Shown here: positions 1 to 58,692 of the stretch, piece by piece
How the letters are laid out: the number at the start of each line of letters is the position of its first letter
Position numbering within the stretch: position 1 is the first letter of the stretch
Assembly (NCBI GenBank): GCA_019637115.1
Contig: JAHBWH010000030.1
Location: 1-58,692, forward strand
Length of the DNA stretch: 58,692 nucleotides
From: Myxococcales bacterium
Lineage (GTDB): Bacteria > Myxococcota_A > Polyangia > Polyangiales > Houyiibacteriaceae
Direction of reading: 5' to 3'
The notes under the pieces: model-generated
The model's database searches: none
Seen by the model: the letters and a program-made list of their open reading frames with translations, nothing else
What the model was told of the DNA's origin: nothing
Translations under genes and position numbers: made by a program

Positions 1-1163
<1,163 letters not shown>

Positions 1164-1214
1164 CCGCGCGCCGTGCCACGGGGCGCGATTGGACGCAACG
1201 CGACCGCCCGGTCG

Positions 1215-1487
1215 TCAATGCCCGAGGCGGTCGCACGCCGCGGTCAACCCTTCGTAACAAGCGGTCTCGAGGGCCGGCGTGTCCATCGCATCCAGCTCCG
1301 CCTCGGAGACGCTCGGCAGCAAGACCTCGTCCGCTTCGGCCGCCGGCTCTTCGACGACCGGCGCGGGCGCGGGCGCCTCGGCTGGTGGCGCGGGCTCGGC
1401 CGACGGCGTCGGCGCCGCCGCGTCCCCGCACCCGAGGAGCAACAGGAGCGGAGCGAGCCAGACACGTGATGTGACGCGAGCACCCAT
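1215..1487 (-). CDS. small lipoprotein with Pro/Ala/Glu linker and Cys-rich C-terminus
   Basis: A 90-residue protein. Its signal peptide ends in LLLLLGCGDAA, a clear lipobox with Cys at about residue 20, so it should be membrane-anchored by lipid. A Pro/Ala/Glu-rich spacer of about 40 residues follows. The C-terminus reads ACYEGLTAACDRLGH, which resembles a single Sel1-like helix-turn (AC..G...AC..LG). Function is unknown. It lies directly upstream of the helicase gene on the same strand, but the products have no obvious common job. The family is not recognised; the lipoprotein call is what the sequence shows. Confidence 0.75.
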   Translation of the reverse strand: MGARVTSRVWLAPLLLLLGCGDAAAPTPSAEPAPPAEAPAPAPVVEEPAAEADEVLLPSVSEAELDAMDTPALETACYEGLTAACDRLGH

Positions 1488-1584
1488 CCGCACATCGTCC
1501 CCGAAGCCACGCGAGCCGTCCAGGGCACGAGTCGGCGCGTCGGCTCGCTCGACGTGAGTCCGTTCCATTCCGGGCGCAGAGCAT

Positions 1585-1640
1585 GGGCAGGGGCATGGGC
1601 ACGGGCAGGGGCACGGGGCACGGGGCACGGGCACGGGCAT
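1585..1640 (+). repeat. (GGGCAN)n hexamer array in the leader of the S9 peptidase
   Basis: Nine consecutive units GGGCAG, GGGCAT or GGGCAC, two of them with an extra G. They end 54 bases before the ATG at 1695, with the G-rich strand as the coding strand. Runs of GGG separated by three bases are classical G-quadruplex-forming sequence. Closely related arrays lie at 13642-13674 and 14092-14124. Confidence 0.85.
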
Positions 1641-1694
1641 GGCGTGCACCATGCGCCGGGACACGCTCCGCCCGATGCGGTAGACCCCCGCGCC

Positions 1695-3917
1695 ATGCGC
1701 TTCACCTCGGTCACCGCGCTCCTGCTCGCGCTCGCTTGTGGCGGCTCCACGCCCTCCCCCACGCTCCCGAGCGGCCCCGCCCTCGACTTCGCCTTCCTCG
1801 ACCTCTGGTCGGCCACCAGCGGGTTCCGACTCGGCCACCCGAGCGCGATCACGATCACGCCCGCGGGCGACGAGGTGCTCTTCCTCCGCAGCGGCCCGCG
1901 CGACGCGAAGCGGGCGCTCTTCGTGCTCGACGTCGGCACGGGCGAAGAGCGCGTCTTGCTCGACGCCGACCGCCTGCTCGGCGGCGCAGCCGAGACGCTC
2001 TCGGCCGAAGAGCGCGCGCTCCGCGAGCGCCTCCGCCTGAGCGCCCGCGGGATCACGAGCTACGAGCCGAGCGGTGACGGTCACCTCGTGCTCGTGCCGC
2101 TCTCGGGGCGACTCTTCGTGCTCGACCGCCGCACCGACACCGTCCGCGAGCTCCCGAGCGAGGGCGGCTACGCGAACGACGCGCGCCTCTCCCCCGACGG
2201 CACGAAGGTCGCCTGCGTTCGCGAGGGGGATCTCTGGGTCATCGACCTCGCGACCAACACGCAGACGCGGCTGACCACCCGCGCGCACGAGGAGATCACG
2301 AACGGCCTCGCCGAGTTCGTCGCGCAAGAAGAGATGGGGCGCTATCGCGGCTATTGGTGGTCGCCCGGCTCCGACGCGATCGTCTACCAGGAGACCGACG
2401 CGAGCGGCGTCGAGCTGCTCTACGCCTCGAACCCGATCGATCCGGCCGAGGCCCCGCACGCGGCGCGCTACCCTCGGGCGGGCCGCGCGAACGCGCTCGT
2501 GCGCCTCGGCGTGATCCCGATCCAGGGCGGAGAGACCGGTGGTGAGACCGGCTCCGAGACCCGCTGGGTCGAGTGGGACCGCGCGCGCTTCCCCTATCTG
2601 GCGAGCGTGACGTGGCCGTCGAGCGCGCCCCTCACCCTGCTGGTCCAAGACCGCCGGCAGCAGGTCGCGCAGCTCCTCGCGGTCGACATCGCGACGGGCC
2701 AGACCTCGCTGCTCCACGAAGAGCGCGACGACGCCTGGCTGAACCTCGACACCTCGGTGCCCGTCTGGCTCGAAGACGGGAGCGCGTTCCTCTGGAGCAC
2801 GGAGCGCAGCGGCCATTGGCAGCTCGAGCTTCGCTTCGCGGACGGCAGCCCGCCGCGCGCGCTCACGAGCGACGCGCTCGGCTACCGGGAGCTGCTCCAC
2901 GTCGACGAGGCGGCGGGTGAGATCTGGGTGCTCGCGTCGGGCGACCCGACCGAGACGCACGTCGTGCGCGTGCCCCTCGCCGGAGGGGCGCCCACGCCCG
3001 TGACGACGACGCCTGGGCAGCACCAGGCGACCTTCGAGCCGGGCACGGCGACGTGGGTGCTCGGCTCGCACACGCTCGACGACGGACCGCGCTGGGAGGT
3101 GAGGCGCGGCGACGTGCGCGTCGCGCTCCCTTCGCGGGCGGCGGCGCCGCCCTTCGTCCCGAGGGTCGAGCACGTCGTCGTCGGCGAGCGCGACCATCGC
3201 GCGATGGTCATCCGCCCTCGCGACTTCGACCCGCGCCGCCGCTACCCGGTGCTGCTCAGCGTCTACGCCGGCCCCGGCTACGTGAAGGCGCGCAAGGGGC
3301 GCTTCCTGCAGCTCCGCGAGCAATGGCAGGCCGATCAGGGCTTCATCGTCGTCAGCGTCGACGGCCGCGGCACGCCGCACCGGGGGCGCGCGTGGGAGCG
3401 CGCCGTGCGCGGCAACCTCATCGACGTCCCGCTCGAGGACCAGGTCGCGGGCCTCCGCGCGCTCGGCGCGCGCTTCCCCGAGCTCGACCTCGCGCGCGTC
3501 GGCGTCTACGGCTGGAGCTTCGGGGGCTATTTCTCGGCGATGGCCGTGATGCGCCGCCCCGACGTCTTCCACGCCGCGGTCTCGGGCGCGCCCGTCGCCG
3601 ACTGGCGCGACTACGACACGCACTACACCGAGCGCTTCATGGGTCTACCGGAGGCGAACATCTCCGGCTACGACGCCTCCTCGGTGCTCACCTACGCGCC
3701 GCAGCTCACGCGGCCGCTGCTGCTCATCCACGGCACGAGCGACGACAACGTCTACTTCACGCACGCGCTGAAGATGCACGACGCGCTCCTGCGAGCCCGA
3801 CGCCCCCACGACTTCATCGTCCTCGCCGGCTCGACGCACATGGTCGCCGACGCCGAGGTCGCCCGCGCCCTCGAGGCTCGCATCCTCGGCTTCCTCCAGA
3901 CCTCGCTCTCCCGCTGA
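1695..3917 (+). CDS. S9 family peptidase, dipeptidyl-peptidase-IV-like
   Basis: A 740-residue exported serine peptidase that probably removes N-terminal dipeptides or trims oligopeptides outside the cytoplasm. The N-terminus MRFTSVTALLLALACGG is a lipoprotein-type signal (lipobox LALAC). Residues of roughly 30-500 form the DPPIV_N beta-propeller (SPDGTKVACVREGDLWVID, AEFVAQEEMGRYRGYWWSPG). The C-terminal alpha/beta-hydrolase domain has the nucleophile elbow GWSFGGYF (Ser608), HGTSDDNVYF (Asp683 or Asp684) and GSTHMV (His715). All catalytic elements are present and the length is normal for the family. The ATG at 1695 was chosen over upstream in-frame starts because it begins the signal peptide exactly. 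An upstream extension would be translated through the GGGCAN array. Confidence 0.95.
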   Translation: MRFTSVTALLLALACGGSTPSPTLPSGPALDFAFLDLWSATSGFRLGHPSAITITPAGDEVLFLRSGPRDAKRALFVLDVGTGEERVLLDADRLLGGAAETLSAEERALRERLRLSARGITSYEPSGDGHLVLVPLSGRLFVLDRRTDTVRELPSEGGYANDARLSPDGTKVACVREGDLWVIDLATNTQTRLTTRAHEEITNGLAEFVAQEEMGRYRGYWWSPGSDAIVYQETDASGVELLYASNPIDPAEAPHAARYPRAGRANALVRLGVIPIQGGETGGETGSETRWVEWDRARFPYLASVTWPSSAPLTLLVQDRRQQVAQLLAVDIATGQTSLLHEERDDAWLNLDTSVPVWLEDGSAFLWSTERSGHWQLELRFADGSPPRALTSDALGYRELLHVDEAAGEIWVLASGDPTETHVVRVPLAGGAPTPVTTTPGQHQATFEPGTATWVLGSHTLDDGPRWEVRRGDVRVALPSRAAAPPFVPRVEHVVVGERDHRAMVIRPRDFDPRRRYPVLLSVYAGPGYVKARKGRFLQLREQWQADQGFIVVSVDGRGTPHRGRAWERAVRGNLIDVPLEDQVAGLRALGARFPELDLARVGVYGWSFGGYFSAMAVMRRPDVFHAAVSGAPVADWRDYDTHYTERFMGLPEANISGYDASSVLTYAPQLTRPLLLIHGTSDDNVYFTHALKMHDALLRARRPHDFIVLAGSTHMVADAEVARALEARILGFLQTSLSR

Positions 3918-4088
3918 CCCCTGCTCCTCGCGCGAGTCGTGGTTCCAACGTTCGCGGTCGGGACCGGCGACGGGCAATCATCTCGAAGTTGGCCGCGTCT
4001 CGACTCGGCGAACGCTCACCCGAGGTCAGCGACCTCTTCGAGACCCGCGAGGTACCGGATGCTTGGTACCCTGCGCGCGGAGGTCGCG

Positions 4089-5912
4089 GTGGACGATCAT
4101 TCGCACGATGAGCCCGAGAACGCGGAGCGTGAAGCCGCCATCGCCGAGCAGGCGCTCGCGGAGGGTGATCCGCAGCACGCCCTTCATCACCTCACCAACG
4201 CGCTCTTTGGCACCGTGGGCGAGGAGACCCACTTCGCCCTGGCGCGTCGCGTGCTAGCCGCGTCCTCGCTCAACGCGCTCTTCGAGCCGAACGAAGACAC
4301 GGATCGTCGCCTCACCGCCAAGGCGGTCATGCTGCACGTCGCAGGCCATGACGCCGACGCCGTCGAGCTGCTCGCGGACGTCGCCGCCTTCCGCGTCGAC
4401 CTACCATTCGAGCGATGGCTCGCGCCGTGGGTCAGGACCGCGAGCGCGCTCGACCCTTCGGCGCTGCTCTCGTACCTGATGACGCCTGCGCGCTCGACGG
4501 TCGGCCGAGTCCGACTCCGCCCGAGCGAGATCGCGCACGCCGCGGCAGTCTCCGAGGTCGCGGACGCCCTGCTCGCACGCCCCGAGCAGAGCGCCGAAGC
4601 GTGCGCGTGCGCGTCGGGTGTCTACCGTCGCGCGGGCCGAACGACGGACGCTATCGCGGCGGCGGAGCGCAGCCTCGCGTTCGGGGAGTCGTACATGGGG
4701 CTGACGATGCTCGCGCTCGGCAAGCGCGTCGCAGGCGACTTCGACGGCGCGCACGCCGCGTTCGAGCGCGCGAAACGGATCGCGCCTGGTTCCGCGCTCA
4801 CCATCGACGCCGACCTCGGGCGGATCGCGTGGGAGGCCGGTGATCTCGTCGGCGCGCGACAACGCTTCGAGCACGTCCTCGCTTCCGGAACGAACGACAC
4901 GCAGCTCGAGGTCGCGTCGCAGTGGCTACGTCACGCGACCGCCGCCAATGTCACCTCGTCGTGGAGCGCCCCACACGACCCCTCGCGCCTCGTGAAGAGC
5001 TGGGCGACAGGAACGATGCGGATCGTCGATCGGGCCGGGGCAGACCACGAGACCCGGCTCGGCCGCCCGCTCCACCCGGACGACACCGTGCTCATCCCGA
5101 CGCCGACGGTCGGGTGGTTGCCAGACCCGACCGACGCGACGGTCAACGTCATGCGGGACTTCGCCGACGAGGAGGAGTCGGTCGTACGCATCAGTGTCTC
5201 CCACCTCGAGGCGCCCTCGGTGCGCTTGGCCTTCGCGTGGACGCTCGGCCACGACGATCCCGCGAGGATCCCCTACGAGGCGGGCAAGATCCCAAACAAT
5301 CCCGATCCGCGAGAGCCCTGGGATCACGTGCCCTTCGTGCTCTGGCGCTACGAGGGTGTCACCCCGGTCCGCGCGCTTCCCCCTCCTCCCCCCGACGTCG
5401 ACGCAGCCGTGAGCGCGCTGGCGTCGCGTCCCTATCACCTCCCACGTTGGTGGGAGCTCGCGCGTCCGGTCGGAGAGAGCCTCGGCCCGACACGCGGCCG
5501 CGAGCTCGCGGCCGCGATGGTCCACTCACGCGCGCCGCGGCCCGTTGGCGTAGCGCCGTGGACTTGGCTGCAGCGGCGACAGGTGGCCGCGGCGCTGCTC
5601 ATCGCGCACGTCGATACGTCCGCGGCGGGCGAAGGCTGGTCGACCCTCGAAGCAATCCTCTGCGGCCCGCACGATTGGTGCGTAGACGCCGCGATCCTGG
5701 CAGCGGTCGAGCTCGCCCTCGACCGCCCGTTGCTCGAGCCGCTCGTCCGATTGACCCTCGAAGCCTTGCTCGATTTCGCGCCCAGCGAAGGGCACGTCTG
5801 CTGGATGGACACCTTCGCGACCGCCTACCCCCGCCTGCCGCGGACGCCGAGACATCTCCGCGACCGATGTGACGCCCATTGGCGGCAGCGATACGCTGAC
5901 GACGACGGCTGA
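4089..5912 (+). CDS. TPR-containing protein of unknown function
   Basis: About 607 residues. The first third carries tetratricopeptide-like helical pairs (AEQALAEGDPQHALHHLTNAL, GDFDGAHAAFERAKRIAPGS, GDLVGARQRFEHVLASG), typical of a protein-interaction scaffold. The second half is rich in Trp and Pro and matches no family I can name. There is no signal peptide or membrane segment, so it is probably cytoplasmic. The GTG at 4089 has a GGAGG Shine-Dalgarno at 4079-4083. An in-frame ATG at 4059 would add 10 residues and is a real alternative. It is convergent with the phosphoesterase gene, leaving 80 bases between the stops. Confidence 0.8.
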   Translation: MDDHSHDEPENAEREAAIAEQALAEGDPQHALHHLTNALFGTVGEETHFALARRVLAASSLNALFEPNEDTDRRLTAKAVMLHVAGHDADAVELLADVAAFRVDLPFERWLAPWVRTASALDPSALLSYLMTPARSTVGRVRLRPSEIAHAAAVSEVADALLARPEQSAEACACASGVYRRAGRTTDAIAAAERSLAFGESYMGLTMLALGKRVAGDFDGAHAAFERAKRIAPGSALTIDADLGRIAWEAGDLVGARQRFEHVLASGTNDTQLEVASQWLRHATAANVTSSWSAPHDPSRLVKSWATGTMRIVDRAGADHETRLGRPLHPDDTVLIPTPTVGWLPDPTDATVNVMRDFADEEESVVRISVSHLEAPSVRLAFAWTLGHDDPARIPYEAGKIPNNPDPREPWDHVPFVLWRYEGVTPVRALPPPPPDVDAAVSALASRPYHLPRWWELARPVGESLGPTRGRELAAAMVHSRAPRPVGVAPWTWLQRRQVAAALLIAHVDTSAAGEGWSTLEAILCGPHDWCVDAAILAAVELALDRPLLEPLVRLTLEALLDFAPSEGHVCWMDTFATAYPRLPRTPRHLRDRCDAHWRQRYADDDG

Positions 5913-5992
5913 GGCCCTCGAGGCAGCGTCCTCGCGGGAGGAGCCGGAGGACGAGCCAGAGGGAGGCAGAGCTCAGTTGGGCAGAACCGAGG

Positions 5993-8020
5993 TCAGTCGG
6001 GCCAGATCGGGTGCATCGGCGCGGTGCCCGCGGGCTCCGTCAGCACGGTCTCCGACGCCAGCGCGTCGGCGAGGTCGGCCTCGGCCCACTTCGCCGCCAC
6101 GCCCGCCGGGATGACGAAGGGCAAGAGCAGGTTGCGGTCGGACGCGAGCCCGCGCCCGTAGTCGCCCGTCTCGCGCGTCGCCGCGACCCAGGCGCGGGAG
6201 ACGAAGCGCGCGCGCTCCGTCATGCTCCCCGGCGCGACGCGGGGGTCGAGCGCCGTGAGGTAGAGCGCGCCGAGCCCCTCGCCCACGTCGACGATCTCGA
6301 CGAAGCGCCCCTGGTGCGGGAAGTCGATCACGCCCGACGTGGTGATCTCCCAATAGCCCGACCCGGGCGCGCCGGCGCACCGGCCCTGGGTCGCTTCGCG
6401 CGCGCTCCCATCGCCGCAGATCGCGCGCACCTGGTGCCGGTGGTTGTGCCCCGCGAGGTGCGCGATGACCACGCCGCTCTCCGCGAGCAACGTGCGGAAC
6501 GCCGTCGTGGTGACCGGCTCGTTCGGCGTCGGCACCCAGCGCTCCCAGATGTCGACGAGGACCGGGCTCGACTCGATGAAGCTCCGGAACATCGCGAGCG
6601 CGGGCTCGACGACCAGGTCTTCGGAGGCCTGGTGGCTCACGACGAGGAGCGCGACCTCGTCCTCGGCCGCGCGCGCCAGCTCCGCCTCGATGAACGCGAT
6701 CTGGTCGTAGCGGGGATCGCCGTGGCAAGGCTCTCCGCCGACCATGCACCCGACGAAGGGTCGAGCGAGGATGCCCTCGGCGCCGCCCTCGACGGGTCCG
6801 AGCGCGAGCGCGAGCACGCGGAGCGCCGGGCCCGCGTCGACCGTGTACCAGCCGCCCGCGGGCGACGTCGGATCCTGATCGCGGATCGCCTCGCAGCGCG
6901 TGATGTCCTCGGCGCTCGGACCGCTCGGGCCGACGAACGCGGCCATGTACGTGCAGACGTCGAGGAACTCGCGCGAGGCGTCGGCGACCACCTCGGTCTC
7001 CGGGAGCCGCGCCAGCGCCGAGCGGCGGTAGGGCAAGAGGTCCAGGTCGAAGGCGTCCGGATCGACGGTGAAGATCGCGCGCTGCTCGGGCGGCAGCCAA
7101 CCGCGATGAAGCGTCCCCGTGCCCACGCCGGGCAAGGTCAGCCCGACCAGGCTGAGCAGCGGCGCGAGCGCTTCGAGCGCTTCATCGTCCCCGTTGACGT
7201 CCACGATGAGGCCGGGCGGGAAGTTGCCGTTGACGAGGATGTCGTGGTTGCCCGCGACGTTCAGCCACGGCACCCCCGAGGGGACGCCTGCCATCACGAT
7301 CGGGTCGTAGGGATCGTTGTTCGGGCCGGGCACCACGTCGTTGCGCTCGCCGCTGTCCGTGCTCATGACGCCGCCGTTCATGAAGGTCGTGAACCACTCG
7401 AGCTCGTTCTGCTGCGCGTTCTCGATGGCGTCGCCGACGACGTAGACGTAGTCGAGCGGGCGCCGCTCGTGGAAGGCCCGGACGTTGCGCATCAGCGCGT
7501 CGCCGAGGTGCGGCGCCATCTCCGCCCATGGGCGATACGCCGGCAGCCCGCCCGCGTTGTTCTTGGGCATCAGCGCCGGCGAGTCCTGGTCGACGTATTG
7601 CGGGTCGCCGAAGACGAAGGCGTAGTGCACGGAGCGCGCGGCCTCTGGCAGCGCGCCCGGCGTCCAGCTCACGCTGGCTCCGAGCGGGAGCTGGTCGCGC
7701 AGGGTGTGCGGCTCGCCGGGCTGCGGATGAAGGCGTCCGAACTCGTTCGGGGGCACGCGCGACATGCCGCGCTCGACGTAGAGGTGGTAGCCGTAGCGCG
7801 GCTGGTAGGTTTCGCGCAGCGTCGTCACGACGAGCGTGGGCTCGCCCGCGTAGTCCTCATCGAAGTCGGGATCGACGGGCAGGGGCTCGACCGGCTCGAC
7901 GTAGGCGTCGACGTCCGCGTCGTCCACGCCCGCGTCGTCGACGCCGGTGTCGGGGGTCATCATGTCGTCGTCACCACAGCCCACGGCGACGAGAAGCGAA
8001 AGAATGATGAGGGTTCGCAC
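5993..8020 (-). CDS. calcineurin-like metallophosphoesterase lipoprotein
   Basis: A 675-residue exported protein. The signal peptide MRTLIILSLLVAVGCGDDD has a lipobox (AVGC) and is followed by an Asp/Val-rich linker typical of myxobacterial lipoproteins. The metallophosphatase metal ligands appear in order: FGDPQ at about residue 135, VVGDAIEN at about 195, NVAGNHDI at about 250, VVSHQ at about 460 and LAGHNHRH at about 520. This is a complete dinuclear-metal phosphodiesterase/phosphomonoesterase core. The substrate cannot be read from sequence; extracellular phosphate esters or nucleotides are possible. Long insertions between the motifs make it larger than simple family members. It stands alone on the minus strand. 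Confidence 0.9.
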   Translation of the reverse strand: MRTLIILSLLVAVGCGDDDMMTPDTGVDDAGVDDADVDAYVEPVEPLPVDPDFDEDYAGEPTLVVTTLRETYQPRYGYHLYVERGMSRVPPNEFGRLHPQPGEPHTLRDQLPLGASVSWTPGALPEAARSVHYAFVFGDPQYVDQDSPALMPKNNAGGLPAYRPWAEMAPHLGDALMRNVRAFHERRPLDYVYVVGDAIENAQQNELEWFTTFMNGGVMSTDSGERNDVVPGPNNDPYDPIVMAGVPSGVPWLNVAGNHDILVNGNFPPGLIVDVNGDDEALEALAPLLSLVGLTLPGVGTGTLHRGWLPPEQRAIFTVDPDAFDLDLLPYRRSALARLPETEVVADASREFLDVCTYMAAFVGPSGPSAEDITRCEAIRDQDPTSPAGGWYTVDAGPALRVLALALGPVEGGAEGILARPFVGCMVGGEPCHGDPRYDQIAFIEAELARAAEDEVALLVVSHQASEDLVVEPALAMFRSFIESSPVLVDIWERWVPTPNEPVTTTAFRTLLAESGVVIAHLAGHNHRHQVRAICGDGSAREATQGRCAGAPGSGYWEITTSGVIDFPHQGRFVEIVDVGEGLGALYLTALDPRVAPGSMTERARFVSRAWVAATRETGDYGRGLASDRNLLLPFVIPAGVAAKWAEADLADALASETVLTEPAGTAPMHPIWPD

Positions 8021-8102
8021 GGACCCAGGCTGTCACCAAAACGACACCATTGAGAAACAAAATTCGATCAACCGTCACCGAGCGTCACGAGCGCATGGCT
8101 GC

Positions 8103-8741
8103 TCAGTTGCTCGCGAGGTCGATCTCTCGGACGCGCGCGGCTCCCCGGAAGACCACGAAGAGCCGGGGCCGCGCCTCCCCCACCGCGCGCTCGAGGCGCA
8201 GCTCGAGCTCGCCGCCCCCTGCCGACCAGTAGTGGCGCGCCTGGCCGTCGCGGAGGAAGCAGGGCGCGTCCTCCGCGCGCTCGAGCGCCGCCACGCAGGC
8301 GGCGTCCGCGCCACGGAATCGACCCGCGTGCTCTCGGCCGAACGCTGCGCGGAGGCCGCGGAGCGCCGAGACGTAGGCGCCGCCCCAGCCGTGATCTTCC
8401 GCGAGCTCGGCCCGGACTTCACACACTCGCCCCTCGCAGAACCGCAGCATCACCTGCGCGGGGAACCCAGGGTCGCGCGCCGCGCCGCTGCAGCGGGCCA
8501 GCGGCTCGCCGCCCCGCACGTCCTCCCACCGATGCCCCGCGGTGCGGCATGCGCGGCGCGCGCGAGCCACCGGCCACGCGAAGTGAAACCCGGCGAGCTC
8601 CGTCGGCGCCTGCAGCTCGCTCCCCGCGGGCGGCGCGCTGCCCTCGGGTCGTAGGTGGGGCGTCCCGTCACGCTGCGCCGCAGCGCCGACCGTGACGCCG
8701 AACGCCAAGGTGAGCCCCCAGATCCGACACGCCCACGACAT
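8103..8741 (-). CDS. secreted Cys-containing protein, unknown family
   Basis: A 212-residue protein with a plausible Sec signal peptide (MSWACRIWGLTLAFGVTVGAAAQ). The mature part contains at least seven Cys (CRTAGHRWEDV, ARCSGAARD, RFCEGRVCEVRAEL, AACVAALE, APCFLRDGQ), probably as disulfides in the periplasm or outside. No enzymatic motif is visible. The ATG at 8741 was chosen because it starts the signal peptide and has GGAGGGG directly upstream; in-frame starts further upstream (to 8915) lack both. It diverges from the protease gene at 9054. I do not recognise the family. Confidence 0.75.
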   Translation of the reverse strand: MSWACRIWGLTLAFGVTVGAAAQRDGTPHLRPEGSAPPAGSELQAPTELAGFHFAWPVARARRACRTAGHRWEDVRGGEPLARCSGAARDPGFPAQVMLRFCEGRVCEVRAELAEDHGWGGAYVSALRGLRAAFGREHAGRFRGADAACVAALERAEDAPCFLRDGQARHYWSAGGGELELRLERAVGEARPRLFVVFRGAARVREIDLASN

Positions 8742-9053
8742 CCCCTCCACGGTGTCCCAATCGAGACCGTTGCGCACGAAATCGGCAACCCCGGTCGCCC
8801 CTCGACAGCCGCTGGCGCGACTGGGCGGTGCGCGCTCGACCGAATCGCCCTGTCCCAAACGCGCGCTCGACATCCCGGCTCCGACGAGCTCATCCGTCAC
8901 CCCCCAGCCGGCCACGTTCGAACCGCATTCGCCGGGAAAATCACGCGTTCATGTGAGACAAAGCACGCGGGATTCGCGCGTGATTGCGCCGCCCCTGTAC
9001 GAAAATGTCACAAGCCGGTGGTCCACCCGCGCACGGCGTGCAAGCTTCGCCGC
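8742..9053. other. divergent intergenic region, 312 bp
   Basis: This separates two divergent exported-protein genes and should hold both promoters. The right half (about 8930-9010) is noticeably less GC-rich and contains the inverted repeat listed separately. No gene is visible. Confidence 0.5.
8939..8985. promoter_or_regulatory. inverted repeat AATCACGCG / CGCGTGATT, possible operator
   Basis: Perfect 9-bp arms (8939-8947 and 8977-8985) are separated by 29 bases in the AT-richer part of the intergenic region, 69 bases before the protease start. It could be a regulator site or a chance palindrome; only the repeat itself is observed. Confidence 0.35.
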
Positions 9054-10334
9054 ATGACTCGGATTGGTGTGGTGTGCGCGCTGATCGCCGCCCTCGGCTG
9101 CGGTTCTTCTCATACGGCGATGGACCACGACGGCGGTGACACGCCGGTCGACGCGGGTCCGGCGCCCATCGAGCGCGACGCGGGCCCCGTGGCGACGGAC
9201 GGTGGTGGCCTCGTGTGCGAGGGTGACGAGCGGCGCACCTCGCTCGTCTATTACGGGACGCTCGAGCCCACGGCGATGCCGCTGACGGCTGGTCAGATCC
9301 TGGCGATCGGCTCGCTGAGCGGGTGCACGGGCACCTTCATCAACGACAACTGGGTGCTCACCGCGAAGCATTGCCGCGCCCGCACCGGCGCGCGCTTCTG
9401 TGTCGGCGCCAACCCCGCCAGCCCCAACATCTGCTTCCAGGCCGTCGAGGTCCGCGACCATCCGTCGCAGGACATGACCCTGCTGCGCGTGGACGCCCCC
9501 GCGTCGAGCCGCGCTCCCACGCTCGAGCCGATCCCGATCAACACCGTCATGCTCGACAACACCTGGATCGGCGTGACCGCGGAGGCCGCCGGCTACGGCC
9601 AGCAAGAGAACGGCCGGAGCGGCGAGCGGAAGTTCACCGCGCAGCCGATCGACGGCTTCGAGCGGCCGGAGTTCGTCGTGATCAACGGCGAGGGCACGCG
9701 CGGCGTCTGCTTCGGAGACTCTGGCGGGCCCGTGATGATCCTCGCGGCGGACGGCACGATCCGGGTCGCCGGCGCCCTCTCCTGGGGCGATCCGAGCTGC
9801 GTCGGTCGGGACCGCTACTCGCGGACTGACATCGCGGTCACGTGGATCGAGTCGTTCACCGGCCCGACCGTCGTCGAAGGCGGTCGTTGCGGGACGCTGA
9901 CCGCCGAGGGTCGCTGCGTCGGCAACACCGCGGTCTACTGCCAGGACGACATGCTCGTCTCGGATCGTTGCTCGGGCGCCTGCGGCTGGAGCGGCGCCGA
10001 CGAGGGTTACCGCTGCATCGAGGGCGCCGACCCGTGTGGAGGCCTCGACGCTTCGGGCGCGTGCGAGGGCAACGTGGCGCGCTGGTGCGAGCGCGGCCAG
10101 ATCCGCCAGCGCGACTGCGGGTCGTGCGGCGAGGTCTGCGGCAACGTCCCCGAGGTGGGCGGCGCCTACTGCCGCCCGGACGCCTGCGCGGGCCTCGACT
10201 ACCTCGGCCGCTGCGATGGCGACACGGCGGTCTGGTGCGACGAGAATGGCACCGTCCAGCAGCGCGATTGCGCGCGTCGTGGCCTCCGCTGCGACTTCGT
10301 GAACGACTCGATCGGGTACTTCTGCACGCGCTGA
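9054..10334 (+). CDS. trypsin-like serine protease lipoprotein with Cys-rich C-terminal repeats
   Basis: A 426-residue exported protease. The signal peptide MTRIGVVCALIAALGCGSS has a lipobox (ALGC), followed by an Asp/Gly/Pro linker. The S1 catalytic triad is visible: LTAKHC (His106), SQDMTLLRV (Asp140) and CFGDSGGP (Ser223). The catalytic domain ends near residue 275. After it come three related Cys-rich modules of about 45-50 residues (CGTLTAEGRCVGNTAVYC, CGGLDASGACEGNVARWC, CAGLDYLGRCDGDTAVWC), each followed by further Cys. These are probably disulfide-bonded surface-binding modules of a type common in myxobacterial exoproteins. The ATG at 9054 is the only start that gives a signal peptide. 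Two hairpins follow the stop codon. Confidence 0.93.
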   Translation: MTRIGVVCALIAALGCGSSHTAMDHDGGDTPVDAGPAPIERDAGPVATDGGGLVCEGDERRTSLVYYGTLEPTAMPLTAGQILAIGSLSGCTGTFINDNWVLTAKHCRARTGARFCVGANPASPNICFQAVEVRDHPSQDMTLLRVDAPASSRAPTLEPIPINTVMLDNTWIGVTAEAAGYGQQENGRSGERKFTAQPIDGFERPEFVVINGEGTRGVCFGDSGGPVMILAADGTIRVAGALSWGDPSCVGRDRYSRTDIAVTWIESFTGPTVVEGGRCGTLTAEGRCVGNTAVYCQDDMLVSDRCSGACGWSGADEGYRCIEGADPCGGLDASGACEGNVARWCERGQIRQRDCGSCGEVCGNVPEVGGAYCRPDACAGLDYLGRCDGDTAVWCDENGTVQQRDCARRGLRCDFVNDSIGYFCTR

Positions 10335-10360
10335 GAGCACCTCACGGAAGCTCGCACGAC

Positions 10361-10388
10361 GAAGCCCCGGCGACCTCGCCGGGGCTTC
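10361..10388 (+). terminator. strong hairpin after the protease gene
   Basis: A perfect 12-bp stem (10361-10372 with 10377-10388) with a 4-base loop, 27 bases after the stop codon at 10334. There is no T-run, so it may slow polymerase or protect the mRNA end rather than terminate by itself. Confidence 0.6.
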
Positions 10389-10475
10389 GCTCGTCCGTCG
10401 AACGCGATCGTCGGTCTCGTCTCACGATCGGATCCCGGACTCCGCAGGTGGCCGCTTGGGCTCACACGCTTCGCG

Positions 10476-10509
10476 AAAAAGGCCCCGTCGATTCCGACGG
10501 GGCCTTTTT
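10476..10509. terminator. bidirectional intrinsic terminator
   Basis: A perfect 15-bp stem (10476-10490 with 10495-10509) with a 4-base loop. It begins with AAAAA and ends with TTTTT, so it reads as a rho-independent terminator on both strands. It lies between the convergent protease and RNA-binding protein genes. Confidence 0.9.
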
Positions 10510-10529
10510 CGTGTCTGAGTGCGACGCCT

Positions 10530-11129
<600 letters not shown>

Positions 11130-11364
11130 TTCCTTCTTCTCCTATTTCGACTCTCTCGTGCGATCGCTGCTTCGCCGGAACCAGGAGAAGAGCTCTTCGC
11201 GTGACCCACGACACTTGGACCGATCCAGTTTTTACCAGGATTCCGCCGCGCTGGCCAGGGGATCCCGCCGGATACCCCGCGGGGACCGGGCGCCGCAGGC
11301 AACGCCGAGCCCCGAACGCCCCCAGCCACGGTCGGTCGGGCGCTGGCGAGCGCGGTGGGCGACC

Positions 11365-12165
11365 TCAACGCACACCCTGACAACTCGGGCAAAAGTAGGT
11401 CGATCGCCCGTCCTCTCCCTGGCGTCGCATCCGCACGAGCTCACCACAGACGAAGCACGGCTCACCGCTGCGTCGGTACACCCAGAGCCGTCCCCCCTCG
11501 CCTCGCCGGGTCACTCGAGGGCCTGGTCCGAGGTTCCGCGCGAGGAGGACCCGGCCGCGCTCGATCAGAGCGCGCAGCGCCGCCTCGTCGTGAGCACCCA
11601 CGGGACCGAAGGGGTCGAGGCGCTCCAGGAAGAGCAGCTCGGATTTGTAGACGTTGCCGATGCCGCTCACGAGCGCCTGCCGCATCAAGGCGACCCCGAG
11701 CGGGCACGCTGACTCCGAGCGGAGCCGGCGCACGGCCTCGTCGACGTCGAACGCGGCCTCGAGGAGATCGGGCCCGAGCGCGGGCAGCGCCCCATCGCCG
11801 CGCACGATGCGAGCCGTCGCGAGGTCGAAGCCGACCGCGATGGTCCGCGTCGGGGGCGCGCCGTCGGACAGACCTTCGGTGGTGGCGAGGATGGCGACGC
11901 TCATCCTCGTGGGGGGATGACGCCAAGGCTCTCCGGGCGCGTAGACGTGCCAGCTCCCGCGCATCCGCAGGTGCGAGTGGAGGCTGCGACCGTCGCTCAG
12001 ATCGATGAGCAGGTGCTTGCCGCGCGCGCGGACGTCGGCGACCACGCCGCCCTCGAGCGTCCCCTCGATCCCCGGGTGCTGGAAGACGAAGCGGAGCACC
12101 CGCCGCCCCACCAGCGCCGCGTGGAGGCGCCTCGCGGCGCGGTGGACGGTGTCGCCCTCGGGCAC
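11365..12165 (-). CDS. nei: Fpg/Nei family DNA glycosylase (endonuclease VIII-like)
   Basis: A 266-residue base-excision repair enzyme that removes oxidised bases and nicks the abasic site. It starts MPEGDTVHRAARRLHAAL; after Met removal Pro2 is the Schiff-base nucleophile and Glu3 the acid, and the PEGDT form favours Nei over Fpg (which has PELPE). The helix-two-turn-helix region contains QALVSGIGNVYKSELLF. The C-terminal zinc finger is CFVC-(x16)-CPSC. Length and all key residues are normal. The sequence most resembles the actinobacterial/myxobacterial Nei2-like branch, judged by eye. It ends 58 bases downstream of the FG-GAP gene on the same strand. Confidence 0.92.
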   Translation of the reverse strand: MPEGDTVHRAARRLHAALVGRRVLRFVFQHPGIEGTLEGGVVADVRARGKHLLIDLSDGRSLHSHLRMRGSWHVYAPGEPWRHPPTRMSVAILATTEGLSDGAPPTRTIAVGFDLATARIVRGDGALPALGPDLLEAAFDVDEAVRRLRSESACPLGVALMRQALVSGIGNVYKSELLFLERLDPFGPVGAHDEAALRALIERGRVLLARNLGPGPRVTRRGEGGRLWVYRRSGEPCFVCGELVRMRRQGEDGRSTYFCPSCQGVR

Positions 12166-12223
12166 CCGCGGAGCATGGAGCCACTGGGCAGCGGCGTCAT
12201 GCCGATCTGCCGCCGCGGCCGCG

Positions 12224-13585
12224 TCACGGCGCCTCGATGAGGCTCGTCGCGATCGGGATGATCGACCACGTGATCATCGAGCGCGCCTGCTCGCGCGTCG
12301 TCATCGTCTGCCGACGAGCGCGTCCGTTCACCCACACGTAGCGGCGCAGCTCGCCGTCGTTGTCGCTCGCCACGTAGAGCTCGTCGCGGCCGTCGCCGTC
12401 GAGATCCGCGAGCACGGACGCATGCTCGAAGCCACCGCTGTCGCGGTCGATGCTCTCGGCGCTCCACATCGCGCGGGGGTTCGCGCCCGGACGCAGGATC
12501 CACAGGCCCTGGCTGAAGCTCGCGACGACCATCTCCTTCTTGCCGTCGCCGTCCACGTCGCCGACCGTGATGAAGCGCGTGAGGTGGTCGCCCTCGATGC
12601 GCGCCACCACGACGCCCTGGTCGGGCGGCGTGTCGTGATCGTAGCGCCGGATCTCGACGGGCTCGACGACCCGCAGCCCGCCTTCGCCGCGCTCGGTGAG
12701 CCCCTCGACCGCGACGTAGAGCTCGTCGCGCCCATCGCCGTCGACGTCGCCGACGTAGATCTCCTTGGCGTGGCGGTTGCCCAGGTCGGCGACGATGGTG
12801 CTCTCGAGCCCGCGGCTCGGCACGTAGCGGACGACCTCGCCAGACTGCCCGCCCCCGCGGGTGTGGTTCGGCTCGCTCGGCGTGGCGTAGACCTCGACCA
12901 CGCCGTCGCCGTCGAGGTCACCGAGCTCGATCTCGTGCACGAAGATGTCGCGGCGCTTCGGCGTCTGCTGGACGGTCCACTGCCCGTCCTCGCCGAGGCG
13001 CGCGAAGGCGACCACGCCCTGATCGTGCGTCGCGATCGCGAGGGCCGGCCGACCGTCCCCGTAGAGGTCGCCGACCTCGACGTCGCGCATCCGGTCGAAG
13101 CGACCCCCGAAGGACTCGCTCCAGATGGTGCTCGCCGTCCAGCCCGAGGCGCCGCGCGTCCAGAGCTTCACGTGCGCGCCCATGCCGCCGATCGTGAGGA
13201 TGCCCGGCGTGCCGCCCGGCGGGACGAAGGGCATCGCCTTGTGAAAGACGTTGCTGTCGGGGTCGGTGATCACGTCGGCGACGCGCCACTCGCCGCCGCT
13301 ACGGACGATCATCTCGAGCCGCGCCGGCGCGGGCTGTACCCACTGACCGGCCTCGTTCTGGCTGAAGGGCGAGTAGCCGACGAGCAGCCCGTTCGGCAGC
13401 GCGTCGGGGACCGCGAGCGGGTCGGCGACGCGCGCCGCGGGCTCGCCGCCCATCGCCGAGGAGCTGGTCGCCTCCGTGGGGGTCGGCGGCTCGGCGGGCT
13501 GAGAGGGGGTCTCGTTGGAGCTGCCGCAGGCGGCGCCGAGGAGCGCGAGGGCGCTGGTGAGGATCCGGAATCGCTCGAGGCTCAT
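12224..13585 (-). CDS. FG-GAP/VCBS-repeat lipoprotein
   Basis: 453 residues. The signal peptide MSLERFRILTSALALLGAACGSS has a lipobox (GAAC). After a Pro/Thr/Ser linker come at least five FG-GAP-like blades with Ca-binding loops: GDLYGDGRPALAIA, GDLDGDGVVEVYA, GDVDGDGRDELYVA, GDVDGDGKKEMVVA and ADLDGDGRDELYVA. This is an integrin-alpha-like beta-propeller, probably extracytoplasmic, with Ca-stabilised blades. No catalytic motif is visible. The ATG at 13585 starts the signal peptide exactly. Its leader contains one arm of the 33-bp inverted repeat and the minisatellite block. The role could be adhesion or surface recognition. Confidence 0.85.
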   Translation of the reverse strand: MSLERFRILTSALALLGAACGSSNETPSQPAEPPTPTEATSSSAMGGEPAARVADPLAVPDALPNGLLVGYSPFSQNEAGQWVQPAPARLEMIVRSGGEWRVADVITDPDSNVFHKAMPFVPPGGTPGILTIGGMGAHVKLWTRGASGWTASTIWSESFGGRFDRMRDVEVGDLYGDGRPALAIATHDQGVVAFARLGEDGQWTVQQTPKRRDIFVHEIELGDLDGDGVVEVYATPSEPNHTRGGGQSGEVVRYVPSRGLESTIVADLGNRHAKEIYVGDVDGDGRDELYVAVEGLTERGEGGLRVVEPVEIRRYDHDTPPDQGVVVARIEGDHLTRFITVGDVDGDGKKEMVVASFSQGLWILRPGANPRAMWSAESIDRDSGGFEHASVLADLDGDGRDELYVASDNDGELRRYVWVNGRARRQTMTTREQARSMITWSIIPIATSLIEAP

Positions 13586-13641
13586 GGGGTGGGCAGTACC
13601 AACGCGGGATCGGCAGCGCAACGTGAACGAAGTTTAGTAGT

Positions 13642-13674
13642 CCCCTGCCCCTGCCCTTGCCCGTGCCCTTGCCC
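13642..13674 (-). repeat. left arm of 33-bp inverted repeat, (GGGCAN)n on the minus strand
   Basis: Read on the minus strand it is a run of GGGCAA, GGGCAC and GGGCAG units. It is the reverse complement of 14092-14124 with 32 of 33 bases matching. It lies 56 bases upstream of the FG-GAP gene start and has G-quadruplex potential. Confidence 0.85.
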
Positions 13675-13720
13675 TGTGTTCCGTCCTTCCTTCCCCCTGT
13701 CTTGCCTTCCCTGCCCCTCC

Positions 13721-13800
13721 CTTCCCTCCCCCTGTCTTGCCTTCCCTCCCCCTGTCTTGCCTTCCCTCCCCCTGTCTTGCCTTCCCTCCCCCTGTCTTCC
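13721..13800 (+). repeat. 20-bp minisatellite, four copies
   Basis: The unit CTTCCCTCCCCCTGTCTTGC is repeated head to tail four times (last two bases differ in copy four). The strand is pure pyrimidine except for two G per unit. Confidence 0.92.
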
Positions 13801-13877
13801 CGTCTTCCCTCCGTCTTCCCTCCGTCTTCCCTCCGTCTTCCCTCCGTCTTCCCTCCGTCTTCCCTCCATCTTCCCGC
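13801..13877 (+). repeat. 11-bp minisatellite, six perfect and one degenerate copy
   Basis: The unit CGTCTTCCCTC is repeated from 13801 to 13866, with a degenerate seventh copy to 13877. It directly abuts the 20-bp array and shares its polypyrimidine character. Confidence 0.92.
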
Positions 13878-13930
13878 CGTCCCTCCCCCTGCCTTCCCTC
13901 CGTCCCGTCCCACCCCCCTGCTCTTCCGTC

Positions 13931-13980
13931 GCTCCCCTGTCTTCCCCTGTCTTCCCCTGTCTTCCCCTGTCTTCCCCTGT
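13931..13980 (+). repeat. 10-bp minisatellite, five copies
   Basis: The unit CTTCCCCTGT occurs four times perfectly (13941-13980) after one degenerate copy (13931-13940). It is the third adjacent array, built from the same CTTCCC and CCTGT words as the other two. Confidence 0.9.
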
Positions 13981-14091
13981 CCTTGCCCTCGCGAAGGCCG
14001 AGCGGGGTGGAGACTCGGGACCGGTGGGCAAGGGTTCGAACGGCGTTGGGGCTCGGGGGGGAAGTGGGGTGAATGGGGGCAGGGAACTCCG

Positions 14092-14124
14092 GGGCAAGGG
14101 CAAGGGCAAGGGCAGGGGCAGGGG
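14092..14124 (+). repeat. right arm of 33-bp inverted repeat, (GGGCAN)n on the plus strand
   Basis: Three GGGCAA then two GGGCAG units and a final GGG. It matches the reverse complement of 13642-13674 at 32 of 33 positions and ends 132 bases before the ATG at 14257. Three-base loops between GGG runs favour a parallel G-quadruplex. Confidence 0.85.
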
Positions 14125-14256
14125 ACCGCATGCGCTGCTCCACGTCGAGAATTTGACCCCCCACCCCCACCCAGCTACCCGAAGGGGTCATGCGGCGGCT
14201 CGGGCGAAGGGGCGCCGCATCGAAACCCCGCGAATCGGCGGGCATGCGAGGGCGAC

Positions 14257-17200
14257 ATGAGCAATACCGCGACGGTGCCGGGCGAGGTGCCGATGAGTGA
14301 CGAGCAGCGCGTGGCTGGCGGCCCCGCGATCGAGCGAGAGACCGCGAAGGCGAGCCGGAGCCCCAAGCAGCTCGTGCTCCTCCTGCTGAAGATCGCTTTC
14401 AGCGTCGCGATGCTCGTCGTGGTCTTCCGCAAGGTCGTCCTGCGCGAGGGCGCCGCGGATCTCGGCGCCCGCCTCGCGAACCTCCACTGGGGCTGGATCG
14501 CGGCGGCCGTCTCGATGCAGCTCGTCGCCATCGTCTTCGCGACCTTCCGCTGGCGGGCGCTCCTCGGCGGCCAGGGCATCCGGCCCCGCTGGGGCTTCCT
14601 CGCCGGCTCGATCATGATCGCCCGCTTCTGGGGCGCCTTCACGCCCGGCGGCTTCACCGGCTTCGGCGGCTGGCGCATCTACGACGTCGCCAAGCACACG
14701 GGCAAGGTCGCCCGCGCGGCGGCCACCATCGGCACCGAGACGCTCCTCGGGCAGACCGCGATGGGCGTCGTCGTGATCGCGGGCACCCTCTTCTTCGGCG
14801 CCGCGTTCGTCGGCACGAGCGGCGTCTGGACGATCGTCGCGGTCTTCAGCGGCATCATCCTCGCCGCGATCACCCTGCTCGCGAAGCCCGCGCTCTTCCG
14901 CCTCGTCGCGCGCTTCTTGCCCCGGAAGATCGCGATCCGCGTCGAGACGCTGGTCGACGCCATCTGCGCTTACGAGGGCAAGGGCCTCCTGCTCGCCAAG
15001 GCCTTCGCGCTCGGCGTCGGCGTCCACGCCTTCAACGGCCTGATCTACGTCTGCGCCGCGCAGGCGCTCGGCGTCGAGCTCGGCGTCGGCCAGGTCTTCT
15101 TCGCCTCGAACATCCAGATCCTCGCGACGCTCCTGCCGGCCTCGATCAACGGCATCGGCCTGCGCGAGACCACCGCGGTCGCGCTCTACACGAGCCCGGC
15201 CATCGGACTGCCGCTCTCGGTGGCGGTGCTCATCCCGGTCGTCGGCTTCGCCTGCGAGATGTTCGTCTCGTCCTTCGGCGGGCTCGTCTTCCTGACGCGC
15301 CGCAGCGGCTACGCGCCCGTCATCGAGGTCGACGACCCCGACCGCGAGGCCGCCGTGCACGCGTCCATCCCCGACGTCCCCGAGGCGGAGTGGCCGCGGC
15401 GGCTGCGCGGCCTGACGCTCGGCCTCGGCGGCGGGCTCGTCGGTGGCTTCCTCGTCGGCGTGGTCGAGGCGCTCGTCGTGCTCGCCGGCGCGAACGGCAC
15501 GGTCGCTTTCCGCGTCGTGCCCTACGGCGCGGCGGTCTACGCGATCTTCTTCGGGCTCGCAGGCGGCGGCATGGGCCTCGTGCTCGCGTGGAGTGGCCGC
15601 TGGATGAAGCGAGAGGCGGCCCCCGAGGCGGAGACTTTCGCGCGCACCGCGGCGTTCTTCGCGGCCACCGCCGCCTTCGCGCTCGGCGCGTTCCGGATCC
15701 GCCGCGACGTCTTCGCCGAGGAGTTGGTCTGGAAGAGCCTCGGCGGCCTCGGCGTGCTCGTGGGCTGCCTCGTGGCCGCGACCGCGATCTACCTCGGGCT
15801 CTTCTTCGGCCTACGCGCGCTCGCGCGTGTCGGCGCGAAGGGCGAGCGGCCGGGGCTGCTCCTGCGCGGCTTCGGCGCGCCCGCGCTCGTCGCGGCGCTC
15901 CTCGGCGTGCTCGCGGGCGTCAGCGCGGCCCAGGGCGGCGTGCCCCTCGTCGACCGCAACCCGAGCACCGCGACCGCGCCCGAGGGCGCCGGCAACGTGC
16001 TCTTCATCGTCGTCGACACCCTCCGCGCCGACCACCTCCCGGCATACGGCTACCAGAACAACCGCACGCCGAACCTCGACGAGTTCGCGCGCGATGCGAT
16101 CCGCTTCGACCAGGCCTTCGCGCCCGCGAGCTGGACGCGCCCAAGCTTCGCCTCGATCCTCACGGGCCGCCTACCCTCGAGCCATGGGGTGATGGCCAAG
16201 CCCGACGCGCTCTCCGACGAGCTCGTCACCATGCCCGAGGTCTTCGGCGAGCACGGCTGGGAGACGCGCGGCATCGCGACCAACTACAACGTCGCGCCCT
16301 ACTTCAACTTCAACCAGGGCTTCGACCGCTACGAATACCTCGAGCCGAACTTCGTGCTCGGCGCGGACGACGCCGCCGCGAAGCTCCTGCTCGTCCAGAC
16401 GCTCAAGCGCGTCGTCGAGACGATCACCGCCAAGCTCGGCCACGTCGCGCCGGGCAGCGCCTACCAGGACGCGCCGGCGGTGAACGCGCGCATCCTCGAC
16501 TGGCTCGACGCAGGCACGGAGGGCGGGCGCCCGTTCTTCCACTTCGTCGGGTACATGGACCCGCACGATCCGTACTACCCGCACCCCTACGACGGAACCG
16601 GCTACAGCCGCGCGGCGAACCAGCGCCCGCGGCCCGAAGAGGCGCCGCGGCTGCGCGCGCTCTACGACGGCGAGATCGAGTTCTGGGACGAGCACTTCGG
16701 CCAGCTCGTCGCGGAGCTGAAGCGGCGTGGGCTCTACGACGACCTCACGATCGTGATCACGTCGGACCACGGCGAGGAGTTCTGTGATCACGGCGGCTTC
16801 TGGCACGGCGTCACGCTCTACGACGAGCAGGTGCGCATCCCCCTCTTCGTGAAGCTCCCGCGCGGCGAGCAGGCGGGCACGACGGTGCGCCACTGGGTGC
16901 AGCTCATCGACCTGATGCCGACGCTCCTCCAGCGCTTCGACCTCCCCGTCCCCGAGGGTGTCCAAGGCGGCAGCCTCTTCCGCGGCACCGACCTCGTCTA
17001 CGCCGAGGAGAGCCACGAGGGCAACGTGCTCGAGAGCGTGCGCGAGCGCCGGGGCACGGACGAGTGGAAGATCATCACCGCCAACCCCGGCAACCCGCGC
17101 GGGCTCGAGCCGCTGGAGGTCTACCGCGTCGACCTCGACCCGGGCGAGCAGCAGAACGTCGCCGAGGTCGAGCGCGAGGCCACCGTGCGCCTGATGGAGA

Positions 17201-17316
17201 GCCTCGTCGCTGCTGGCCAGCGCGCCCGCGAGGGCCGCGTCGAGAGCGAGACGGTCGACCTCACGGGCGAAGCCGCCGCGCGCCTCCAGGCCATCGGCTA
17301 CATGGAAGACGAGTAG
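14257..17316 (+). CDS. LPG-synthase-type membrane domain fused to alkaline-phosphatase-superfamily (sulfatase-like) domain
   Basis: A 1019-residue membrane protein. Residues of about 35-340 form the UPF0104/LPG_synthase_TM flippase-type domain (multiple TM segments; FWGAFTPGGFTGFGGWR, ASINGIGLRETTAVALY). Residues of about 395-570 hold about five or six further TM segments. Residues 580-1019 are an alkaline-phosphatase-superfamily domain with the metal ligands VVDTLRADH (Asp587) and TSDHGEE (Asp837, His838) and a downstream FWHG His. At the nucleophile position, where sulfatases have C-x-P-S-R, it reads SWTRPSF, so Thr627 is the likely nucleophile, as in LtaS and phosphoethanolamine transferases. 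This suggests a phospho-group transferase or phosphatase acting outside on a lipid or glycan moved by its own membrane domain (inference). The start ATG has GAGGG upstream. Confidence 0.88.
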   Translation: MSNTATVPGEVPMSDEQRVAGGPAIERETAKASRSPKQLVLLLLKIAFSVAMLVVVFRKVVLREGAADLGARLANLHWGWIAAAVSMQLVAIVFATFRWRALLGGQGIRPRWGFLAGSIMIARFWGAFTPGGFTGFGGWRIYDVAKHTGKVARAAATIGTETLLGQTAMGVVVIAGTLFFGAAFVGTSGVWTIVAVFSGIILAAITLLAKPALFRLVARFLPRKIAIRVETLVDAICAYEGKGLLLAKAFALGVGVHAFNGLIYVCAAQALGVELGVGQVFFASNIQILATLLPASINGIGLRETTAVALYTSPAIGLPLSVAVLIPVVGFACEMFVSSFGGLVFLTRRSGYAPVIEVDDPDREAAVHASIPDVPEAEWPRRLRGLTLGLGGGLVGGFLVGVVEALVVLAGANGTVAFRVVPYGAAVYAIFFGLAGGGMGLVLAWSGRWMKREAAPEAETFARTAAFFAATAAFALGAFRIRRDVFAEELVWKSLGGLGVLVGCLVAATAIYLGLFFGLRALARVGAKGERPGLLLRGFGAPALVAALLGVLAGVSAAQGGVPLVDRNPSTATAPEGAGNVLFIVVDTLRADHLPAYGYQNNRTPNLDEFARDAIRFDQAFAPASWTRPSFASILTGRLPSSHGVMAKPDALSDELVTMPEVFGEHGWETRGIATNYNVAPYFNFNQGFDRYEYLEPNFVLGADDAAAKLLLVQTLKRVVETITAKLGHVAPGSAYQDAPAVNARILDWLDAGTEGGRPFFHFVGYMDPHDPYYPHPYDGTGYSRAANQRPRPEEAPRLRALYDGEIEFWDEHFGQLVAELKRRGLYDDLTIVITSDHGEEFCDHGGFWHGVTLYDEQVRIPLFVKLPRGEQAGTTVRHWVQLIDLMPTLLQRFDLPVPEGVQGGSLFRGTDLVYAEESHEGNVLESVRERRGTDEWKIITANPGNPRGLEPLEVYRVDLDPGEQQNVAEVEREATVRLMESLVAAGQRAREGRVESETVDLTGEAAARLQAIGYMEDE

Positions 17317-17401
17317 CTCGGGGGCGACCCGGACGCCGCTGTGGACCCGGACCCGGAGAGTTTTTTGAGCCGGACGTGTGCAGCAAGGGTACTGACCCAC
17401 C

Positions 17402-19036
17402 ATGCGGACAGCGGGATTGGTGGGGCTCCTGTGCATCTTCGCGTGCCAAGGGGCGATCGAGGACCCGGGGGGTAGCCCTGGCGCTGGACCGGGCCCGGGG
17501 GGCCGGGCCTGTCGTGACGGGGACGCCGTGGTCCTCGGGTCGGCCCCGATGCGCCGCCTCACGGCGGTCGAGTGGTCGAACACGCTGCGAGATCTGCTCG
17601 GTCGCCTCCCGCCCGAGCTCCCGAGCCTACCCCCGGACGGCACGTCGCCCGGCTCGTTCGAAAACGAGGCGCTCGCCCTCGGGCCCTCGGACGTCCACGT
17701 CTCTCGATGGGAGCAGGCCGCCTTCGCCGCAGGCGAGCTGGTCGCGACCGATCCGACGACGCGAGCGGCGCTCGTGCCCTGCGGCGAGGCCGAGGCGGGC
17801 TGCGCGCGGCGCTTCGTCGAGTCGTTCGGCCGGCGCGCGCTCCGGCGCCCGCTGACGAGCGAAGAGGTCGGTCGCTACACCACCTTCTTCGAGGCGCAGC
17901 GGGCCGAGATCGACTTCGACGCCGCCATCCAGCTGACCGTCTCGGCGTTCTTGCAGTCGCCGCAGTTCCTCTATCGCTTGGAGCTCGGCGCCGACGCAGG
18001 GCGCGGCGGCCACGTGCCGCTCACCCCCCACGAGGTCGCGAGCCGCCTCTCGTACCTGCTCTGGGAGAGCATGCCCGACGACGCCTTGCTCGCGGCCGCC
18101 GACGCTCGCGAGCTGCAGACGCCGGCCCAGCTCGCCGCGCAGACGCGCCGGATGCTCGCCGACCCGCGCGCCCGCGCCGCGACCCGCGACTACTTCCGCC
18201 AGTGGCTCCACCTCGACCGCGTCGCGAGCGAGGCGAAGCTCCCGGAGGTGGTGCCCGAGTGGTCCCCCGCCGTGGCCGCCGCCGCGCGCGAGGAGTCCCT
18301 CCGCTTCGCCGAGCACGTCTTCTACGAGGGGAGCCTCTCGGACCTCTTCACGAGCCGCACGGGCTTCGTCCCGCCCGAGCTCGCCTCGATCTACGGCGTC
18401 GCCCCCTCGAGCGAGGCCATCGAGCTCCCCCCCGAGCGCGCCGGCATCCTCACCCGCGTCGGCTTCCTCGCGGGCGAGGCCCGCGAGGCCAACGGCTCCC
18501 CGCCGCTGCGCGGCGTCTTCGTCCTCAGCCGCCTCCTCTGCGCGAACATCGGCGCGCCGCCCGCGGACGCCGACACCTCGCCCCCGCGCGTCGACGAGAC
18601 GATGGGCCCGCAGACCAACCGCATGCTCTTCGAAGAGCGCACGTCCCCGGCGGCCTGCCAGTCGTGCCACGAGCGCATCGACGGCATCGGCTTCGGCTTC
18701 GAGAACTACGACACCGCCGGCCGCTTCCGGACGACCGACAACGGCCTCCCCGTCGACGCCGTCGGGTACGCGATCGGGATCGGGAACGACGGCATCTACG
18801 ACGGCGCGGTCGAGCTCCAGCAGCTCTTCGCCGAGAGCCCGGTCGTGCACGACTGCGCAGTCCAGAAGTACTTCGTCTACGCCCACGGGCGCCCGACCGA
18901 GCGCGAGGACGCCTGCCACCTGCAAGGGCTCCAGCGCGCCTTCCGCGACTCCGGCGGCGACCTCGACGAGCTCCTCGTGCACATGGTGACCCGCCCCGAG
19001 TTCCTGCTTCGCCCCGAGATCACGGAGGGAGAGTGA
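17402..19036 (+). CDS. DUF1592-family lipoprotein with c-type haem motif
   Basis: 544 residues. The signal peptide MRTAGLVGLLCIFACQGA has a lipobox. The sequence follows the planctomycete/myxobacterial DUF1587-DUF1595-DUF1592-DUF1588-DUF1585 order: MRRLTAVEWSNTLRDLLG, CARRFVESFGRRALRRPLT, AFLQSPQFLYRLELG, LSYLLWESMPDDALLAAA, GILTRVGFLAGEAREANGSP, then CQSCHERIDGIGFGFENYD. Cys419-x-x-Cys422-His423 is a c-type haem attachment motif, so the mature protein probably binds haem outside the inner membrane. These proteins are nearly always encoded next to a DUF1552 protein, as here. The stop codon overlaps the next start by one base, indicating translational coupling. The biochemical role of the family is unknown. 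Confidence 0.93.
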   Translation: MRTAGLVGLLCIFACQGAIEDPGGSPGAGPGPGGRACRDGDAVVLGSAPMRRLTAVEWSNTLRDLLGRLPPELPSLPPDGTSPGSFENEALALGPSDVHVSRWEQAAFAAGELVATDPTTRAALVPCGEAEAGCARRFVESFGRRALRRPLTSEEVGRYTTFFEAQRAEIDFDAAIQLTVSAFLQSPQFLYRLELGADAGRGGHVPLTPHEVASRLSYLLWESMPDDALLAAADARELQTPAQLAAQTRRMLADPRARAATRDYFRQWLHLDRVASEAKLPEVVPEWSPAVAAAAREESLRFAEHVFYEGSLSDLFTSRTGFVPPELASIYGVAPSSEAIELPPERAGILTRVGFLAGEAREANGSPPLRGVFVLSRLLCANIGAPPADADTSPPRVDETMGPQTNRMLFEERTSPAACQSCHERIDGIGFGFENYDTAGRFRTTDNGLPVDAVGYAIGIGNDGIYDGAVELQQLFAESPVVHDCAVQKYFVYAHGRPTEREDACHLQGLQRAFRDSGGDLDELLVHMVTRPEFLLRPEITEGE

Positions 19037-20496
19037 TGCCCAAGCTCGACCGTCGACGTTTCCTGACCGCGCTCGGCCTCGGCGCCGGCTCCCTCTACCT
19101 CCCCTCCGTGATCGGTCGCGGCAGCCGCGCCGCCGCGCAGGCCGCGCCGCCGACCCGGATCGCCTTCTTCATCACGCCGCACGGCATGGTCCCGCCGACG
19201 TGGCAGATGCGCGACCCGGGCTCGCTCGCGACCGACCACGAGCTCGACCTGCGCGGGCTCGCCGAGAGCGACTTCAGCCGCACCTTCCAGCCGCTCCACT
19301 CGCTCCGCGACAAGCTGCTCATCCTCGACAACCTGACGATGGCGACCTCGATCGCCGAGTCGAAGCGCGTGCGCAACGGCAACGGGCACGACGGCAACGA
19401 GCACCACCTCGGGCAGGCGCATCTGCTGACGAGCACGTGGTCGGTGCAGCGCTCGGGCTCGACCGCGATCGGCGGCGGGCGCAGCCTCGACCTGACGATT
19501 GGCGACGCGGTCGGCGTGCCGGGGCGCTTCGCGAACCGCATCTACGGCTTCCGCCATCAGCACCCCTACAGCTTCGCGGCGGCCAATGAGCCCGCGCCGC
19601 GCGAGGAGAGCCCCTCGGCAGCCTTCCGCGATCTGATGGGCTTCCTCCCCTCGGGGCCGAGCGAGCCGAGCGAGCCGGCGCCCCCGACGCGCGCGGAGCG
19701 CCTCCGCGCCGCGCGTGGCAGCGTGCTCGACTTCGCCGCCGGCGAGTTCGAGCGCACGGCACCGCGGCTCTCGCGCGAGGATCGGCAGAAGCTCGAGCGG
19801 CACCGGCAGCTCATCCGCGACCTGGAGCTCTCTTTCGGCGGGCCAGGGGGCGGGAGCGGCCCGGTGGGCCGCGCGTGCGACCCGAACGTCACGCTCGAGG
19901 GCAACGCGCTGCGCCAGTTCGCGCGCCTGACCGCTCTCGCGTTCAGCTGCGACGTCACCCGCGTCGTCACCTACGTGACCGGCCACCTGCAGAACGCGGA
20001 CTTCGGCGCGCCGAGCCACCTGAACATGCACCAGGACATCGCGCACAACTCGACGTCCGACGCGGGCGGCTACAGCCCGACGATGGCCGAGCACATGACG
20101 AACTACAACCGCGCGTACGCGGCGCAGTTCGCGACCTTTCTCCAGGAGCTCGACTCGGTCCCGGAAGGGGACGGCACGTTGCTCGATCACACGGTCGTCG
20201 TGTGGTGCACCGAGCTGAGCACCGGGACGCACTGGCGCGACCGGATGCCGCGCGTGCTCGCGGGCGGCGCAGGCGGCTACTTCCGAACGGGCCGATACGT
20301 CTATTACGCGCCGACGAACGTCTCGCCCTTCAGCTGGGGTCGCCCCACCGACGTCGGACCCGCCGAGTCGCACCTCCACGTGAGCCTCATGCACGCGATG
20401 GGTATGCGCGATCGCGACAGCTTCGGGCTGTCGCAGATCGAGGATCACAACGGAGCGACGATCTCGCTGCGCGGCCCGCTGCCGCGGCTGACCTGA
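19036..20496 (+). CDS. DUF1552 protein with Tat signal
   Basis: 486 residues. The N-terminus MPKLDRRRFLTALGLGAGSL is a twin-arginine signal, so the folded protein should be exported by Tat. The rest is DUF1552 (RIAFFITPHGMVPPTWQMR, LLILDNLTM, DGNEHHLGQAHLLTST, CDVTRVVTYVTGH, VVVWCTELSTGTHW). The DUF1552 fold is related by some analyses to the alkaline-phosphatase/DUF1501 group, but no activity is known. The ATG overlaps the DUF1592 stop by one base, which fixes the start. A DUF1566 lipoprotein gene follows after 5 bases, so three genes form an operon. Confidence 0.93.
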   Translation: MPKLDRRRFLTALGLGAGSLYLPSVIGRGSRAAAQAAPPTRIAFFITPHGMVPPTWQMRDPGSLATDHELDLRGLAESDFSRTFQPLHSLRDKLLILDNLTMATSIAESKRVRNGNGHDGNEHHLGQAHLLTSTWSVQRSGSTAIGGGRSLDLTIGDAVGVPGRFANRIYGFRHQHPYSFAAANEPAPREESPSAAFRDLMGFLPSGPSEPSEPAPPTRAERLRAARGSVLDFAAGEFERTAPRLSREDRQKLERHRQLIRDLELSFGGPGGGSGPVGRACDPNVTLEGNALRQFARLTALAFSCDVTRVVTYVTGHLQNADFGAPSHLNMHQDIAHNSTSDAGGYSPTMAEHMTNYNRAYAAQFATFLQELDSVPEGDGTLLDHTVVVWCTELSTGTHWRDRMPRVLAGGAGGYFRTGRYVYYAPTNVSPFSWGRPTDVGPAESHLHVSLMHAMGMRDRDSFGLSQIEDHNGATISLRGPLPRLT

Positions 20497-20501
20497 GCGC
20501 C

Positions 20502-21512
20502 GTGCGGTCCCTCGCGCTCTTCTTCTTCGGCGCGCTGCTCGGCTGCGGCGGCGCGGTGGCCGAGCCGGACGGCGCTGTCGTGGACGCTGCGCCCTTCGAC
20601 GCCGGCCCGCTCGTCGACGCCGCGGGAGGCGACGCAGCAGGCGACGCGGCGGGCGACGCCGCGAGCGATGTCGGCGAGGCGTGCTCGTGCCCCGCCTTCG
20701 AGCGCTGCGAGGACGCGACGTGCGCGTGTGATGACGACGCCCTCTGCGGGACCCGAGGTCGCGCAGGCTTCCCGCTGGTGCCCCCAGCGGCGAGGGCGCT
20801 CGTCGCTGACGGGGAGGTCGTCCGCGACGAGGTGACCGGCCTCGTGTGGCAGCGCACGACCGACGGGACGCCGCGCACCTTCGAGGCCGCGCGGGCGTAT
20901 TGCGCCGCCCTCACGCTCGGAGGTCGCACCGATTGGCGGCTCCCTGCGCGCGTCGAGCTCGTGACCATCCTGGACGCCGAGCGCACGCCGAGCCTCGACG
21001 TCGACGCCTTCCCCGCCCCCATCGCCGACTACCACTGGACGGCCTCCAGGCCCGCTGGCGCCCCCGACGCGGCCTTCGCGATCTACTTCGGCCAGGGCGA
21101 GACCGTCGTGGCCGCCGCCGACGTCGCGGGCGCACACGTCCGCTGCGTCGCGGGCGAGCGCGGCCCCGTGCCAGCCTCGCGCGTCGCTGAGGGGCTGGTC
21201 CACGACGAGGCGACGGGCCTCGCCTGGGACCGCGAGCACGCCGAAGGGCTGACCTTCGCCGAGGCCGAGACCCGCTGCCAGGCGCGCGGCGCCCGGCTGC
21301 CCAGCCTCTACGAGCTCCACGATCTCGTCGACGAGGCCCGACAGGCCCCCGCCGCCGACACCGCGCGCTTCCCTGACTTCCCAGCGGCGCCCTTCTGGTC
21401 CACGACGCCGCGCGACTTCGGCGAGATCCTCGCGTGGGTCGTGAGCTTCGACCGGGGCGAGAGCGCGCTCCTCGAGCTGGGGCGCGAGGCAGCCGTCCGC
21501 TGCGTCCGTTGA
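20502..21512 (+). CDS. DUF1566 (Lcl-like) lipoprotein, two repeats
   Basis: 336 residues from a GTG start five bases after the DUF1552 stop. The signal peptide VRSLALFFFGALLGCGG has a lipobox, followed by an Asp/Ala-rich spacer and a small Cys cluster (CSCPAFERCEDATCACDDDALC). Two DUF1566 modules follow: VRDEVTGLVWQR with RTDWRLPARVELVTILD, and VHDEATGLAWDRE with GARLPSLYELHDLVD. DUF1566/Lcl_C domains are C-type-lectin-like and found in surface adhesins such as Legionella Lcl. This suggests a surface binding role for the third gene of the DUF1592/1552 operon (inference). Confidence 0.88.
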   Translation: MRSLALFFFGALLGCGGAVAEPDGAVVDAAPFDAGPLVDAAGGDAAGDAAGDAASDVGEACSCPAFERCEDATCACDDDALCGTRGRAGFPLVPPAARALVADGEVVRDEVTGLVWQRTTDGTPRTFEAARAYCAALTLGGRTDWRLPARVELVTILDAERTPSLDVDAFPAPIADYHWTASRPAGAPDAAFAIYFGQGETVVAAADVAGAHVRCVAGERGPVPASRVAEGLVHDEATGLAWDREHAEGLTFAEAETRCQARGARLPSLYELHDLVDEARQAPAADTARFPDFPAAPFWSTTPRDFGEILAWVVSFDRGESALLELGREAAVRCVR

Positions 21513-21612
21513 AGGATGGCACGACGGTGCTTTGCGTCCCCCGGCCCGATCCGCTACACAGGCCGCCCTACCCAGCCGAGACCGAACGTCCAGCCAGGAA
21601 CGAACGAGCCCC

Positions 21613-21885
21613 ATGTATCGCTGCCAGCTCTGCAACACCGTCCAACCGGCCCGCACCCCCTCGACCCTCGTGACGGTCGAGTCGCGCGCCGCCGAATACC
21701 CGAGCCGCCCCAAGGCCCACCGCATGCGCGTCAGCCGTAAGGGGAAGTCCTTCGACGATCCCGGCGGTGCCGGCTTCGAGATCGCCAAGGAGGCCATGGC
21801 TTGCCCCCGCTGTGCGGATGACTTCCTCCGCAAGCAGCAGGAGGCCGAGGCCGCCGGGTATTACGGCGACGAGGCCGACGCCTGA
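21613..21885 (+). CDS. small zinc-ribbon-like protein
   Basis: 90 residues, starting MYRCQLCNTVQPARTPS. It has two Cys pairs, CQLC at the N-terminus and CPRC at about residue 65, which could bind one zinc. Between them is a basic segment (KAHRMRVSRKGKSFDDPG), possibly nucleic-acid or protein binding. There is no signal peptide. It lies 100 bases after the DUF1566 gene and 249 bases before topA, on the same strand. The family is not recognised by name; a conserved housekeeping role near topA is only a guess. Confidence 0.7.
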   Translation: MYRCQLCNTVQPARTPSTLVTVESRAAEYPSRPKAHRMRVSRKGKSFDDPGGAGFEIAKEAMACPRCADDFLRKQQEAEAAGYYGDEADA

Positions 21886-22134
21886 GGCATTCGGCTGGGT
21901 AGCCCCTCTCGACACGCCCCGTCGCGCACGCGCCGGGGCGTCGTCGTAAACGGCGCCCCGAACGCGCGCCGAGACCCTTCGAAAAGTGCCCCCGAGCGAC
22001 CCCCGACGAGGGGGCTCCTACCCCGCCGCCGGGAAGCCGGCGCTTGACGCGAGGCGCATCCTCGGCTTCAAGAGCCTTCCCAACTCCCGCCCACCCGCTG
22101 GTCGGGCCTCCTCCCAGCCCCCAAGAGAGTCCAC

Positions 22135-24933
22135 GTGAGCCGCTCCCTCGTCATCGTCGAGTCACCCGCGAAGGCCAAGACCATCGCGAAGTACCTTGGC
22201 GACGGCTATGTCGTCGAATCGTCCATCGGTCACATCCGCGACCTCGCCCGGCCGTCGGAGCTCGACAAGGAGCTGCGGGCCTCGAACGAGTACGTGAAGA
22301 ACTACGCGGTGGACGTCCTCGACGACTTCAAGCCGCTCTATGTCGTCTCCGCCGACCGCAAGTCCCACATCGCTCATCTGAAGCGACAGCTCAAGGACTC
22401 CGACCAGCTCCTGCTCGCCACCGATGAGGATCGCGAGGGAGAGAGCATCGCCTGGCACCTGCTCGAGGTGCTCAAGCCGAAGGTCCCGGTCAAGCGCATG
22501 GTCTTCCACGAGATCACCAAGAAGGCGATCGTGGAGGCGCTGCAGCAGGTGCGCGACGTCGACGACCACCTCGTCGACGCGCAGGAGGCGCGCCGCATCC
22601 TCGACCGGCTCTACGGCTTCGCGATGAGCGACATGACGCGGCGCAAGGGCCGCGGGCGCAGCGCGGGGCGCGTGCAGAGCGTCGCGACGCGCATCGTCGT
22701 CGAGCGCGAGCGCGAGCGCATCGCGTTCCGCAAGGCGAGCTATTGGGATCTCGCGGGCGTCTTCGGCGAGCCGGACGTCACGGCCTCGCTCGTCGAGGTG
22801 GACGGCAAGCGCGTCGCCGAGGGGCGCGACTTCGGCCAGGACGGCAAGCTCCAGGGCAAGCGCGACGTCATCGTCCTCGACCAGACGCAGGCAGAGGCGC
22901 TCGCGAAGGCGCTGAAGGACCGCCCCTTCGAGGTCGCGAAGGTCGAGCGCAAGCCCTACACCCGCCGACCCGCCGCGCCCTTCACGACCTCCACGCTGCA
23001 GCAGGAGGCGGGGCGCAAGCTCCGATGGGGCGCGCAGCAGACGATGCGCACCGCGCAGCGCCTCTACGAGAACGGCTACATCACCTACATGCGTACCGAC
23101 AGCACCTCGCTCTCGGACACCGCGATCCAGGCGGCGCGCAAGCAGATCGCCGCGCTCTACGACCCGGCCGACCTGCCTCCGCAGCCCCGCCACTACAAGA
23201 ACAACGTCAAGAACGCGCAAGAGGCCCACGAGGCCATCCGCCCGGCAGGCGACGAGTTCCGCACGCCCCAAGAGCTCGCACGCGAGCTCAACGAGCAAGA
23301 GCTCAAGCTCTACGAGCTCATCTGGAAGCGCACCGTCGCGTCGCAGATGGCCGACCTCCGCGGTGAGAGCCTGATCGTCCGCATCGAGGGCAAGAGCGCG
23401 GACCAGCGCGCGACGGCCTTCGTCGTCCGCGGCAACACCATCACCTTCCCGGGCTTCCTCAAGGCCTACGTCGAAGGCAGCGACGACCCCGACGCCGAGC
23501 TCGAGAGCAAGGAGACCCACCTCCCGCCCTTCCAGGAGGGGCAGAAGCTCGTGGGCAAGCGCTTCGAGGCGGTCGGCCACGAGACGAAGCCGCCGGCCCG
23601 CTTCACGGAGGCGTCGCTCGTGAAGGAGCTCGAGCGCCTCGGCGTCGGGCGTCCCTCGACCTACGCGTCGATCATGGGCGTCATCCAGGACCGCGGCTAC
23701 GTCTGGAAGCAGCGCGGCAGCGGGGCCCTCATCCCGAGCTTCAAGGCCTTCCAGGTCGTGCGCCTGCTCGAGGAGCACTTCGGCGACCTGGTCGACTACC
23801 AGTTCACGGCGCGGATGGAGGACGACCTCGACTCGATCGCGGCCGGCCAGGCCAAGCGCTCGAGCTACCTCAAGCGCTTCTTCCTCGGCGAGGGCGAGCG
23901 CGCGGGGCTCGAGGCGATCGTCGCGAAGAAGCTCGAGCAGATCGATCTCGACGAGATCAAGCGGCTCGAGACCTTCCCGATCGGCACCTCGGAGGAGGGC
24001 CGCGAGATCGTCCTGCGCATCGGACAATACGGCCCCTACCTGCAGGTCGTCGGCGAAGAGGGCCAGACCGCCAGCGTCCCCGAGGACCTCCCGCCCGACG
24101 AGCTCACGGTCGAAAAGGCGCTCGAGCTGCTCTCGGCGCCGAGCGGCGACCGCACGCTCGGCACCGACCCGGAGACCGGCAAGCCGGTCATCCTCAAGAA
24201 CGGTCGCTTCGGCGCCTACGTCCAACTGGGCGAGGCGGGTGAGAGCAAGAAGGAGAAGCCCAAGACCTCTTCGCTCTTCCGCTCGATGACGCCCGAGACC
24301 CTCACGCTCGATCAAGCGCTGAAGCTCCTCTCGCTCCCGCGGACGGTTGGCGTCGCGCCGGACGGCGAGGCGGTGCTCGCGAGCAACGGCCGCTACGGTC
24401 CGTACCTCACGAAGGGCAAGGACAACCGCAGCCTGGAGACCGAGGCGCAGATCTTCGACATCGGCCTCGAGGCCGCGCTGGCGATCCTGGCGCAGCCGAA
24501 GAAGGGGCGGCAGCGCGCCGCCGACGCCCCGCCGCTCCGCGAGCTCGGCAACGACCCCGTCTCCGGCGGCCCGGTCGTGCTCAAGCAGGGACGCTTCGGT
24601 CCCTACGTCACGGACGGGGAGACGAACGCTTCGCTCCGCACCGGCGACGACCCGCAGACGATCACGCCCGAGCGCGCGTACGAGCTGCTCGTGTTGCGCC
24701 GAGAGCGCGAGGCGACCAACCCGAAGAAGAAGCCCGCGAAGAAGGCCGCGAAGAAGGCCACCAAGAAGGCCGCGAAGGCGGACACGAAGGCTGGCGACGC
24801 CAAGCCCAAGAAGGCGCCCGCCAAGAAGGCCACCAAGAAGGCCGCGAAGAAGGCCCCCGCCAAGAAGGCCGCCAAGGCCACCAAGAGCCCGAAGGCGGCC
24901 AAGGCCGCCCACGAGACGTCCCCGGACGCGTGA
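22135..24933 (+). CDS. topA: DNA topoisomerase I
   Basis: A 932-residue type IA topoisomerase that relaxes negative supercoils through a 5'-phosphotyrosine link. It starts at a GTG (SRSLVIVESPAKAKTIAKYL). The TOPRIM domain has VIVESPAK and DEDREGESIAWHL. The active tyrosine is Tyr318 in YITYMRTDS, matching Tyr319 of E. coli. The C-terminal part has no Cys4 zinc fingers. Instead it has several topoisomerase C-terminal repeats (IGQYGPYLQV, LKNGRFGAYVQLG, ASNGRYGPYLTKG, LKQGRFGPYVTDG) and a Lys/Ala/Pro-rich tail of about 75 residues (PAKKAAKKATKKAAK). This resembles mycobacterial TopA, whose basic tail increases processivity. All core residues are intact. An upstream ATG is absent. Confidence 0.98.
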   Translation: MSRSLVIVESPAKAKTIAKYLGDGYVVESSIGHIRDLARPSELDKELRASNEYVKNYAVDVLDDFKPLYVVSADRKSHIAHLKRQLKDSDQLLLATDEDREGESIAWHLLEVLKPKVPVKRMVFHEITKKAIVEALQQVRDVDDHLVDAQEARRILDRLYGFAMSDMTRRKGRGRSAGRVQSVATRIVVERERERIAFRKASYWDLAGVFGEPDVTASLVEVDGKRVAEGRDFGQDGKLQGKRDVIVLDQTQAEALAKALKDRPFEVAKVERKPYTRRPAAPFTTSTLQQEAGRKLRWGAQQTMRTAQRLYENGYITYMRTDSTSLSDTAIQAARKQIAALYDPADLPPQPRHYKNNVKNAQEAHEAIRPAGDEFRTPQELARELNEQELKLYELIWKRTVASQMADLRGESLIVRIEGKSADQRATAFVVRGNTITFPGFLKAYVEGSDDPDAELESKETHLPPFQEGQKLVGKRFEAVGHETKPPARFTEASLVKELERLGVGRPSTYASIMGVIQDRGYVWKQRGSGALIPSFKAFQVVRLLEEHFGDLVDYQFTARMEDDLDSIAAGQAKRSSYLKRFFLGEGERAGLEAIVAKKLEQIDLDEIKRLETFPIGTSEEGREIVLRIGQYGPYLQVVGEEGQTASVPEDLPPDELTVEKALELLSAPSGDRTLGTDPETGKPVILKNGRFGAYVQLGEAGESKKEKPKTSSLFRSMTPETLTLDQALKLLSLPRTVGVAPDGEAVLASNGRYGPYLTKGKDNRSLETEAQIFDIGLEAALAILAQPKKGRQRAADAPPLRELGNDPVSGGPVVLKQGRFGPYVTDGETNASLRTGDDPQTITPERAYELLVLRREREATNPKKKPAKKAAKKATKKAAKADTKAGDAKPKKAPAKKATKKAAKKAPAKKAAKATKSPKAAKAAHETSPDA

Positions 24934-25046
24934 CGCGACGCGCGCGTCGACTCGAGCGACGTGCGCCTCGTGGTGCCTCGGACGACATCACCCGACGCGT
25001 GACGCGATGCTCGACTCGAGCGACGTGCGCCTCGTGGAGGCTCGGA
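24922..25046 (+). repeat. direct repeat spanning the topA stop codon
   Basis: Two imperfect copies (about 24922-24983 and 24991-25046) share a 27-base identical core (24947-24973 and 25011-25037) and the GACGCGTGACGCGA word that contains the topA stop. The second copy is non-coding, so this looks like a local tandem duplication of the gene end. Confidence 0.8.
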
Positions 25047-25198
25047 CTCACCATTCCCGGCGCGCCACGCCCGGCGCACGACGCCCCAGGGGCACGCGCG
25101 CAACGCGCGCGCCGTGGCGCGACGACGCGCAAACGATGCGCGCCGCGCGGCCGTGGATTGCGGATTTGTTTCGTGATCGTGAAGGGTCGGAAAAATGC

Positions 25199-25228
25199 GC
25201 GGGCATGGTGTTGATCGTGCATGCCCGC
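25199..25228 (+). promoter_or_regulatory. 9-bp hairpin covering the first ATG of the glycosyltransferase
   Basis: GCGGGCATG (25199-25207) pairs perfectly with CATGCCCGC (25220-25228) around a 12-base loop. The ATG at 25221 lies inside the stem. It would hide that start, or the true start is the ATG at 25236 or 25248. Confidence 0.5.
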
Positions 25229-26495
25229 CTCCGGCATGTTCATCGACATGGGGCTGGGGAAGACGACCGAAGCGCACGTGCTGAGCTTCGAAGGCCCGGA
25301 CGACTACTCGCGAGCGGGAGGGATCGGCACCCGCATCACGGGCCTGACGGAAGCGCTCGCCGCGACTGGGCTCGACACCCACCTCTGGTTCATCGGCGAC
25401 CCGAGCGCCCCCGGCCACGAGGCCCGCGCCAACCTCCACCTCCACCGGTGGTGTCAGTGGATCAGTCGACATCACCCCGGCGGCGTCTACGACGGTGAAG
25501 GCGGCAAGATGTGGGACTACGCCCGCTCGCTGCCGCCCTGGCTGCTCGCGCGGATGAGCCCCAACCTGCTCTCGGGCGGTCACGCGCTCGTGCTCGCGGA
25601 GGAGCACCAGACCGTCCCCGCGGTCCTGCACCTCGACCAGCTCCTTCGCGAAGCGGGCTTGCGAGACCGCGTGCAGATCTTCTGGAACGCGAACAACACC
25701 TTCGGCTTCGACGGCATCGACTGGCGCGCGCTCAGCCGCGCCGCGACGATCACGACCGTGAGCCGCTACATGCGTCAGTGGATGATCGACCACGTCGGCG
25801 TGGAGGCGCGGGTCATCCCCAACGGCCTCGGGGCCGACGCCTTCGCGTCCGTCTCGGCCCAAGACGTGCGCGAGATGCGGCGTCGCACCCACGGCCGCAC
25901 GCTGCTGACGAAGATCGCGCGCTTCGACCCGGACAAGCGCTGGATCGGCACGATCGACGCCGTCCACGCGCTCAAGCTGCGCGGCGCGCGCCCGCTCCTG
26001 GTCGCGCGAGGGGGCCTCGAGGCGCACGGCGCGGAGGTCATCGCCCACGCGCGCTCGCTCGGCCTCGAGGTCGCAGAGCGGACCCTCGGCGAGGGCGGCC
26101 GCGGCCTTCACCACGCCTTCGACACGCTCGGGAGCGCGGACGTCGTCGTGATGCGCTCCAAGCTCGACGAGGTCACCAAGCGGATCCTCTATCGCGCGAG
26201 CGTCGCCGTGCTGGCCAACAGCGCGCACGAGCCCTTCGGCCTCGTCGGGCTCGAGGCGATGGCCGCGGGAGGCGTCGCGATCACCGGCATCAGCGGCGAG
26301 GACTACGCCATCGCCGGGAGCAACGCGGTGGTGGTGCAGAGCGGCGATCCCGACGCGCTCGCGAGCGACGTCGAGCGGCTGCGGCGCTCCCCGACGGTCG
26401 CCAAGGCCATCCGCCGCGCGGGGCAGCGAACGGCGAAGGAGTACGCCTGGCCAGCCGTCGTCGAGCGGAGCCTGCTGCCGCAGCTCCGAGCCTGA
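25221..26495 (+). CDS. glycosyltransferase, GT4/GT-B type
   Basis: Up to 424 residues. The N-terminal Rossmann half has the acceptor-side pattern HVLSFEGPDDYSRAGGIGTRITGLTEAL, as in glycogen-synthase-like GT-B enzymes. The C-terminal half has IARFDPDKRWIGTIDAVH and the donor-binding motif NSAHEPFGLVGLEAMAAGG, which contains the E-x7-E element of GT4 retaining transferases. It probably transfers a nucleotide-activated sugar to a glycan or lipid in the cytoplasm; donor and acceptor are unknown. No Shine-Dalgarno stands before 25221, whose ATG sits in a hairpin, so starts at 25236 or 25248 are equally possible. It is monocistronic and convergent with the receptor kinase. Confidence 0.9.
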   Translation: MPASGMFIDMGLGKTTEAHVLSFEGPDDYSRAGGIGTRITGLTEALAATGLDTHLWFIGDPSAPGHEARANLHLHRWCQWISRHHPGGVYDGEGGKMWDYARSLPPWLLARMSPNLLSGGHALVLAEEHQTVPAVLHLDQLLREAGLRDRVQIFWNANNTFGFDGIDWRALSRAATITTVSRYMRQWMIDHVGVEARVIPNGLGADAFASVSAQDVREMRRRTHGRTLLTKIARFDPDKRWIGTIDAVHALKLRGARPLLVARGGLEAHGAEVIAHARSLGLEVAERTLGEGGRGLHHAFDTLGSADVVVMRSKLDEVTKRILYRASVAVLANSAHEPFGLVGLEAMAAGGVAITGISGEDYAIAGSNAVVVQSGDPDALASDVERLRRSPTVAKAIRRAGQRTAKEYAWPAVVERSLLPQLRA

Positions 26496-26574
26496 CGACG
26501 TCGGGCGCCCCCCTGGAGCGGCCGGCGTCCCACGACCACGTGGTCGACGTCGCCAGACGGACGCAGGGCGACCA

Positions 26575-28887
26575 TTACGCGGTGGGCGCGGTCGTCGTAG
26601 GGACCGACGAGTCCGTCAGACGACGCAGCGTGGAGGCGATCCGGCGCGCGGTGGGCCGCTGCGAAGGGTCCCGCGCGAGGCAGCGGCTGACGAGGCTCGC
26701 GATCCCGACCTCGAGATCGGGGACCATGCTCCGGAGCGGTGGCGGGTCTTGAAGATCGCGCCCGTCGAGCAGCGCGAACGCGAGGGACTCGCGGAAGGGC
26801 CGCCGCCGCGTCAGCAGCTCGAAGGCCATGACGCCGAAGCTGAAGACGTCCCCGGCCGCCGAGACCTCGCCGTCGACCGACTCGGGGGCCATGTAGAGGG
26901 GGGTGCCGGCGATGAAGCCCGTCATCGTGAGGTTCACCCCGCCGCGCCGGTGGATCTCGCTCGCCGCCGTGGTGCCAGGCGTGTCGCGCTCGGTGGCCGG
27001 CGCCTCGTCGCGGGCGCTCGGGAGGTCTGCGAGGGTCGCTTGGGAGATGGGGCGGCCGCGCGCGTCGAGCGCGACGTGAGGCCCCGTCGACACGCGCACG
27101 GTCGCGCCCTCTGGGGCCGCCTCGGCCTTGGCGAGCTCCTCCGCGGGGACCGCCCTCGACACGCCGAAGTCGACGATGCGCACGCTCGGCGCGTCCAGGT
27201 CACCCGTCAGCAACACGTTCGCCGGCTTGAGGTCGCGGTGGACGACGCCCGCGGCGTGGAGCGCCGCGAGGCCGTCCGCGATCTGCCCGAGCACGCCGAT
27301 CGCCCACTCGAGGTCCCCGTAGCGCGACCGGCAGTCACGGAGCGTCGGGCCCTTCGCCAGCTCCATCACGAGGAAGAGAAAGCCGTCGTCCGACACGTCG
27401 ACGTCGATGACGTCGATGACGTGAGGGTTGCGGAGCGCGCTCGCGAGCTGCGCCTCGCGGGCGAGGCGAGCGAGCGTGGTGGCGTCGAGCTCGTGCGTGA
27501 GCTTGAGGGCGAAGCTGCGCCCGTCGAGCAGCCGCTCGACCTCGTACACCGCCCCCATCCCGCCCGAGCCGAGCTCGCCGACCACGCGGTAGCGGTCCTG
27601 CACGATGTCGCCGGGGGCGAGCCGCGGCGCGCGCGCGAGCGCGCCCTTGGAGAGCGCCAGCGCCGCGACGATCTGATTGGCGCGCTCCGCGATCTGCCGG
27701 CGCAGCTCCTCGTTCAACGACTCGATCTCGGCGCCATGCGACTCGAGGTCGAGGATGCGCATCGCGAGCTCGGCGTTCAGGCGATCACCCTCGACCAAGC
27801 TCGTGATGTGGCTGCGCGAGAGGACGAGCGCGAGCAGCATCGCGAGCACGGCGAGGCCCAGCACGGCGGGTCGCGCCCCGCCCCCGAGGTCCACGCCGAG
27901 CCCCCACCAGAGCATGTCGATCCACGCCGTGCCGATGAGGGCCACCCACGACGCGAGCCAGAGGCTGGGGCTCCAGCGATCCCGTGGGTGCTCCTGGACG
28001 AGCCTGGCGCAGATGACGAGCTGGTAGACGGCGACCACGCCGACGACGACGACGGTGAGCGGCGCCGCGACGTGGACGCTGACGTAGGGCCCGTGCACGA
28101 GGAGCGGCGTGAGGATCCCGACCCCCAGCACGCCCCACCAGAAGCGCGAGGGTCGGCCGAGGCCGAAGAACTCGTGCGTGAAGTGGACCGAGAAGATGCT
28201 CGCGATGACGAGCGAGCACGCGAGCAGCACGATCTCCAAGGTGGGGCCGAGGCCGACCGTCCACCCCGCGATGAAGACCGGGTAGATCATCGCGGCGAGC
28301 ATCTGGCCCGCGAAGAGCAGATACCCCCAGCGGCGCCGATCGAGCAGGAAGACGCCGAGGCAGACGAGCCCGATCTGAGCGAGCGCCGCGACCGAGACGG
28401 TCGCCGCGGTCTCGTTGATCCAAGCGTTGCGCGCGATGCGCGGGTCCACGACGTTTGCGTCGATGAGGAGCGGCGGCGCGCCCCAGAGCGCGCCGTGCCC
28501 CCACCGCTGCGCGACGGTCAGCTCGAGCTCGACGCGCCCGTCGGCGCTCGCCTCGGCGGGGATGTGAAATCGCTGCGGCCCGAGCGCGCGATGACCCGTG
28601 GTGGGCTCGTGGCGATTGAGCGCGTCGAGTCCATCGGCGCGCAGCGACGCGGGCGCCGGGAGCGACGGGAGCACGAGGTCGTGCGAGCGCGCGGGGTCGA
28701 CCTCGACGACGGCCCGAACGCGATAGTCGAGATCACGCGCCGGGACCGGCAACCTCCCTGGCAGGCCGACCTCGCGTGGCGCCTCGCCCTCGACGACGAG
28801 CTCCCACCGCGACACGGGGTCGGCGCCGTTGCACCCCCCGAGCGCGACGAGCAGCAGCGCCGAGGCGTGGAGCGAGGCGTGACGCAC
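26575..28887 (-). CDS. receptor Ser/Thr protein kinase: lipoprotein ectodomain, 7TM (DISM-like), coiled coil, C-terminal kinase
   Basis: About 770 residues. The GTG at 28887 opens a textbook lipoprotein signal ending LVALGGC (Cys19); a longer in-frame ATG at 28998 lacks this advantage. Residues of about 20-175 form a beta-rich extracytoplasmic domain. Residues 178-395 hold seven hydrophobic segments like 7TMR-DISM receptors. Residues 400-445 are a coiled coil (LESHGAEIESLNEELRRQIAERA). The kinase follows, with GELGSGGMGAVYEVE, FALKLTHE, VVHRDLKPANVLL, IVDFGVSRA, GTPLYMAPES and an insertion of about 65 residues before the activation-segment end. All catalytic residues are present. Ligand binding outside probably controls phosphorylation inside (inference). 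Kinase-last topology is unusual, because most bacterial receptor kinases have the kinase first. Confidence 0.88.
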   Translation of the reverse strand: MRHASLHASALLLVALGGCNGADPVSRWELVVEGEAPREVGLPGRLPVPARDLDYRVRAVVEVDPARSHDLVLPSLPAPASLRADGLDALNRHEPTTGHRALGPQRFHIPAEASADGRVELELTVAQRWGHGALWGAPPLLIDANVVDPRIARNAWINETAATVSVAALAQIGLVCLGVFLLDRRRWGYLLFAGQMLAAMIYPVFIAGWTVGLGPTLEIVLLACSLVIASIFSVHFTHEFFGLGRPSRFWWGVLGVGILTPLLVHGPYVSVHVAAPLTVVVVGVVAVYQLVICARLVQEHPRDRWSPSLWLASWVALIGTAWIDMLWWGLGVDLGGGARPAVLGLAVLAMLLALVLSRSHITSLVEGDRLNAELAMRILDLESHGAEIESLNEELRRQIAERANQIVAALALSKGALARAPRLAPGDIVQDRYRVVGELGSGGMGAVYEVERLLDGRSFALKLTHELDATTLARLAREAQLASALRNPHVIDVIDVDVSDDGFLFLVMELAKGPTLRDCRSRYGDLEWAIGVLGQIADGLAALHAAGVVHRDLKPANVLLTGDLDAPSVRIVDFGVSRAVPAEELAKAEAAPEGATVRVSTGPHVALDARGRPISQATLADLPSARDEAPATERDTPGTTAASEIHRRGGVNLTMTGFIAGTPLYMAPESVDGEVSAAGDVFSFGVMAFELLTRRRPFRESLAFALLDGRDLQDPPPLRSMVPDLEVGIASLVSRCLARDPSQRPTARRIASTLRRLTDSSVPTTTAPTA

Positions 28888-29054
28888 CGCGACAGGATAG
28901 AGGACTCCGGCGGAGTGTTTCCAGATGTCGTGCGGATCCTGACCCGCGAACCACGCTCTAATGCGGCCCGCGACCGGCGCCCGATCTCTCCGGCTCATTC
29001 GGCGTGAAGGTCGTTTGCCGTGCGAGGGTCGGCGCTGGGTCGCGCGCTGCGGGC

Positions 29055-32000
29055 TCAGCTCCAGGACTTGCGACCTTCGGGTCTCGTGGCCGCCTCGAGG
29101 CTCTCGTTCGCCTCACGGAGGCGGCGACTGAGGACACGCACGAGCCCCTCGGCCAGCTCCACCTGCTCGCGCATGACCTCGTAGAAGGCCTCTTGCTCGA
29201 CGCAGAGCACGCGCGCCCCCTCCGGCCCGGCGGTGGCGCTGGCGCTCCGCGGCGCGCCGTCGAGCACCGACATCTCGCCGAGCGCCTCCCCCACCCCGAG
29301 CTCGGCGAGCGCGACGCCCTTGTGCGCGACGCGCACCGTCCCCGAGGCGACGAGGTAGAGCACGTCGCCCGGCTCGCCCTCCTCGAAGAGGACCTCGCCC
29401 GCCTCGAAACGCTCGACCGTGGCGACGCGGGCGAGGGGCAGGAGGTCCTCGGGTTGCAGGCCGGCGAAGAGCGGCGCCGCGCGCAAGGTGAGCAGCTTCT
29501 CGAGCGTGGACTCCATGGGATCTCCCGAGCGGTGTTCGAGCGCGCAGCGCGCCGCGTGGACGACGTTCGGCGCCGCGTCGGTGGTGAGCGCGCGGAGCGT
29601 CTCGGTGGAGACGCCGAGCGCGAGCGCGCGCGCCGCGGCCTCGCGCACGACCGGGTCGGCGTGGGCAGCGCCGACCTCGCCACAGGCGGCGGCGAGCGGA
29701 TGCGCGCGCGCCGCGAGCGCCTCGAGCACCGCGAAGGCCGCGAAGGGGTTCGGGTGTCGGGCCTCTTCGACGAGCCAGGCGTCGAGCGGGAGCGGCTCGG
29801 CGCCGGAGATCGGCGCGCCGGCCGTCGGGCCGTCGTCGACGAAGGGCATCACGAGCGCGCGCAGCGGCGGTTCGAGCAAGCCGTCGAGGACCTCGAGCGC
29901 GTTCGTCCGCTGGGTCGACGGCGTCGCGCGCGCGCCGAAGCCGGGCAGCTCGCCGAGGTGCGCGCGGACGAGCCGGAGCGAGTCGGGCGGATGCCGGAGC
30001 TCGAGGATCCGCAAGATGCGGCGGAGGCCGCGCGTCGCCCGGAAGGACACGCTCTCGTCGAGCAGCGCGGTCCCCACCTCGTCGCGCGCGACCGCGTACG
30101 AGCGCGCGAGGCGTTCGGTGAGGAGGCGCTCGCGGCGCACCCAGGCGAGGACCCGCTCGCGAGGTTCGGGCGGGCGATGGAGCGCCTCGCGAAGCCGCGA
30201 GGCCGCCGCGAAGAGCCGCAGGCGGAGGTGAGAGTCGGGGGTGTCGACCCGCTCCAGGAGGGCCTCGTAGCAGCGAGCATCGACGACGCGACGCAGCACC
30301 CGCGGCAGCGCGAGCCGGATGTCTCGAGGGGTCTCGGGCGCGTCGAGCCGCGCGAGGAGCTCGGGCAGCGCCTCGGCACCGAGCGCGCCGAGCGCGACCG
30401 CGGCGTCGCCCGCGGTCGCGCGCTCCCCCAGCCGCGCGACCAGCGAGGTGAGGAGGCTCGGGTGCTGGACCGAGATGGCCGCGTGGGTCGCCGCGCGCCG
30501 GACCGCGGCCGACGGATCCGTGAGCAGCGCGCGGAGCCGCAGGTGCCCGCCGGGCCCGAGCGCGCCGACCGCGCGCGCCGCGTCGCATCGATCGTCGTCA
30601 CGCTCGGACGCGAGGAGCTCGGCGAGGCGCGGCCCCGCGACCATGGCGCCCTCGAAGCCCGCGTGACCGAGGAGCGCCGCGAGCGCCGCCGCGCGGACCT
30701 CTCGCGCGGGGTCGTCGAGGCGGGCCGCGAGCGACGCGACGGAGTCCTCGCGCGCTCGCCGCGCGAGCAGCTCGCACGCGGCGGCGCGGACCATGGGGCT
30801 CGGGTCGTCGACGAGCTCGGCGTCGGGCGCGCGCTCCCGCGTCGGCCCGGACGCCAGCGACGCGAGGCGGCGCAGGGCGGTCGCGCGGACCGTAGGGTCC
30901 TCGTGCCGCGCGAGCCGCTCGAGCGCGGGGGAGGCCTCGTCCGGCGTGACGGCCTCACCGAGCGCGTCGAGCGCGGCGACGACCCGGCGCGGGTCTTCGC
31001 TGGCGAGCGCGGTGGCGATCACGCCGCGCGCGTAAGCGTCGAGGACGACGCCCGCGCCCTCGTCCTCGAGCCCGTGCACGCGCAGGGTGGCCTCGAGGCG
31101 CTCGACGTAGCGGCGGCGGACGATCGGGATGACCGCGAGCCAGCCAACCGTCGCGGCCACCGCGATCCACGACAGCCCCACGGTGCCGAGCGGCCTCACG
31201 AAGAGCAGCAGCAAGACCCCGCCGAGCGCGTAGGCGAGCGGCTTGGCGACCGCGTCGAGGAACGCGCGCGTGCGTGCCTTCGCCGCGGCAGGAAAGGGGA
31301 CGTAGAGCGACTGGAGGGTGGTCTCGTGGATCGTGTACTGGAAGCCGTTGTCCGCGAACTTCATCGCGGCGGCGATGGGCAGCGTCGGCACCAGCAGCAG
31401 CAGGCCGCTCGCCGCGCCGAAGACGCCGGGCATCACGCCCATCCCCACCCCCACGCCGAAGCGACGCAGGATGCGCGGGGTGGCGACGAGCTGGAAGACG
31501 AACGCGAGCACGCCGGCGCCTGCGTAGAAGTACGCGAAGAACGCCGCGAGCGCGTCCTCGGTGTAGGTCTCTCGGGCGATCGCCTTGAACTGATAGTCCC
31601 CCACCGTGAGGCTCGCGAAGCCGAGCAGGAGCATCACGCCGAGGGCGCGGACATAGCGGTCGCGCAGGATGCTCGGCGGCGGGCGGCGTGGCCGGCGCGT
31701 GGGCTTCGCGCGCGGCGCGGCGCGGACCTCGCGGCCGAGGCGGAGGGCGAGCCCAGCCGCGATCGCGAGCAGACCGGAGAGCACGAAGAGGAGCTGCTCG
31801 GTGCCGATCGCGCGCACGACCACGCCCGTCGCGAGCCCGACGAGGATGATGCCGAGCACGCGGGCGGCGCCCACCGTGCCGAAGAGGCGCTTGGCGGAGC
31901 GCGCGTCGAAGACGTCGTTGGCGAGCGTCCAGAACTGCGAGATGAGCAGGTTCGCGAAGACCTCCGACCACACGTAGAAGACCGGGTAGATCCAGCGCCA

Positions 32001-32351
32001 CCCTTCGCGGACCGAGAGCCACGTGCCCACGTACGTCAGGACGCCGAGCGCCGACCACGCCACGATCATCCGCTCGCGGGGCAGCCGATCCGCCACCTGC
32101 GCGTACACGACGACGGTGAGCGCGGACGCGACGCCGTAGGCCACGAACATCCACGGGAGGGCGTCGATGGGGAAGCGGCTGAGGAAGAGCGTGTCGCGGA
32201 CGGTCCGCCCCATCACGAAGATCGCGGACGCGACCAAGAGCAGCGTGAAGAGCAGCGCGACACGAGCGCCCTCGCCTGGGCGCACGAGCAGGCCCTCGCG
32301 CGCGAGCGTGAGCAGCGAGGGTCGCGACGGATGCGATGGCCCGGTCGGCAT
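29055..32351 (-). CDS. Npt1/Npt2-like nucleotide transporter domain fused to HEAT repeats and a cNMP-binding domain
   Basis: 1098 residues. Residues of about 25-420 form a polytopic domain resembling the ATP/ADP carrier (NTT, Npt1/Npt2) family and MFS fold (FVMGRTVRDTLFLSRFPIDA, WTLANDVFDARSAKRLFGTV). Residues of about 430-960 are alpha-helical HEAT-type repeats (DPTVRATALRRLASLA, DPSPMVRAAACELLARR, DPAREVRAAALAALLGH, DPVVREAAARALALG). Residues of about 970-1080 are a cyclic-nucleotide/CRP-like domain (LFAGLQPEDLLPLARV, GEVLFEEGEPGDVLYLVASG, GEALGEMSVLDGAPRSASA). Substrate could be nucleotides or another anion. The cNMP domain may gate it (inference). The start ATG immediately follows the stop of the small upstream gene, implying coupling. 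Confidence 0.88.
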   Translation of the reverse strand: MPTGPSHPSRPSLLTLAREGLLVRPGEGARVALLFTLLLVASAIFVMGRTVRDTLFLSRFPIDALPWMFVAYGVASALTVVVYAQVADRLPRERMIVAWSALGVLTYVGTWLSVREGWRWIYPVFYVWSEVFANLLISQFWTLANDVFDARSAKRLFGTVGAARVLGIILVGLATGVVVRAIGTEQLLFVLSGLLAIAAGLALRLGREVRAAPRAKPTRRPRRPPPSILRDRYVRALGVMLLLGFASLTVGDYQFKAIARETYTEDALAAFFAYFYAGAGVLAFVFQLVATPRILRRFGVGVGMGVMPGVFGAASGLLLLVPTLPIAAAMKFADNGFQYTIHETTLQSLYVPFPAAAKARTRAFLDAVAKPLAYALGGVLLLLFVRPLGTVGLSWIAVAATVGWLAVIPIVRRRYVERLEATLRVHGLEDEGAGVVLDAYARGVIATALASEDPRRVVAALDALGEAVTPDEASPALERLARHEDPTVRATALRRLASLASGPTRERAPDAELVDDPSPMVRAAACELLARRAREDSVASLAARLDDPAREVRAAALAALLGHAGFEGAMVAGPRLAELLASERDDDRCDAARAVGALGPGGHLRLRALLTDPSAAVRRAATHAAISVQHPSLLTSLVARLGERATAGDAAVALGALGAEALPELLARLDAPETPRDIRLALPRVLRRVVDARCYEALLERVDTPDSHLRLRLFAAASRLREALHRPPEPRERVLAWVRRERLLTERLARSYAVARDEVGTALLDESVSFRATRGLRRILRILELRHPPDSLRLVRAHLGELPGFGARATPSTQRTNALEVLDGLLEPPLRALVMPFVDDGPTAGAPISGAEPLPLDAWLVEEARHPNPFAAFAVLEALAARAHPLAAACGEVGAAHADPVVREAAARALALGVSTETLRALTTDAAPNVVHAARCALEHRSGDPMESTLEKLLTLRAAPLFAGLQPEDLLPLARVATVERFEAGEVLFEEGEPGDVLYLVASGTVRVAHKGVALAELGVGEALGEMSVLDGAPRSASATAGPEGARVLCVEQEAFYEVMREQVELAEGLVRVLSRRLREANESLEAATRPEGRKSWS

Positions 32352-32831
32352 TCAGCGTCGTCGACAGCCGAGCGCCTCGAGCCGGCTCGTCACGCGGCTC
32401 AACCAGTCCGACTCGACCCCCGCCACGAGGCTCGGTCGGGCATCCGTCATCGGCTCGAGCGAGACCCGCAGCCGAACCTGCTCGGTGAAGTCGCGCTTGG
32501 GGTCGACGCGCACGGCGCCGGTGAAGGGAGAGAGCTCCGCGTGGAGCGAGGCGGTGTCGTCCGGCACCACCGCGCGCGCGATGGAGCGCAGGACGTCGTC
32601 GAGGTGTCGGGCCGCTTGGTGCAGCGCGAGCTCGTCGTCAGCCTCCGAGCGCGACCCGTAGAGGTCGATCTCCCACCCCTCGCGCCGCAGCCCCCCTTCG
32701 GCCACGACCTGATGCGGGTGGACCTCGAAGGTGACCCCGTGCCGCTCGGCCAGGCCGCGGAGCTCGTCGTCCGAGAGCCCCGTCGTCCAATGGTCGACGG
32801 GCAGGATGGAGTGGCGCGGGTGATCGTCCAT
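32352..32831 (-). CDS. small protein of unknown function coupled to the transporter
   Basis: 159 residues, starting MDDHPRHSILPVDHWTTGLS. It is soluble, with no signal peptide or membrane segment. It has a mixed alpha/beta look and several acidic and His residues (ELRGLAERHGVTFEVHPHQVVAEGG, DELALHQAARHLDDVLRSIAR). Its stop codon abuts the ATG of the transporter gene with no gap, so the two are surely co-expressed. I do not recognise the family; a regulatory or accessory subunit for the transporter is a context-based guess. The first ATG that avoids the upstream inverted repeat was taken as the start. Confidence 0.7.
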   Translation of the reverse strand: MDDHPRHSILPVDHWTTGLSDDELRGLAERHGVTFEVHPHQVVAEGGLRREGWEIDLYGSRSEADDELALHQAARHLDDVLRSIARAVVPDDTASLHAELSPFTGAVRVDPKRDFTEQVRLRVSLEPMTDARPSLVAGVESDWLSRVTSRLEALGCRRR

Positions 32832-32841
32832 GGCTCTCCTA

Positions 32842-32889
32842 GTCACCTGTCGCAGAGTTCGTTGCAAAACGAACTTCGCGACAGGTGAC
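32842..32889. repeat. 22-bp arm inverted repeat, 4-base loop
   Basis: Left arm 32842-32863 and right arm 32868-32889 match at 20 of 22 positions around GCAA. The outer words are GTCACCTGT and ACAGGTGAC. ACAGGTGAC recurs at 33002-33010 and GTCACCT at 33054-33060. Confidence 0.9.
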
Positions 32890-32930
32890 GTAGTTGGGAG
32901 GGGGCCCCGACGCGATTCACTCGCGTTGGG

Positions 32931-32951
32931 GAGGGTCTGGGACAGACCCTC
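32931..32951. repeat. 9-bp perfect inverted repeat around GGA
   Basis: GAGGGTCTG (32931-32939) and CAGACCCTC (32943-32951). The GGGTCTG/CAGACCC word resembles REP-like hairpins seen in other deltaproteobacterial genomes (from memory). Confidence 0.8.
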
Positions 32952-32976
32952 TGGAGAAAGCAGAGTCATCGGTCTT

Positions 32977-32998
32977 GGTGATTCTGCAAGGAATCACC
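32977..32998. repeat. 8-bp perfect inverted repeat with 6-base loop
   Basis: GGTGATTC (32977-32984) and GAATCACC (32991-32998). It is directly followed by another ACAGGTGAC copy at 33002. Confidence 0.8.
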
Positions 32999-33169
32999 GA
33001 GACAGGTGACTATGCGAACGCCTCCGATCAGGATCCGTCGCCCGCCGAACGAAGTCACCTCGGAAACGCACATCGCGCTGGAGGCTGGGTGTCGAGTGCG
33101 CCGCGACGGAGCGGCCGAGATTCGCCCTTCCCGCGCCCGTGCTCGTCGGTGATCCTCGCGGCCGTGCCC

Positions 33170-35368
33170 ATGTCGCTGCCGAGCCACCCCGACGTCCTCG
33201 CCACGCTCGCGAGCGTGGACCCCCTCCGCTCGCTCGATCGGAGCGCCCTCGAGGCCCTCGCCTCCGTCGTGACCGCGGCCGAGGCTGCGCCGGGCGACGT
33301 GATCGTCCGCGAGGGCGACGCCGATCGAGCGATGTACGTGCTCGCCTCGGGCCACGCGCGCGTCGTGCGGGGCGGCGTCGAGCTCGGCACGCTCTCGGCC
33401 GGCGAGCACTTCGGCGAGATCGCCCTCGTCTCGGGCGGCGTGCGCACGGCGAGCGTGATCGCCGACGCGCCCTGCGTGCTCCTCGTGCTCGACGAGGCGC
33501 GCTACCAGACGCTCGTCGACCGCGAGCCCCACGTCGCCGTCCAGCTCCTGCGGGAGATCGTGACGAGCACGTCGTCGCGCCTCGCCAAGATGAACGAGGC
33601 GGTCGGGGTGCTGCTGCGCGAGCGCGCGCTCCCGCGCCGCGTCGAGCTGGACCTCGTCGTCGACGGAGAGGCGCGGCGAGTGCGCAACGGCGTCTCGCCC
33701 GGCGAGCTCTTGCCGCGCATGATCGGTGACGCCCCCGTCGTCGCCGCGCTGGTCGACGGACGCGCGCGAAACCTCGACGTCCCGCTCGGGGGCGGTTGCG
33801 CGATCGCGCCGCTCACCACTGCGCATTGGGAGGGGCAGCGCATCTTCCGCCAGTCGCTGGCGCTCGCCTTCCTCGAGGCCGCGCGCGCCTCCGACCTGCA
33901 GGTGAAGCTCGGCCGCTCGCTCGGGGTCGCCCAGCGCGTGCGCTTGGTCTCACCGGGCGATCCGGGGCTGGCGGGAGTGCGCCTGCAGGCCGAGCTCGAT
34001 CAGCTCGCGGCCGACGACGTCCCGCTCGTCCGCGAGCGCCTGAGCGTGCTCGAGGCGGTCGACTATTTCCGCCGCGAGGGCGCGGACGAGACGGTCGCGT
34101 TGCTGGAGACGACGCGGCGCAACTCGGTGACGGTGGTCTCCTACGGTGACGTCTTCGCGCTCGAGACCGGGCCGCTGCTGCCGTCGACCGGCCACCTCTC
34201 GCGCCGCTTCTACGTCGAGCCCGACATGCCGAACCACGGCGCTCGGGATCTCCTGCTGGTCTTCGGCGTACCAGGGCACTCGCGGACGATGCCGCCCGCC
34301 GCGCCAATCGCCGAGCGCGCCGAGGTGGAGAGCGGGCGCCCCTCGATCCCCGCCGCGCGCCGGGCGCGCGACGTGTCAAAGCACGTCGGGGCGATGACCG
34401 AGCAACAAGAGCGCTGGCTCGAGACGCTGAGCGTCCGGAGCGTCGGCGACTTCAACCGCGCCTGCATCGGGGGCGAGGTCTCGCCGATCATCCGCGTCGC
34501 CGAGGGCTTCCATGAGAAGAGCATCGGTCGCATCGCCGACGCGCTCGCCGCCGCGCGCGACCGCGTCCGACTCGTGACCATCGCGGGCCCCTCGTCGAGC
34601 GGCAAGTCCACCTTCATCAAGCGCCTCAAGGTGCAGCTCCAGGTCAACGGCATCACCCCGCGCGACCTCGGGCTCGACGATTATTACGTCGACCGCGTCG
34701 ACACGCCGCTCGACGAGAAGGGCGAGTACGACTTCGAGGCGCTCCACGCGCTGCGCCTCGAGCTGCTGCAGGCGCACCTCGCGGCGCTCGTCCGAGGCGA
34801 GGAGGTGCGCACCCCGCGCTACGACTTCAAGTCGGGCAAGGGCGACCCCCACGGGGGGCCGACGTTCCGCCTGGCGGACGGCGACCTGTTGATGCTCGAG
34901 GGCATCCACGGCCTCAACCCCGAGCTCGTGGAGGCGCTCCCCGCGGAGCAGGTCTTCCGCATCTTCGTCTGCCCGCTCGTGCAGCTCCCGCTCGACCGCC
35001 TCTCGTGGGTACACGCCAGCGACCTGCGCTTGCTCCGGCGCATCGTGCGCGATCGCCACGGCCGCGGACACGGCGCGGCCGACACGATCCTCCGGTGGCC
35101 TTCGGTCCGCGACGGCGAGCGCAAGCACATCTTCCCGTTCCAGGACCACGCCGACGAGGTCTTCGACACCTCGCTCGTCTACGAGATCTCGGTGCTCAAG
35201 GTCTTCGCCGAGCTCTACCTGCTCGAGGTCCCCTCCGATCACCCCGCCCAGGCGACCGCCGAGCGGCTGCTGGAGCTGCTCTCGAGCTGGGTGACGATCT
35301 ACCCCGACGAGGTGCCCCCCACCTCGATCCTGCGCGAGTTCATCGGCGGCTCGGGCTTCTCGTATTGA
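33170..35368 (+). CDS. cNMP-binding domain fused to TGS/ThrRS-like and uridine-kinase-like (PRK family) P-loop kinase
   Basis: 732 residues. Residues 1-145 are a CRP/cNMP-binding domain (GDVIVREGDADRAMYVLASG, GEHFGEIALVSGGVRTASV). Residues of about 155-215 resemble a TGS domain (VELDLVVDGEARRVRNGVS), followed by a stretch like the editing-domain relatives of ThrRS. Residues 465-732 are a phosphoribulokinase/uridine-kinase P-loop domain: GPSSSGKST (Lys479), LGLDDYYVDRVDTP, DFEALHALRLELL, LEGIHGLNP. TGS-SAD-PRK nucleoside/UMP-kinase-like proteins are known (Thermotoga TM0751 type); an N-terminal cNMP domain on one is unusual. It probably phosphorylates a nucleoside or small alcohol under ligand control (inference). 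Starts: ATG 33170, with GTG 33164 possible. Confidence 0.88.
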   Translation: MSLPSHPDVLATLASVDPLRSLDRSALEALASVVTAAEAAPGDVIVREGDADRAMYVLASGHARVVRGGVELGTLSAGEHFGEIALVSGGVRTASVIADAPCVLLVLDEARYQTLVDREPHVAVQLLREIVTSTSSRLAKMNEAVGVLLRERALPRRVELDLVVDGEARRVRNGVSPGELLPRMIGDAPVVAALVDGRARNLDVPLGGGCAIAPLTTAHWEGQRIFRQSLALAFLEAARASDLQVKLGRSLGVAQRVRLVSPGDPGLAGVRLQAELDQLAADDVPLVRERLSVLEAVDYFRREGADETVALLETTRRNSVTVVSYGDVFALETGPLLPSTGHLSRRFYVEPDMPNHGARDLLLVFGVPGHSRTMPPAAPIAERAEVESGRPSIPAARRARDVSKHVGAMTEQQERWLETLSVRSVGDFNRACIGGEVSPIIRVAEGFHEKSIGRIADALAAARDRVRLVTIAGPSSSGKSTFIKRLKVQLQVNGITPRDLGLDDYYVDRVDTPLDEKGEYDFEALHALRLELLQAHLAALVRGEEVRTPRYDFKSGKGDPHGGPTFRLADGDLLMLEGIHGLNPELVEALPAEQVFRIFVCPLVQLPLDRLSWVHASDLRLLRRIVRDRHGRGHGAADTILRWPSVRDGERKHIFPFQDHADEVFDTSLVYEISVLKVFAELYLLEVPSDHPAQATAERLLELLSSWVTIYPDEVPPTSILREFIGGSGFSY

Positions 35369-35470
35369 GGACCTCGGCGGAAAGCGCGCGCGCCAACCAC
35401 CGACGCACCAGCGGAACGTCGACCGCTCGCGACGAGCTCCAACGAGCGCGACGGTGAGCGCCGCGCCGAC

Positions 35471-37651
35471 CTACGAGAGCGGCGTTCGGGGGCCGAGGCT
35501 GGCGGCCAGGTCGAACGCGGGACCGAGGTCGAGCGCGTAGTCGAGCCCCGCGCGCGTGTCCGAGTGGGTCTGGAGCCGGCGGCGGCTCGGATCGAAGACC
35601 CAGTCGCGGAACGGCGGCGCGTCGTCCCCGTCGACCGGCTCGATCTGCGCGACCATGTCACAAGCGCCGACGTCGAGGCGCATGACGACGCCCTCGCGCA
35701 CGTTCACGACCAGCGTCTCGCGAGTGCTCGGATCGTGGACGAGCACACGCTGATCGGGATCGCCGAGGAAGTCGTGCAAGAAGCGCGGCTCGACCTCCCT
35801 CCAGGTGTCACCGTCGAGCACGCTCAGCCCCGCGGGCTCGAGGCGCACGACCCGCTCGAGGGCCGTGTCGAAGCAGAGGTGGCCGCCCTCGCTCGACTCC
35901 GCGGAGCTCGACGAGCCGGGCGCCGCGCGGAACGCCCCGGCCTCGAAGAGGAGCGTGTCGTCGCGGTACTCGCCGTCGTTTTCGCCGCCCCAGACCACGA
36001 CGCGGTCGGCAACCGGATCGTAGGCGACCACGCACTCACTCCGCTCGCCGAACCCGTCGTCGTCCGCGGCGACCGCGGACCACCGGTCCTCATCGAGCCG
36101 GAAGAGCGCGCCGCGGGAGCTCAGCGCGTGCAGCGCGCCGCCGGGGCCCTCGAAGAGCGCCGCGCGCTCAGGGGCGGCGGTGCCCGCTCGGAAGACGGCT
36201 TCGCCGGTCTCCACGTCCACGCAGGGGAGCCAGCCGCGCGCGTCGTCCCAGCGCAGCGTGTGCAGGCCTCCGCGCCAGGCGGTCGCCGTGACTCGGCCGG
36301 CGGCCGCGGCGAGGATCGGCAAGCTCCCCGAAGGTCGGACGGCGTCGAGCGGGCTCTTGCGCTCGACCTTCCCCGCACGCGACCAGACCCCGCCGCGGCG
36401 ACTGAAGAAGAGGGGCTGCGCGGCGGGAGGTCCCTCGAGCGCGTAGCGACCGGGACCGAAGAGGGCGTCCCCGTCGGGCGAGAACGCGGCGTCGACGCCG
36501 AAGCTCCGGGGAGGCGCGCCCTCTCCGAGGGGCTCGGAGACCCACGCTTCGCCCTCGACGCGGTAGAGCGTCGCCTCCGCGCCGTCGACGATCACCGCGC
36601 CCCGGACCGGATGCTCCGCGAGGACCAGCCCGCCCTCGCGATACCCGAACGCCTCGGAGGGGAGCCCCTCGGTGGAGACGCGCGCGAGCCGCGCGCCGTC
36701 CCACGCCAACAACGACAGCTCCGAATCGCTGGCGAACCAGAAGAGGAGGCGCCGCCGGGGTCCGTCCCAGACCGCTCCGGCGCCGCCGTTGCCGAAGCCC
36801 CGGTCGCCCTCGACCTCGCTCGGGAGCAGACCCTCGGGCAGCGCGGGTCCGCGCGCCCACCGGTTCTCCGAGTCGAGCTCCCACAACCCCGCCTCGGACA
36901 AGAGCACCCAGACCCCGCGCGCAGCGTCGAAGCCGAAGAGCGCGGCGACGTCGTCCCACCCCTCGGCCTCGACCTCGGGCGTCTCGCCCGACGTCTCGAC
37001 CGCGACCCACGGATCGGTCGAGTAGTCGCGGTGGGCGCCGGGTGCGGCGAGCACCTCGAGCGTGCCGTCACGGACGATCACCGCGACGGGGCTCTCACCG
37101 TCGAGGTTCCACGCGACCAGCGCGCCGCGCGCCGAGTCCCAGCCGCCGCTCCACCCCTGCGTGGCGCTCCCAAGCCGATACGCCGCGTCGCTGATCGAGC
37201 CCCACGTCTCTCCGTCGAAGCTCCAGGCGTGGCCGAACTGGTGGTAGTCCGGGCTGAAGGCGTAGAGGAACGCGCGACGCTCGGGATCCCAAGCGACGAC
37301 GGCGTCGCCGACCTGCTTGGGTGCGGGCGGCGCGAACGTGGCCTCGTCCTCGGGGCCCAGCGGCAGCCAGCCGAGCGTCAGCGCGGCGTGCTCACCCCGT
37401 GGCGCGAGCTCGAGGGTCTCGGCGACGAAGATCGTGACGAACACGTCCGCCAGGTGATCGACGAGGTCCGAGCTCGCCTCGAGCTCGAGCTCCGCAGCCA
37501 ACATCTCCACGACCTCGGGCCCGCGCTGCGCCCACTGCGCGCGGGCGTGCTCGAGGACGCTGTCGTGATCGCGATCGCCTTCGTAGTGCGCGGCGGCTTG
37601 TCTCGCGGCTCCGCCGATGGCGGCCTCGAGCATGATCTCGTGCATGTCCAT
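35471..37651 (-). CDS. beta-propeller-like protein, unknown family
   Basis: 726 residues without a signal peptide. Residues 1-90 are helical and acidic (HDSVLEHARAQWAQRGPEVVEMLAAELELEAS). The rest is a series of about ten Trp/Asp-rich strands resembling Kelch/WD-type blades (AVVAWDPERRAFLYAFSPDYHQFGHAWSFD, GGWDSARGALVAWNLDGE, GAVWDGPRRRLLFWFAS, CVVAYDPVADRVVVWGGENDGEYRDDTLLFE). It is probably a cytoplasmic protein-binding propeller. No catalytic motif is visible and I do not recognise a family. An ATG two codons downstream (37645) is an alternative start. Its leader has four copies of a 13-bp repeat. Confidence 0.75.
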   Translation of the reverse strand: MDMHEIMLEAAIGGAARQAAAHYEGDRDHDSVLEHARAQWAQRGPEVVEMLAAELELEASSDLVDHLADVFVTIFVAETLELAPRGEHAALTLGWLPLGPEDEATFAPPAPKQVGDAVVAWDPERRAFLYAFSPDYHQFGHAWSFDGETWGSISDAAYRLGSATQGWSGGWDSARGALVAWNLDGESPVAVIVRDGTLEVLAAPGAHRDYSTDPWVAVETSGETPEVEAEGWDDVAALFGFDAARGVWVLLSEAGLWELDSENRWARGPALPEGLLPSEVEGDRGFGNGGAGAVWDGPRRRLLFWFASDSELSLLAWDGARLARVSTEGLPSEAFGYREGGLVLAEHPVRGAVIVDGAEATLYRVEGEAWVSEPLGEGAPPRSFGVDAAFSPDGDALFGPGRYALEGPPAAQPLFFSRRGGVWSRAGKVERKSPLDAVRPSGSLPILAAAAGRVTATAWRGGLHTLRWDDARGWLPCVDVETGEAVFRAGTAAPERAALFEGPGGALHALSSRGALFRLDEDRWSAVAADDDGFGERSECVVAYDPVADRVVVWGGENDGEYRDDTLLFEAGAFRAAPGSSSSAESSEGGHLCFDTALERVVRLEPAGLSVLDGDTWREVEPRFLHDFLGDPDQRVLVHDPSTRETLVVNVREGVVMRLDVGACDMVAQIEPVDGDDAPPFRDWVFDPSRRRLQTHSDTRAGLDYALDLGPAFDLAASLGPRTPLS

Positions 37652-37708
37652 GTGCGCGACTCCTCCCGCCGTCGGGGGTACCAGCCGCGCGCGTCGAAAC
37701 GCAAGGAC

Positions 37709-37760
37709 CGTTCACGGCGAGCGTTCGCGGCGAGCGTTCACGGCGAGCGTTCACAGCGAC
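37709..37760 (+). repeat. 13-bp tandem repeat, four copies
   Basis: The unit CGTTCACGGCGAG is repeated four times (copies two and four with one or two substitutions). It fills the gap between the htpG stop at 37766 and the beta-propeller gene start at 37651. Confidence 0.88.
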
Positions 37761-37765
37761 CTCTT

Positions 37766-39760
37766 TCACGCCGGGTCGGGTGAGTTCTCTGCCGGGGCCG
37801 ACCTCCCGAGCGCGCGGGTCATCAGCGCCGCGAGCTGCCGCGCGAACGTCGCCGGGTCGTCGACCGGGCTCCCCTCGGCGACGCGCGCCTGCTCGTGGAG
37901 CAAGTCGATGTACGTGTCGAGCAGCGTCGTGTCCTCGCTCGCCTCGCCTGCGGCCTCGTCGGCCATCGTGGCGAGCCCGACGACCAACGGGTGACGCGGG
38001 TTCAGCTCGAGGACTCGTCGCGTCGGCGCGGGCGCGTCCTTCTGGCTCGCGCGGAGGAGCCGCTCGAGGTGCGGCGGGAGCGCGCCCGGCGGGTCGACGA
38101 GGCACGCCGGGGACCCCTCGAGCCGCCTGCTCACGCGCACCTCGCTGATCGCCCGGTCGAGCCGCGCGGCGATGCGCTCCCGGAGCCGCTCGAGCCCGGC
38201 CGGCGCGGCGTCCTCGGTGCGCTCGGGGGCCTCCGCGGCCGGCTCGTCCTCGAGCTCGAGGTCGGCCGCCATCGCAGAGCGGAGCGTCAGCCCGTCGACG
38301 TTCGCCAGCGCGCGCAGCGCCCATTCGTCGATCGGGTCGGTCATCCACAAGACCTCGTAGCCTCGCCGGACCAGGCCCTCGACCTGCGGGCTCGCCTCGA
38401 GCACCCGACGCGACTCTCCGAGGGCGTAGTAGATCGCGTCTTGCCCCTCGCGCAGCCGACCCTTCGCTTCCTCGAGCGAGACGAGCACGCCATCCGGGGC
38501 CGCGCTCGACTCGAAGCGCAGCAGCGCGGCGAGCTTCGTCGCCTCGGTCGGCTCGTAGTGCAGCCCCTCCTTGAGCACCGCGCCGAACGTCTGCCAGAAG
38601 AGCACGTAGTCGTCCGGGCGATCCTTCGCGAGCGCCGTGAGACCGTCGAGGATCTGTTTGATCACTTGCTTGCGGATCGTCTTGGTGACGCGGGAGTCCT
38701 GCAGGAGCTCGCGGCTCACGTTCAGCGGCAGGTCCTCGCTGTCGATCACGCCACGGACGAAGCGGAGCCAACGCGGGAGCAGCTCGCCCTCCTCCTCCAT
38801 CACGAAAACGCGCCGCACGTGGAGGCGCAGCCCGCGCTGCGGCTCCGACGAGAAGAGATCGAAAGGCGCGCGCCGCGGGACGTAGAGCAACCCCGTCAGC
38901 TCCTGGGTCCCCTCGAGCTTGAAGTGCCGCCAGAAGAGCGGCTTCTCCCAATCGTGCGTCAGGTGGCGGTAGAGCTCCTCGTAGCTCGCGTCCTCGATCT
39001 CGCTCGCAGGTCGCTGCCAGAGGGGGCTGCCGCGGTTCACGCGCTCGAAGGTGTGCTCAGGCTCGCCTCCGGCGTCGTCGCCCTCATCCTTCACCCGCTC
39101 TTTGCGCACCTCGATCGGCCACGGCAGGTGGTCGCTGTACTTCCGAACGAGCCCCTCGAGGCGCCACGGGCTGGCGAGCTCGCGGTGGCTCTCGCCGAGG
39201 TGCAGCACGACCGACGTGCCCACGGCGTCCCGAGTCGCGGGCTCGATCGTGAAGGTCCCCTGCGCGTCCGACGACCAGCGCCACGCCTCGTCGTGGCCGA
39301 GCGCGCGCGACACGACGTCGACCCGGTCGGCGACGAGGAACGCGCTGTAGAAGCCCACGCCGAACTGGCCGATGAGCGCGGGCGCCTCGGCGGCACCAGC
39401 GGTGCGGAGCTGCTCGAGCAGCTCGCGCGTCCCGGACTTCGCGATCGTGCCCAGGTTCTCCGCCAGCTCGGCACGCGTCATGCCCACGCCGTCGTCATCG
39501 ATGGTCAGCGTCGCCCCGTCGGGCACGAGGCGGATTCGGAGGGCGGCGTCGGCCGTCGCGGAGGGATCGGTCAGGCCACGGAAGCGGCGCTTGTCGAGCG
39601 CGTCCGATGCGTTCGACAGCAGCTCGCGGAGGAAGATCTCGGGGTTCGAGTAGAGCGAGCGGATGACCAGGCGCAGGACCTGGTCGACCTCGGCCTCGAA
39701 GCGATGCGTGGTCCGGGCCACGTCGCCCGACTCGGTGGAGATGGGGGTCTCGGTGGTCAT
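37766..39760 (-). CDS. htpG: molecular chaperone HtpG (Hsp90)
   Basis: A 664-residue ATP-dependent cytoplasmic chaperone. The N-terminal GHKL ATPase has RSLYSNPEIFLRELLSNASDALDK, LTIDDDGVGMTRAEL, GTIAKSGTRE and IGQFGVGFYSAFLVADRV. The middle domain has the client-binding and catalytic-loop region (NRGSPLWQRPASEI, DLPLNVSRELLQDSRV). The C-terminal dimerisation domain has NPRHPLV. All standard features are present at slightly above the usual length, mainly from a 20-residue N-terminal extension. It stands alone on the minus strand, 126 bases from the divergent parD gene. No CIRCE or sigma-32-like element is obvious upstream. Confidence 0.97.
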   Translation of the reverse strand: MTTETPISTESGDVARTTHRFEAEVDQVLRLVIRSLYSNPEIFLRELLSNASDALDKRRFRGLTDPSATADAALRIRLVPDGATLTIDDDGVGMTRAELAENLGTIAKSGTRELLEQLRTAGAAEAPALIGQFGVGFYSAFLVADRVDVVSRALGHDEAWRWSSDAQGTFTIEPATRDAVGTSVVLHLGESHRELASPWRLEGLVRKYSDHLPWPIEVRKERVKDEGDDAGGEPEHTFERVNRGSPLWQRPASEIEDASYEELYRHLTHDWEKPLFWRHFKLEGTQELTGLLYVPRRAPFDLFSSEPQRGLRLHVRRVFVMEEEGELLPRWLRFVRGVIDSEDLPLNVSRELLQDSRVTKTIRKQVIKQILDGLTALAKDRPDDYVLFWQTFGAVLKEGLHYEPTEATKLAALLRFESSAAPDGVLVSLEEAKGRLREGQDAIYYALGESRRVLEASPQVEGLVRRGYEVLWMTDPIDEWALRALANVDGLTLRSAMAADLELEDEPAAEAPERTEDAAPAGLERLRERIAARLDRAISEVRVSRRLEGSPACLVDPPGALPPHLERLLRASQKDAPAPTRRVLELNPRHPLVVGLATMADEAAGEASEDTTLLDTYIDLLHEQARVAEGSPVDDPATFARQLAALMTRALGRSAPAENSPDPA

Positions 39761-39860
39761 GGCGCGAAATTCCTCATGCGGCGTCGCGAGTCAAGGGGCT
39801 CCTTTGCTCCCGCCCATCGGGGACGGGACCGGCTGCGGCTCCGCCGCCGCGTGGTCTCGC

Positions 39861-39876
39861 TACCAAGTTTCTGGTA
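39861..39876. promoter_or_regulatory. inverted repeat before parD, probable autoregulatory operator
   Basis: TACCA (39861-39865) and TGGTA (39872-39876) flank AGTTTC, 10 bases before the parD ATG in an AT-richer patch. ParD-type ribbon-helix-helix antitoxins normally bind such sites at their own promoter. Confidence 0.5.
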
Positions 39877-39886
39877 CCATTCGGAT

Positions 39887-40123
39887 ATGTCGAGGAACAC
39901 CAGCGTCGTGCTCAGCGAACGACTTCAAGAGTTCATTCGCGAGCAGGTCGACTCGGGCGAGTACCGATCGGCGAGCGAAGTCGTCCGCGAGGCCCTCGAA
40001 CGCCTCGCAGACGACAGCAAGAGGGAGGCCGCCTTGTTGGCTGCCCTCGACGAGGGCCTCTCCAGCGGTCGGGCGAAGGCGGGCGTATTCGACCGCGTTC
40101 GGCGCAAAACGCGCGCGCAATGA
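39887..40123 (+). CDS. parD: ParD-family antitoxin
   Basis: 78 residues. The N-terminal half is a CopG/ParD ribbon-helix-helix DNA-binding fold (TSVVLSERLQEFIREQVDSG, YRSASEVVREALERL), and the basic C-terminus would wrap the toxin. It represses its own promoter and neutralises ParE (family knowledge). The start ATG overlaps no other gene. The stop overlaps the toxin start by four bases (ATGA), the usual arrangement. Reading frames extend far upstream but have no similarity to anything, so the ATG at 39887 is the start. Confidence 0.93.
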   Translation: MSRNTSVVLSERLQEFIREQVDSGEYRSASEVVREALERLADDSKREAALLAALDEGLSSGRAKAGVFDRVRRKTRAQ

Positions 40124-40413
40124 GCCCGAGAGTCCACTACACCCGGGCCGCAGAGCGCGACCTCCACGGGATCGCGCGCTACACGCAGGAGACTTGGGGC
40201 GTCGAGCAGCGGGAGACATACCTGGCGTTGCTCGAGGAGACCTGTGAGCAGATCCTCCCGACCCGCGTTCGCTTTGCACGCGAGGTGCCGCACCGACCCG
40301 GCCTGAGGCGATGGCGCGTCGAGAGCCACGACGTCTACTTCCGCGAGGTCGAAGGCGGGATCGAGATCGTTCGCATCCTTCACGTCCGAATGTTCCCCTC
40401 ACGTCACATCTGA
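40120..40413 (+). CDS. parE: ParE/RelE-superfamily toxin
   Basis: 97 residues with the ParE pattern: an N-terminal VHYTRAAERDLHGIARYTQETWG helix hairpin, RFAREVPHRPGLRRWRVESHDVYFRE in the middle, and the C-terminal strand IEIVRILHVRMFPSRHI. ParE toxins inhibit DNA gyrase; some relatives act on ribosomes. It overlaps parD by four bases, so expression is coupled. Length and conserved residues look intact, so the system is probably functional. A strong hairpin follows at 40641. Confidence 0.93.
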   Translation: MSPRVHYTRAAERDLHGIARYTQETWGVEQRETYLALLEETCEQILPTRVRFAREVPHRPGLRRWRVESHDVYFREVEGGIEIVRILHVRMFPSRHI

Positions 40414-40640
40414 CCTCGCCACGACTGACGCTCCACCCGGGGTCCCCGGCCGAAGCTTGGCTGAGCCTCCCCACCGTGCGCTGCCGCCCCACCGTGCGCT
40501 TACCTGTCCGATGGCGCCACGATCGTGACCAACGCGTGAACCGGCAAAAACGTGCCGTCCATGTCCGGTGTGCGTGGGAGGCCGCCCCGACGACGAAGAA
40601 GCCGCCGCCGAACGCGATGGCGCCGAGCCCCGAGCCTTCG

Positions 40641-40662
40641 GGCGGGAGCGGACGCTCCCGCC
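40641..40662. terminator. perfect hairpin between convergent genes
   Basis: GGCGGGAGCG (40641-40650) pairs with CGCTCCCGCC (40653-40662) around a 2-base loop (10-bp inverted repeat). It sits between the parE stop and the kinase stop. No strong T-run follows (only GGGTTTCTC). The 290-base gap also has two copies of CCACCGTGCGCT. Confidence 0.5.
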
Positions 40663-40703
40663 TCGCGGGTTTCTCGCTGCGCACCATGCCGACGTAATGC
40701 GCG

Positions 40704-43700
40704 CTATGGAAAGCGGTGATCGGACGCCGCGTCGAGCAACGCTCGGCGCTCGGGGTGGCTCAGGAAGCCCGCGCGCCAGTCGGCGCGCCCGATCTGCTCC
40801 GCTCGATCGCGGAGCGACGCTGCGCCAGCGCTCAGCGTCGCCGCAGCTCCGCTCGCGTCACCGAGCGCGCGGCGAGCATATGCGAGGGCGAGCGGCACCA
40901 CGGCGTCCCCCTGAATCAGGCCACCGAGCGCGTCGAGCGTCGCCATTGCTCGCTCCGCGCGCGGCAACGCCTCCTGCGGGCGACCGAGGTCGACGAGCGC
41001 GAGAGCGTGGCGCGCGAGCGCCCACGCCTCGAGGCTCGGTGAGCTGCGCAAGAGCTCGACGGCTTCCCGAGCCGCGGCCTCCTCGCGCACGGGTGCCCCC
41101 TCGAGCCGCTCGAGGGCTGCCAGATGTGCCAGCGCCCACCCCGCGAGCCGCATGTTGCCGACGGCGCGGCACTCCGCGATAGCGTCGTCCAAGGTGCGAC
41201 GGGCTTCGTCCCGCGCGCCCGGCACGTGGGTGAGGATGTAACCGAGGTTCACCTTCACGTACGTGATCGCCTGTGGGGCGCTCATCGCCTCACAACGCGC
41301 GAGGTTGTCTCGTGCCACCCGCGCGCCCTCCGTGAAGTCTCCAAGCTCGGCATGGCACCACGCGAGCGTCGTACGCTCGAGCGAAGCGTTGCGTAGATCG
41401 CCCGCGCGCTCGAACGCTTCCACCGCCGGTGCGAGGTGATGAAGGAAGGTGGCGACATCGCCGACCATGCACGCCCGCACGCCCCGCACGTGATGGACCT
41501 GTCCGAGCGTGAGCGCGTCGAGACGCGATTCGTCCTCGGACAAGGCGGCGATGCGCGCGAGCACTCGGTCCGCTTCTTCGAAGCGACCCGCGAAGATGAG
41601 CTGAAACGCGCCCCGCGCGAGCGCGACGAGCTGCTCGGCCGCCGCGTCGGCGGCGGGTTCCGACGAGAGGATCTGCCGGAAGAGCGCGTCGACCGCCTCG
41701 AAGTCTGCGAGCCGCGCGCTCGCGACGGTCGCGCTGCCGAGCGCGCGATACCACGGACGAGAGCCACGCGGCAGCAGCTGCGAGGCCTCTACTCCCGCCT
41801 CACGTGCCCCGGTGTAGTCGCTCTTCCAGTAACGCGCGAGCGACTCGATCGCCCGTAGCGCGCCCCGTGCGGCGGACATCGTGCTGGCGGGGGTGCCGGA
41901 GACGTCGGGGCGGCCCGCGCGCTCGACGTCCATGGACGCGAACGCACGGTCGACGCGCGAGAGCGCGGCGTCGAGGTCGTTGCCCTCGAGGGCTTGCTCG
42001 GCAGCTCGCGAGAACCAGTGCGCGGCGTCCTGAGAATCACCGCCTCGGTCGAAGTGCTCGGCGAGCACGAGGGCGTCGTTCTCGCCCACCTCGCGGAGCC
42101 ACGCGCCCGCGAGCCGATGACCGAGCGCGCGGTCTTCGGTGGTGAGCAGCTCGTACGCGCCGTCGCGGACCAACGCGTGTCGGAAGCGCCACTCACGTTG
42201 ATTGGGAAACCGAGCGTTCGCGCTCGTGTTCACGACCTCTCGCTCCGCCAGCTCCTCCAGCCACGCATCCACGCTCACGCCTGCGTCTCCAATCAACGCC
42301 TCCACCCCTCCCGACCAGAAGACCTCGCCGAAGACGGCAGCGGCTCGCAGGACCTTTTTTGCGTCCGGGCCAAGTGCGTCGAGGCGGCTCTGCACCATGG
42401 CGAGCACCGTCTCGGGGAGGGCGCCAGCGCCCTCGGCCGTCGCGCGAATGAGCTCCTCCAAATAGAAGGCGTTGCCGGCCGCTCGGATCGCGAGCTCGTC
42501 GGCGACGGAGTCGTCGAGGTCCTCACCGAGCACCTGTCGCACGAGCTGGACACTCGCGCTCCTGCTCAGCGCGCCGAGTCGCACCTCCTGCACCGCATGC
42601 CGCGGCCAGAGCTCGGGGAAGCGGTCGTGCACCTCGGGGCGAGCGAGCGCGAGTACCATGAGCGGCCGTTCGGCCCCGCGCGAGAGGGCTGCGTCGATGA
42701 AGCGAACGGACGGCAGATCGCCCCAGTGAAGGTCCTCGAGGAGCACGAGAACGGGCTGAGCCTCCGTCTCGGTGACGACCCAATCCGTGAACGCGCGCTT
42801 CATCGCTTCACCGAGCAGCATCGGATCCTGTCGCGCCGCTTGGAGGGCGTCGTCATCGTGCTCGGCAACCGGGGCGCCCACGAGCTCGCAGAGGAAGAGC
42901 CAAACCCGCGCGAGCGCCTCGTCGGCCTGCGGAGGCGGCAGTGTGCTCTGCCGAGCCCCACGAGGCCGCGCCATCGTCGCGCCAGCGGAGCTCCTGAAGC
43001 GGCGCAGGAACCTCGCGTGGAGCGCTTGCTGCACGACGTCCGCGGGATCGCCGTCACGCACCCCCGCCCACCGGCGGATCGCGGGGGCGATGAGGGCGAA
43101 AGGGGACCCCGCGCTCAATACGTCGCCCTGGCCCTCCAGCAACGTGAACGCCTCGCCCCGCTGCCGGAGCGCGCGGAGCAGCTCGTACCGAAGACGCGAC
43201 TTGCCCATCCCGGCAGGCGCGGTGACGAGGACCACCGAGGCCGCCGGCTCTTCGACCGTGTGATCCCACGTGCTCGTGAGCACGCCGAGCTCGCGCCGTC
43301 GACCGACGGAGAGCGTCGGCCGACCGAGCAACGTCCGTGTCGCTTCTCGGGGCCGCTCGCCGAGCAGGCGTACCGAGCCACCGAGCGAGAGATCGAACCG
43401 CGCTTCGAACAGGGGGACAGTCGAGCTCTCGACGCGCACCTCACCCGTCGCGGTGGACTGCAACAGCGCCGCCGCCCGGTCGACCGCGTCTCCCACCGGG
43501 ACGCGACCGTCGCTCTCGGCTTGCCCCAGACCGATGGCCACCGCGACCTCGGGCAAGGCATGTCGCAATCCGAGCGCCACCCGGCCTGCGCGCGTCGCTT
43601 GGTCCATCGGTGCGCCCGGAGGCTCGACCGTGGCCACGAACGACCCCGGCGAGAGCCAGTGAAGGCTGCCTCCGCTCCGCTCCGCGGCACGCTCGAGCTC

Positions 43701-44669
43701 GCTCTTTCGATGTGCAACGGCCGGCGGAAGCGAGCCCACGATGACGCAACGAACACGACGCTCCGTACCGCTGAGCGAGGGCGTGAAGTGGCTCGACGTC
43801 GGCGCGTCGACCCGGCTCTCGGCCACGGTCTCGAGCGCCGCCAGGAGCGCGTCACCGTTCGCGAGTCGCTCGTTCGGGTCCTTCGTCAGACATCGGTCGA
43901 CGGTCTCGGCGAGGCCCGCCGGGAGATCGCGGCGCGCGGCGACCAGTGAAGGCGCGGGATCGAGGATGATCTTCGCGAGGAGCGCGACCATGTGTTGCGC
44001 GCGAAAGGCCGGCATGCCCGTGAGGCACTCATAGAGCACGACGCCGAACCCCCAGACGTCGGCGGCGGGGGTCAGCGCCTCGGAGCGCACCTGCTCGGGC
44101 GCCATATACGCTGGTGTACCGACGAGCGCCCCCGTCTGCGTCAGACGACGCCCATCGAAGATCGACGCAGCGCCGAGGTCCAACAGTTTCGCACGACGGA
44201 GATCCCCGTCGATGCAGAAGATGTTCGCGGGCTTGAGGTCTCGGTGAATGACGCCGTGCCGATGGAGCTCCCCTAGCGCGGATGCGATGCGGCGCGCGAA
44301 GACGATGACGTCGCCGAGAGGGAAAGGCGATTGATGTGCGGCCCGGGTGGGAAGGGTTCGGTCAGCGCGACCGCCGAGGTGGGCCCGCAGGTCCTGACCC
44401 TCGAGCCACTCCATGGCGAGGTAGGGCTCGCCCTGCCGTGAGACCCCATGCGAGACGTGCTCGACCAGCGCAGGATGACGGAGCTTCGCGAGGATGGTCG
44501 CCTCGCGGCCGAACCGCTCCTCCGCCCCCGGGTCGTCGCTCGCGATCACCTTCAGCGCAACGAGCTTGCCCGAGAGCTCGTCGCGCGCACGGTAGAGGCG
44601 CCCCATGCCCCCCATTGCGACTTGCGCTTCAACGCGGAAGCGTCCGTCGATCAACAGCTCTGAATGCAC
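40704..44669 (-). CDS. Ser/Thr protein kinase fused to cyclase-like module, AAA ATPase and TPR domain
   Basis: About 1321 residues. The kinase (residues of about 8-285) has AMGGMGRLYRA, VALKVIAS, VIHRDLKPANIF, LLDLGAAS (DLG in place of DFG) and GTPAYMAPEQ. Residues of about 310-450 resemble a degenerate class III cyclase homology module (PVGDAVDRAAALLQSTATGEVRV). Residues of about 460-760 are an AAA/STAND ATPase with Walker A APAGMGKSR and Walker B VLVLLEDLHWGDLPS. The remainder is TPR-like helices. This matches the large myxobacterial and actinobacterial kinase-ATPase-TPR signalling proteins. The GTG at 44669 has GAGG upstream and begins just before the kinase; an ATG at 44729 would add 20 residues. 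It is divergent from the FAD oxidoreductase. Confidence 0.9.
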   Translation of the reverse strand: MHSELLIDGRFRVEAQVAMGGMGRLYRARDELSGKLVALKVIASDDPGAEERFGREATILAKLRHPALVEHVSHGVSRQGEPYLAMEWLEGQDLRAHLGGRADRTLPTRAAHQSPFPLGDVIVFARRIASALGELHRHGVIHRDLKPANIFCIDGDLRRAKLLDLGAASIFDGRRLTQTGALVGTPAYMAPEQVRSEALTPAADVWGFGVVLYECLTGMPAFRAQHMVALLAKIILDPAPSLVAARRDLPAGLAETVDRCLTKDPNERLANGDALLAALETVAESRVDAPTSSHFTPSLSGTERRVRCVIVGSLPPAVAHRKSELERAAERSGGSLHWLSPGSFVATVEPPGAPMDQATRAGRVALGLRHALPEVAVAIGLGQAESDGRVPVGDAVDRAAALLQSTATGEVRVESSTVPLFEARFDLSLGGSVRLLGERPREATRTLLGRPTLSVGRRRELGVLTSTWDHTVEEPAASVVLVTAPAGMGKSRLRYELLRALRQRGEAFTLLEGQGDVLSAGSPFALIAPAIRRWAGVRDGDPADVVQQALHARFLRRFRSSAGATMARPRGARQSTLPPPQADEALARVWLFLCELVGAPVAEHDDDALQAARQDPMLLGEAMKRAFTDWVVTETEAQPVLVLLEDLHWGDLPSVRFIDAALSRGAERPLMVLALARPEVHDRFPELWPRHAVQEVRLGALSRSASVQLVRQVLGEDLDDSVADELAIRAAGNAFYLEELIRATAEGAGALPETVLAMVQSRLDALGPDAKKVLRAAAVFGEVFWSGGVEALIGDAGVSVDAWLEELAEREVVNTSANARFPNQREWRFRHALVRDGAYELLTTEDRALGHRLAGAWLREVGENDALVLAEHFDRGGDSQDAAHWFSRAAEQALEGNDLDAALSRVDRAFASMDVERAGRPDVSGTPASTMSAARGALRAIESLARYWKSDYTGAREAGVEASQLLPRGSRPWYRALGSATVASARLADFEAVDALFRQILSSEPAADAAAEQLVALARGAFQLIFAGRFEEADRVLARIAALSEDESRLDALTLGQVHHVRGVRACMVGDVATFLHHLAPAVEAFERAGDLRNASLERTTLAWCHAELGDFTEGARVARDNLARCEAMSAPQAITYVKVNLGYILTHVPGARDEARRTLDDAIAECRAVGNMRLAGWALAHLAALERLEGAPVREEAAAREAVELLRSSPSLEAWALARHALALVDLGRPQEALPRAERAMATLDALGGLIQGDAVVPLALAYARRALGDASGAAATLSAGAASLRDRAEQIGRADWRAGFLSHPERRALLDAASDHRFP

Positions 44670-44848
44670 GGCCTGAGCCTCGCACGAGTGGGGTCGGGAG
44701 CGGAAGCATCGTGACGCTCCCAGTCGCAAGAGGCGTCCGGCGCTCGTTAGAGCGGACTTTGCTGACGTTCGGGCGTGCCCTTGATAGCGTCGTCACGGCC
44801 CACGTCGCCCCGTATCGTTCGCGATTCGCGCGCACGAAGCACGTGGAT

Positions 44849-44854
44849 GGAGGG
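44849..44854 (+). promoter_or_regulatory. Shine-Dalgarno GGAGGG fixing the oxidoreductase start
   Basis: GGAGGG lies three bases before the ATG at 44858 and settles the start. An open frame extends upstream to 44336 antisense to the kinase gene. Confidence 0.75.
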
Positions 44855-44857
44855 AAT

Positions 44858-46390
44858 ATGCTGATCGAGAAACACATCGCGATCTTGGGAGGCGGCGTCG
44901 CAGGGCTGTCCGCCGCATACTTTCTTCACGACCGCTTCTCCGCAGATGAACGCACCATATTCAAATGCACGGTATTCGACATCAGCACGCGTCTTGGAGG
45001 CAATTGCCATAGCGCGTACCTCGGCGCGATTCCCTACACCGAACCGTTCGCCGACCTGGGAGTCAACGACTTCAACACCGAACGATACAAGATCTTCATG
45101 GAGGTCCTCGAACAGCTCGGACGCGATGGCTTTCCCGTACGCCACGCGCCGCTCATCGACACGACGACGTGGACCACCCCGAGCGGGTACCAGGGCCCGC
45201 TGGCCCGGACCTACACCGAAGAAGAGATGGCGCATTGGGAAGACCACCCCGACAGGCCGTGGTTGAAGAACATCGCGCTCGACTGGGACCGTTTTCAGAA
45301 CGTAGCGCGCCAGGTTCTGACGGATCCGAAGTACGCGACCATGAGCGTCGATGAGTTCATACGCGAGCAGCAGTACTCGACCGACTTCGCCGAGTACAAT
45401 CTGCTCGCGCGAATCAACGGCATGTATTATGTGAATGATCGCTCTCCCGGTTCGATGCCGATTCGCGCCGTGATGAGCTACTATCATCTTCAGGAGGGCA
45501 TCGGCGACGGCAAGACGACGGCGTCGCGTCGCGTACGAGCCCTCGCCGACACTCCGTCGCCGCGGCACTATTTCGTGAACGGCGCGAGCGACTGGATTCG
45601 TCAGCTCACGAGTTGCCTGGTCGCCCGCGGCGTCGAGTTTCGCCTCGGGGCCTCACCGACGGCCTACCTCGAAGGAGGGCGTGGATGGCGCGTGCTCTCG
45701 TCGGCCCAGCCGTCCTCCGGGCGCGAGAGCTTCGACCACGTGATCAGCGCGGTCTACGCCGACACCGTCAGCCGCGTCGTCGCGCTCGGCCTACCCCCGC
45801 TGATGAGCACGTTCCTCGCGCAGTTCGAATACTTCGACTCGATCGGAATCGTGCACGAGGACGTCTCGATGCTTCCACCGGACCCGAACGCCTGGAGCAC
45901 GTACAACATCCTGGTCTACCCACCCAATACGACCAGCCTCCGCCCCTACACGATCACCTACGTGGAGCGAAAGCACCACGGGCAGAACAGCAATGCGCCG
46001 CCGTATCTGACGCTGACGCCGTTCGGGGCGGTCGACGACGCGGGCATCCCCCAGATGATCGAGCTCCCGAGCAGCGACCGAGTCCGGGCGGTCACCTACC
46101 TGCGGCACAACACGCTCTCGGCGGAGGCCATGGCGGCTCAACGTTTCGTACGGGCGGCGCAGGGGCAGAACCAGCTCTGGTTCACCGGGGGTTGGACGAA
46201 CGGCGCCGGGCTCCACGAGGAGATCCTCGCGATGTCCAAGGAGATCGCGCTTCGAATCCGCAACATCTTCGTCATCGGAGAGCACGAAGAGGGTTACCTC
46301 GACGACGACCCGACCTACGTGCCCAAGCACATCCGCGACAGCTTCGATGACGTCGACGCGACGCCCTTCCCCGACGGCTTTTGGGGTTGA
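44858..46390 (+). CDS. FAD-dependent oxidoreductase, amine-oxidase-like (COG2907-like)
   Basis: 510 residues. The N-terminus HIAILGGGVAGLSAAYFL is a GxGxxG Rossmann FAD site followed by an acidic strand end (CTVFDISTRLGGN). The C-terminal FAD motif is LWFTGGWTNGAGLHEEILAMSKEIA. The layout resembles the NAD/FAD-binding amine-oxidase relatives of COG2907, although a second region (ADLGVNDFNTERYKIFMEVLEQLG) is diverged. The substrate is unknown. Base composition is visibly less GC-rich than the neighbours (codons such as TAT, AAT, ATT, CAT are frequent), suggesting recent transfer or different selection. It is convergent with the macroglobulin operon, with 40 bases between the stops. Confidence 0.88.
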   Translation: MLIEKHIAILGGGVAGLSAAYFLHDRFSADERTIFKCTVFDISTRLGGNCHSAYLGAIPYTEPFADLGVNDFNTERYKIFMEVLEQLGRDGFPVRHAPLIDTTTWTTPSGYQGPLARTYTEEEMAHWEDHPDRPWLKNIALDWDRFQNVARQVLTDPKYATMSVDEFIREQQYSTDFAEYNLLARINGMYYVNDRSPGSMPIRAVMSYYHLQEGIGDGKTTASRRVRALADTPSPRHYFVNGASDWIRQLTSCLVARGVEFRLGASPTAYLEGGRGWRVLSSAQPSSGRESFDHVISAVYADTVSRVVALGLPPLMSTFLAQFEYFDSIGIVHEDVSMLPPDPNAWSTYNILVYPPNTTSLRPYTITYVERKHHGQNSNAPPYLTLTPFGAVDDAGIPQMIELPSSDRVRAVTYLRHNTLSAEAMAAQRFVRAAQGQNQLWFTGGWTNGAGLHEEILAMSKEIALRIRNIFVIGEHEEGYLDDDPTYVPKHIRDSFDDVDATPFPDGFWG

Positions 46391-46430
46391 ACCCGTGGTC
46401 GCAGCCTCGATCTAGGTCGAGCGCCGCTCG

Positions 46431-49400
46431 TCAGCGCACGACCATCGGGCGCGGCGCCAGGGCGCTCATCGCCTCGGGCTGCGCGGCCTCGTAGGCGACC
46501 ACGCCGAGACCACGCACGCTGCCCGCCGCGCGCCACCGCAACGGCAGCGGCAACGTCGCCTCTTGCTGCGGCTCCATCGGGGCCATCACGATCCGGAGGA
46601 AGCCCGGCTCGCGGCGCTCCACGCTGCGCACCATCCCGTTGCTCCGCAGCGCCGCGAGGAGACGCTCGTCGGGCTCGACGCCCGCCGGCAGCTGCAAGTC
46701 CAGCGTCGGCGCGTTCACACGCGCTCGCGCCCGCACCGAGAGCTCGAGCGCGGCGAGCTCGCCGACGCGGCCGACCTCCCCCGCGAGCGCGAGCCCGAGC
46801 GGCCCGTCTTCGCGCGCGTCGAAGGGCGCCGCGAAGACCGCCTCCGCGCGCGCGAGCACGGCGCCTCCGCTCGAGACGACCTCGACGCGGCGGCTCGCGC
46901 CCGCCGAGAGGCCGAGGTCGAGGGTGGCCGTGCCGCGCTCGAGCGTGATCTCCCGCCCGTCGACCCGCACACGCTCGGGCGCGCCCCCGAGCGCGCCGTA
47001 CGCGCCCGCCGCGAGCCACCAGAACGCCTCCTCGCCACCGCGACGCGCCACGACGGGCGCGTGAGGCGCGACCTGCCGGACGAGCCGCTCCGCGAGCGCG
47101 TCGTCCCCGATCGCCTTCGCGCCGAGCGCCAGCGCCAGGCTCGCCGCGAGGCGCTCGGAGAGCCCGGTCCGTTCGCCGCCGCCGACGAGCCCGTCGTCCG
47201 CGATCGCGTCCCGCGCCTTCGCGAGCATCGCGCGCGCGTGCCCGTCCCGCGGATCCGCGAGCAGCAGCGCGCCGGCCGCGCGCGCGAGCAGCGTCGGCTC
47301 ACCCGGTCGCTCGATCAGCGCGCGGCGCAGCTCGGGCAACGCCGCGCGGAGCAGCTCGGCGATGGGGTCGTGGACCTCGCCCGCCTCGTGCGCCGCGCCG
47401 CTCGTCGCGAGCGCGGCGGTCACCGCCGCGAGCATCCGGACGCGCCCCGCCTGCCCGTCCCGATCCTCGAAGGGCGGCAGGTTGTTCAGCCGCGCGACCG
47501 CGCGCTCGCGCGCCGCCGCGGCGACCGGGTCGGGCTCGCCGTCGTCCCCGACGAGCGCCGCGAGCGCGACGATCGCCGCGGCGCTCGAGAGCTTCGCCTC
47601 GCGCCCCTCGAACGAGCCATCGGGGCGCTGCGCGCGGAGCAGCCGCGCGCGGAGCGCCGGATCGAGCGCCCGCCCCGCGAGGGTCTCTGCCCAGGCGACG
47701 AGCGCCGGATCGTCGCGCCGCACGTCGGCGAGGTCCGGATCGGCGGCGAGCGCGTTCGGCGCCACCAGCACGAGCCGGCTCTGGACGCCGCGCGCGCCGC
47801 GGGGCACGTCGAAGCGTGTCGACCAGGTGCCCGCGAGGCCCGCGGCGCGGCGACGGATCGGGTGCCCGCCGCCGTCGACCGCGACGCGCCCCTCGATTCG
47901 CTGCAGCTCGCCCGCGGGCTCGCCGCCATGGACGACGACCCGCACGACGTGTTCGCCGGGGCTCGTGGCGCGCATCTCGACCTCGAAGCTCCGGCTCTCG
48001 CCCGCAGGGATCGGCACGGTGGAGGCGTCGAGCGCGAGCGCGACGCCCTCGCTCGTCAGCTCGAGGCGCGCGCTCGTGTCGCGCTCGCTCACGTTCGAGA
48101 GGTGGAGCGGGAAGCGGAGCGGCTCGTCGGTGCGGAGCCGGCTCGGCAGCACGAGGTCGGCGAGCACCGGCGCGCCCGCGCGCGCGGCGTCGGACGCGAC
48201 GGCGAGGTTGCCCGCGGCGTCGACGGCGAGCGCGACGACGCGCCAGCTCCGCGGCTCCGAGCCCACCGCGAGGCGGAGCTCGCCCTCCCCCCGGCCGATC
48301 ACGGCGCTCGTCGGCCGCGTTGGTCGCCGAAGCGCGAGCGCGTGGAGGTCGGGCTCTTGGCGCGGCGGCAGCGAGCCGAGCGCCGAGGTCGGCGTCTGAT
48401 CGGGCGGCGGCGCGATGTGCGCGTGCGGCGCCCCGAAGACGCCGGCCGCGAGGCCCAGGGTCGCGCGGCCGAGCTCGACGCCGCGGAGGCGCGCGACGAG
48501 CGCGTCCTCGCCGACCGCCGCCCCGTAGAGCGAGCCCGTCGGCAGGACGCGCGCGGTCGGATCGTAGACGTCGTCGGCGTTGCCGAAACGTCCGTCGGGG
48601 CCCGCGCTGACGAGCTCGTAGCCCGCGACGGGCTGCACCTGCCCGAAGCGCGCGCGCGCGGTTCGCACGAGGCGGAAGGGGCGCCCCCAGCCGTCGACCA
48701 AGAGCCCCGGACGAATGGAGCCCGCGCCGTCGACGTACCGGCCGCGGAGCTGCTCGACCCAGAGCGTCGGGTCGCCGGGCCGCGTCCACGGCAGGTCGAG
48801 CGCGCCCTGCTGCACGAACTGCCGCAGCGCGAGCAGGAGCTTGAAGAGGCGCTCGCGCGTGATGCGCCGCGCGACGGTGTCCCACGAGAACGAGCGGTCG
48901 AGGGCCTCGAGGCGCTCGATGGTGAGCGGCTCGCCGCCGAGCCCGGTCGCGCCCTCCCCGCCCAGGCTCGACGTCGGCAGCGACGCGAGGAGCTGGCGGT
49001 TGAAGGAGAAGCGCCCGCCGCGTTCGATGGCGACCTCGTCGAGCTGATCGGGCACTGCGGCGTCGATCCGTTGCTCGATGGCGCGGAAGAGGAGCGCGAG
49101 GCGACCCTCGACGAAGCGCGCGCTCGTCCGCCACGGATCGCGCAGGAGCCCATGCGCTTCCGGGGACGCCGGCTCGGGCGCGGGCTCGGCGCTGCGACCA
49201 CGCAGCACCGCGGGGGCCGCCACGTCGGTCGGCGTGCGCTCGGCGAGCACCGCCGCGAGCGTGGTGTCGTTGCGGGGGGCCCCGCGGAGGTCCGCGAAAG
49301 GCCCCGCCGCCGCGGCCTCGAGGTGCGCGCGCAGGGTGGTGTCCTCGCCGAGCGGCACGGCGAGCGAGGTCGCCGCCAGCCCACCGCGGAGGCGCGCCAC

Positions 49401-51521
49401 GACGGCGTCGCGGGCGCCCTCTGCGGCGAGCCCGAAGTCGGCGACGGGCACGCCCGCGAAGGCGCTCGCGAAGCCGCCCCTCACCTCGAGGCCCTGCGGG
49501 CCGACGAGCGGCCGCGCGCGGACGAGCAGCTCGCCATGCGTGCCGGCGTCGAGCGTGAAGCGTGCCCGCGTCTCGCGGCCGTCGACGACCTGCGTCGCGA
49601 GCGGGCGGAGGGCGGGCGCGCGCGCGAAGAGGGTCACGGTGACGGGCATGCCCGCGGCGCCCGGCGCGCGGTCGATCTCGACGGCAAGCTCCGCGCCTGG
49701 CGCGACGAGCGCTTGGGCGGCCCGGACTCGGAGGGAGGCGTCGGCGTCGACCGGCAAGCAGCGCCCCTCGGCCGTCTCTCCCTGCACGCTGACCACGACG
49801 TCGGTCGCGGACTCCCCGCCGCAGCGGTCGCCCTCCTTCACCGGGCCGACGCGCACGTCGAGCGCTGCGACGCCGCCCTCGGAGGTGACGCCGCTGGCGC
49901 GCCCCACGCGCGGCCCCTCGAGCGACACGGGCACGTTGGCGGGCGCGGGCGCGCCGTCCATGGTCGTCACGCGCACGAACACACGCGCGCCGAGGCCGGG
50001 GACGAGCGCCGCCCCCTCGATCGAGAGGCGCGAGGCGTAGAGGCGCCCGCTGACACGCACGGTCGCGGCGCCCGCGCCAGTCCCGACGCCAGCGCGCCCC
50101 GCCTGCACGATCATCGTCGTGTCGCCGTACTCGCCGCCGATCCGCGGCGCCTGCCACTCGAGCGAGGCGCGGCCGCGCGCGTCGGTGATCGTGAAGCGCT
50201 CACGCGGATCATCGAGGCGCTCGTCGAGCGGGATCGGTCCGCCCCCGAGCCGCAGCCGCGTCTCGGGCACCGGCCGGCCATCGGCGCGCCGCACGACCAC
50301 GTCGATCCGCACGCGCTCGCCGGGCAGCGCGAGGTGCTTGCTCGGCTGCACCTGAACGAGCAGCGGCGGCTCGCTCGACGCGCTGACGCTCGCCGTCCAG
50401 CTCGCGCGCACGCGCCGCGCCTCACCAGGGGCGCGCTCGCGCGTCGACTCGTCGCCGGGGCTCAGCGCGTCCACGCGCAGCGGCGCCTGTGCGTCCCGCG
50501 GGACGCGGAAGGCGTGCGCGTAGACCCCTCGGCCGTCGGTGCGTGCAACGACGGGCGCGCCCAAGGGGCCACGCGCGTCGTGGAGCGTGAGGCGGATCTC
50601 CTGGCCCGAGAGCCCCTCGGCGCCGCTCGCGTAGCGCCCGAAGACGGGAAGCTCTCCGGGCGAGGTGGCGGCCTCGGCCCCGAAGAGCGAGAGGGTCCGC
50701 GGCTCGAGCGTCGTGACGCGCAGCTCGAAGCGCCGGCTCACGCCGCGACGCGCGCGCAGCTCGATGGTCGCGCCGAACGAGCCCGGCGCGTCCGACGGGA
50801 CGGGGAGCTCGAGGAGCGCGCGGCCACGCGCGTCCGTAGTGAGCGAGAGGACTCCATCGCCATCCTCCCCGCGGCGCCGCGTGAGAGAGGTCGCGACGCG
50901 CACCTCGGCGCCGGGCGCCGGGCGGAGCCGGTCGAGCCCGACGACCTCGTACGCGACGAGCGCGAGCCGCAGCGTGTCGCCGCGCGCGACCGAGAGGCTC
51001 CCCTCGATCTGCAGCTCGACGCCGGTGACGTCGCCCGCCTGGACCGGTCGACGCCCGGCGACCTGGGCGCTCGCCGTGTCGCCGAGGAGCGACAGGACGC
51101 CGAGGAGGAGCGCGGCCCGCGTCACGAGCCCCCGCGACGGTCCGAGCGTCGCTGGCCTCCCCAGCCGCCGCGCCGGGCGGGCGCCGGGCGCGGTCTCGTG
51201 GGAGGCGGCCCCGCGGGGCGACTCGAAGGTGTGGTGGTTCCTCATGGTGCGCGAATCGGCGGGGCGGGTGTCGGTGGTGCGGACGTCGGCGGTGCGGATG
51301 TCGGCGGTGCGGGCGGCGGCGGTGCAGACGTCGGCGGTGCAGACGTCGGTGGTGCGGACGTCGGTGGTGCGGACGTCGGTGGTGCGGGCGGCGGCGGTGC
51401 AGACGTCGGTGGTGCGGGCGTCGGTGGTGCGGGCGGCGGCGGTGCAGACGTCGGCGGTGCAGACGTCGGCGGTGCGCGGGTCGACGGTGCCCGTCGCGCG
51501 CGAGCGGATCGGGCGGCTCAT
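46431..51521 (-). CDS. alpha-2-macroglobulin-like giant exported protein, paralogue A
   Basis: About 1696 residues. The ATG at 51521 overlaps the upstream stop by ATGA and has an ideal AGGAGG (51529-51534) seven bases away. It gives an N-terminus of 15 pentapeptide units (RTADV, CTAAA, RTTDV) and then a signal-like segment VTRAALLLGVLSLLGDTASAQ. A GTG at 51125 would start exactly at that signal peptide and is a real alternative. The body is a series of beta-rich macroglobulin-like domains, a helical segment with GEPLTIERLEALDRSFSWDT, a pseudopilin-like DGWGRPF with SAGPDGRFGNADDVYDP, and a C-terminal toroid-like region (LLRAQRPDGSFEGRE). No CGEQ thioester is present. It probably acts on the periplasmic or outer surface. 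The function is inferred only. Confidence 0.8.
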   Translation of the reverse strand: MSRPIRSRATGTVDPRTADVCTADVCTAAARTTDARTTDVCTAAARTTDVRTTDVRTTDVCTADVCTAAARTADIRTADVRTTDTRPADSRTMRNHHTFESPRGAASHETAPGARPARRLGRPATLGPSRGLVTRAALLLGVLSLLGDTASAQVAGRRPVQAGDVTGVELQIEGSLSVARGDTLRLALVAYEVVGLDRLRPAPGAEVRVATSLTRRRGEDGDGVLSLTTDARGRALLELPVPSDAPGSFGATIELRARRGVSRRFELRVTTLEPRTLSLFGAEAATSPGELPVFGRYASGAEGLSGQEIRLTLHDARGPLGAPVVARTDGRGVYAHAFRVPRDAQAPLRVDALSPGDESTRERAPGEARRVRASWTASVSASSEPPLLVQVQPSKHLALPGERVRIDVVVRRADGRPVPETRLRLGGGPIPLDERLDDPRERFTITDARGRASLEWQAPRIGGEYGDTTMIVQAGRAGVGTGAGAATVRVSGRLYASRLSIEGAALVPGLGARVFVRVTTMDGAPAPANVPVSLEGPRVGRASGVTSEGGVAALDVRVGPVKEGDRCGGESATDVVVSVQGETAEGRCLPVDADASLRVRAAQALVAPGAELAVEIDRAPGAAGMPVTVTLFARAPALRPLATQVVDGRETRARFTLDAGTHGELLVRARPLVGPQGLEVRGGFASAFAGVPVADFGLAAEGARDAVVARLRGGLAATSLAVPLGEDTTLRAHLEAAAAGPFADLRGAPRNDTTLAAVLAERTPTDVAAPAVLRGRSAEPAPEPASPEAHGLLRDPWRTSARFVEGRLALLFRAIEQRIDAAVPDQLDEVAIERGGRFSFNRQLLASLPTSSLGGEGATGLGGEPLTIERLEALDRSFSWDTVARRITRERLFKLLLALRQFVQQGALDLPWTRPGDPTLWVEQLRGRYVDGAGSIRPGLLVDGWGRPFRLVRTARARFGQVQPVAGYELVSAGPDGRFGNADDVYDPTARVLPTGSLYGAAVGEDALVARLRGVELGRATLGLAAGVFGAPHAHIAPPPDQTPTSALGSLPPRQEPDLHALALRRPTRPTSAVIGRGEGELRLAVGSEPRSWRVVALAVDAAGNLAVASDAARAGAPVLADLVLPSRLRTDEPLRFPLHLSNVSERDTSARLELTSEGVALALDASTVPIPAGESRSFEVEMRATSPGEHVVRVVVHGGEPAGELQRIEGRVAVDGGGHPIRRRAAGLAGTWSTRFDVPRGARGVQSRLVLVAPNALAADPDLADVRRDDPALVAWAETLAGRALDPALRARLLRAQRPDGSFEGREAKLSSAAAIVALAALVGDDGEPDPVAAAARERAVARLNNLPPFEDRDGQAGRVRMLAAVTAALATSGAAHEAGEVHDPIAELLRAALPELRRALIERPGEPTLLARAAGALLLADPRDGHARAMLAKARDAIADDGLVGGGERTGLSERLAASLALALGAKAIGDDALAERLVRQVAPHAPVVARRGGEEAFWWLAAGAYGALGGAPERVRVDGREITLERGTATLDLGLSAGASRRVEVVSSGGAVLARAEAVFAAPFDAREDGPLGLALAGEVGRVGELAALELSVRARARVNAPTLDLQLPAGVEPDERLLAALRSNGMVRSVERREPGFLRIVMAPMEPQQEATLPLPLRWRAAGSVRGLGVVAYEAAQPEAMSALAPRPMVVR
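51252..51476 (-). repeat. 15-bp coding minisatellite, about 15 units
   Basis: On the plus strand the unit is close to GTCGGTGGTGCGGAC, repeated about 15 times without interruption. Because 15 is a multiple of three, any change in copy number keeps the frame of paralogue A. The encoded units follow [RC]T[AT]D[VA] with a recurrent CTAAA variant. Confidence 0.9.
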
Positions 51522-54500
51522 GAGCGAGCCTCCTCGGTGGAGACGACGCCGGCCGACGCGACGGGGCCGAACCGCTCGATGGGCGGCAGGGGCGGCGGGG
51601 GTGGTGGCGGCGGCGGCGTGGGTGGCGGCGAGGCCGAGCCGTCGCGCGCCTCGGGCTCGTCTCCCTCGTCGGGGATCGTCAGCGCCCGCGAGGGCAGCAC
51701 CGCGGTCGCGCGCGCCGCGTCGCCGACCGGCTGCGCCTCGTCGTAGAGGCTGACGCCGAGCCCACGCAGCGTCCCACCCACGCTCCAGCGGAGCGGGAGC
51801 GGGATCCGGACGAAGCCGCCCGGCGCGATGGGCCGGAGGGGGAGGCGCAGCGTGCGCCCTTCGACGGTCGCCTGTCCGCGCGCGGCGCCGCGGAGCGCGT
51901 CGCGCGTCGGCTCGTCGAGCTCGGTGCCAGCGGGCAGATCGATCTCGACCACCGGACGGCCGAGCACGCGCGCCTCGCGGCTGCGCACGACGAGCACGAG
52001 CCCCGCGCGGGCATCGCGCGGCCCCGTCGGCCCCTCGACGTCGAGCTGCGCGCCGATCGTCCGTGCCGGGGGCGCGTCCCAAGGCCGCCCGTAGCGCAGG
52101 TCGACGAAGGCGAGCGCGAACGCGCCCGCGTCCTCGAGGCGGATCACGTGGCGCCCCGCGCGGCCGGCGCCCTCGATCGTGGCGACGCGGATCGCGCTGC
52201 CCTCCTCGGGCGCGCGGAGGGTGAGCGCTTGGCCGTCGAAGCTGGCGCGCACGCGCGCGTCGACGGTCCCGCCCGCGAGGGTCGCGGCGGCCGCGGTCGC
52301 GAACGCGCGACCCTCGAGCGGCCAGCGCTCTGCCTCTCCCGCGATGGCGACGAGCGCGCGCAAGAAGGGGAGCCCACGGGGCGCCTCGCCGACTCCTGCG
52401 TACGCGAGCGCGACGAGCGCCGTCGGCTCGACGCGGGCCGCGATCTGACCCGCGCTCGACGGCTCCTCGAGGAAGGCCTGCTCGCCCGCCTCGCTCTCGA
52501 AGCGCACCACCGCGCGGCTCGCGCGGCGCAGGAGCTCGCGCGCGCGCTCGCCGCCACCCGTGAGCGCGAGCGCCGCCGCGACGCGCGCGTGCAGCACGGG
52601 CTGGTCCGAGATCTCGACCGCGCCGCTGCCCGCGCCCGTGCGCAAGCGCTCGACGAGGGTCGCGACGATCGGCGCGACCGCGGGGCGCGCGCTCGTCCGG
52701 TGCGCTGGCGCGAGCGAGAGGAGCACGCGCGCGTAGAGATCCGCGCGGCCCGGGTCGGGGCTGCGCGGCTCCTCTCCGAGCGTGTGGGTCACGGCGCGGA
52801 GCGCGCGCCGGATGACGGCGTCGTCCACCGTCGCGTCGCGCCAGAGCGTCGAGACGGCGCGACCGAGCTCGATCGGGTTGCCGTAGATGTCGCGCTCTTC
52901 GACTGGATCCTGGGCGCGCACGAGCGCTCGCGCCCGCGCGAGCTCCGGCTCGGGGATCGCCTCGCCGCGCAGGGCGAGCCCCCAGCCGAGCACCGTGTGG
53001 CCCTCGGCGTAGCTCGCGAGCTCGCCGAAGAGCGCGGTCGCGGGGACGATGCGCAGCTCGGCCGGCCCGCGCTCGCTCGCGTCGGCGGGCACCTCGAAGC
53101 GGAGCTCGGCCGCGCCGCGCCCGGGCTCGGTGAGCACCTCGCGCCGCTCGCGCACGAGGCGCGCGTCGGGATAGATGGTCAGGGGTCGGCGCACGGCGTC
53201 GAGGCCCTGGCCGTCGCTCGCGCGCAGGGCGCTCACGACCAGCCGCCCGCTGCCCGCGCTCCGCGCCGAGATCGAGACGGTGCGCTCGACGGCGTCGCGG
53301 GGCGGCACGGTCACTCGGATGGCCTCGGGCAGGCCGACGTCGACGCCCTCGGCCTCGATCACGACGCGCACCTCGAGCGCCGCGGCGCTGCGGTTCTGCA
53401 CGCGCAACGGGAGGCGCACGGCGTCGCCGACGGTCGCGAAGGGCGGGACGGGCGCGTCGACCGTCGCCTCCTGATCGACACGCAGCTCGCCGCTCGCGGT
53501 CGTCACCCAGCCGCTCTCGGTCCAGGCGATCGCCTCGACGCGGTAGGTCGTGAGCGCGTCGGCCAGGCGCACGGGCACGGTCGTGGCCCCATCGAGCGGG
53601 ACCTCCGCGACGAAGTGGAGCGTCGCCGGGAAGTCCTCGCGCACGAGCGCGCTCAAGCTCGCCATCACCGAGGGCGTCGTCGGTCCGCGCTGCTGTCGCT
53701 CGTCCTCCGCGCGGTCGGCCGCGGCCATCTCCATCGCCATGGCCGGCTCGGCGGGCGGGGCCGGCGCGGCGGACGCGCGGGTGCGCGCGAGTGCTCCGCC
53801 GAGCCCGATTGTACCCTGACCGACACCGCCACCTCCCCGCCCCGTGCCCGAGAGGCCGAGCCCGTTGATCGACTCTTCCTCCGCGAACGCAACCCCGTCG
53901 TAGTCCGCGTCGTCGCCCTCGCTCGCGCTCGCGGTCACGGTGCGCACGCGCTGCTCGTCCCGCGCCGCGAGGCTGACGCTCGCGAAGGCTCGCATCATCG
54001 CGGCGAGCGTCGTCGGCCCCGCCGCGAGCGTAGACAGGCGCTTCATCAGGGCGTCCTCACCCGACGCGACCGCGTAGGGGGTGCCCTCGGGCACGACGCG
54101 CTGGAACGGATCACGGACGTCGTCGTTCGTCCCGAGCCGGCCGTCGGCTCCGGGCGAGACGAGCTCCCACGTCGGCGCGCGCTCGCTGAAGACGATACGC
54201 GGGCTCGTGCTCGGGCGGAGCACGAAGGGGCGCCCCCATGGGTCGAGGAGCGCTTGCGGGCTGATGACGCCGAGCTGTACGAGACGCGAGAGCCACCGCT
54301 CGGGCGGCTCGCCGGCCGAGGCGCGCGCCGCGCCCGGGTCGTCGACGTTCGTCAGCCGCGACAGGTGCGAGAGCAGCGTGACGAGCCGCTTGCGCGCGAT
54401 GCGGGCCGCGACGGCGTCGAAGGAGAAGCTCGGATCGGCGGCGCGCACCATCGCGAGCGTCACGGGCTGGCCGCCGAGGTTCACGGGCGTGTAGCTGCGC

Positions 54501-56776
54501 TCGCGACGCAAGGTCGCGAAGACCTCGGGATCGAAATCGAGCCGACCGCCGCGCTCGGCGAGCACGCCGCGGCGTTGCGCGGCGTCGTGTCCGCGCTGCT
54601 CGACGATGCGCTCGAGCTGGATCGCGATCTGACCGACCTGGCGCCGCAACACCTCGTCGCGCTGCGCGACGGGATCCCGAAGGGTTCCGTCCTGGTGTCC
54701 CCCCTCGTGGCGCGAGCTCCACGGGGGCGTCACGAGCGGCGGCGCGCGGTGCGGCTTCGTGTCGGGGGAGAGGCCCGCGGTGAGCGCCGTACGGACGAGG
54801 AGCGCGGCGTCCTCCGTGTCCGGTCGCGCCGCAGCCTCGCGGATCGCGCCCTGCATCCACGCGAGCGAGAAGGGCTCTTCGCCGCCGTGCATCATCAGAT
54901 CGCGGACGACGACGGCCGCCCACGCCCGCGGCGTCGGGCCGCTCGGGCGGAGCCGCACGGGCGCCGTCTCTTGGACCAAGAAGACGTCGCGCCCCTGAGG
55001 CGTCACGGGCTCGAGCGCGAGCGCGAAGGCGTCGGCCGGCCGCACGAGGACCGCGTCGCTCGTGCCGACGCCGAGCGCGGATCCACCCGGCACGTCCAGC
55101 GCGTGGCGCGCGTCGTGCGGGAGCTCGGGGCGCGCGCGGATCTGCACCACGCCGCTCGCGCCAGCCGGCAACCGCAGCGTCGCGGTCGCGCCCTTGGCGT
55201 GCGTCGACGCGATGACGCGGCCGAAGGCCAGGGCCTCGACCAGCACGTCGCGGCCGCGCACCTCGGGGTGCCGATCGAGCGCGACGACGAGCTCGCCGCC
55301 GGGCTCGACGACGCGCGCGCGGACTCGCGCCCGCACGCGCGCGTCGGGGCTGACCGGGATGCATACGCGCGCGAAGGCCGTGCGCGGTGTCATCACCTCG
55401 ACGTCCACGCGGGTCGCGAAGCGCCCTGGGCACTCCGCCCCGAGCGGCCCCGCGGCGCCGTCGGCCACGCGCAGCGGCACCACCGCGAGGCCGTGGCGAT
55501 CGATGCGCACGCGGGCCTCACCGCGCGGCACCACCGCGCCGCGGACCACGAGCTCGGTCCCGGCTGGCGCGGGTTGCCCGCGCGGATCGGTGACGGCGAA
55601 GATCGCCTCGGACTCCACCTCGGGCACGAGCCCGCCGTTCTCGGCGGTGGCCTCGACGCGCCACTCGACGCGCGAGAGCAGGAACGACGCCGAGACGTGG
55701 AGCACGCCGTGCGCGGGGTGAGCGACGCGCGCGACCACCTGCTCGGTCACGACGTCCCCCGCGAGGTAGGCCGGCGCCTGCATCCGGATGGGCGCGACGC
55801 CGGCGTCGTCGGTGCGCAGCTCGGTCGTCTGACCGCCGAGCGTGAGGTGCACCGTGGCGCCCGCGATGGGCACGCCCGAGGGCGTGCGCACCGAGACGCG
55901 ACCAGTGACCGCGCCGGACGGCGCGACGACCACCTGATCGACGGTCGCCTCCACGAGCAGCCGCTCGACTGTGCGACGCGCGACCGTGAAGCCCGCCGTT
56001 TGCACGACCTGCGCCACGGAGTCGTCGAGCGTGACGCGCACGTGGTAGGTGCCGTCCGCCGCGCTCGCGGGGAGCGCGACGTCGAGCGCCGCGACGCCGC
56101 CGTCGCTCGCGGGGCGGCGCTCGTCGGTGAGGGGGCGTCCCGAGGGGTCGGCGACCACGACCCGCAGCGCGCGCCCGCGCACGGGCGCGCCGTCGCTGAG
56201 CCGATGCAGCCGCGTCCACACGTGCACCGTCTCCCCCGGCTCGTAGCGACGCCGATCCGTGCGGACGTCGACCCCGAAGGGTTGCTGTAGCGAGAGCGAG
56301 TGCTCGAAGGTCCGGGTCTGCCCCTTCCCTCGCACCTCGATCTGCAGCTGCGGCGACGCGAAGCTCCGCTCCGGGACGTCGACCGAGACCGTGAAGCGCC
56401 CGTCCCCGCCCGCGCGCACGCTCGCCTCCGCGACGACCTGCCACTGCTGCTGCTGGCGATCGCGTAGGCGCGCGACCACCTCGGCGCCCGAGAGCGGCGC
56501 GAGCTCGGCGAGCCCCTGCACCTCGTAGGCGGTGCCGGCGAAGGTCAGCGCCTCGCCGTAGCGCGGCATGAGGTGCCCGTGCAGGGAGACCTCGAGGCCC
56601 TGCGCCTCGGCGCTCGCGGCCCCCAGCGCGGCGAGCGCGGCGAGCGCGGCGACGAGCGCCGCGCCGAGGTCGAAGCGCATGGTGCGCCTGGGACGACGCT
56701 GACCCGTGCGGGGGTCGGAGAGCGCTGGAAGGTGAAGCGGGCGGACGTGGCGATGCGCGAAGCGGCGTTGGCTCAT
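51518..56776 (-). CDS. alpha-2-macroglobulin-like giant exported protein, paralogue B (MG2 domain)
   Basis: 1752 residues. A signal peptide core MRFDLGAALVAALAALAALGAASAEAQ begins at residue 33; the longer ATG at 56776 has GGGGAG at good spacing (56782-56787), the inner ATG at 56680 does not. An MG2-like domain is clear near residue 170 (DVRTDRRRYEPGETVHVWTR). Further beta domains follow, then DPSFSFDAVAARIARKRLVTLL, a pseudopilin-like DPWGRPF with SPGADGRLGTNDDVRDP, an A2M-like strand set (VPVRLADALTTYRVEAIAW) and a helical C-terminal part. No CGEQ thioester is visible. The tail is Pro-rich ([13 protein letters not shown]). It overlaps paralogue A by four bases, so the pair is translationally coupled. 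Confidence 0.85.
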   Translation of the reverse strand: MSQRRFAHRHVRPLHLPALSDPRTGQRRPRRTMRFDLGAALVAALAALAALGAASAEAQGLEVSLHGHLMPRYGEALTFAGTAYEVQGLAELAPLSGAEVVARLRDRQQQQWQVVAEASVRAGGDGRFTVSVDVPERSFASPQLQIEVRGKGQTRTFEHSLSLQQPFGVDVRTDRRRYEPGETVHVWTRLHRLSDGAPVRGRALRVVVADPSGRPLTDERRPASDGGVAALDVALPASAADGTYHVRVTLDDSVAQVVQTAGFTVARRTVERLLVEATVDQVVVAPSGAVTGRVSVRTPSGVPIAGATVHLTLGGQTTELRTDDAGVAPIRMQAPAYLAGDVVTEQVVARVAHPAHGVLHVSASFLLSRVEWRVEATAENGGLVPEVESEAIFAVTDPRGQPAPAGTELVVRGAVVPRGEARVRIDRHGLAVVPLRVADGAAGPLGAECPGRFATRVDVEVMTPRTAFARVCIPVSPDARVRARVRARVVEPGGELVVALDRHPEVRGRDVLVEALAFGRVIASTHAKGATATLRLPAGASGVVQIRARPELPHDARHALDVPGGSALGVGTSDAVLVRPADAFALALEPVTPQGRDVFLVQETAPVRLRPSGPTPRAWAAVVVRDLMMHGGEEPFSLAWMQGAIREAAARPDTEDAALLVRTALTAGLSPDTKPHRAPPLVTPPWSSRHEGGHQDGTLRDPVAQRDEVLRRQVGQIAIQLERIVEQRGHDAAQRRGVLAERGGRLDFDPEVFATLRRERSYTPVNLGGQPVTLAMVRAADPSFSFDAVAARIARKRLVTLLSHLSRLTNVDDPGAARASAGEPPERWLSRLVQLGVISPQALLDPWGRPFVLRPSTSPRIVFSERAPTWELVSPGADGRLGTNDDVRDPFQRVVPEGTPYAVASGEDALMKRLSTLAAGPTTLAAMMRAFASVSLAARDEQRVRTVTASASEGDDADYDGVAFAEEESINGLGLSGTGRGGGGVGQGTIGLGGALARTRASAAPAPPAEPAMAMEMAAADRAEDERQQRGPTTPSVMASLSALVREDFPATLHFVAEVPLDGATTVPVRLADALTTYRVEAIAWTESGWVTTASGELRVDQEATVDAPVPPFATVGDAVRLPLRVQNRSAAALEVRVVIEAEGVDVGLPEAIRVTVPPRDAVERTVSISARSAGSGRLVVSALRASDGQGLDAVRRPLTIYPDARLVRERREVLTEPGRGAAELRFEVPADASERGPAELRIVPATALFGELASYAEGHTVLGWGLALRGEAIPEPELARARALVRAQDPVEERDIYGNPIELGRAVSTLWRDATVDDAVIRRALRAVTHTLGEEPRSPDPGRADLYARVLLSLAPAHRTSARPAVAPIVATLVERLRTGAGSGAVEISDQPVLHARVAAALALTGGGERARELLRRASRAVVRFESEAGEQAFLEEPSSAGQIAARVEPTALVALAYAGVGEAPRGLPFLRALVAIAGEAERWPLEGRAFATAAAATLAGGTVDARVRASFDGQALTLRAPEEGSAIRVATIEGAGRAGRHVIRLEDAGAFALAFVDLRYGRPWDAPPARTIGAQLDVEGPTGPRDARAGLVLVVRSREARVLGRPVVEIDLPAGTELDEPTRDALRGAARGQATVEGRTLRLPLRPIAPGGFVRIPLPLRWSVGGTLRGLGVSLYDEAQPVGDAARATAVLPSRALTIPDEGDEPEARDGSASPPPTPPPPPPPPPLPPIERFGPVASAGVVSTEEARS

Positions 56777-56958
56777 GAGGGCTCCCCGGGCCTTCCGACT
56801 CCCGTCACGCGGGAAAGTTTGGCGCGCGGGGCGAGAAACTCAGCCTCCCCCCGCGGGCGGAGAATACGTCAGACGCACGATCGGCATCGACGATCTTTCA
56901 TCCGTACGCAGAGCGGGTCGCGCGTCTTCCTCACGCTCCTCGTTGCGTCGTGTCAACC

Positions 56959-57006
56959 GCGCGCGGTGTCCCTCCCGCGCGGTGTCCCTCGCGCCCGGTG
57001 TCCCTC
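56959..57006 (+). repeat. 16-bp imperfect tandem repeat, three copies
   Basis: Three copies close to CCGCGCGGTGTCCCTC lie just before the end of the extensin-like gene at 57011. They sit in the 234-base gap that must contain the promoter of the macroglobulin operon. Confidence 0.75.
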
Positions 57007-57010
57007 GCGG

Positions 57011-57781
57011 TCAGCGCGCCCAGCGCCAGTCGATCCCGGGGACGACCTCTACGTGAACGTGGTTGGCGTGGGCGTCGTCGTGGTGCGGGGTGACGACGAC
57101 CTGGAAGAGGTCCGCGTCGATCGCGGCGCAGACGAGCTGGCGCAGCGTCGCCGAGGCCTCGGGCTCGTCGAGGGGAGGATCGCAAGGAGGCGCGCCGCGC
57201 TCGCGCCAGGACCAGTCTTCGAGCACGTCGAGGACGGTGCCGTCGTCACGCTCGAAGAAGCGAGGGTCGACCGCGAGGCCGCGCGCGTGCCCGCTCGGCG
57301 CGCCCGTGGAGCGCACGCGCGCCGCGGGGCGCAGCGCAGAGAGGTGGCGCACCTTCCGCACGCCGACGGCGCGGAGCGCGGGCGCCCAGGCGTGGAGGGC
57401 GAGCACGAGCCGGCAGTCCATCACGCGGTGGACCTCGCGGCGGCCCTCGAAGATCCACTCGACCCCGCCGACGGGGCCCTCGATGACGAGCGCGCCCTCG
57501 ACCGCGTCGTGCGGGGTCTGGGTGACCGGCAAGGAGAGCTCCGCGACCCGGGCGAGACAGGCCGCTTCGTCGAGCGCGACGTGGTCCGAGGGGCCGAGGG
57601 CCGGCAGGCCCGGCGCGCCCATGCCTCGGTCCGGCTCGGGGGCCGCGAGCGTCGCCTCGGTCGACGCTCGCGCGGCTCGCTCGTCGCCTTCGGACGCCGC
57701 GAGCCGCTTGCCAGCGGTCGGCCCGGCAGGGGCGCCGCAGGCGAAGAGCCACGCGAGGGCGATGGGGAGCCGTCGCCTCAT
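57011..57781 (-). CDS. extensin-like/M15-type lipoprotein
   Basis: 256 residues. The signal peptide MRRLPIALAWLFACGAPAG-like N-terminus (residues 1-19) has a lipobox (LFAC). The C-terminal 180 residues match the extensin-like C-terminal domain, a relative of M15 peptidases: MDCRLVLALHAWAPALRAV, SGHARGLAVDPRFF (His/Asp pair) and NHVHVEVVPGIDW (HVHVE). These keep the SxHxxGxAxD and HxH metal-binding pattern, so it may be a zinc D,D/L,D-peptidase acting on peptidoglycan (inference). It lies upstream of the macroglobulin genes on the same strand, with a 234-base gap that favours a separate promoter for them. Confidence 0.85.
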   Translation of the reverse strand: MRRRLPIALAWLFACGAPAGPTAGKRLAASEGDERAARASTEATLAAPEPDRGMGAPGLPALGPSDHVALDEAACLARVAELSLPVTQTPHDAVEGALVIEGPVGGVEWIFEGRREVHRVMDCRLVLALHAWAPALRAVGVRKVRHLSALRPAARVRSTGAPSGHARGLAVDPRFFERDDGTVLDVLEDWSWRERGAPPCDPPLDEPEASATLRQLVCAAIDADLFQVVVTPHHDDAHANHVHVEVVPGIDWRWAR

Positions 57782-57820
57782 GAGCCCAGACTAACAGCAT
57801 CGCCTCGGAACGTCCGGCGC

Positions 57821-57911
57821 CCGGCGTCCGAGTCCGGCGTCCGAGTCCGGCGTCCGAGTCCGGCGTCCGAGTCCGGCGTCCGAGTCCGGCGCCCACGTCC
57901 GGCGTCTGTGC
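57821..57911 (+). repeat. 13-bp tandem repeat, five perfect and two degenerate copies
   Basis: The unit CCGGCGTCCGAGT is repeated perfectly from 57821 to 57885, then degenerates. It lies in the divergent promoter region between the extensin-like gene and the last gene of the window. Confidence 0.92.
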
Positions 57912-57954
57912 GCACGGCTGGGGACGTGAAAGAACGTGTGACGAAGCGCTCGGA

Positions 57955-58692
57955 ATGAGCCACCCTATCTCCCCGGTGGAGCGGTCTGCCGCTCCGCCGC
58001 TCGGGAGCGCGGCGCGGATGAAAGTCAGCGAATTCGAGGTGCTGCTCAAGGAGCTGGAGGTCCGCCTCGAGCACCTGAAGGCCCTCTACGAGCAGTGGTT
58101 CCAAGGGATCGAGCGACTGCCCCCGGTCCGCCGGCGCGAGTCGCTCGAGCGCGCGCTCAAGGAGCTCCGCCGCGACCAGCCGAACAACACGGCGATGCGC
58201 TTCCGCTTCCAGACGGTCTGGCAGCGCTGGATCACGATGACGACGCATTGGGATCGCGTCACGCGGCAGATCGAGGAGGGCACCTACCGCCGCGACGTCC
58301 TGCGCGCGCGACGCCGAAACGCCGACCGGGACCAAGCAGCGGCGGCGGGTCGCGTCTCGATCGAGGTCGACGTCGAGATGGACCTCGACGACTTCGACTT
58401 CGACGCCGAGGTAGGTGCGGCGATCGCGGCGCTCGAGGACAAGACCGAGCCGGAGATCCAGCTCCCCGCGGCTGCGGCGGCGTCGCCCCCGAGCGTCGGC
58501 GGGCTCGCGACCTTCGCGCGCCCGAAGGAGATGACCTTCCGTCGGCCCGTCGCGTCGAGCCCTCCCTCCGCACCCACGCCGCCGAGCGCGCGGGACGCGC
58601 TGAGCGCCGCGCAGGGCGCGCTCCCCGCGCCGGCGGCGGCTCCCCGGCCGCCAGCCACGACAAATGGCGCGGCGGTTGGGATGCCCGCGCCG
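57955..58692 (+). CDS. helical/low-complexity protein, possibly MXAN_5187-like (3' end outside the window)
   Basis: 246 codons are visible and open to the window end. Residues of about 22-130 form a helical domain (MKVSEFEVLLKELEVRLEHL, YEQWFQGIERLPPVRRRESL, MRFRFQTVWQRWITMTTHWD, IEEGTYRRDVLRARRR). An acidic stretch follows (DVEMDLDDFDFDAEVG), then an Ala/Pro/Ser-rich linker. No signal peptide. From memory the helical part resembles the C-terminal domain of the myxobacterial MXAN_5187 family; I cannot confirm this. An in-frame ATG at 58018 starts exactly at the helical domain and is an alternative start. Confidence 0.7.
   Translation, partial: MSHPISPVERSAAPPLGSAARMKVSEFEVLLKELEVRLEHLKALYEQWFQGIERLPPVRRRESLERALKELRRDQPNNTAMRFRFQTVWQRWITMTTHWDRVTRQIEEGTYRRDVLRARRRNADRDQAAAAGRVSIEVDVEMDLDDFDFDAEVGAAIAALEDKTEPEIQLPAAAAASPPSVGGLATFARPKEMTFRRPVASSPPSAPTPPSARDALSAAQGALPAPAAAPRPPATTNGAAVGMPAP

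Follow-up and report, generated by a model that had tools for sequence, protein, structure and literature searches.

A fixed-length GGGCAN repeat module facing inward from gene edges in intergenic spacers of myxobacteria

REP and BIME sequences of enterobacteria are short units scattered near the 3' ends of genes, frequently in inverse pairs, and REP units are imperfect palindromes. G-rich tandem repeats anchored at gene edges have been known for a decade in Xanthomonas (GGGAATC) and in Nostoc/Anabaena (GGGGA(C/T)T) without an explained function (Rehm et al. 2015, PMC4692102): they are mostly intergenic and dispersed, have a preferred unit number that peaks at four, the minimum for a quadruplex, lie near one ORF whatever its direction, with the 5' end of the G strand toward the ORF, often form inverted pairs, which are convergent, and are used about equally in sense and antisense. 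A role of the quadruplex as a barrier or dock has been suggested for both repeats and not demonstrated (PMC4692102). BrickBuilt of Porphyromonas gingivalis is a MITE with a minisatellite (PMC4596501), and sites of Rho utilization (rut) have been described by an excess of C over G, spaced YC dimers and unstructured RNA (PMC9160355). A second family of edge-anchored G-rich repeats, built on the hexamer GGGCAN and found in myxobacterial genomes, adds a sharper length rule, an opposite polarity and a rule of spacing from the stop codon, and thereby turns the question of function into testable alternatives: an RNA landing site, a quadruplex or a mobile end.

The window, which is the whole 58,692-nucleotide stretch of Myxococcales DNA analysed, contains a 671-bp spacer between two genes that are divergent, as the earlier note had stated: a putative lipoprotein with FG-GAP/VCBS repeats on the minus strand (12224-13585; start at 13585) and a fusion of an N-terminal LPG_synthase_TM domain with a C-terminal sulfatase on the plus strand (14257-17316; start at 14257). 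The spacer holds the inverted repeat that had been noticed there, two 33-bp arms (13642-13674 and 14092-14124) that are reverse complements at 32 of 33 bases, and the match proves even longer, at 34 of 35 bases (13640-13674 and 14092-14126); it is far above chance for two random sequences, with the caution that both arms belong to a dispersed family of hexamer arrays of low diversity. The left arm (13642-13674) is (GGGCAN)5GGG on the minus strand, 33 bp with six tracts; its inward-reading plus strand is CCCCTGCCCCTGCCCTTGCCCGTGCCCTTGCCC, it lies 54-56 bp upstream of the ATG of the FG-GAP gene, and it is preceded by an outer A-rich linker (TGAACGAAGTTTAGTAGT; 13624-13641, plus strand) ending with the outer terminus of the family, AGT-CCCC (GGGGACT on the other strand). 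The right arm (14092-14126) is (GGGCAN)5GGG on the plus strand with the outer terminus GGGGAC, approximately 130 bp upstream of the ATG of the LPG_synthase_TM/sulfatase gene.

Between the arms are three locus-specific minisatellites: a 20-bp unit repeated 5.9 times (13685-13798; plus strand C/T-rich) on the inner side of the left arm, an 11-bp unit repeated 9.5 times (13800-13904) and a 10-bp unit repeated 4.9 times (13933-13981). Their description as abutting was approximate, about 28 bp of looser repeat lying between the last two. A G-rich segment (13990-14091) occupies the inner side of the right arm, and the reported flip of base skew in mid-block falls near 13990, the inward-reading strand being 55% C and 12% G on the left and 54% C and 18% G on the right. 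Inspection bore out that the two outer ends of the block show no visible target-site duplication; no Rfam covariance model matched positions 13500-14300 at E values up to 1, and neither sigma-70-type promoters nor intrinsic terminators (stem-loop plus U-tract) were found in the spacer. In this block a module stands at each edge of a divergent spacer, and the minisatellites that separate the two modules are specific to the locus. A second, degenerate GGGCAN array without the GGGGACT end (1581-1639, plus strand) lies in a divergent spacer, in the same outward orientation as the arms, 77 bp upstream of a plus-strand prolyl-oligopeptidase-like gene.

The two arms are copies of a dispersed module that has a direction and a fixed length, adjoins gene ends and reads inward as (CCCNTG)5CCC. 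In the genome of the window (G000, 8.88 Mb), the arm is present at 117 places with at most three mismatches, and the motif comprising arm plus terminus (GGGCANGGGCANGGGACT) has 65 matches genome-wide versus none for the reversed control; the family module, (GGGCAN)5GGG, is exactly 33 bp long with six G-tracts and ends in GGGGACT in this genome. Matches to a 27-mer number 470 in a second genus (G003), one in G008, which belongs to the same genus as G000, and none in many relatives; the occurrence of the module across the order is patchy. Run lengths derived from whole-genome counts of patterns of four, five, six and seven units peak sharply: runs of at least four, at least five and at least six units number 255, 201 and 12 in G003, 109, 79 and 30 in G000, and 28, 17 and 3 in G033, and 189 of the 255 runs in G003 have exactly five units (33 bp, six G-tracts). 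Runs of five units are prominent at the 3' and the 5' ends of genes alike, and at the gene 3' ends of G000 arms of four units are about as frequent as arms of five. The idea of an expanding simple-repeat locus, raised in the earlier note, thus fits the interior of the block and is wrong for the arm, the length of which is fixed at five units plus GGG. The genomes G155, G179, G146 and G180, from other families of the order, also contain many five-unit runs; restriction of the fixed length to the family of the window was dropped as a candidate because G155, G179 and others in the order peak at five as well. No arm was present in a 100-kb blind sample of G155.

The orientation of the module was determined relative to genes called with a simple custom codon-score caller (approximately 82% coding; spacer edges are approximate), at loci mostly picked around arms. 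In 65 of the 73 intergenic arms found in 1.58 Mb of G000, the G strand points toward the nearer gene (p = 3e-12), namely 33 of 35 at 3' ends and 32 of 38 at 5' ends; the same orientation was found for 66 of 80 arms in 460 kb of G003 (p = 3e-9), and in the divergent spacers of G003 there was no orientation rule (4/8). The C-rich strand reads inward from the edge of the spacer whichever way the genes point. When the arm was sought at both ends of other intergenic blocks, as had been proposed, arms on both strands were found in 13 spacers of G000 and 13 of G003, all of them C-rich on the left and G-rich on the right and none reversed, and with stricter detection both-edge spacers number 12 versus 0.5 expected from density in G000, and 13 versus 0.9 in G003. 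The excess of C over G runs on for 100 nt past the arm on its inner side in G000, mostly at +0.1 to +0.2. Spacers without arms have no comparable strand skew, so a general skew of all spacers was rejected. The proposal that each divergent gene possesses a G-rich non-template leader describes the geometry of this locus correctly, but there is no leader feature as such: the rule is identical between convergent and tandem genes, and a G-rich 5' leader as a rule was rejected because convergent genes show the same geometry. Comparison of orthologous genes of the two genera found the module at both in one case and at one only in eight and eight; conserved gene-specific regulation was rejected, as occupancy is not kept between these orthologues.

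The modules at gene 3' ends are anchored to stop codons. In G000, the array mostly begins 10-20 nt past the stop codon, for TGA, TAG and TAA alike, behind an A-rich linker that ends AGT-CCCC; in G003 the modal distance is about 9-17 nt; and the arms of G000 that face gene 5' ends are 22-24 nt or more away. Such spacing fits an array that starts just beyond the footprint of the terminating ribosome. In G003 and G033, the linker after the stop codon often carries or completes a hairpin at the stop codon, and in G003 this hairpin lies immediately ahead of the C-rich array: outer folds with z < -1.5 accompany 38% of the 3' modules of G003, 5% of its module-less 3' ends and 14% of its 5' modules. 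The outer flanks of modules in G000 are unstructured, with no hairpin.

The RNA that would be made by entry into the spacer is C-rich and unstructured at 3' and 5' modules alike and thereby resembles published descriptions of rut sites, and so the reading we favour, with modest confidence and a probability of roughly 0.35, is that the module may be a rut-like site, an unstructured C-rich RNA that would stop polymerase going from a gene into the spacer. The module has the C-over-G excess and the spaced YC dimers (read inward, the 33 nt of the window arm include 20 C and 6 G, with 10 matches to YC-N9-13-YC), and the inward RNA of both window arms is predicted to be no more structured than that of shuffles. 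From the observed geometry of the module we infer a mechanism in which polymerase would enter the spacer either in the sense direction past a stop codon or in the antisense direction past a start; the resulting RNA would be unstructured, C-rich and G-poor and would carry six CCC tracts at even intervals, immediately behind the last ribosome; a ring-shaped factor, in the simplest case the Rho hexamer, would load on the array and halt transcription; and two facing modules would make the spacer a two-way insulator. It is speculation that each subunit of the hexamer takes one CCC tract. That the 33-nt module with its six tracts is a ruler for a six-subunit ring protein, an inward copy insulating each gene edge regardless of direction, is possible if doubtful; if true, it would constitute a class of two-way transcription insulator used across part of a myxobacterial order, and two-way insulation would show how compact G+C-rich genomes separate the transcription of neighbouring genes.

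The stop-codon spacing, the fixed six tracts, the orientation at spacer edges and the excess of both-edge spacers count for the rut-like reading, as do the stop-codon hairpins of G003 and the 100-nt C excess of G000. The main objection, and the reason for modest confidence, is the lack of a sense-strand bias in tandem spacers, where the C-rich array is in the sense transcript in 16 of 31 cases in G000 and 16 of 43 in G003. Accordingly, use as an ordinary terminator finds no support, and antisense or two-way insulator use must be assumed. The divergent spacers of G003, the absence of hairpins from G000 and the unconserved occupancy also count against a rut-like site. Like the module, rut sites are C-rich and G-poor, unstructured as RNA, with spaced YC, and read away from the gene; unlike them, the module is a fixed periodic array of 33 nt that is antisense at 5' ends as often as it is sense at 3' ends. 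Canonical rut sites exceed the module in length and are less regularly built.

A boundary element of the DNA or RNA G-quadruplex or i-motif kind, in which the folded G-rich strand serves as a barrier or protein dock, is a rather doubtful alternative. By sequence every full module, with six GGG tracts and 3-nt loops, would be an ideal quadruplex former, and the nearest published family forms quadruplexes in vitro and is intergenic and edge-placed whatever the ORF direction (PMC4692102). With the Xanthomonas and Nostoc repeats the GGGCAN family shares G-rich tandem units, dispersed intergenic location, a preferred unit number, inverted pairs, edge placement irrespective of ORF direction and about equal sense and antisense use. 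It differs in its unit (period 6, versus the heptamers GGGANTN and GGGGAYT), in its six tracts (five units plus GGG, versus four), in its polarity (the 3' end of the G strand adjoins the gene in 65/73 and 66/80 arms, versus the 5' end) and in its pairs (26 of 26 divergent, versus convergent); the narrow distance from stop codons, the GGGGACT terminus, the locus-specific minisatellites on the inner side and the lack of conserved occupancy between genera are found in the GGGCAN family only. The family thus resembles its nearest published case in geometry and, judged by sequence, is not a member of it. For a quadruplex four tracts suffice, and four is also the peak number of units in the published family, whereas the module has six tracts and stops sharply; the polarity of the Xanthomonas repeat is opposite, and folding leaves the stop-codon spacing unexplained. 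REP and BIME sequences are like the GGGCAN family in being dispersed, near gene 3' ends and commonly in inverse pairs, but the latter is a non-palindromic hexamer array that is also present at 5' ends.

That the arms are the 33-bp terminal inverted repeats of a MITE-like element, mobile now or in the past, is unlikely. Such an element would account for the order of the arms, the independence of gene direction, the dispersal, the turnover between genera and the length of arm-bearing spacers, which are several times longer than others; the one orthologous spacer of G008 that was compared is short and armless (133 versus 289 bp), though too diverged for boundaries to be defined. Single-arm copies would on this account be truncated and the interiors turned into minisatellites. 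However, most arm-bearing spacers have one arm only, and no decayed partner was found at the other edge; the interiors are mostly locus-specific and share no common core, the longest shared stretch (562 bp, 86% identity, L026 versus L060) not being bounded by arms; no target-site duplication was seen in those paired spacers that were inspected by eye; and none of nine proteins next to or between arms is a transposase, on which count transposase cargo was rejected. Terminal inverted repeats on every copy, target-site duplication and a homologous interior, by which MITEs are recognised, were not seen in this family. Arms are also closer to stop codons than random insertion allows: in paired convergent spacers of G000 the sequence outside the arms totals 20-33 bp, versus a median of 124 bp where convergent spacers lack the module (p = 0.01). 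BrickBuilt resembles the window locus as an intergenic minisatellite block with inverted-repeat ends in many copies; its copies share one interior of 23-bp repeats, whereas GGGCAN interiors differ and most copies are one-armed. The variable bases of arms agree no better within a spacer (0.40) than between spacers (0.42; p = 0.62), and a cis stem-loop between paired arms was rejected as a selected feature, these bases matching no better than shuffles. One-armed spacers, unrelated interiors and unmatched paired arms together weaken both the non-autonomous transposon and the single symmetric element envisaged in the earlier note; the 13 and 13 both-arm spacers of constant order are compatible with a possible regulatory or boundary role symmetric about the spacer. 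No match to the arm plus terminus was found in viral contigs, and a phage origin was rejected.

It is improbable that the arms nucleate polar tandem duplication, with repeats growing on the inner side and pushing the arm to the edge of the spacer. Short tandem repeats in G000 cover 0.44 of the inner side, 0.13 of the outer side and 0.11 of module-less spacers, which is what such growth would produce, but G003 has no inner-side excess (0.20 versus 0.22), and the fixed arm length, the stop-codon spacing and the absence of reversed pairs would be unexplained. An ordinary functionless microsatellite, made of a hexamer merely common in G+C-rich genomes, is very improbable, for although the unit is simple, its occurrence patchy and some arrays in G000 long, the number of units is strongly peaked at exactly five across loci and genera and collapses at six, unlike a phase-variable microsatellite and where a neutral one is expected to show a falling length distribution, the orientation relative to the spacer is strict, and the outer terminus GGGGACT is defined (65 versus 0).

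Several minor features were observed in the course of this analysis. Approximately 7 of 65 arm termini in G000 lie within about 150 bp of a contig end, where about 1 is expected (C35:159, C273:59, C422:126, C58:21114 of 21198, C192:7945 of 7968, C206:6841 of 6952 and C380:101158 of 101207); arms therefore interrupt the assembly, and the true genome-wide numbers are probably higher than those counted. A 28-bp unit that includes the arm terminus (GGGGCAGGGGACTGCTTCTCCGGCGAAC) is repeated in tandem on the outer side of an arm in G000 (L025:9956-10040, contig C38). The 562-bp stretch (L026:6834-7384 and, in opposite orientation, the L060 spacer from 2626, both in G000) carries a large nested inverted repeat (GGCGGGGGAGGACACGCCCCGCCACACC...GGTGTGGTGGGGCGTGTCCTCCCCCGCC) and is possibly a separate mobile repeat or RNA. 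The dispersed repeat at L049:11399-11514 has dozens of matches in G033 and in G008, and that at L036:10748-10949 has dozens in G008, which suggests that every genome carries repeat families particular to it. In G034, a genome from another family, GGGCAN arrays are absent and the reversed pattern GGGNAC has 217 matches, which suggests a sister family of repeats built on a different unit. In the window itself, the top-scoring tandem array is a 15-bp repeat of 14.7 copies (TCGGCGGTGCGGACG; 51256-51476), located within or close to the beginning of a large gene on the minus strand.

What the first reader, a model, noticed from the sequence alone, without database searches (positions are those of the whole stretch)
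46431..56776. Coupled pair of giant macroglobulin-like proteins without thioester and with a pseudopilin-like segment
Both have MG-like beta domains, a matching helical block (SFSWDTVARRI / SFSFDAVAARI) and a segment of the form DxWGRPF ... S-x-G-x-DGR-x-G-x-x-DDV-x-DP. That segment resembles the C-terminal Ca-binding part of type II secretion pseudopilins (GspG). Neither has CGEQ. So they are unlikely to trap proteases like A2M and may instead be a secreted or surface-assembled two-component complex.
Basis: partly seen in the sequence, partly recalled or inferred. Interest (0 to 1): 0.7.

Follow-up and report, generated by a model that had tools for sequence, protein, structure and literature searches.

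The report
Macroglobulin pair carrying pseudopilin-like calcium domains
Two adjacent, translationally coupled bacterial genes encode giant exported cousins of the immune proteins alpha-2-macroglobulin and complement C3, and each carries a calcium-binding domain related to a secretion-system pilus protein at the place where its cousins carry their protease trigger.

Summary
P1 (51518-56680) and P2 (46431-51521, both minus strand) are paralogous alpha-2-macroglobulin (A2M) superfamily proteins without a thioester. The P1 model superposes on Salmonella A2M (Z 22) and C3/C5 (Z ~20). The shared block folds confidently (pLDDT 86); its second half matches all four GspG structures best (EpsG Z 8.4). 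Both aspartate calcium ligands of GspG are invariant in 32/32 homologues. The block plus a disordered, hypervariable linker sits inside MG6, in the slot of A2M's bait and of the C3/C5 anaphylatoxin.

The pair is conserved across families of one Myxococcota order, usually with P2 starting on P1's stop codon. Some genomes hold two pairs; one family mostly holds a single gene. Outside the order, five of five long relatives with the insert keep an intact GCxEQ thioester, so the insert is not tied to thioester loss.

"Unlikely to trap proteases" does not follow: thioester-less MagD traps non-covalently. Best mechanism: a calcium-braced, protease-triggered heteromeric trap or switch. Anatomy is well supported (about 0.9); mechanism is inferred (about 0.35).

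The parts
51518..56680 (-). P1, first gene of the pair: exported A2M-superfamily protein, 1720 aa, no thioester (ORF open from 56776)
   Evidence: Pfam MG2 E 3.9e-12 and A2M E 3.5e-9; model Z 22 to Salmonella A2M
56603..56680 (-). P1 Sec-type signal peptide, about residues 1-26 (no lipobox)
   Evidence: sequence MRFDLGAALVAALAALAALGAASAEAQ, by inspection; hydrophobic N-termini in most relatives
55994..56263 (-). P1 MG2 domain, residues 140-229
   Evidence: Pfam PF01835 E 3.9e-12
54761..56599 (-). P1 chain of MG domains up to the N-terminal part of MG6, residues 28-640
   Evidence: AlphaFold model, pLDDT mostly 70-97; A2M/C3/C5 matches
53945..54718 (-). P1 inserted block, residues 655-912: helical N-terminal half of unknown relationship plus GspG-like half
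   Evidence: alignment A1; model pLDDT 86, pTM 0.83
54041..54424 (-). P1 GspG-like domain, about residues 753-880
   Evidence: VIA-align: EpsG 4lw9 Z 8.4, model residues 99-226; hhalign to myxococcotal GspG prob 98%
54119..54157 (-). P1 calcium loop SPGADGRLGTNDD, residues 842-854; D846 and D854 match the GspG calcium ligands D117 and D125
   Evidence: ligands from PMC3396595
53630..53947 (-). P1 hypervariable disordered Gly/Ala/Glu-rich linker, about residues 912-1017, at the bait position
   Evidence: pLDDT about 30; gap fraction 0.55-0.59 in residues 921-1000
53360..53593 (-). P1 MG6 C-terminal part and MG7 (Pfam A2M), residues 1030-1107
   Evidence: Pfam PF00207 E 3.5e-9; VREDFPATL matches VRxxFPET of A2Ms
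52241..53113 (-). P1 region at the TED position (about residues 1190-1480), thioester absent
   Evidence: alignment with GCxEQ A2Ms; no Pfam TED match; fold not predicted
51517..51536 (-). GGAGG ribosome-binding site and ATGA overlap of P1 stop and P2 start (translational coupling)
   Evidence: similar arrangement in most of 13 other pairs
46431..51521 (-). P2, second gene of the pair: paralogous A2M-superfamily protein, 1696 aa, no thioester
   Evidence: Pfam A2M E 0.0015
51256..51476 (-). 15-bp minisatellite (14.7 copies) in frame between the P2 start codon and its signal peptide
51066..51131 (-). P2 signal peptide, about residues 131-152
   Evidence: sequence GLVTRAALLLGVLSLLGDTASAQ, by inspection; most relatives have it directly after the start
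48396..49193 (-). P2 inserted block, residues 777-1042
   Evidence: alignment A1
48501..48893 (-). P2 GspG-like domain, about residues 877-1007
   Evidence: aligned to P1's modelled domain
48570..48608 (-). P2 calcium loop SAGPDGRFGNADD, residues 972-984
48060..48290 (-). P2 MG6 C-terminal part and MG7 (weak Pfam A2M match)

Best explanation
P1 and P2 are a conserved, translationally coupled pair of exported A2M-superfamily proteins of one Myxococcota order. Each carries a GspG (major pseudopilin)-like domain with a calcium loop, inserted in MG6 in the slot that holds the bait region in A2M and the anaphylatoxin domain in C3/C5. In P1 the domain is followed by about 100 disordered, fast-changing residues. 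They share ancestry with thioester A2Ms that carry the same insert, and have most likely lost the thioester. Most likely mechanism (inferred): the two proteins act as one heteromeric, non-covalent A2M in the periplasm or on the surface. The calcium-braced GspG-like domain is a folded plug or spacer beside the bait linker. A protease that cuts the linker frees MG6, the ring changes shape, and the protease is caged or a signal is passed to the partner, as in thioester-less MagD. Supported by computation: fold, insertion site, calcium-ligand conservation, pairing, coupling, duplication history, absence of thioester. Inferred: complex formation, calcium binding, cleavage of the linker, trapping.
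For: A2M membership: Pfam MG2 and A2M; profile to E. coli and Salmonella A2M structures E 2e-20 to 3e-18; P1 28-1185 model pLDDT 82.7, Z 22 to Salmonella A2M and about 20 to C3, C5 and CD109. GspG-like insert: only GspG chains in PDB to E 10; block model pLDDT 86, pTM 0.83; all four GspG at Z 7.0-8.4, next rows (type IV pilins) 3.8 and below; profile-profile 98%, still 93% with the calcium loop removed, shuffled-column scores far lower. Calcium aspartates invariant 32/32 (ligands PMC3396595). Slot: the C5 and C3 beta chains align to model residues 2-646 and the block starts there; flanks resembling VDEAxxAL and VRxxFPETL of A2Ms. Linker disordered and hypervariable. Pairing and coupling. Tree: first, second and single genes each one clade at SH-aLRT 100, A and B pairs mirrored. 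Thioester relatives with the same insert. Trapping without thioester is known for MagD (PMC5764988).
Against: No TED or bait-region Pfam match in P1 or P2. P2's linker is short, so only P1 has a long bait-like stretch. Nothing shows cleavage, calcium binding or P1-P2 contact. No conserved neighbours point to a defence role. Fast change in a linker is also expected of any spacer. Foldseek E-values for the GspG match are poor (1.9, rank 1); the fold claim rests on VIA-align plus profiles.
Confidence: 0.5

Rival explanations
1. Secretion-system adaptor: the GspG-like domain docks on the type II secretion pseudopilus or type IV pilus machinery, and the macroglobulin chains hold or escort exoenzymes at the outlet.
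For: GspG-like soluble fold that holds the best-conserved part of the protein; GspG genes are common in the class (33 of 39 genomes).
Against: The hydrophobic N-terminal helix and prepilin signal of pilins are absent; the alignment starts at about GspG residue 27. No conserved neighbour beside the pair. The same insert occurs in thioester A2Ms, which points to an A2M role.
Confidence: 0.15
2. Structural envelope or surface scaffold: MG domains form rigid arms and the calcium loop stiffens a hinge; no protease function.
For: No thioester; TED region diverged with no Pfam match; the calcium loop is the most conserved element; P1 has a proline-rich C-terminal tail.
Against: The A2M-type MG arrangement is kept, including the MG6 slot and a disordered linker, which a scaffold would not need.
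Confidence: 0.25
3. The segment is only a PERCAL-type calcium motif (G-x-D-G-x-x-[GN]-[TN]-x-D-D) that arose on its own; no kinship with GspG.
For: P1 and P2 match PERCAL exactly; the motif occurs in unrelated proteins such as bacterial heme peroxidases (PMC3396595). Helices alone give no profile match.
Against: Profile match remains 93% without the calcium loop; helix, short helix, DxWG hairpin and loop come in GspG order and superpose.
Confidence: 0.1

Closest known systems
Type II bacterial A2M, MagD of Pseudomonas aeruginosa
   Same: A2M-superfamily MG protein with a bait slot and no CXEQ thioester; the precedent for trapping without a thioester (PMC5764988)
   Different: MagD lies in a six-gene mag operon with MagA, MagB and MagF partners; here the partner is a paralogous macroglobulin, and a GspG-like domain sits in the bait slot
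Type I bacterial A2M (E. coli YfhM/ECAM, Salmonella A2M)
   Same: MG arrangement, Z about 22
   Different: Thioester and membrane anchor in type I (PMC4498604); neither seen here. No GspG-like insert is mentioned in the passages read on ECAM
Complement C3/C5
   Same: A folded domain inserted in MG6 at the bait position (anaphylatoxin there, GspG-like here), Z about 20
   Different: Different inserted folds; C3 has a thioester; no convertase-like partner known here
GspG/EpsG/PulG major pseudopilins of type II secretion
   Same: Soluble-domain fold and calcium loop with both Asp ligands
   Different: No prepilin signal or hydrophobic N-terminal helix; domain embedded in a 1700-residue protein
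Thioester A2Ms of other Myxococcota found here (L127-L131)
   Same: MG2 and A2M domains, mostly A2M_BRD, and the GspG-like segment between BRD and MG7
   Different: They keep GC[FL]EQ and a recognisable TED domain; whether any is part of a tandem pair was not checked in detail

Membership tests
A2M superfamily | Chain of MG domains in the A2M/C3 arrangement | tested here: met
   Pfam MG2 and A2M in P1; model Z 22 to Salmonella A2M over about 600 residues
A2M superfamily | Bait region inside MG6 cleaved by proteases | tested here: inconclusive
   Slot conserved and filled by GspG-like domain plus disordered linker; no Pfam A2M_BRD match; cleavage not tested
A2M superfamily | CUB and helical TED domain followed by C-terminal MG domain | tested here: inconclusive
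   Profile of the C-terminal half matches A2M and C3 structures only around MG7; C-terminal half not modelled
Type I (thioester) A2M | CxEQ thioester | tested here: not met
   No CxEQ in P1 or P2; no thioester-like GC.EQ in the pair members scanned
Type II A2M (MagD group) | A2M fold without thioester | tested here: met
Type II A2M (MagD group) | Encoded in a mag-type operon with MagA, MagB and MagF partners | tested here: inconclusive
   No gene conserved beside the pair across the loci examined; mag partner families were not searched for by name
GspG pseudopilin (T2SSG, PF08334) | GspG soluble fold with calcium loop | tested here: met
   (predicted structure)
GspG pseudopilin (T2SSG, PF08334) | Score above Pfam cut-off | tested here: not met
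   13 of 32 members match at E up to 1, best E 0.0033; P1 block 14.9 bits against cut-off 21
GspG pseudopilin (T2SSG, PF08334) | Prepilin signal and hydrophobic N-terminal helix | tested here: not met
   Domain is internal; alignment starts at about GspG residue 27
PERCAL calcium motif | G-x-D-G-x-x-[GN]-[TN]-x-D-D | tested here: met
   GADGRLGTNDD in P1, GPDGRFGNADD in P2 (definition)
PERCAL calcium motif | Binds calcium | not testable with these tools
   needs calorimetry or a structure

The most novel reading that the evidence does not exclude
A separate class of bacterial macroglobulins in which a pseudopilin-derived, calcium-dependent folded domain replaced or joined the bait, making a calcium-gated, two-subunit protease sensor; the GspG-like domain would be a bacterial counterpart of the anaphylatoxin domain of complement, exposed or released on cleavage.
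Probability: 0.15. Interest if true: 0.85.

Novelty: new variant of a known kind. Interest (0 to 1): 0.62.

Why it matters
The MG6 slot of the A2M superfamily decides what each member does: a bait in A2M, an anaphylatoxin in C3/C5. Finding a pilus-protein domain there in bacteria shows that the slot accepts unrelated folded domains in bacteria too. The coupled pair without thioester, next to relatives with thioester and the same insert, gives a natural series in which the loss of covalent trapping and the gain of a partner can be compared. No paper in the searched library mentions macroglobulin and pseudopilin together.

Tried and rejected
Pfam and NCBIfam on the full-length proteins gave no GspG match at E<1; it appeared only with the cut block and with profiles. 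Chance or motif-only explanation: disfavoured by the profile test without the calcium loop and by shuffles. Conserved neighbours: the widest shared neighbours were generic Ser/Thr kinase-like ORFs in 10 loci at varying positions. N-terminal half of the block: no profile match to GspG (prob 0.5%) and barely covered by the structure search, so its origin is unknown; absence proves nothing. Plasmid collection: no match. Two relatives searches failed on the server. Long plus-strand ORFs over both genes (1727 and 1380 aa) were judged high-GC antisense by-products because the minus-strand frames are the conserved ones.

Full report
Observation. Two large minus-strand genes lie end to end. P1 spans 51518-56680 (ORF to 56776) and P2 spans 46431-51521. 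P2's ATG overlaps P1's TGA behind a GGAGG, and most of 13 other pairs show a similar GGAGGTG...ATGA, GTGA or TGATG junction. The two proteins are 30% identical over 924 residues.

What the proteins are. Pfam finds MG2 and A2M domains in P1 and a weak A2M match in P2. A profile of 26 homologues matches E. coli and Salmonella A2M structures at E 2e-20 to 3e-18, with insect TEP1, human A2M and C3 after them. The AlphaFold model of P1 28-1185 (mean pLDDT 82.7, pTM 0.76) has A2M-superfamily proteins as its top structural matches: Salmonella A2M Z 22, C3, C5 and CD109 about 20. So they are A2M-superfamily members by fold and sequence.

The inserted block. Homologues were collected by whole-genome searches. 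The block (P1 655-912) aligned over 32 sequences has invariant D, W, G and D residues. A profile of it finds four PDB sequences down to E 10, all of them GspG (best E 0.014). Alone it folds at pLDDT 86 and pTM 0.83. In the second-look structural alignment the four GspG entries score Z 8.4, 7.8, 7.7 and 7.0; the next entries are type IV pilins at 3.8 and lower. Foldseek itself ranks GspG first but with E 1.9. Against an alignment of GspG from Myxococcota genomes the second half of the block gives 98% probability; with the calcium loop cut off it still gives 93% and score 43, against at most 15 for 60 column-shuffled controls; the helices alone give nothing. The profile also picks up short pilin-like ORFs with prepilin-type signals in other genomes. 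The kinship therefore covers the DxWG hairpin and calcium loop securely and the helix by fold only.

Calcium. In the E. coli GspG structure 3G20 calcium is held by P114, D117, V119, T122 and D125 (PMC3396595). The matching P1 residues D846 and D854 are Asp in 32 of 32 sequences; the T122 position is T, N or S. The loop also fits the PERCAL motif defined in that paper. Binding itself is untested.

Where it sits. In the model, strand 559-567 (P1 586-594, the WAAVVVRD region) is followed by the block, then about 105 residues at pLDDT near 30, then the strand of VREDFPATLHF. In the thioester A2Ms these flanks read VDEAxxAL and VRxxFPETL. The isolated beta chains of C5 and C3 align to model residues 2-646, so the block begins about where those chains stop, i.e. 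where the anaphylatoxin starts (that the beta chain ends before the anaphylatoxin, and that bait and anaphylatoxin share this place in MG6, is established knowledge of the family). The linker is the most gap-rich internal part of the family and the calcium loop the most conserved.

Distribution and history. In the window's own genome a second pair is split over the ends of contigs C420 and C161. Within the order, 49 of 144 sampled genomes match the block profile at E 1e-3, some only through short pilin-like ORFs; families coded f1, f3, f4, f5 and f43 hold pairs about 5 kb apart, often two pairs, while f8 genomes hold mostly one single gene. Named records are MAGs of Sandaracinaceae, Polyangiaceae and other Myxococcota. 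A tree of 44 sequences puts first genes, second genes and single genes each on one branch at SH-aLRT 100, and the two pair types (A and B) split in the same way in both. The simplest reading is that one duplication made the pair and the pair was later duplicated as a unit; the root is placed on the single genes by choice. No other gene is conserved beside it.

Thioester relatives. A phylum-wide search gave long hits outside the order. The five full-length ones fetched (L127-L131) all carry an intact GC[FL]EQ, Pfam TED, MG2 and A2M, most also A2M_BRD, and the GspG-like segment between the BRD and MG7. In a separate sample of A2Ms from the phylum most lack the segment; three with weak GspG-profile matches (L136, L137, L155) also have GCFEQ. 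So the insert marks a minority lineage of A2Ms and is not tied to the absence of the thioester. That the thioester was lost in the pair, rather than never present, is inferred from its wide presence in the superfamily.

Mechanism. The absence of a thioester does not exclude protease trapping: MagD of P. aeruginosa lacks CXEQ and retains TEV protease after cleavage of an engineered bait (PMC5764988). I favour a heteromeric, non-covalent A2M whose P1 linker is the bait and whose GspG-like domain is a calcium-braced plug beside it. The coupling of the genes implies co-production of both chains; contact between them is inferred. Rivals are a secretion-system adaptor and a structural scaffold. The pilus-type assembly suggested by the word pseudopilin is unlikely, since the hydrophobic N-terminal helix is missing.

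Novelty. No paper in the searched library holds both 'macroglobulin' and 'pseudopilin', which is weak evidence since most subscription papers are not held. I rate it a new variant of a known kind: A2M superfamily, with a new resident in the bait slot and a paralogous partner.

Noticed in passing
window 51256-51476: A 15-bp minisatellite (14.7 copies) lies in frame between the coupled P2 start codon and its signal peptide, adding about 75 residues; the P2 gene in locus L041 has a different repeat (FLRAA units) at the same place.
   Followed up: partly
L127-L131, L136, L137, L155: Thioester-bearing A2Ms of other Myxococcota carry a GspG-like segment in the bait slot; I found no description of these.
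   Followed up: partly
G000 contigs C420 (end) and C161 (start); loci L053, L054: The window's genome holds a second, diverged copy of the pair, broken across two contigs.
   Followed up: yes
L086, L087, L088: Short ORFs with pilin-like N-termini (prepilin-type signals in L087 and L088) and a C-terminal DPWG...GPD segment close to the block; pilin-like proteins of unknown role.
   Followed up: no
window 53630-53947; also L057, L052, L072, L131: Gly-rich stretches such as GTGRGGGGVGQGTIGLG in the linker of P1 proteins; a similar composition follows the GspG-like segment in the single-copy and thioester relatives.
   Followed up: partly
window 57011-57781 (-): Extensin-like C-terminal domain protein (Pfam PF06904, E 4.7e-10) upstream of P1; not found conserved beside other pairs.
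   Followed up: no
window 44336-46390 (+) and 40704-44729 (-): A predicted FAD/NAD-binding oxidoreductase and a Ser/Thr kinase with AAA domain flank the pair on the other side.
   Followed up: no
window 46563-51746 (+) and 52148-56290 (+): Very long antisense ORFs (1727 and 1380 aa) over both genes, probably by-products of high GC content.
   Followed up: no
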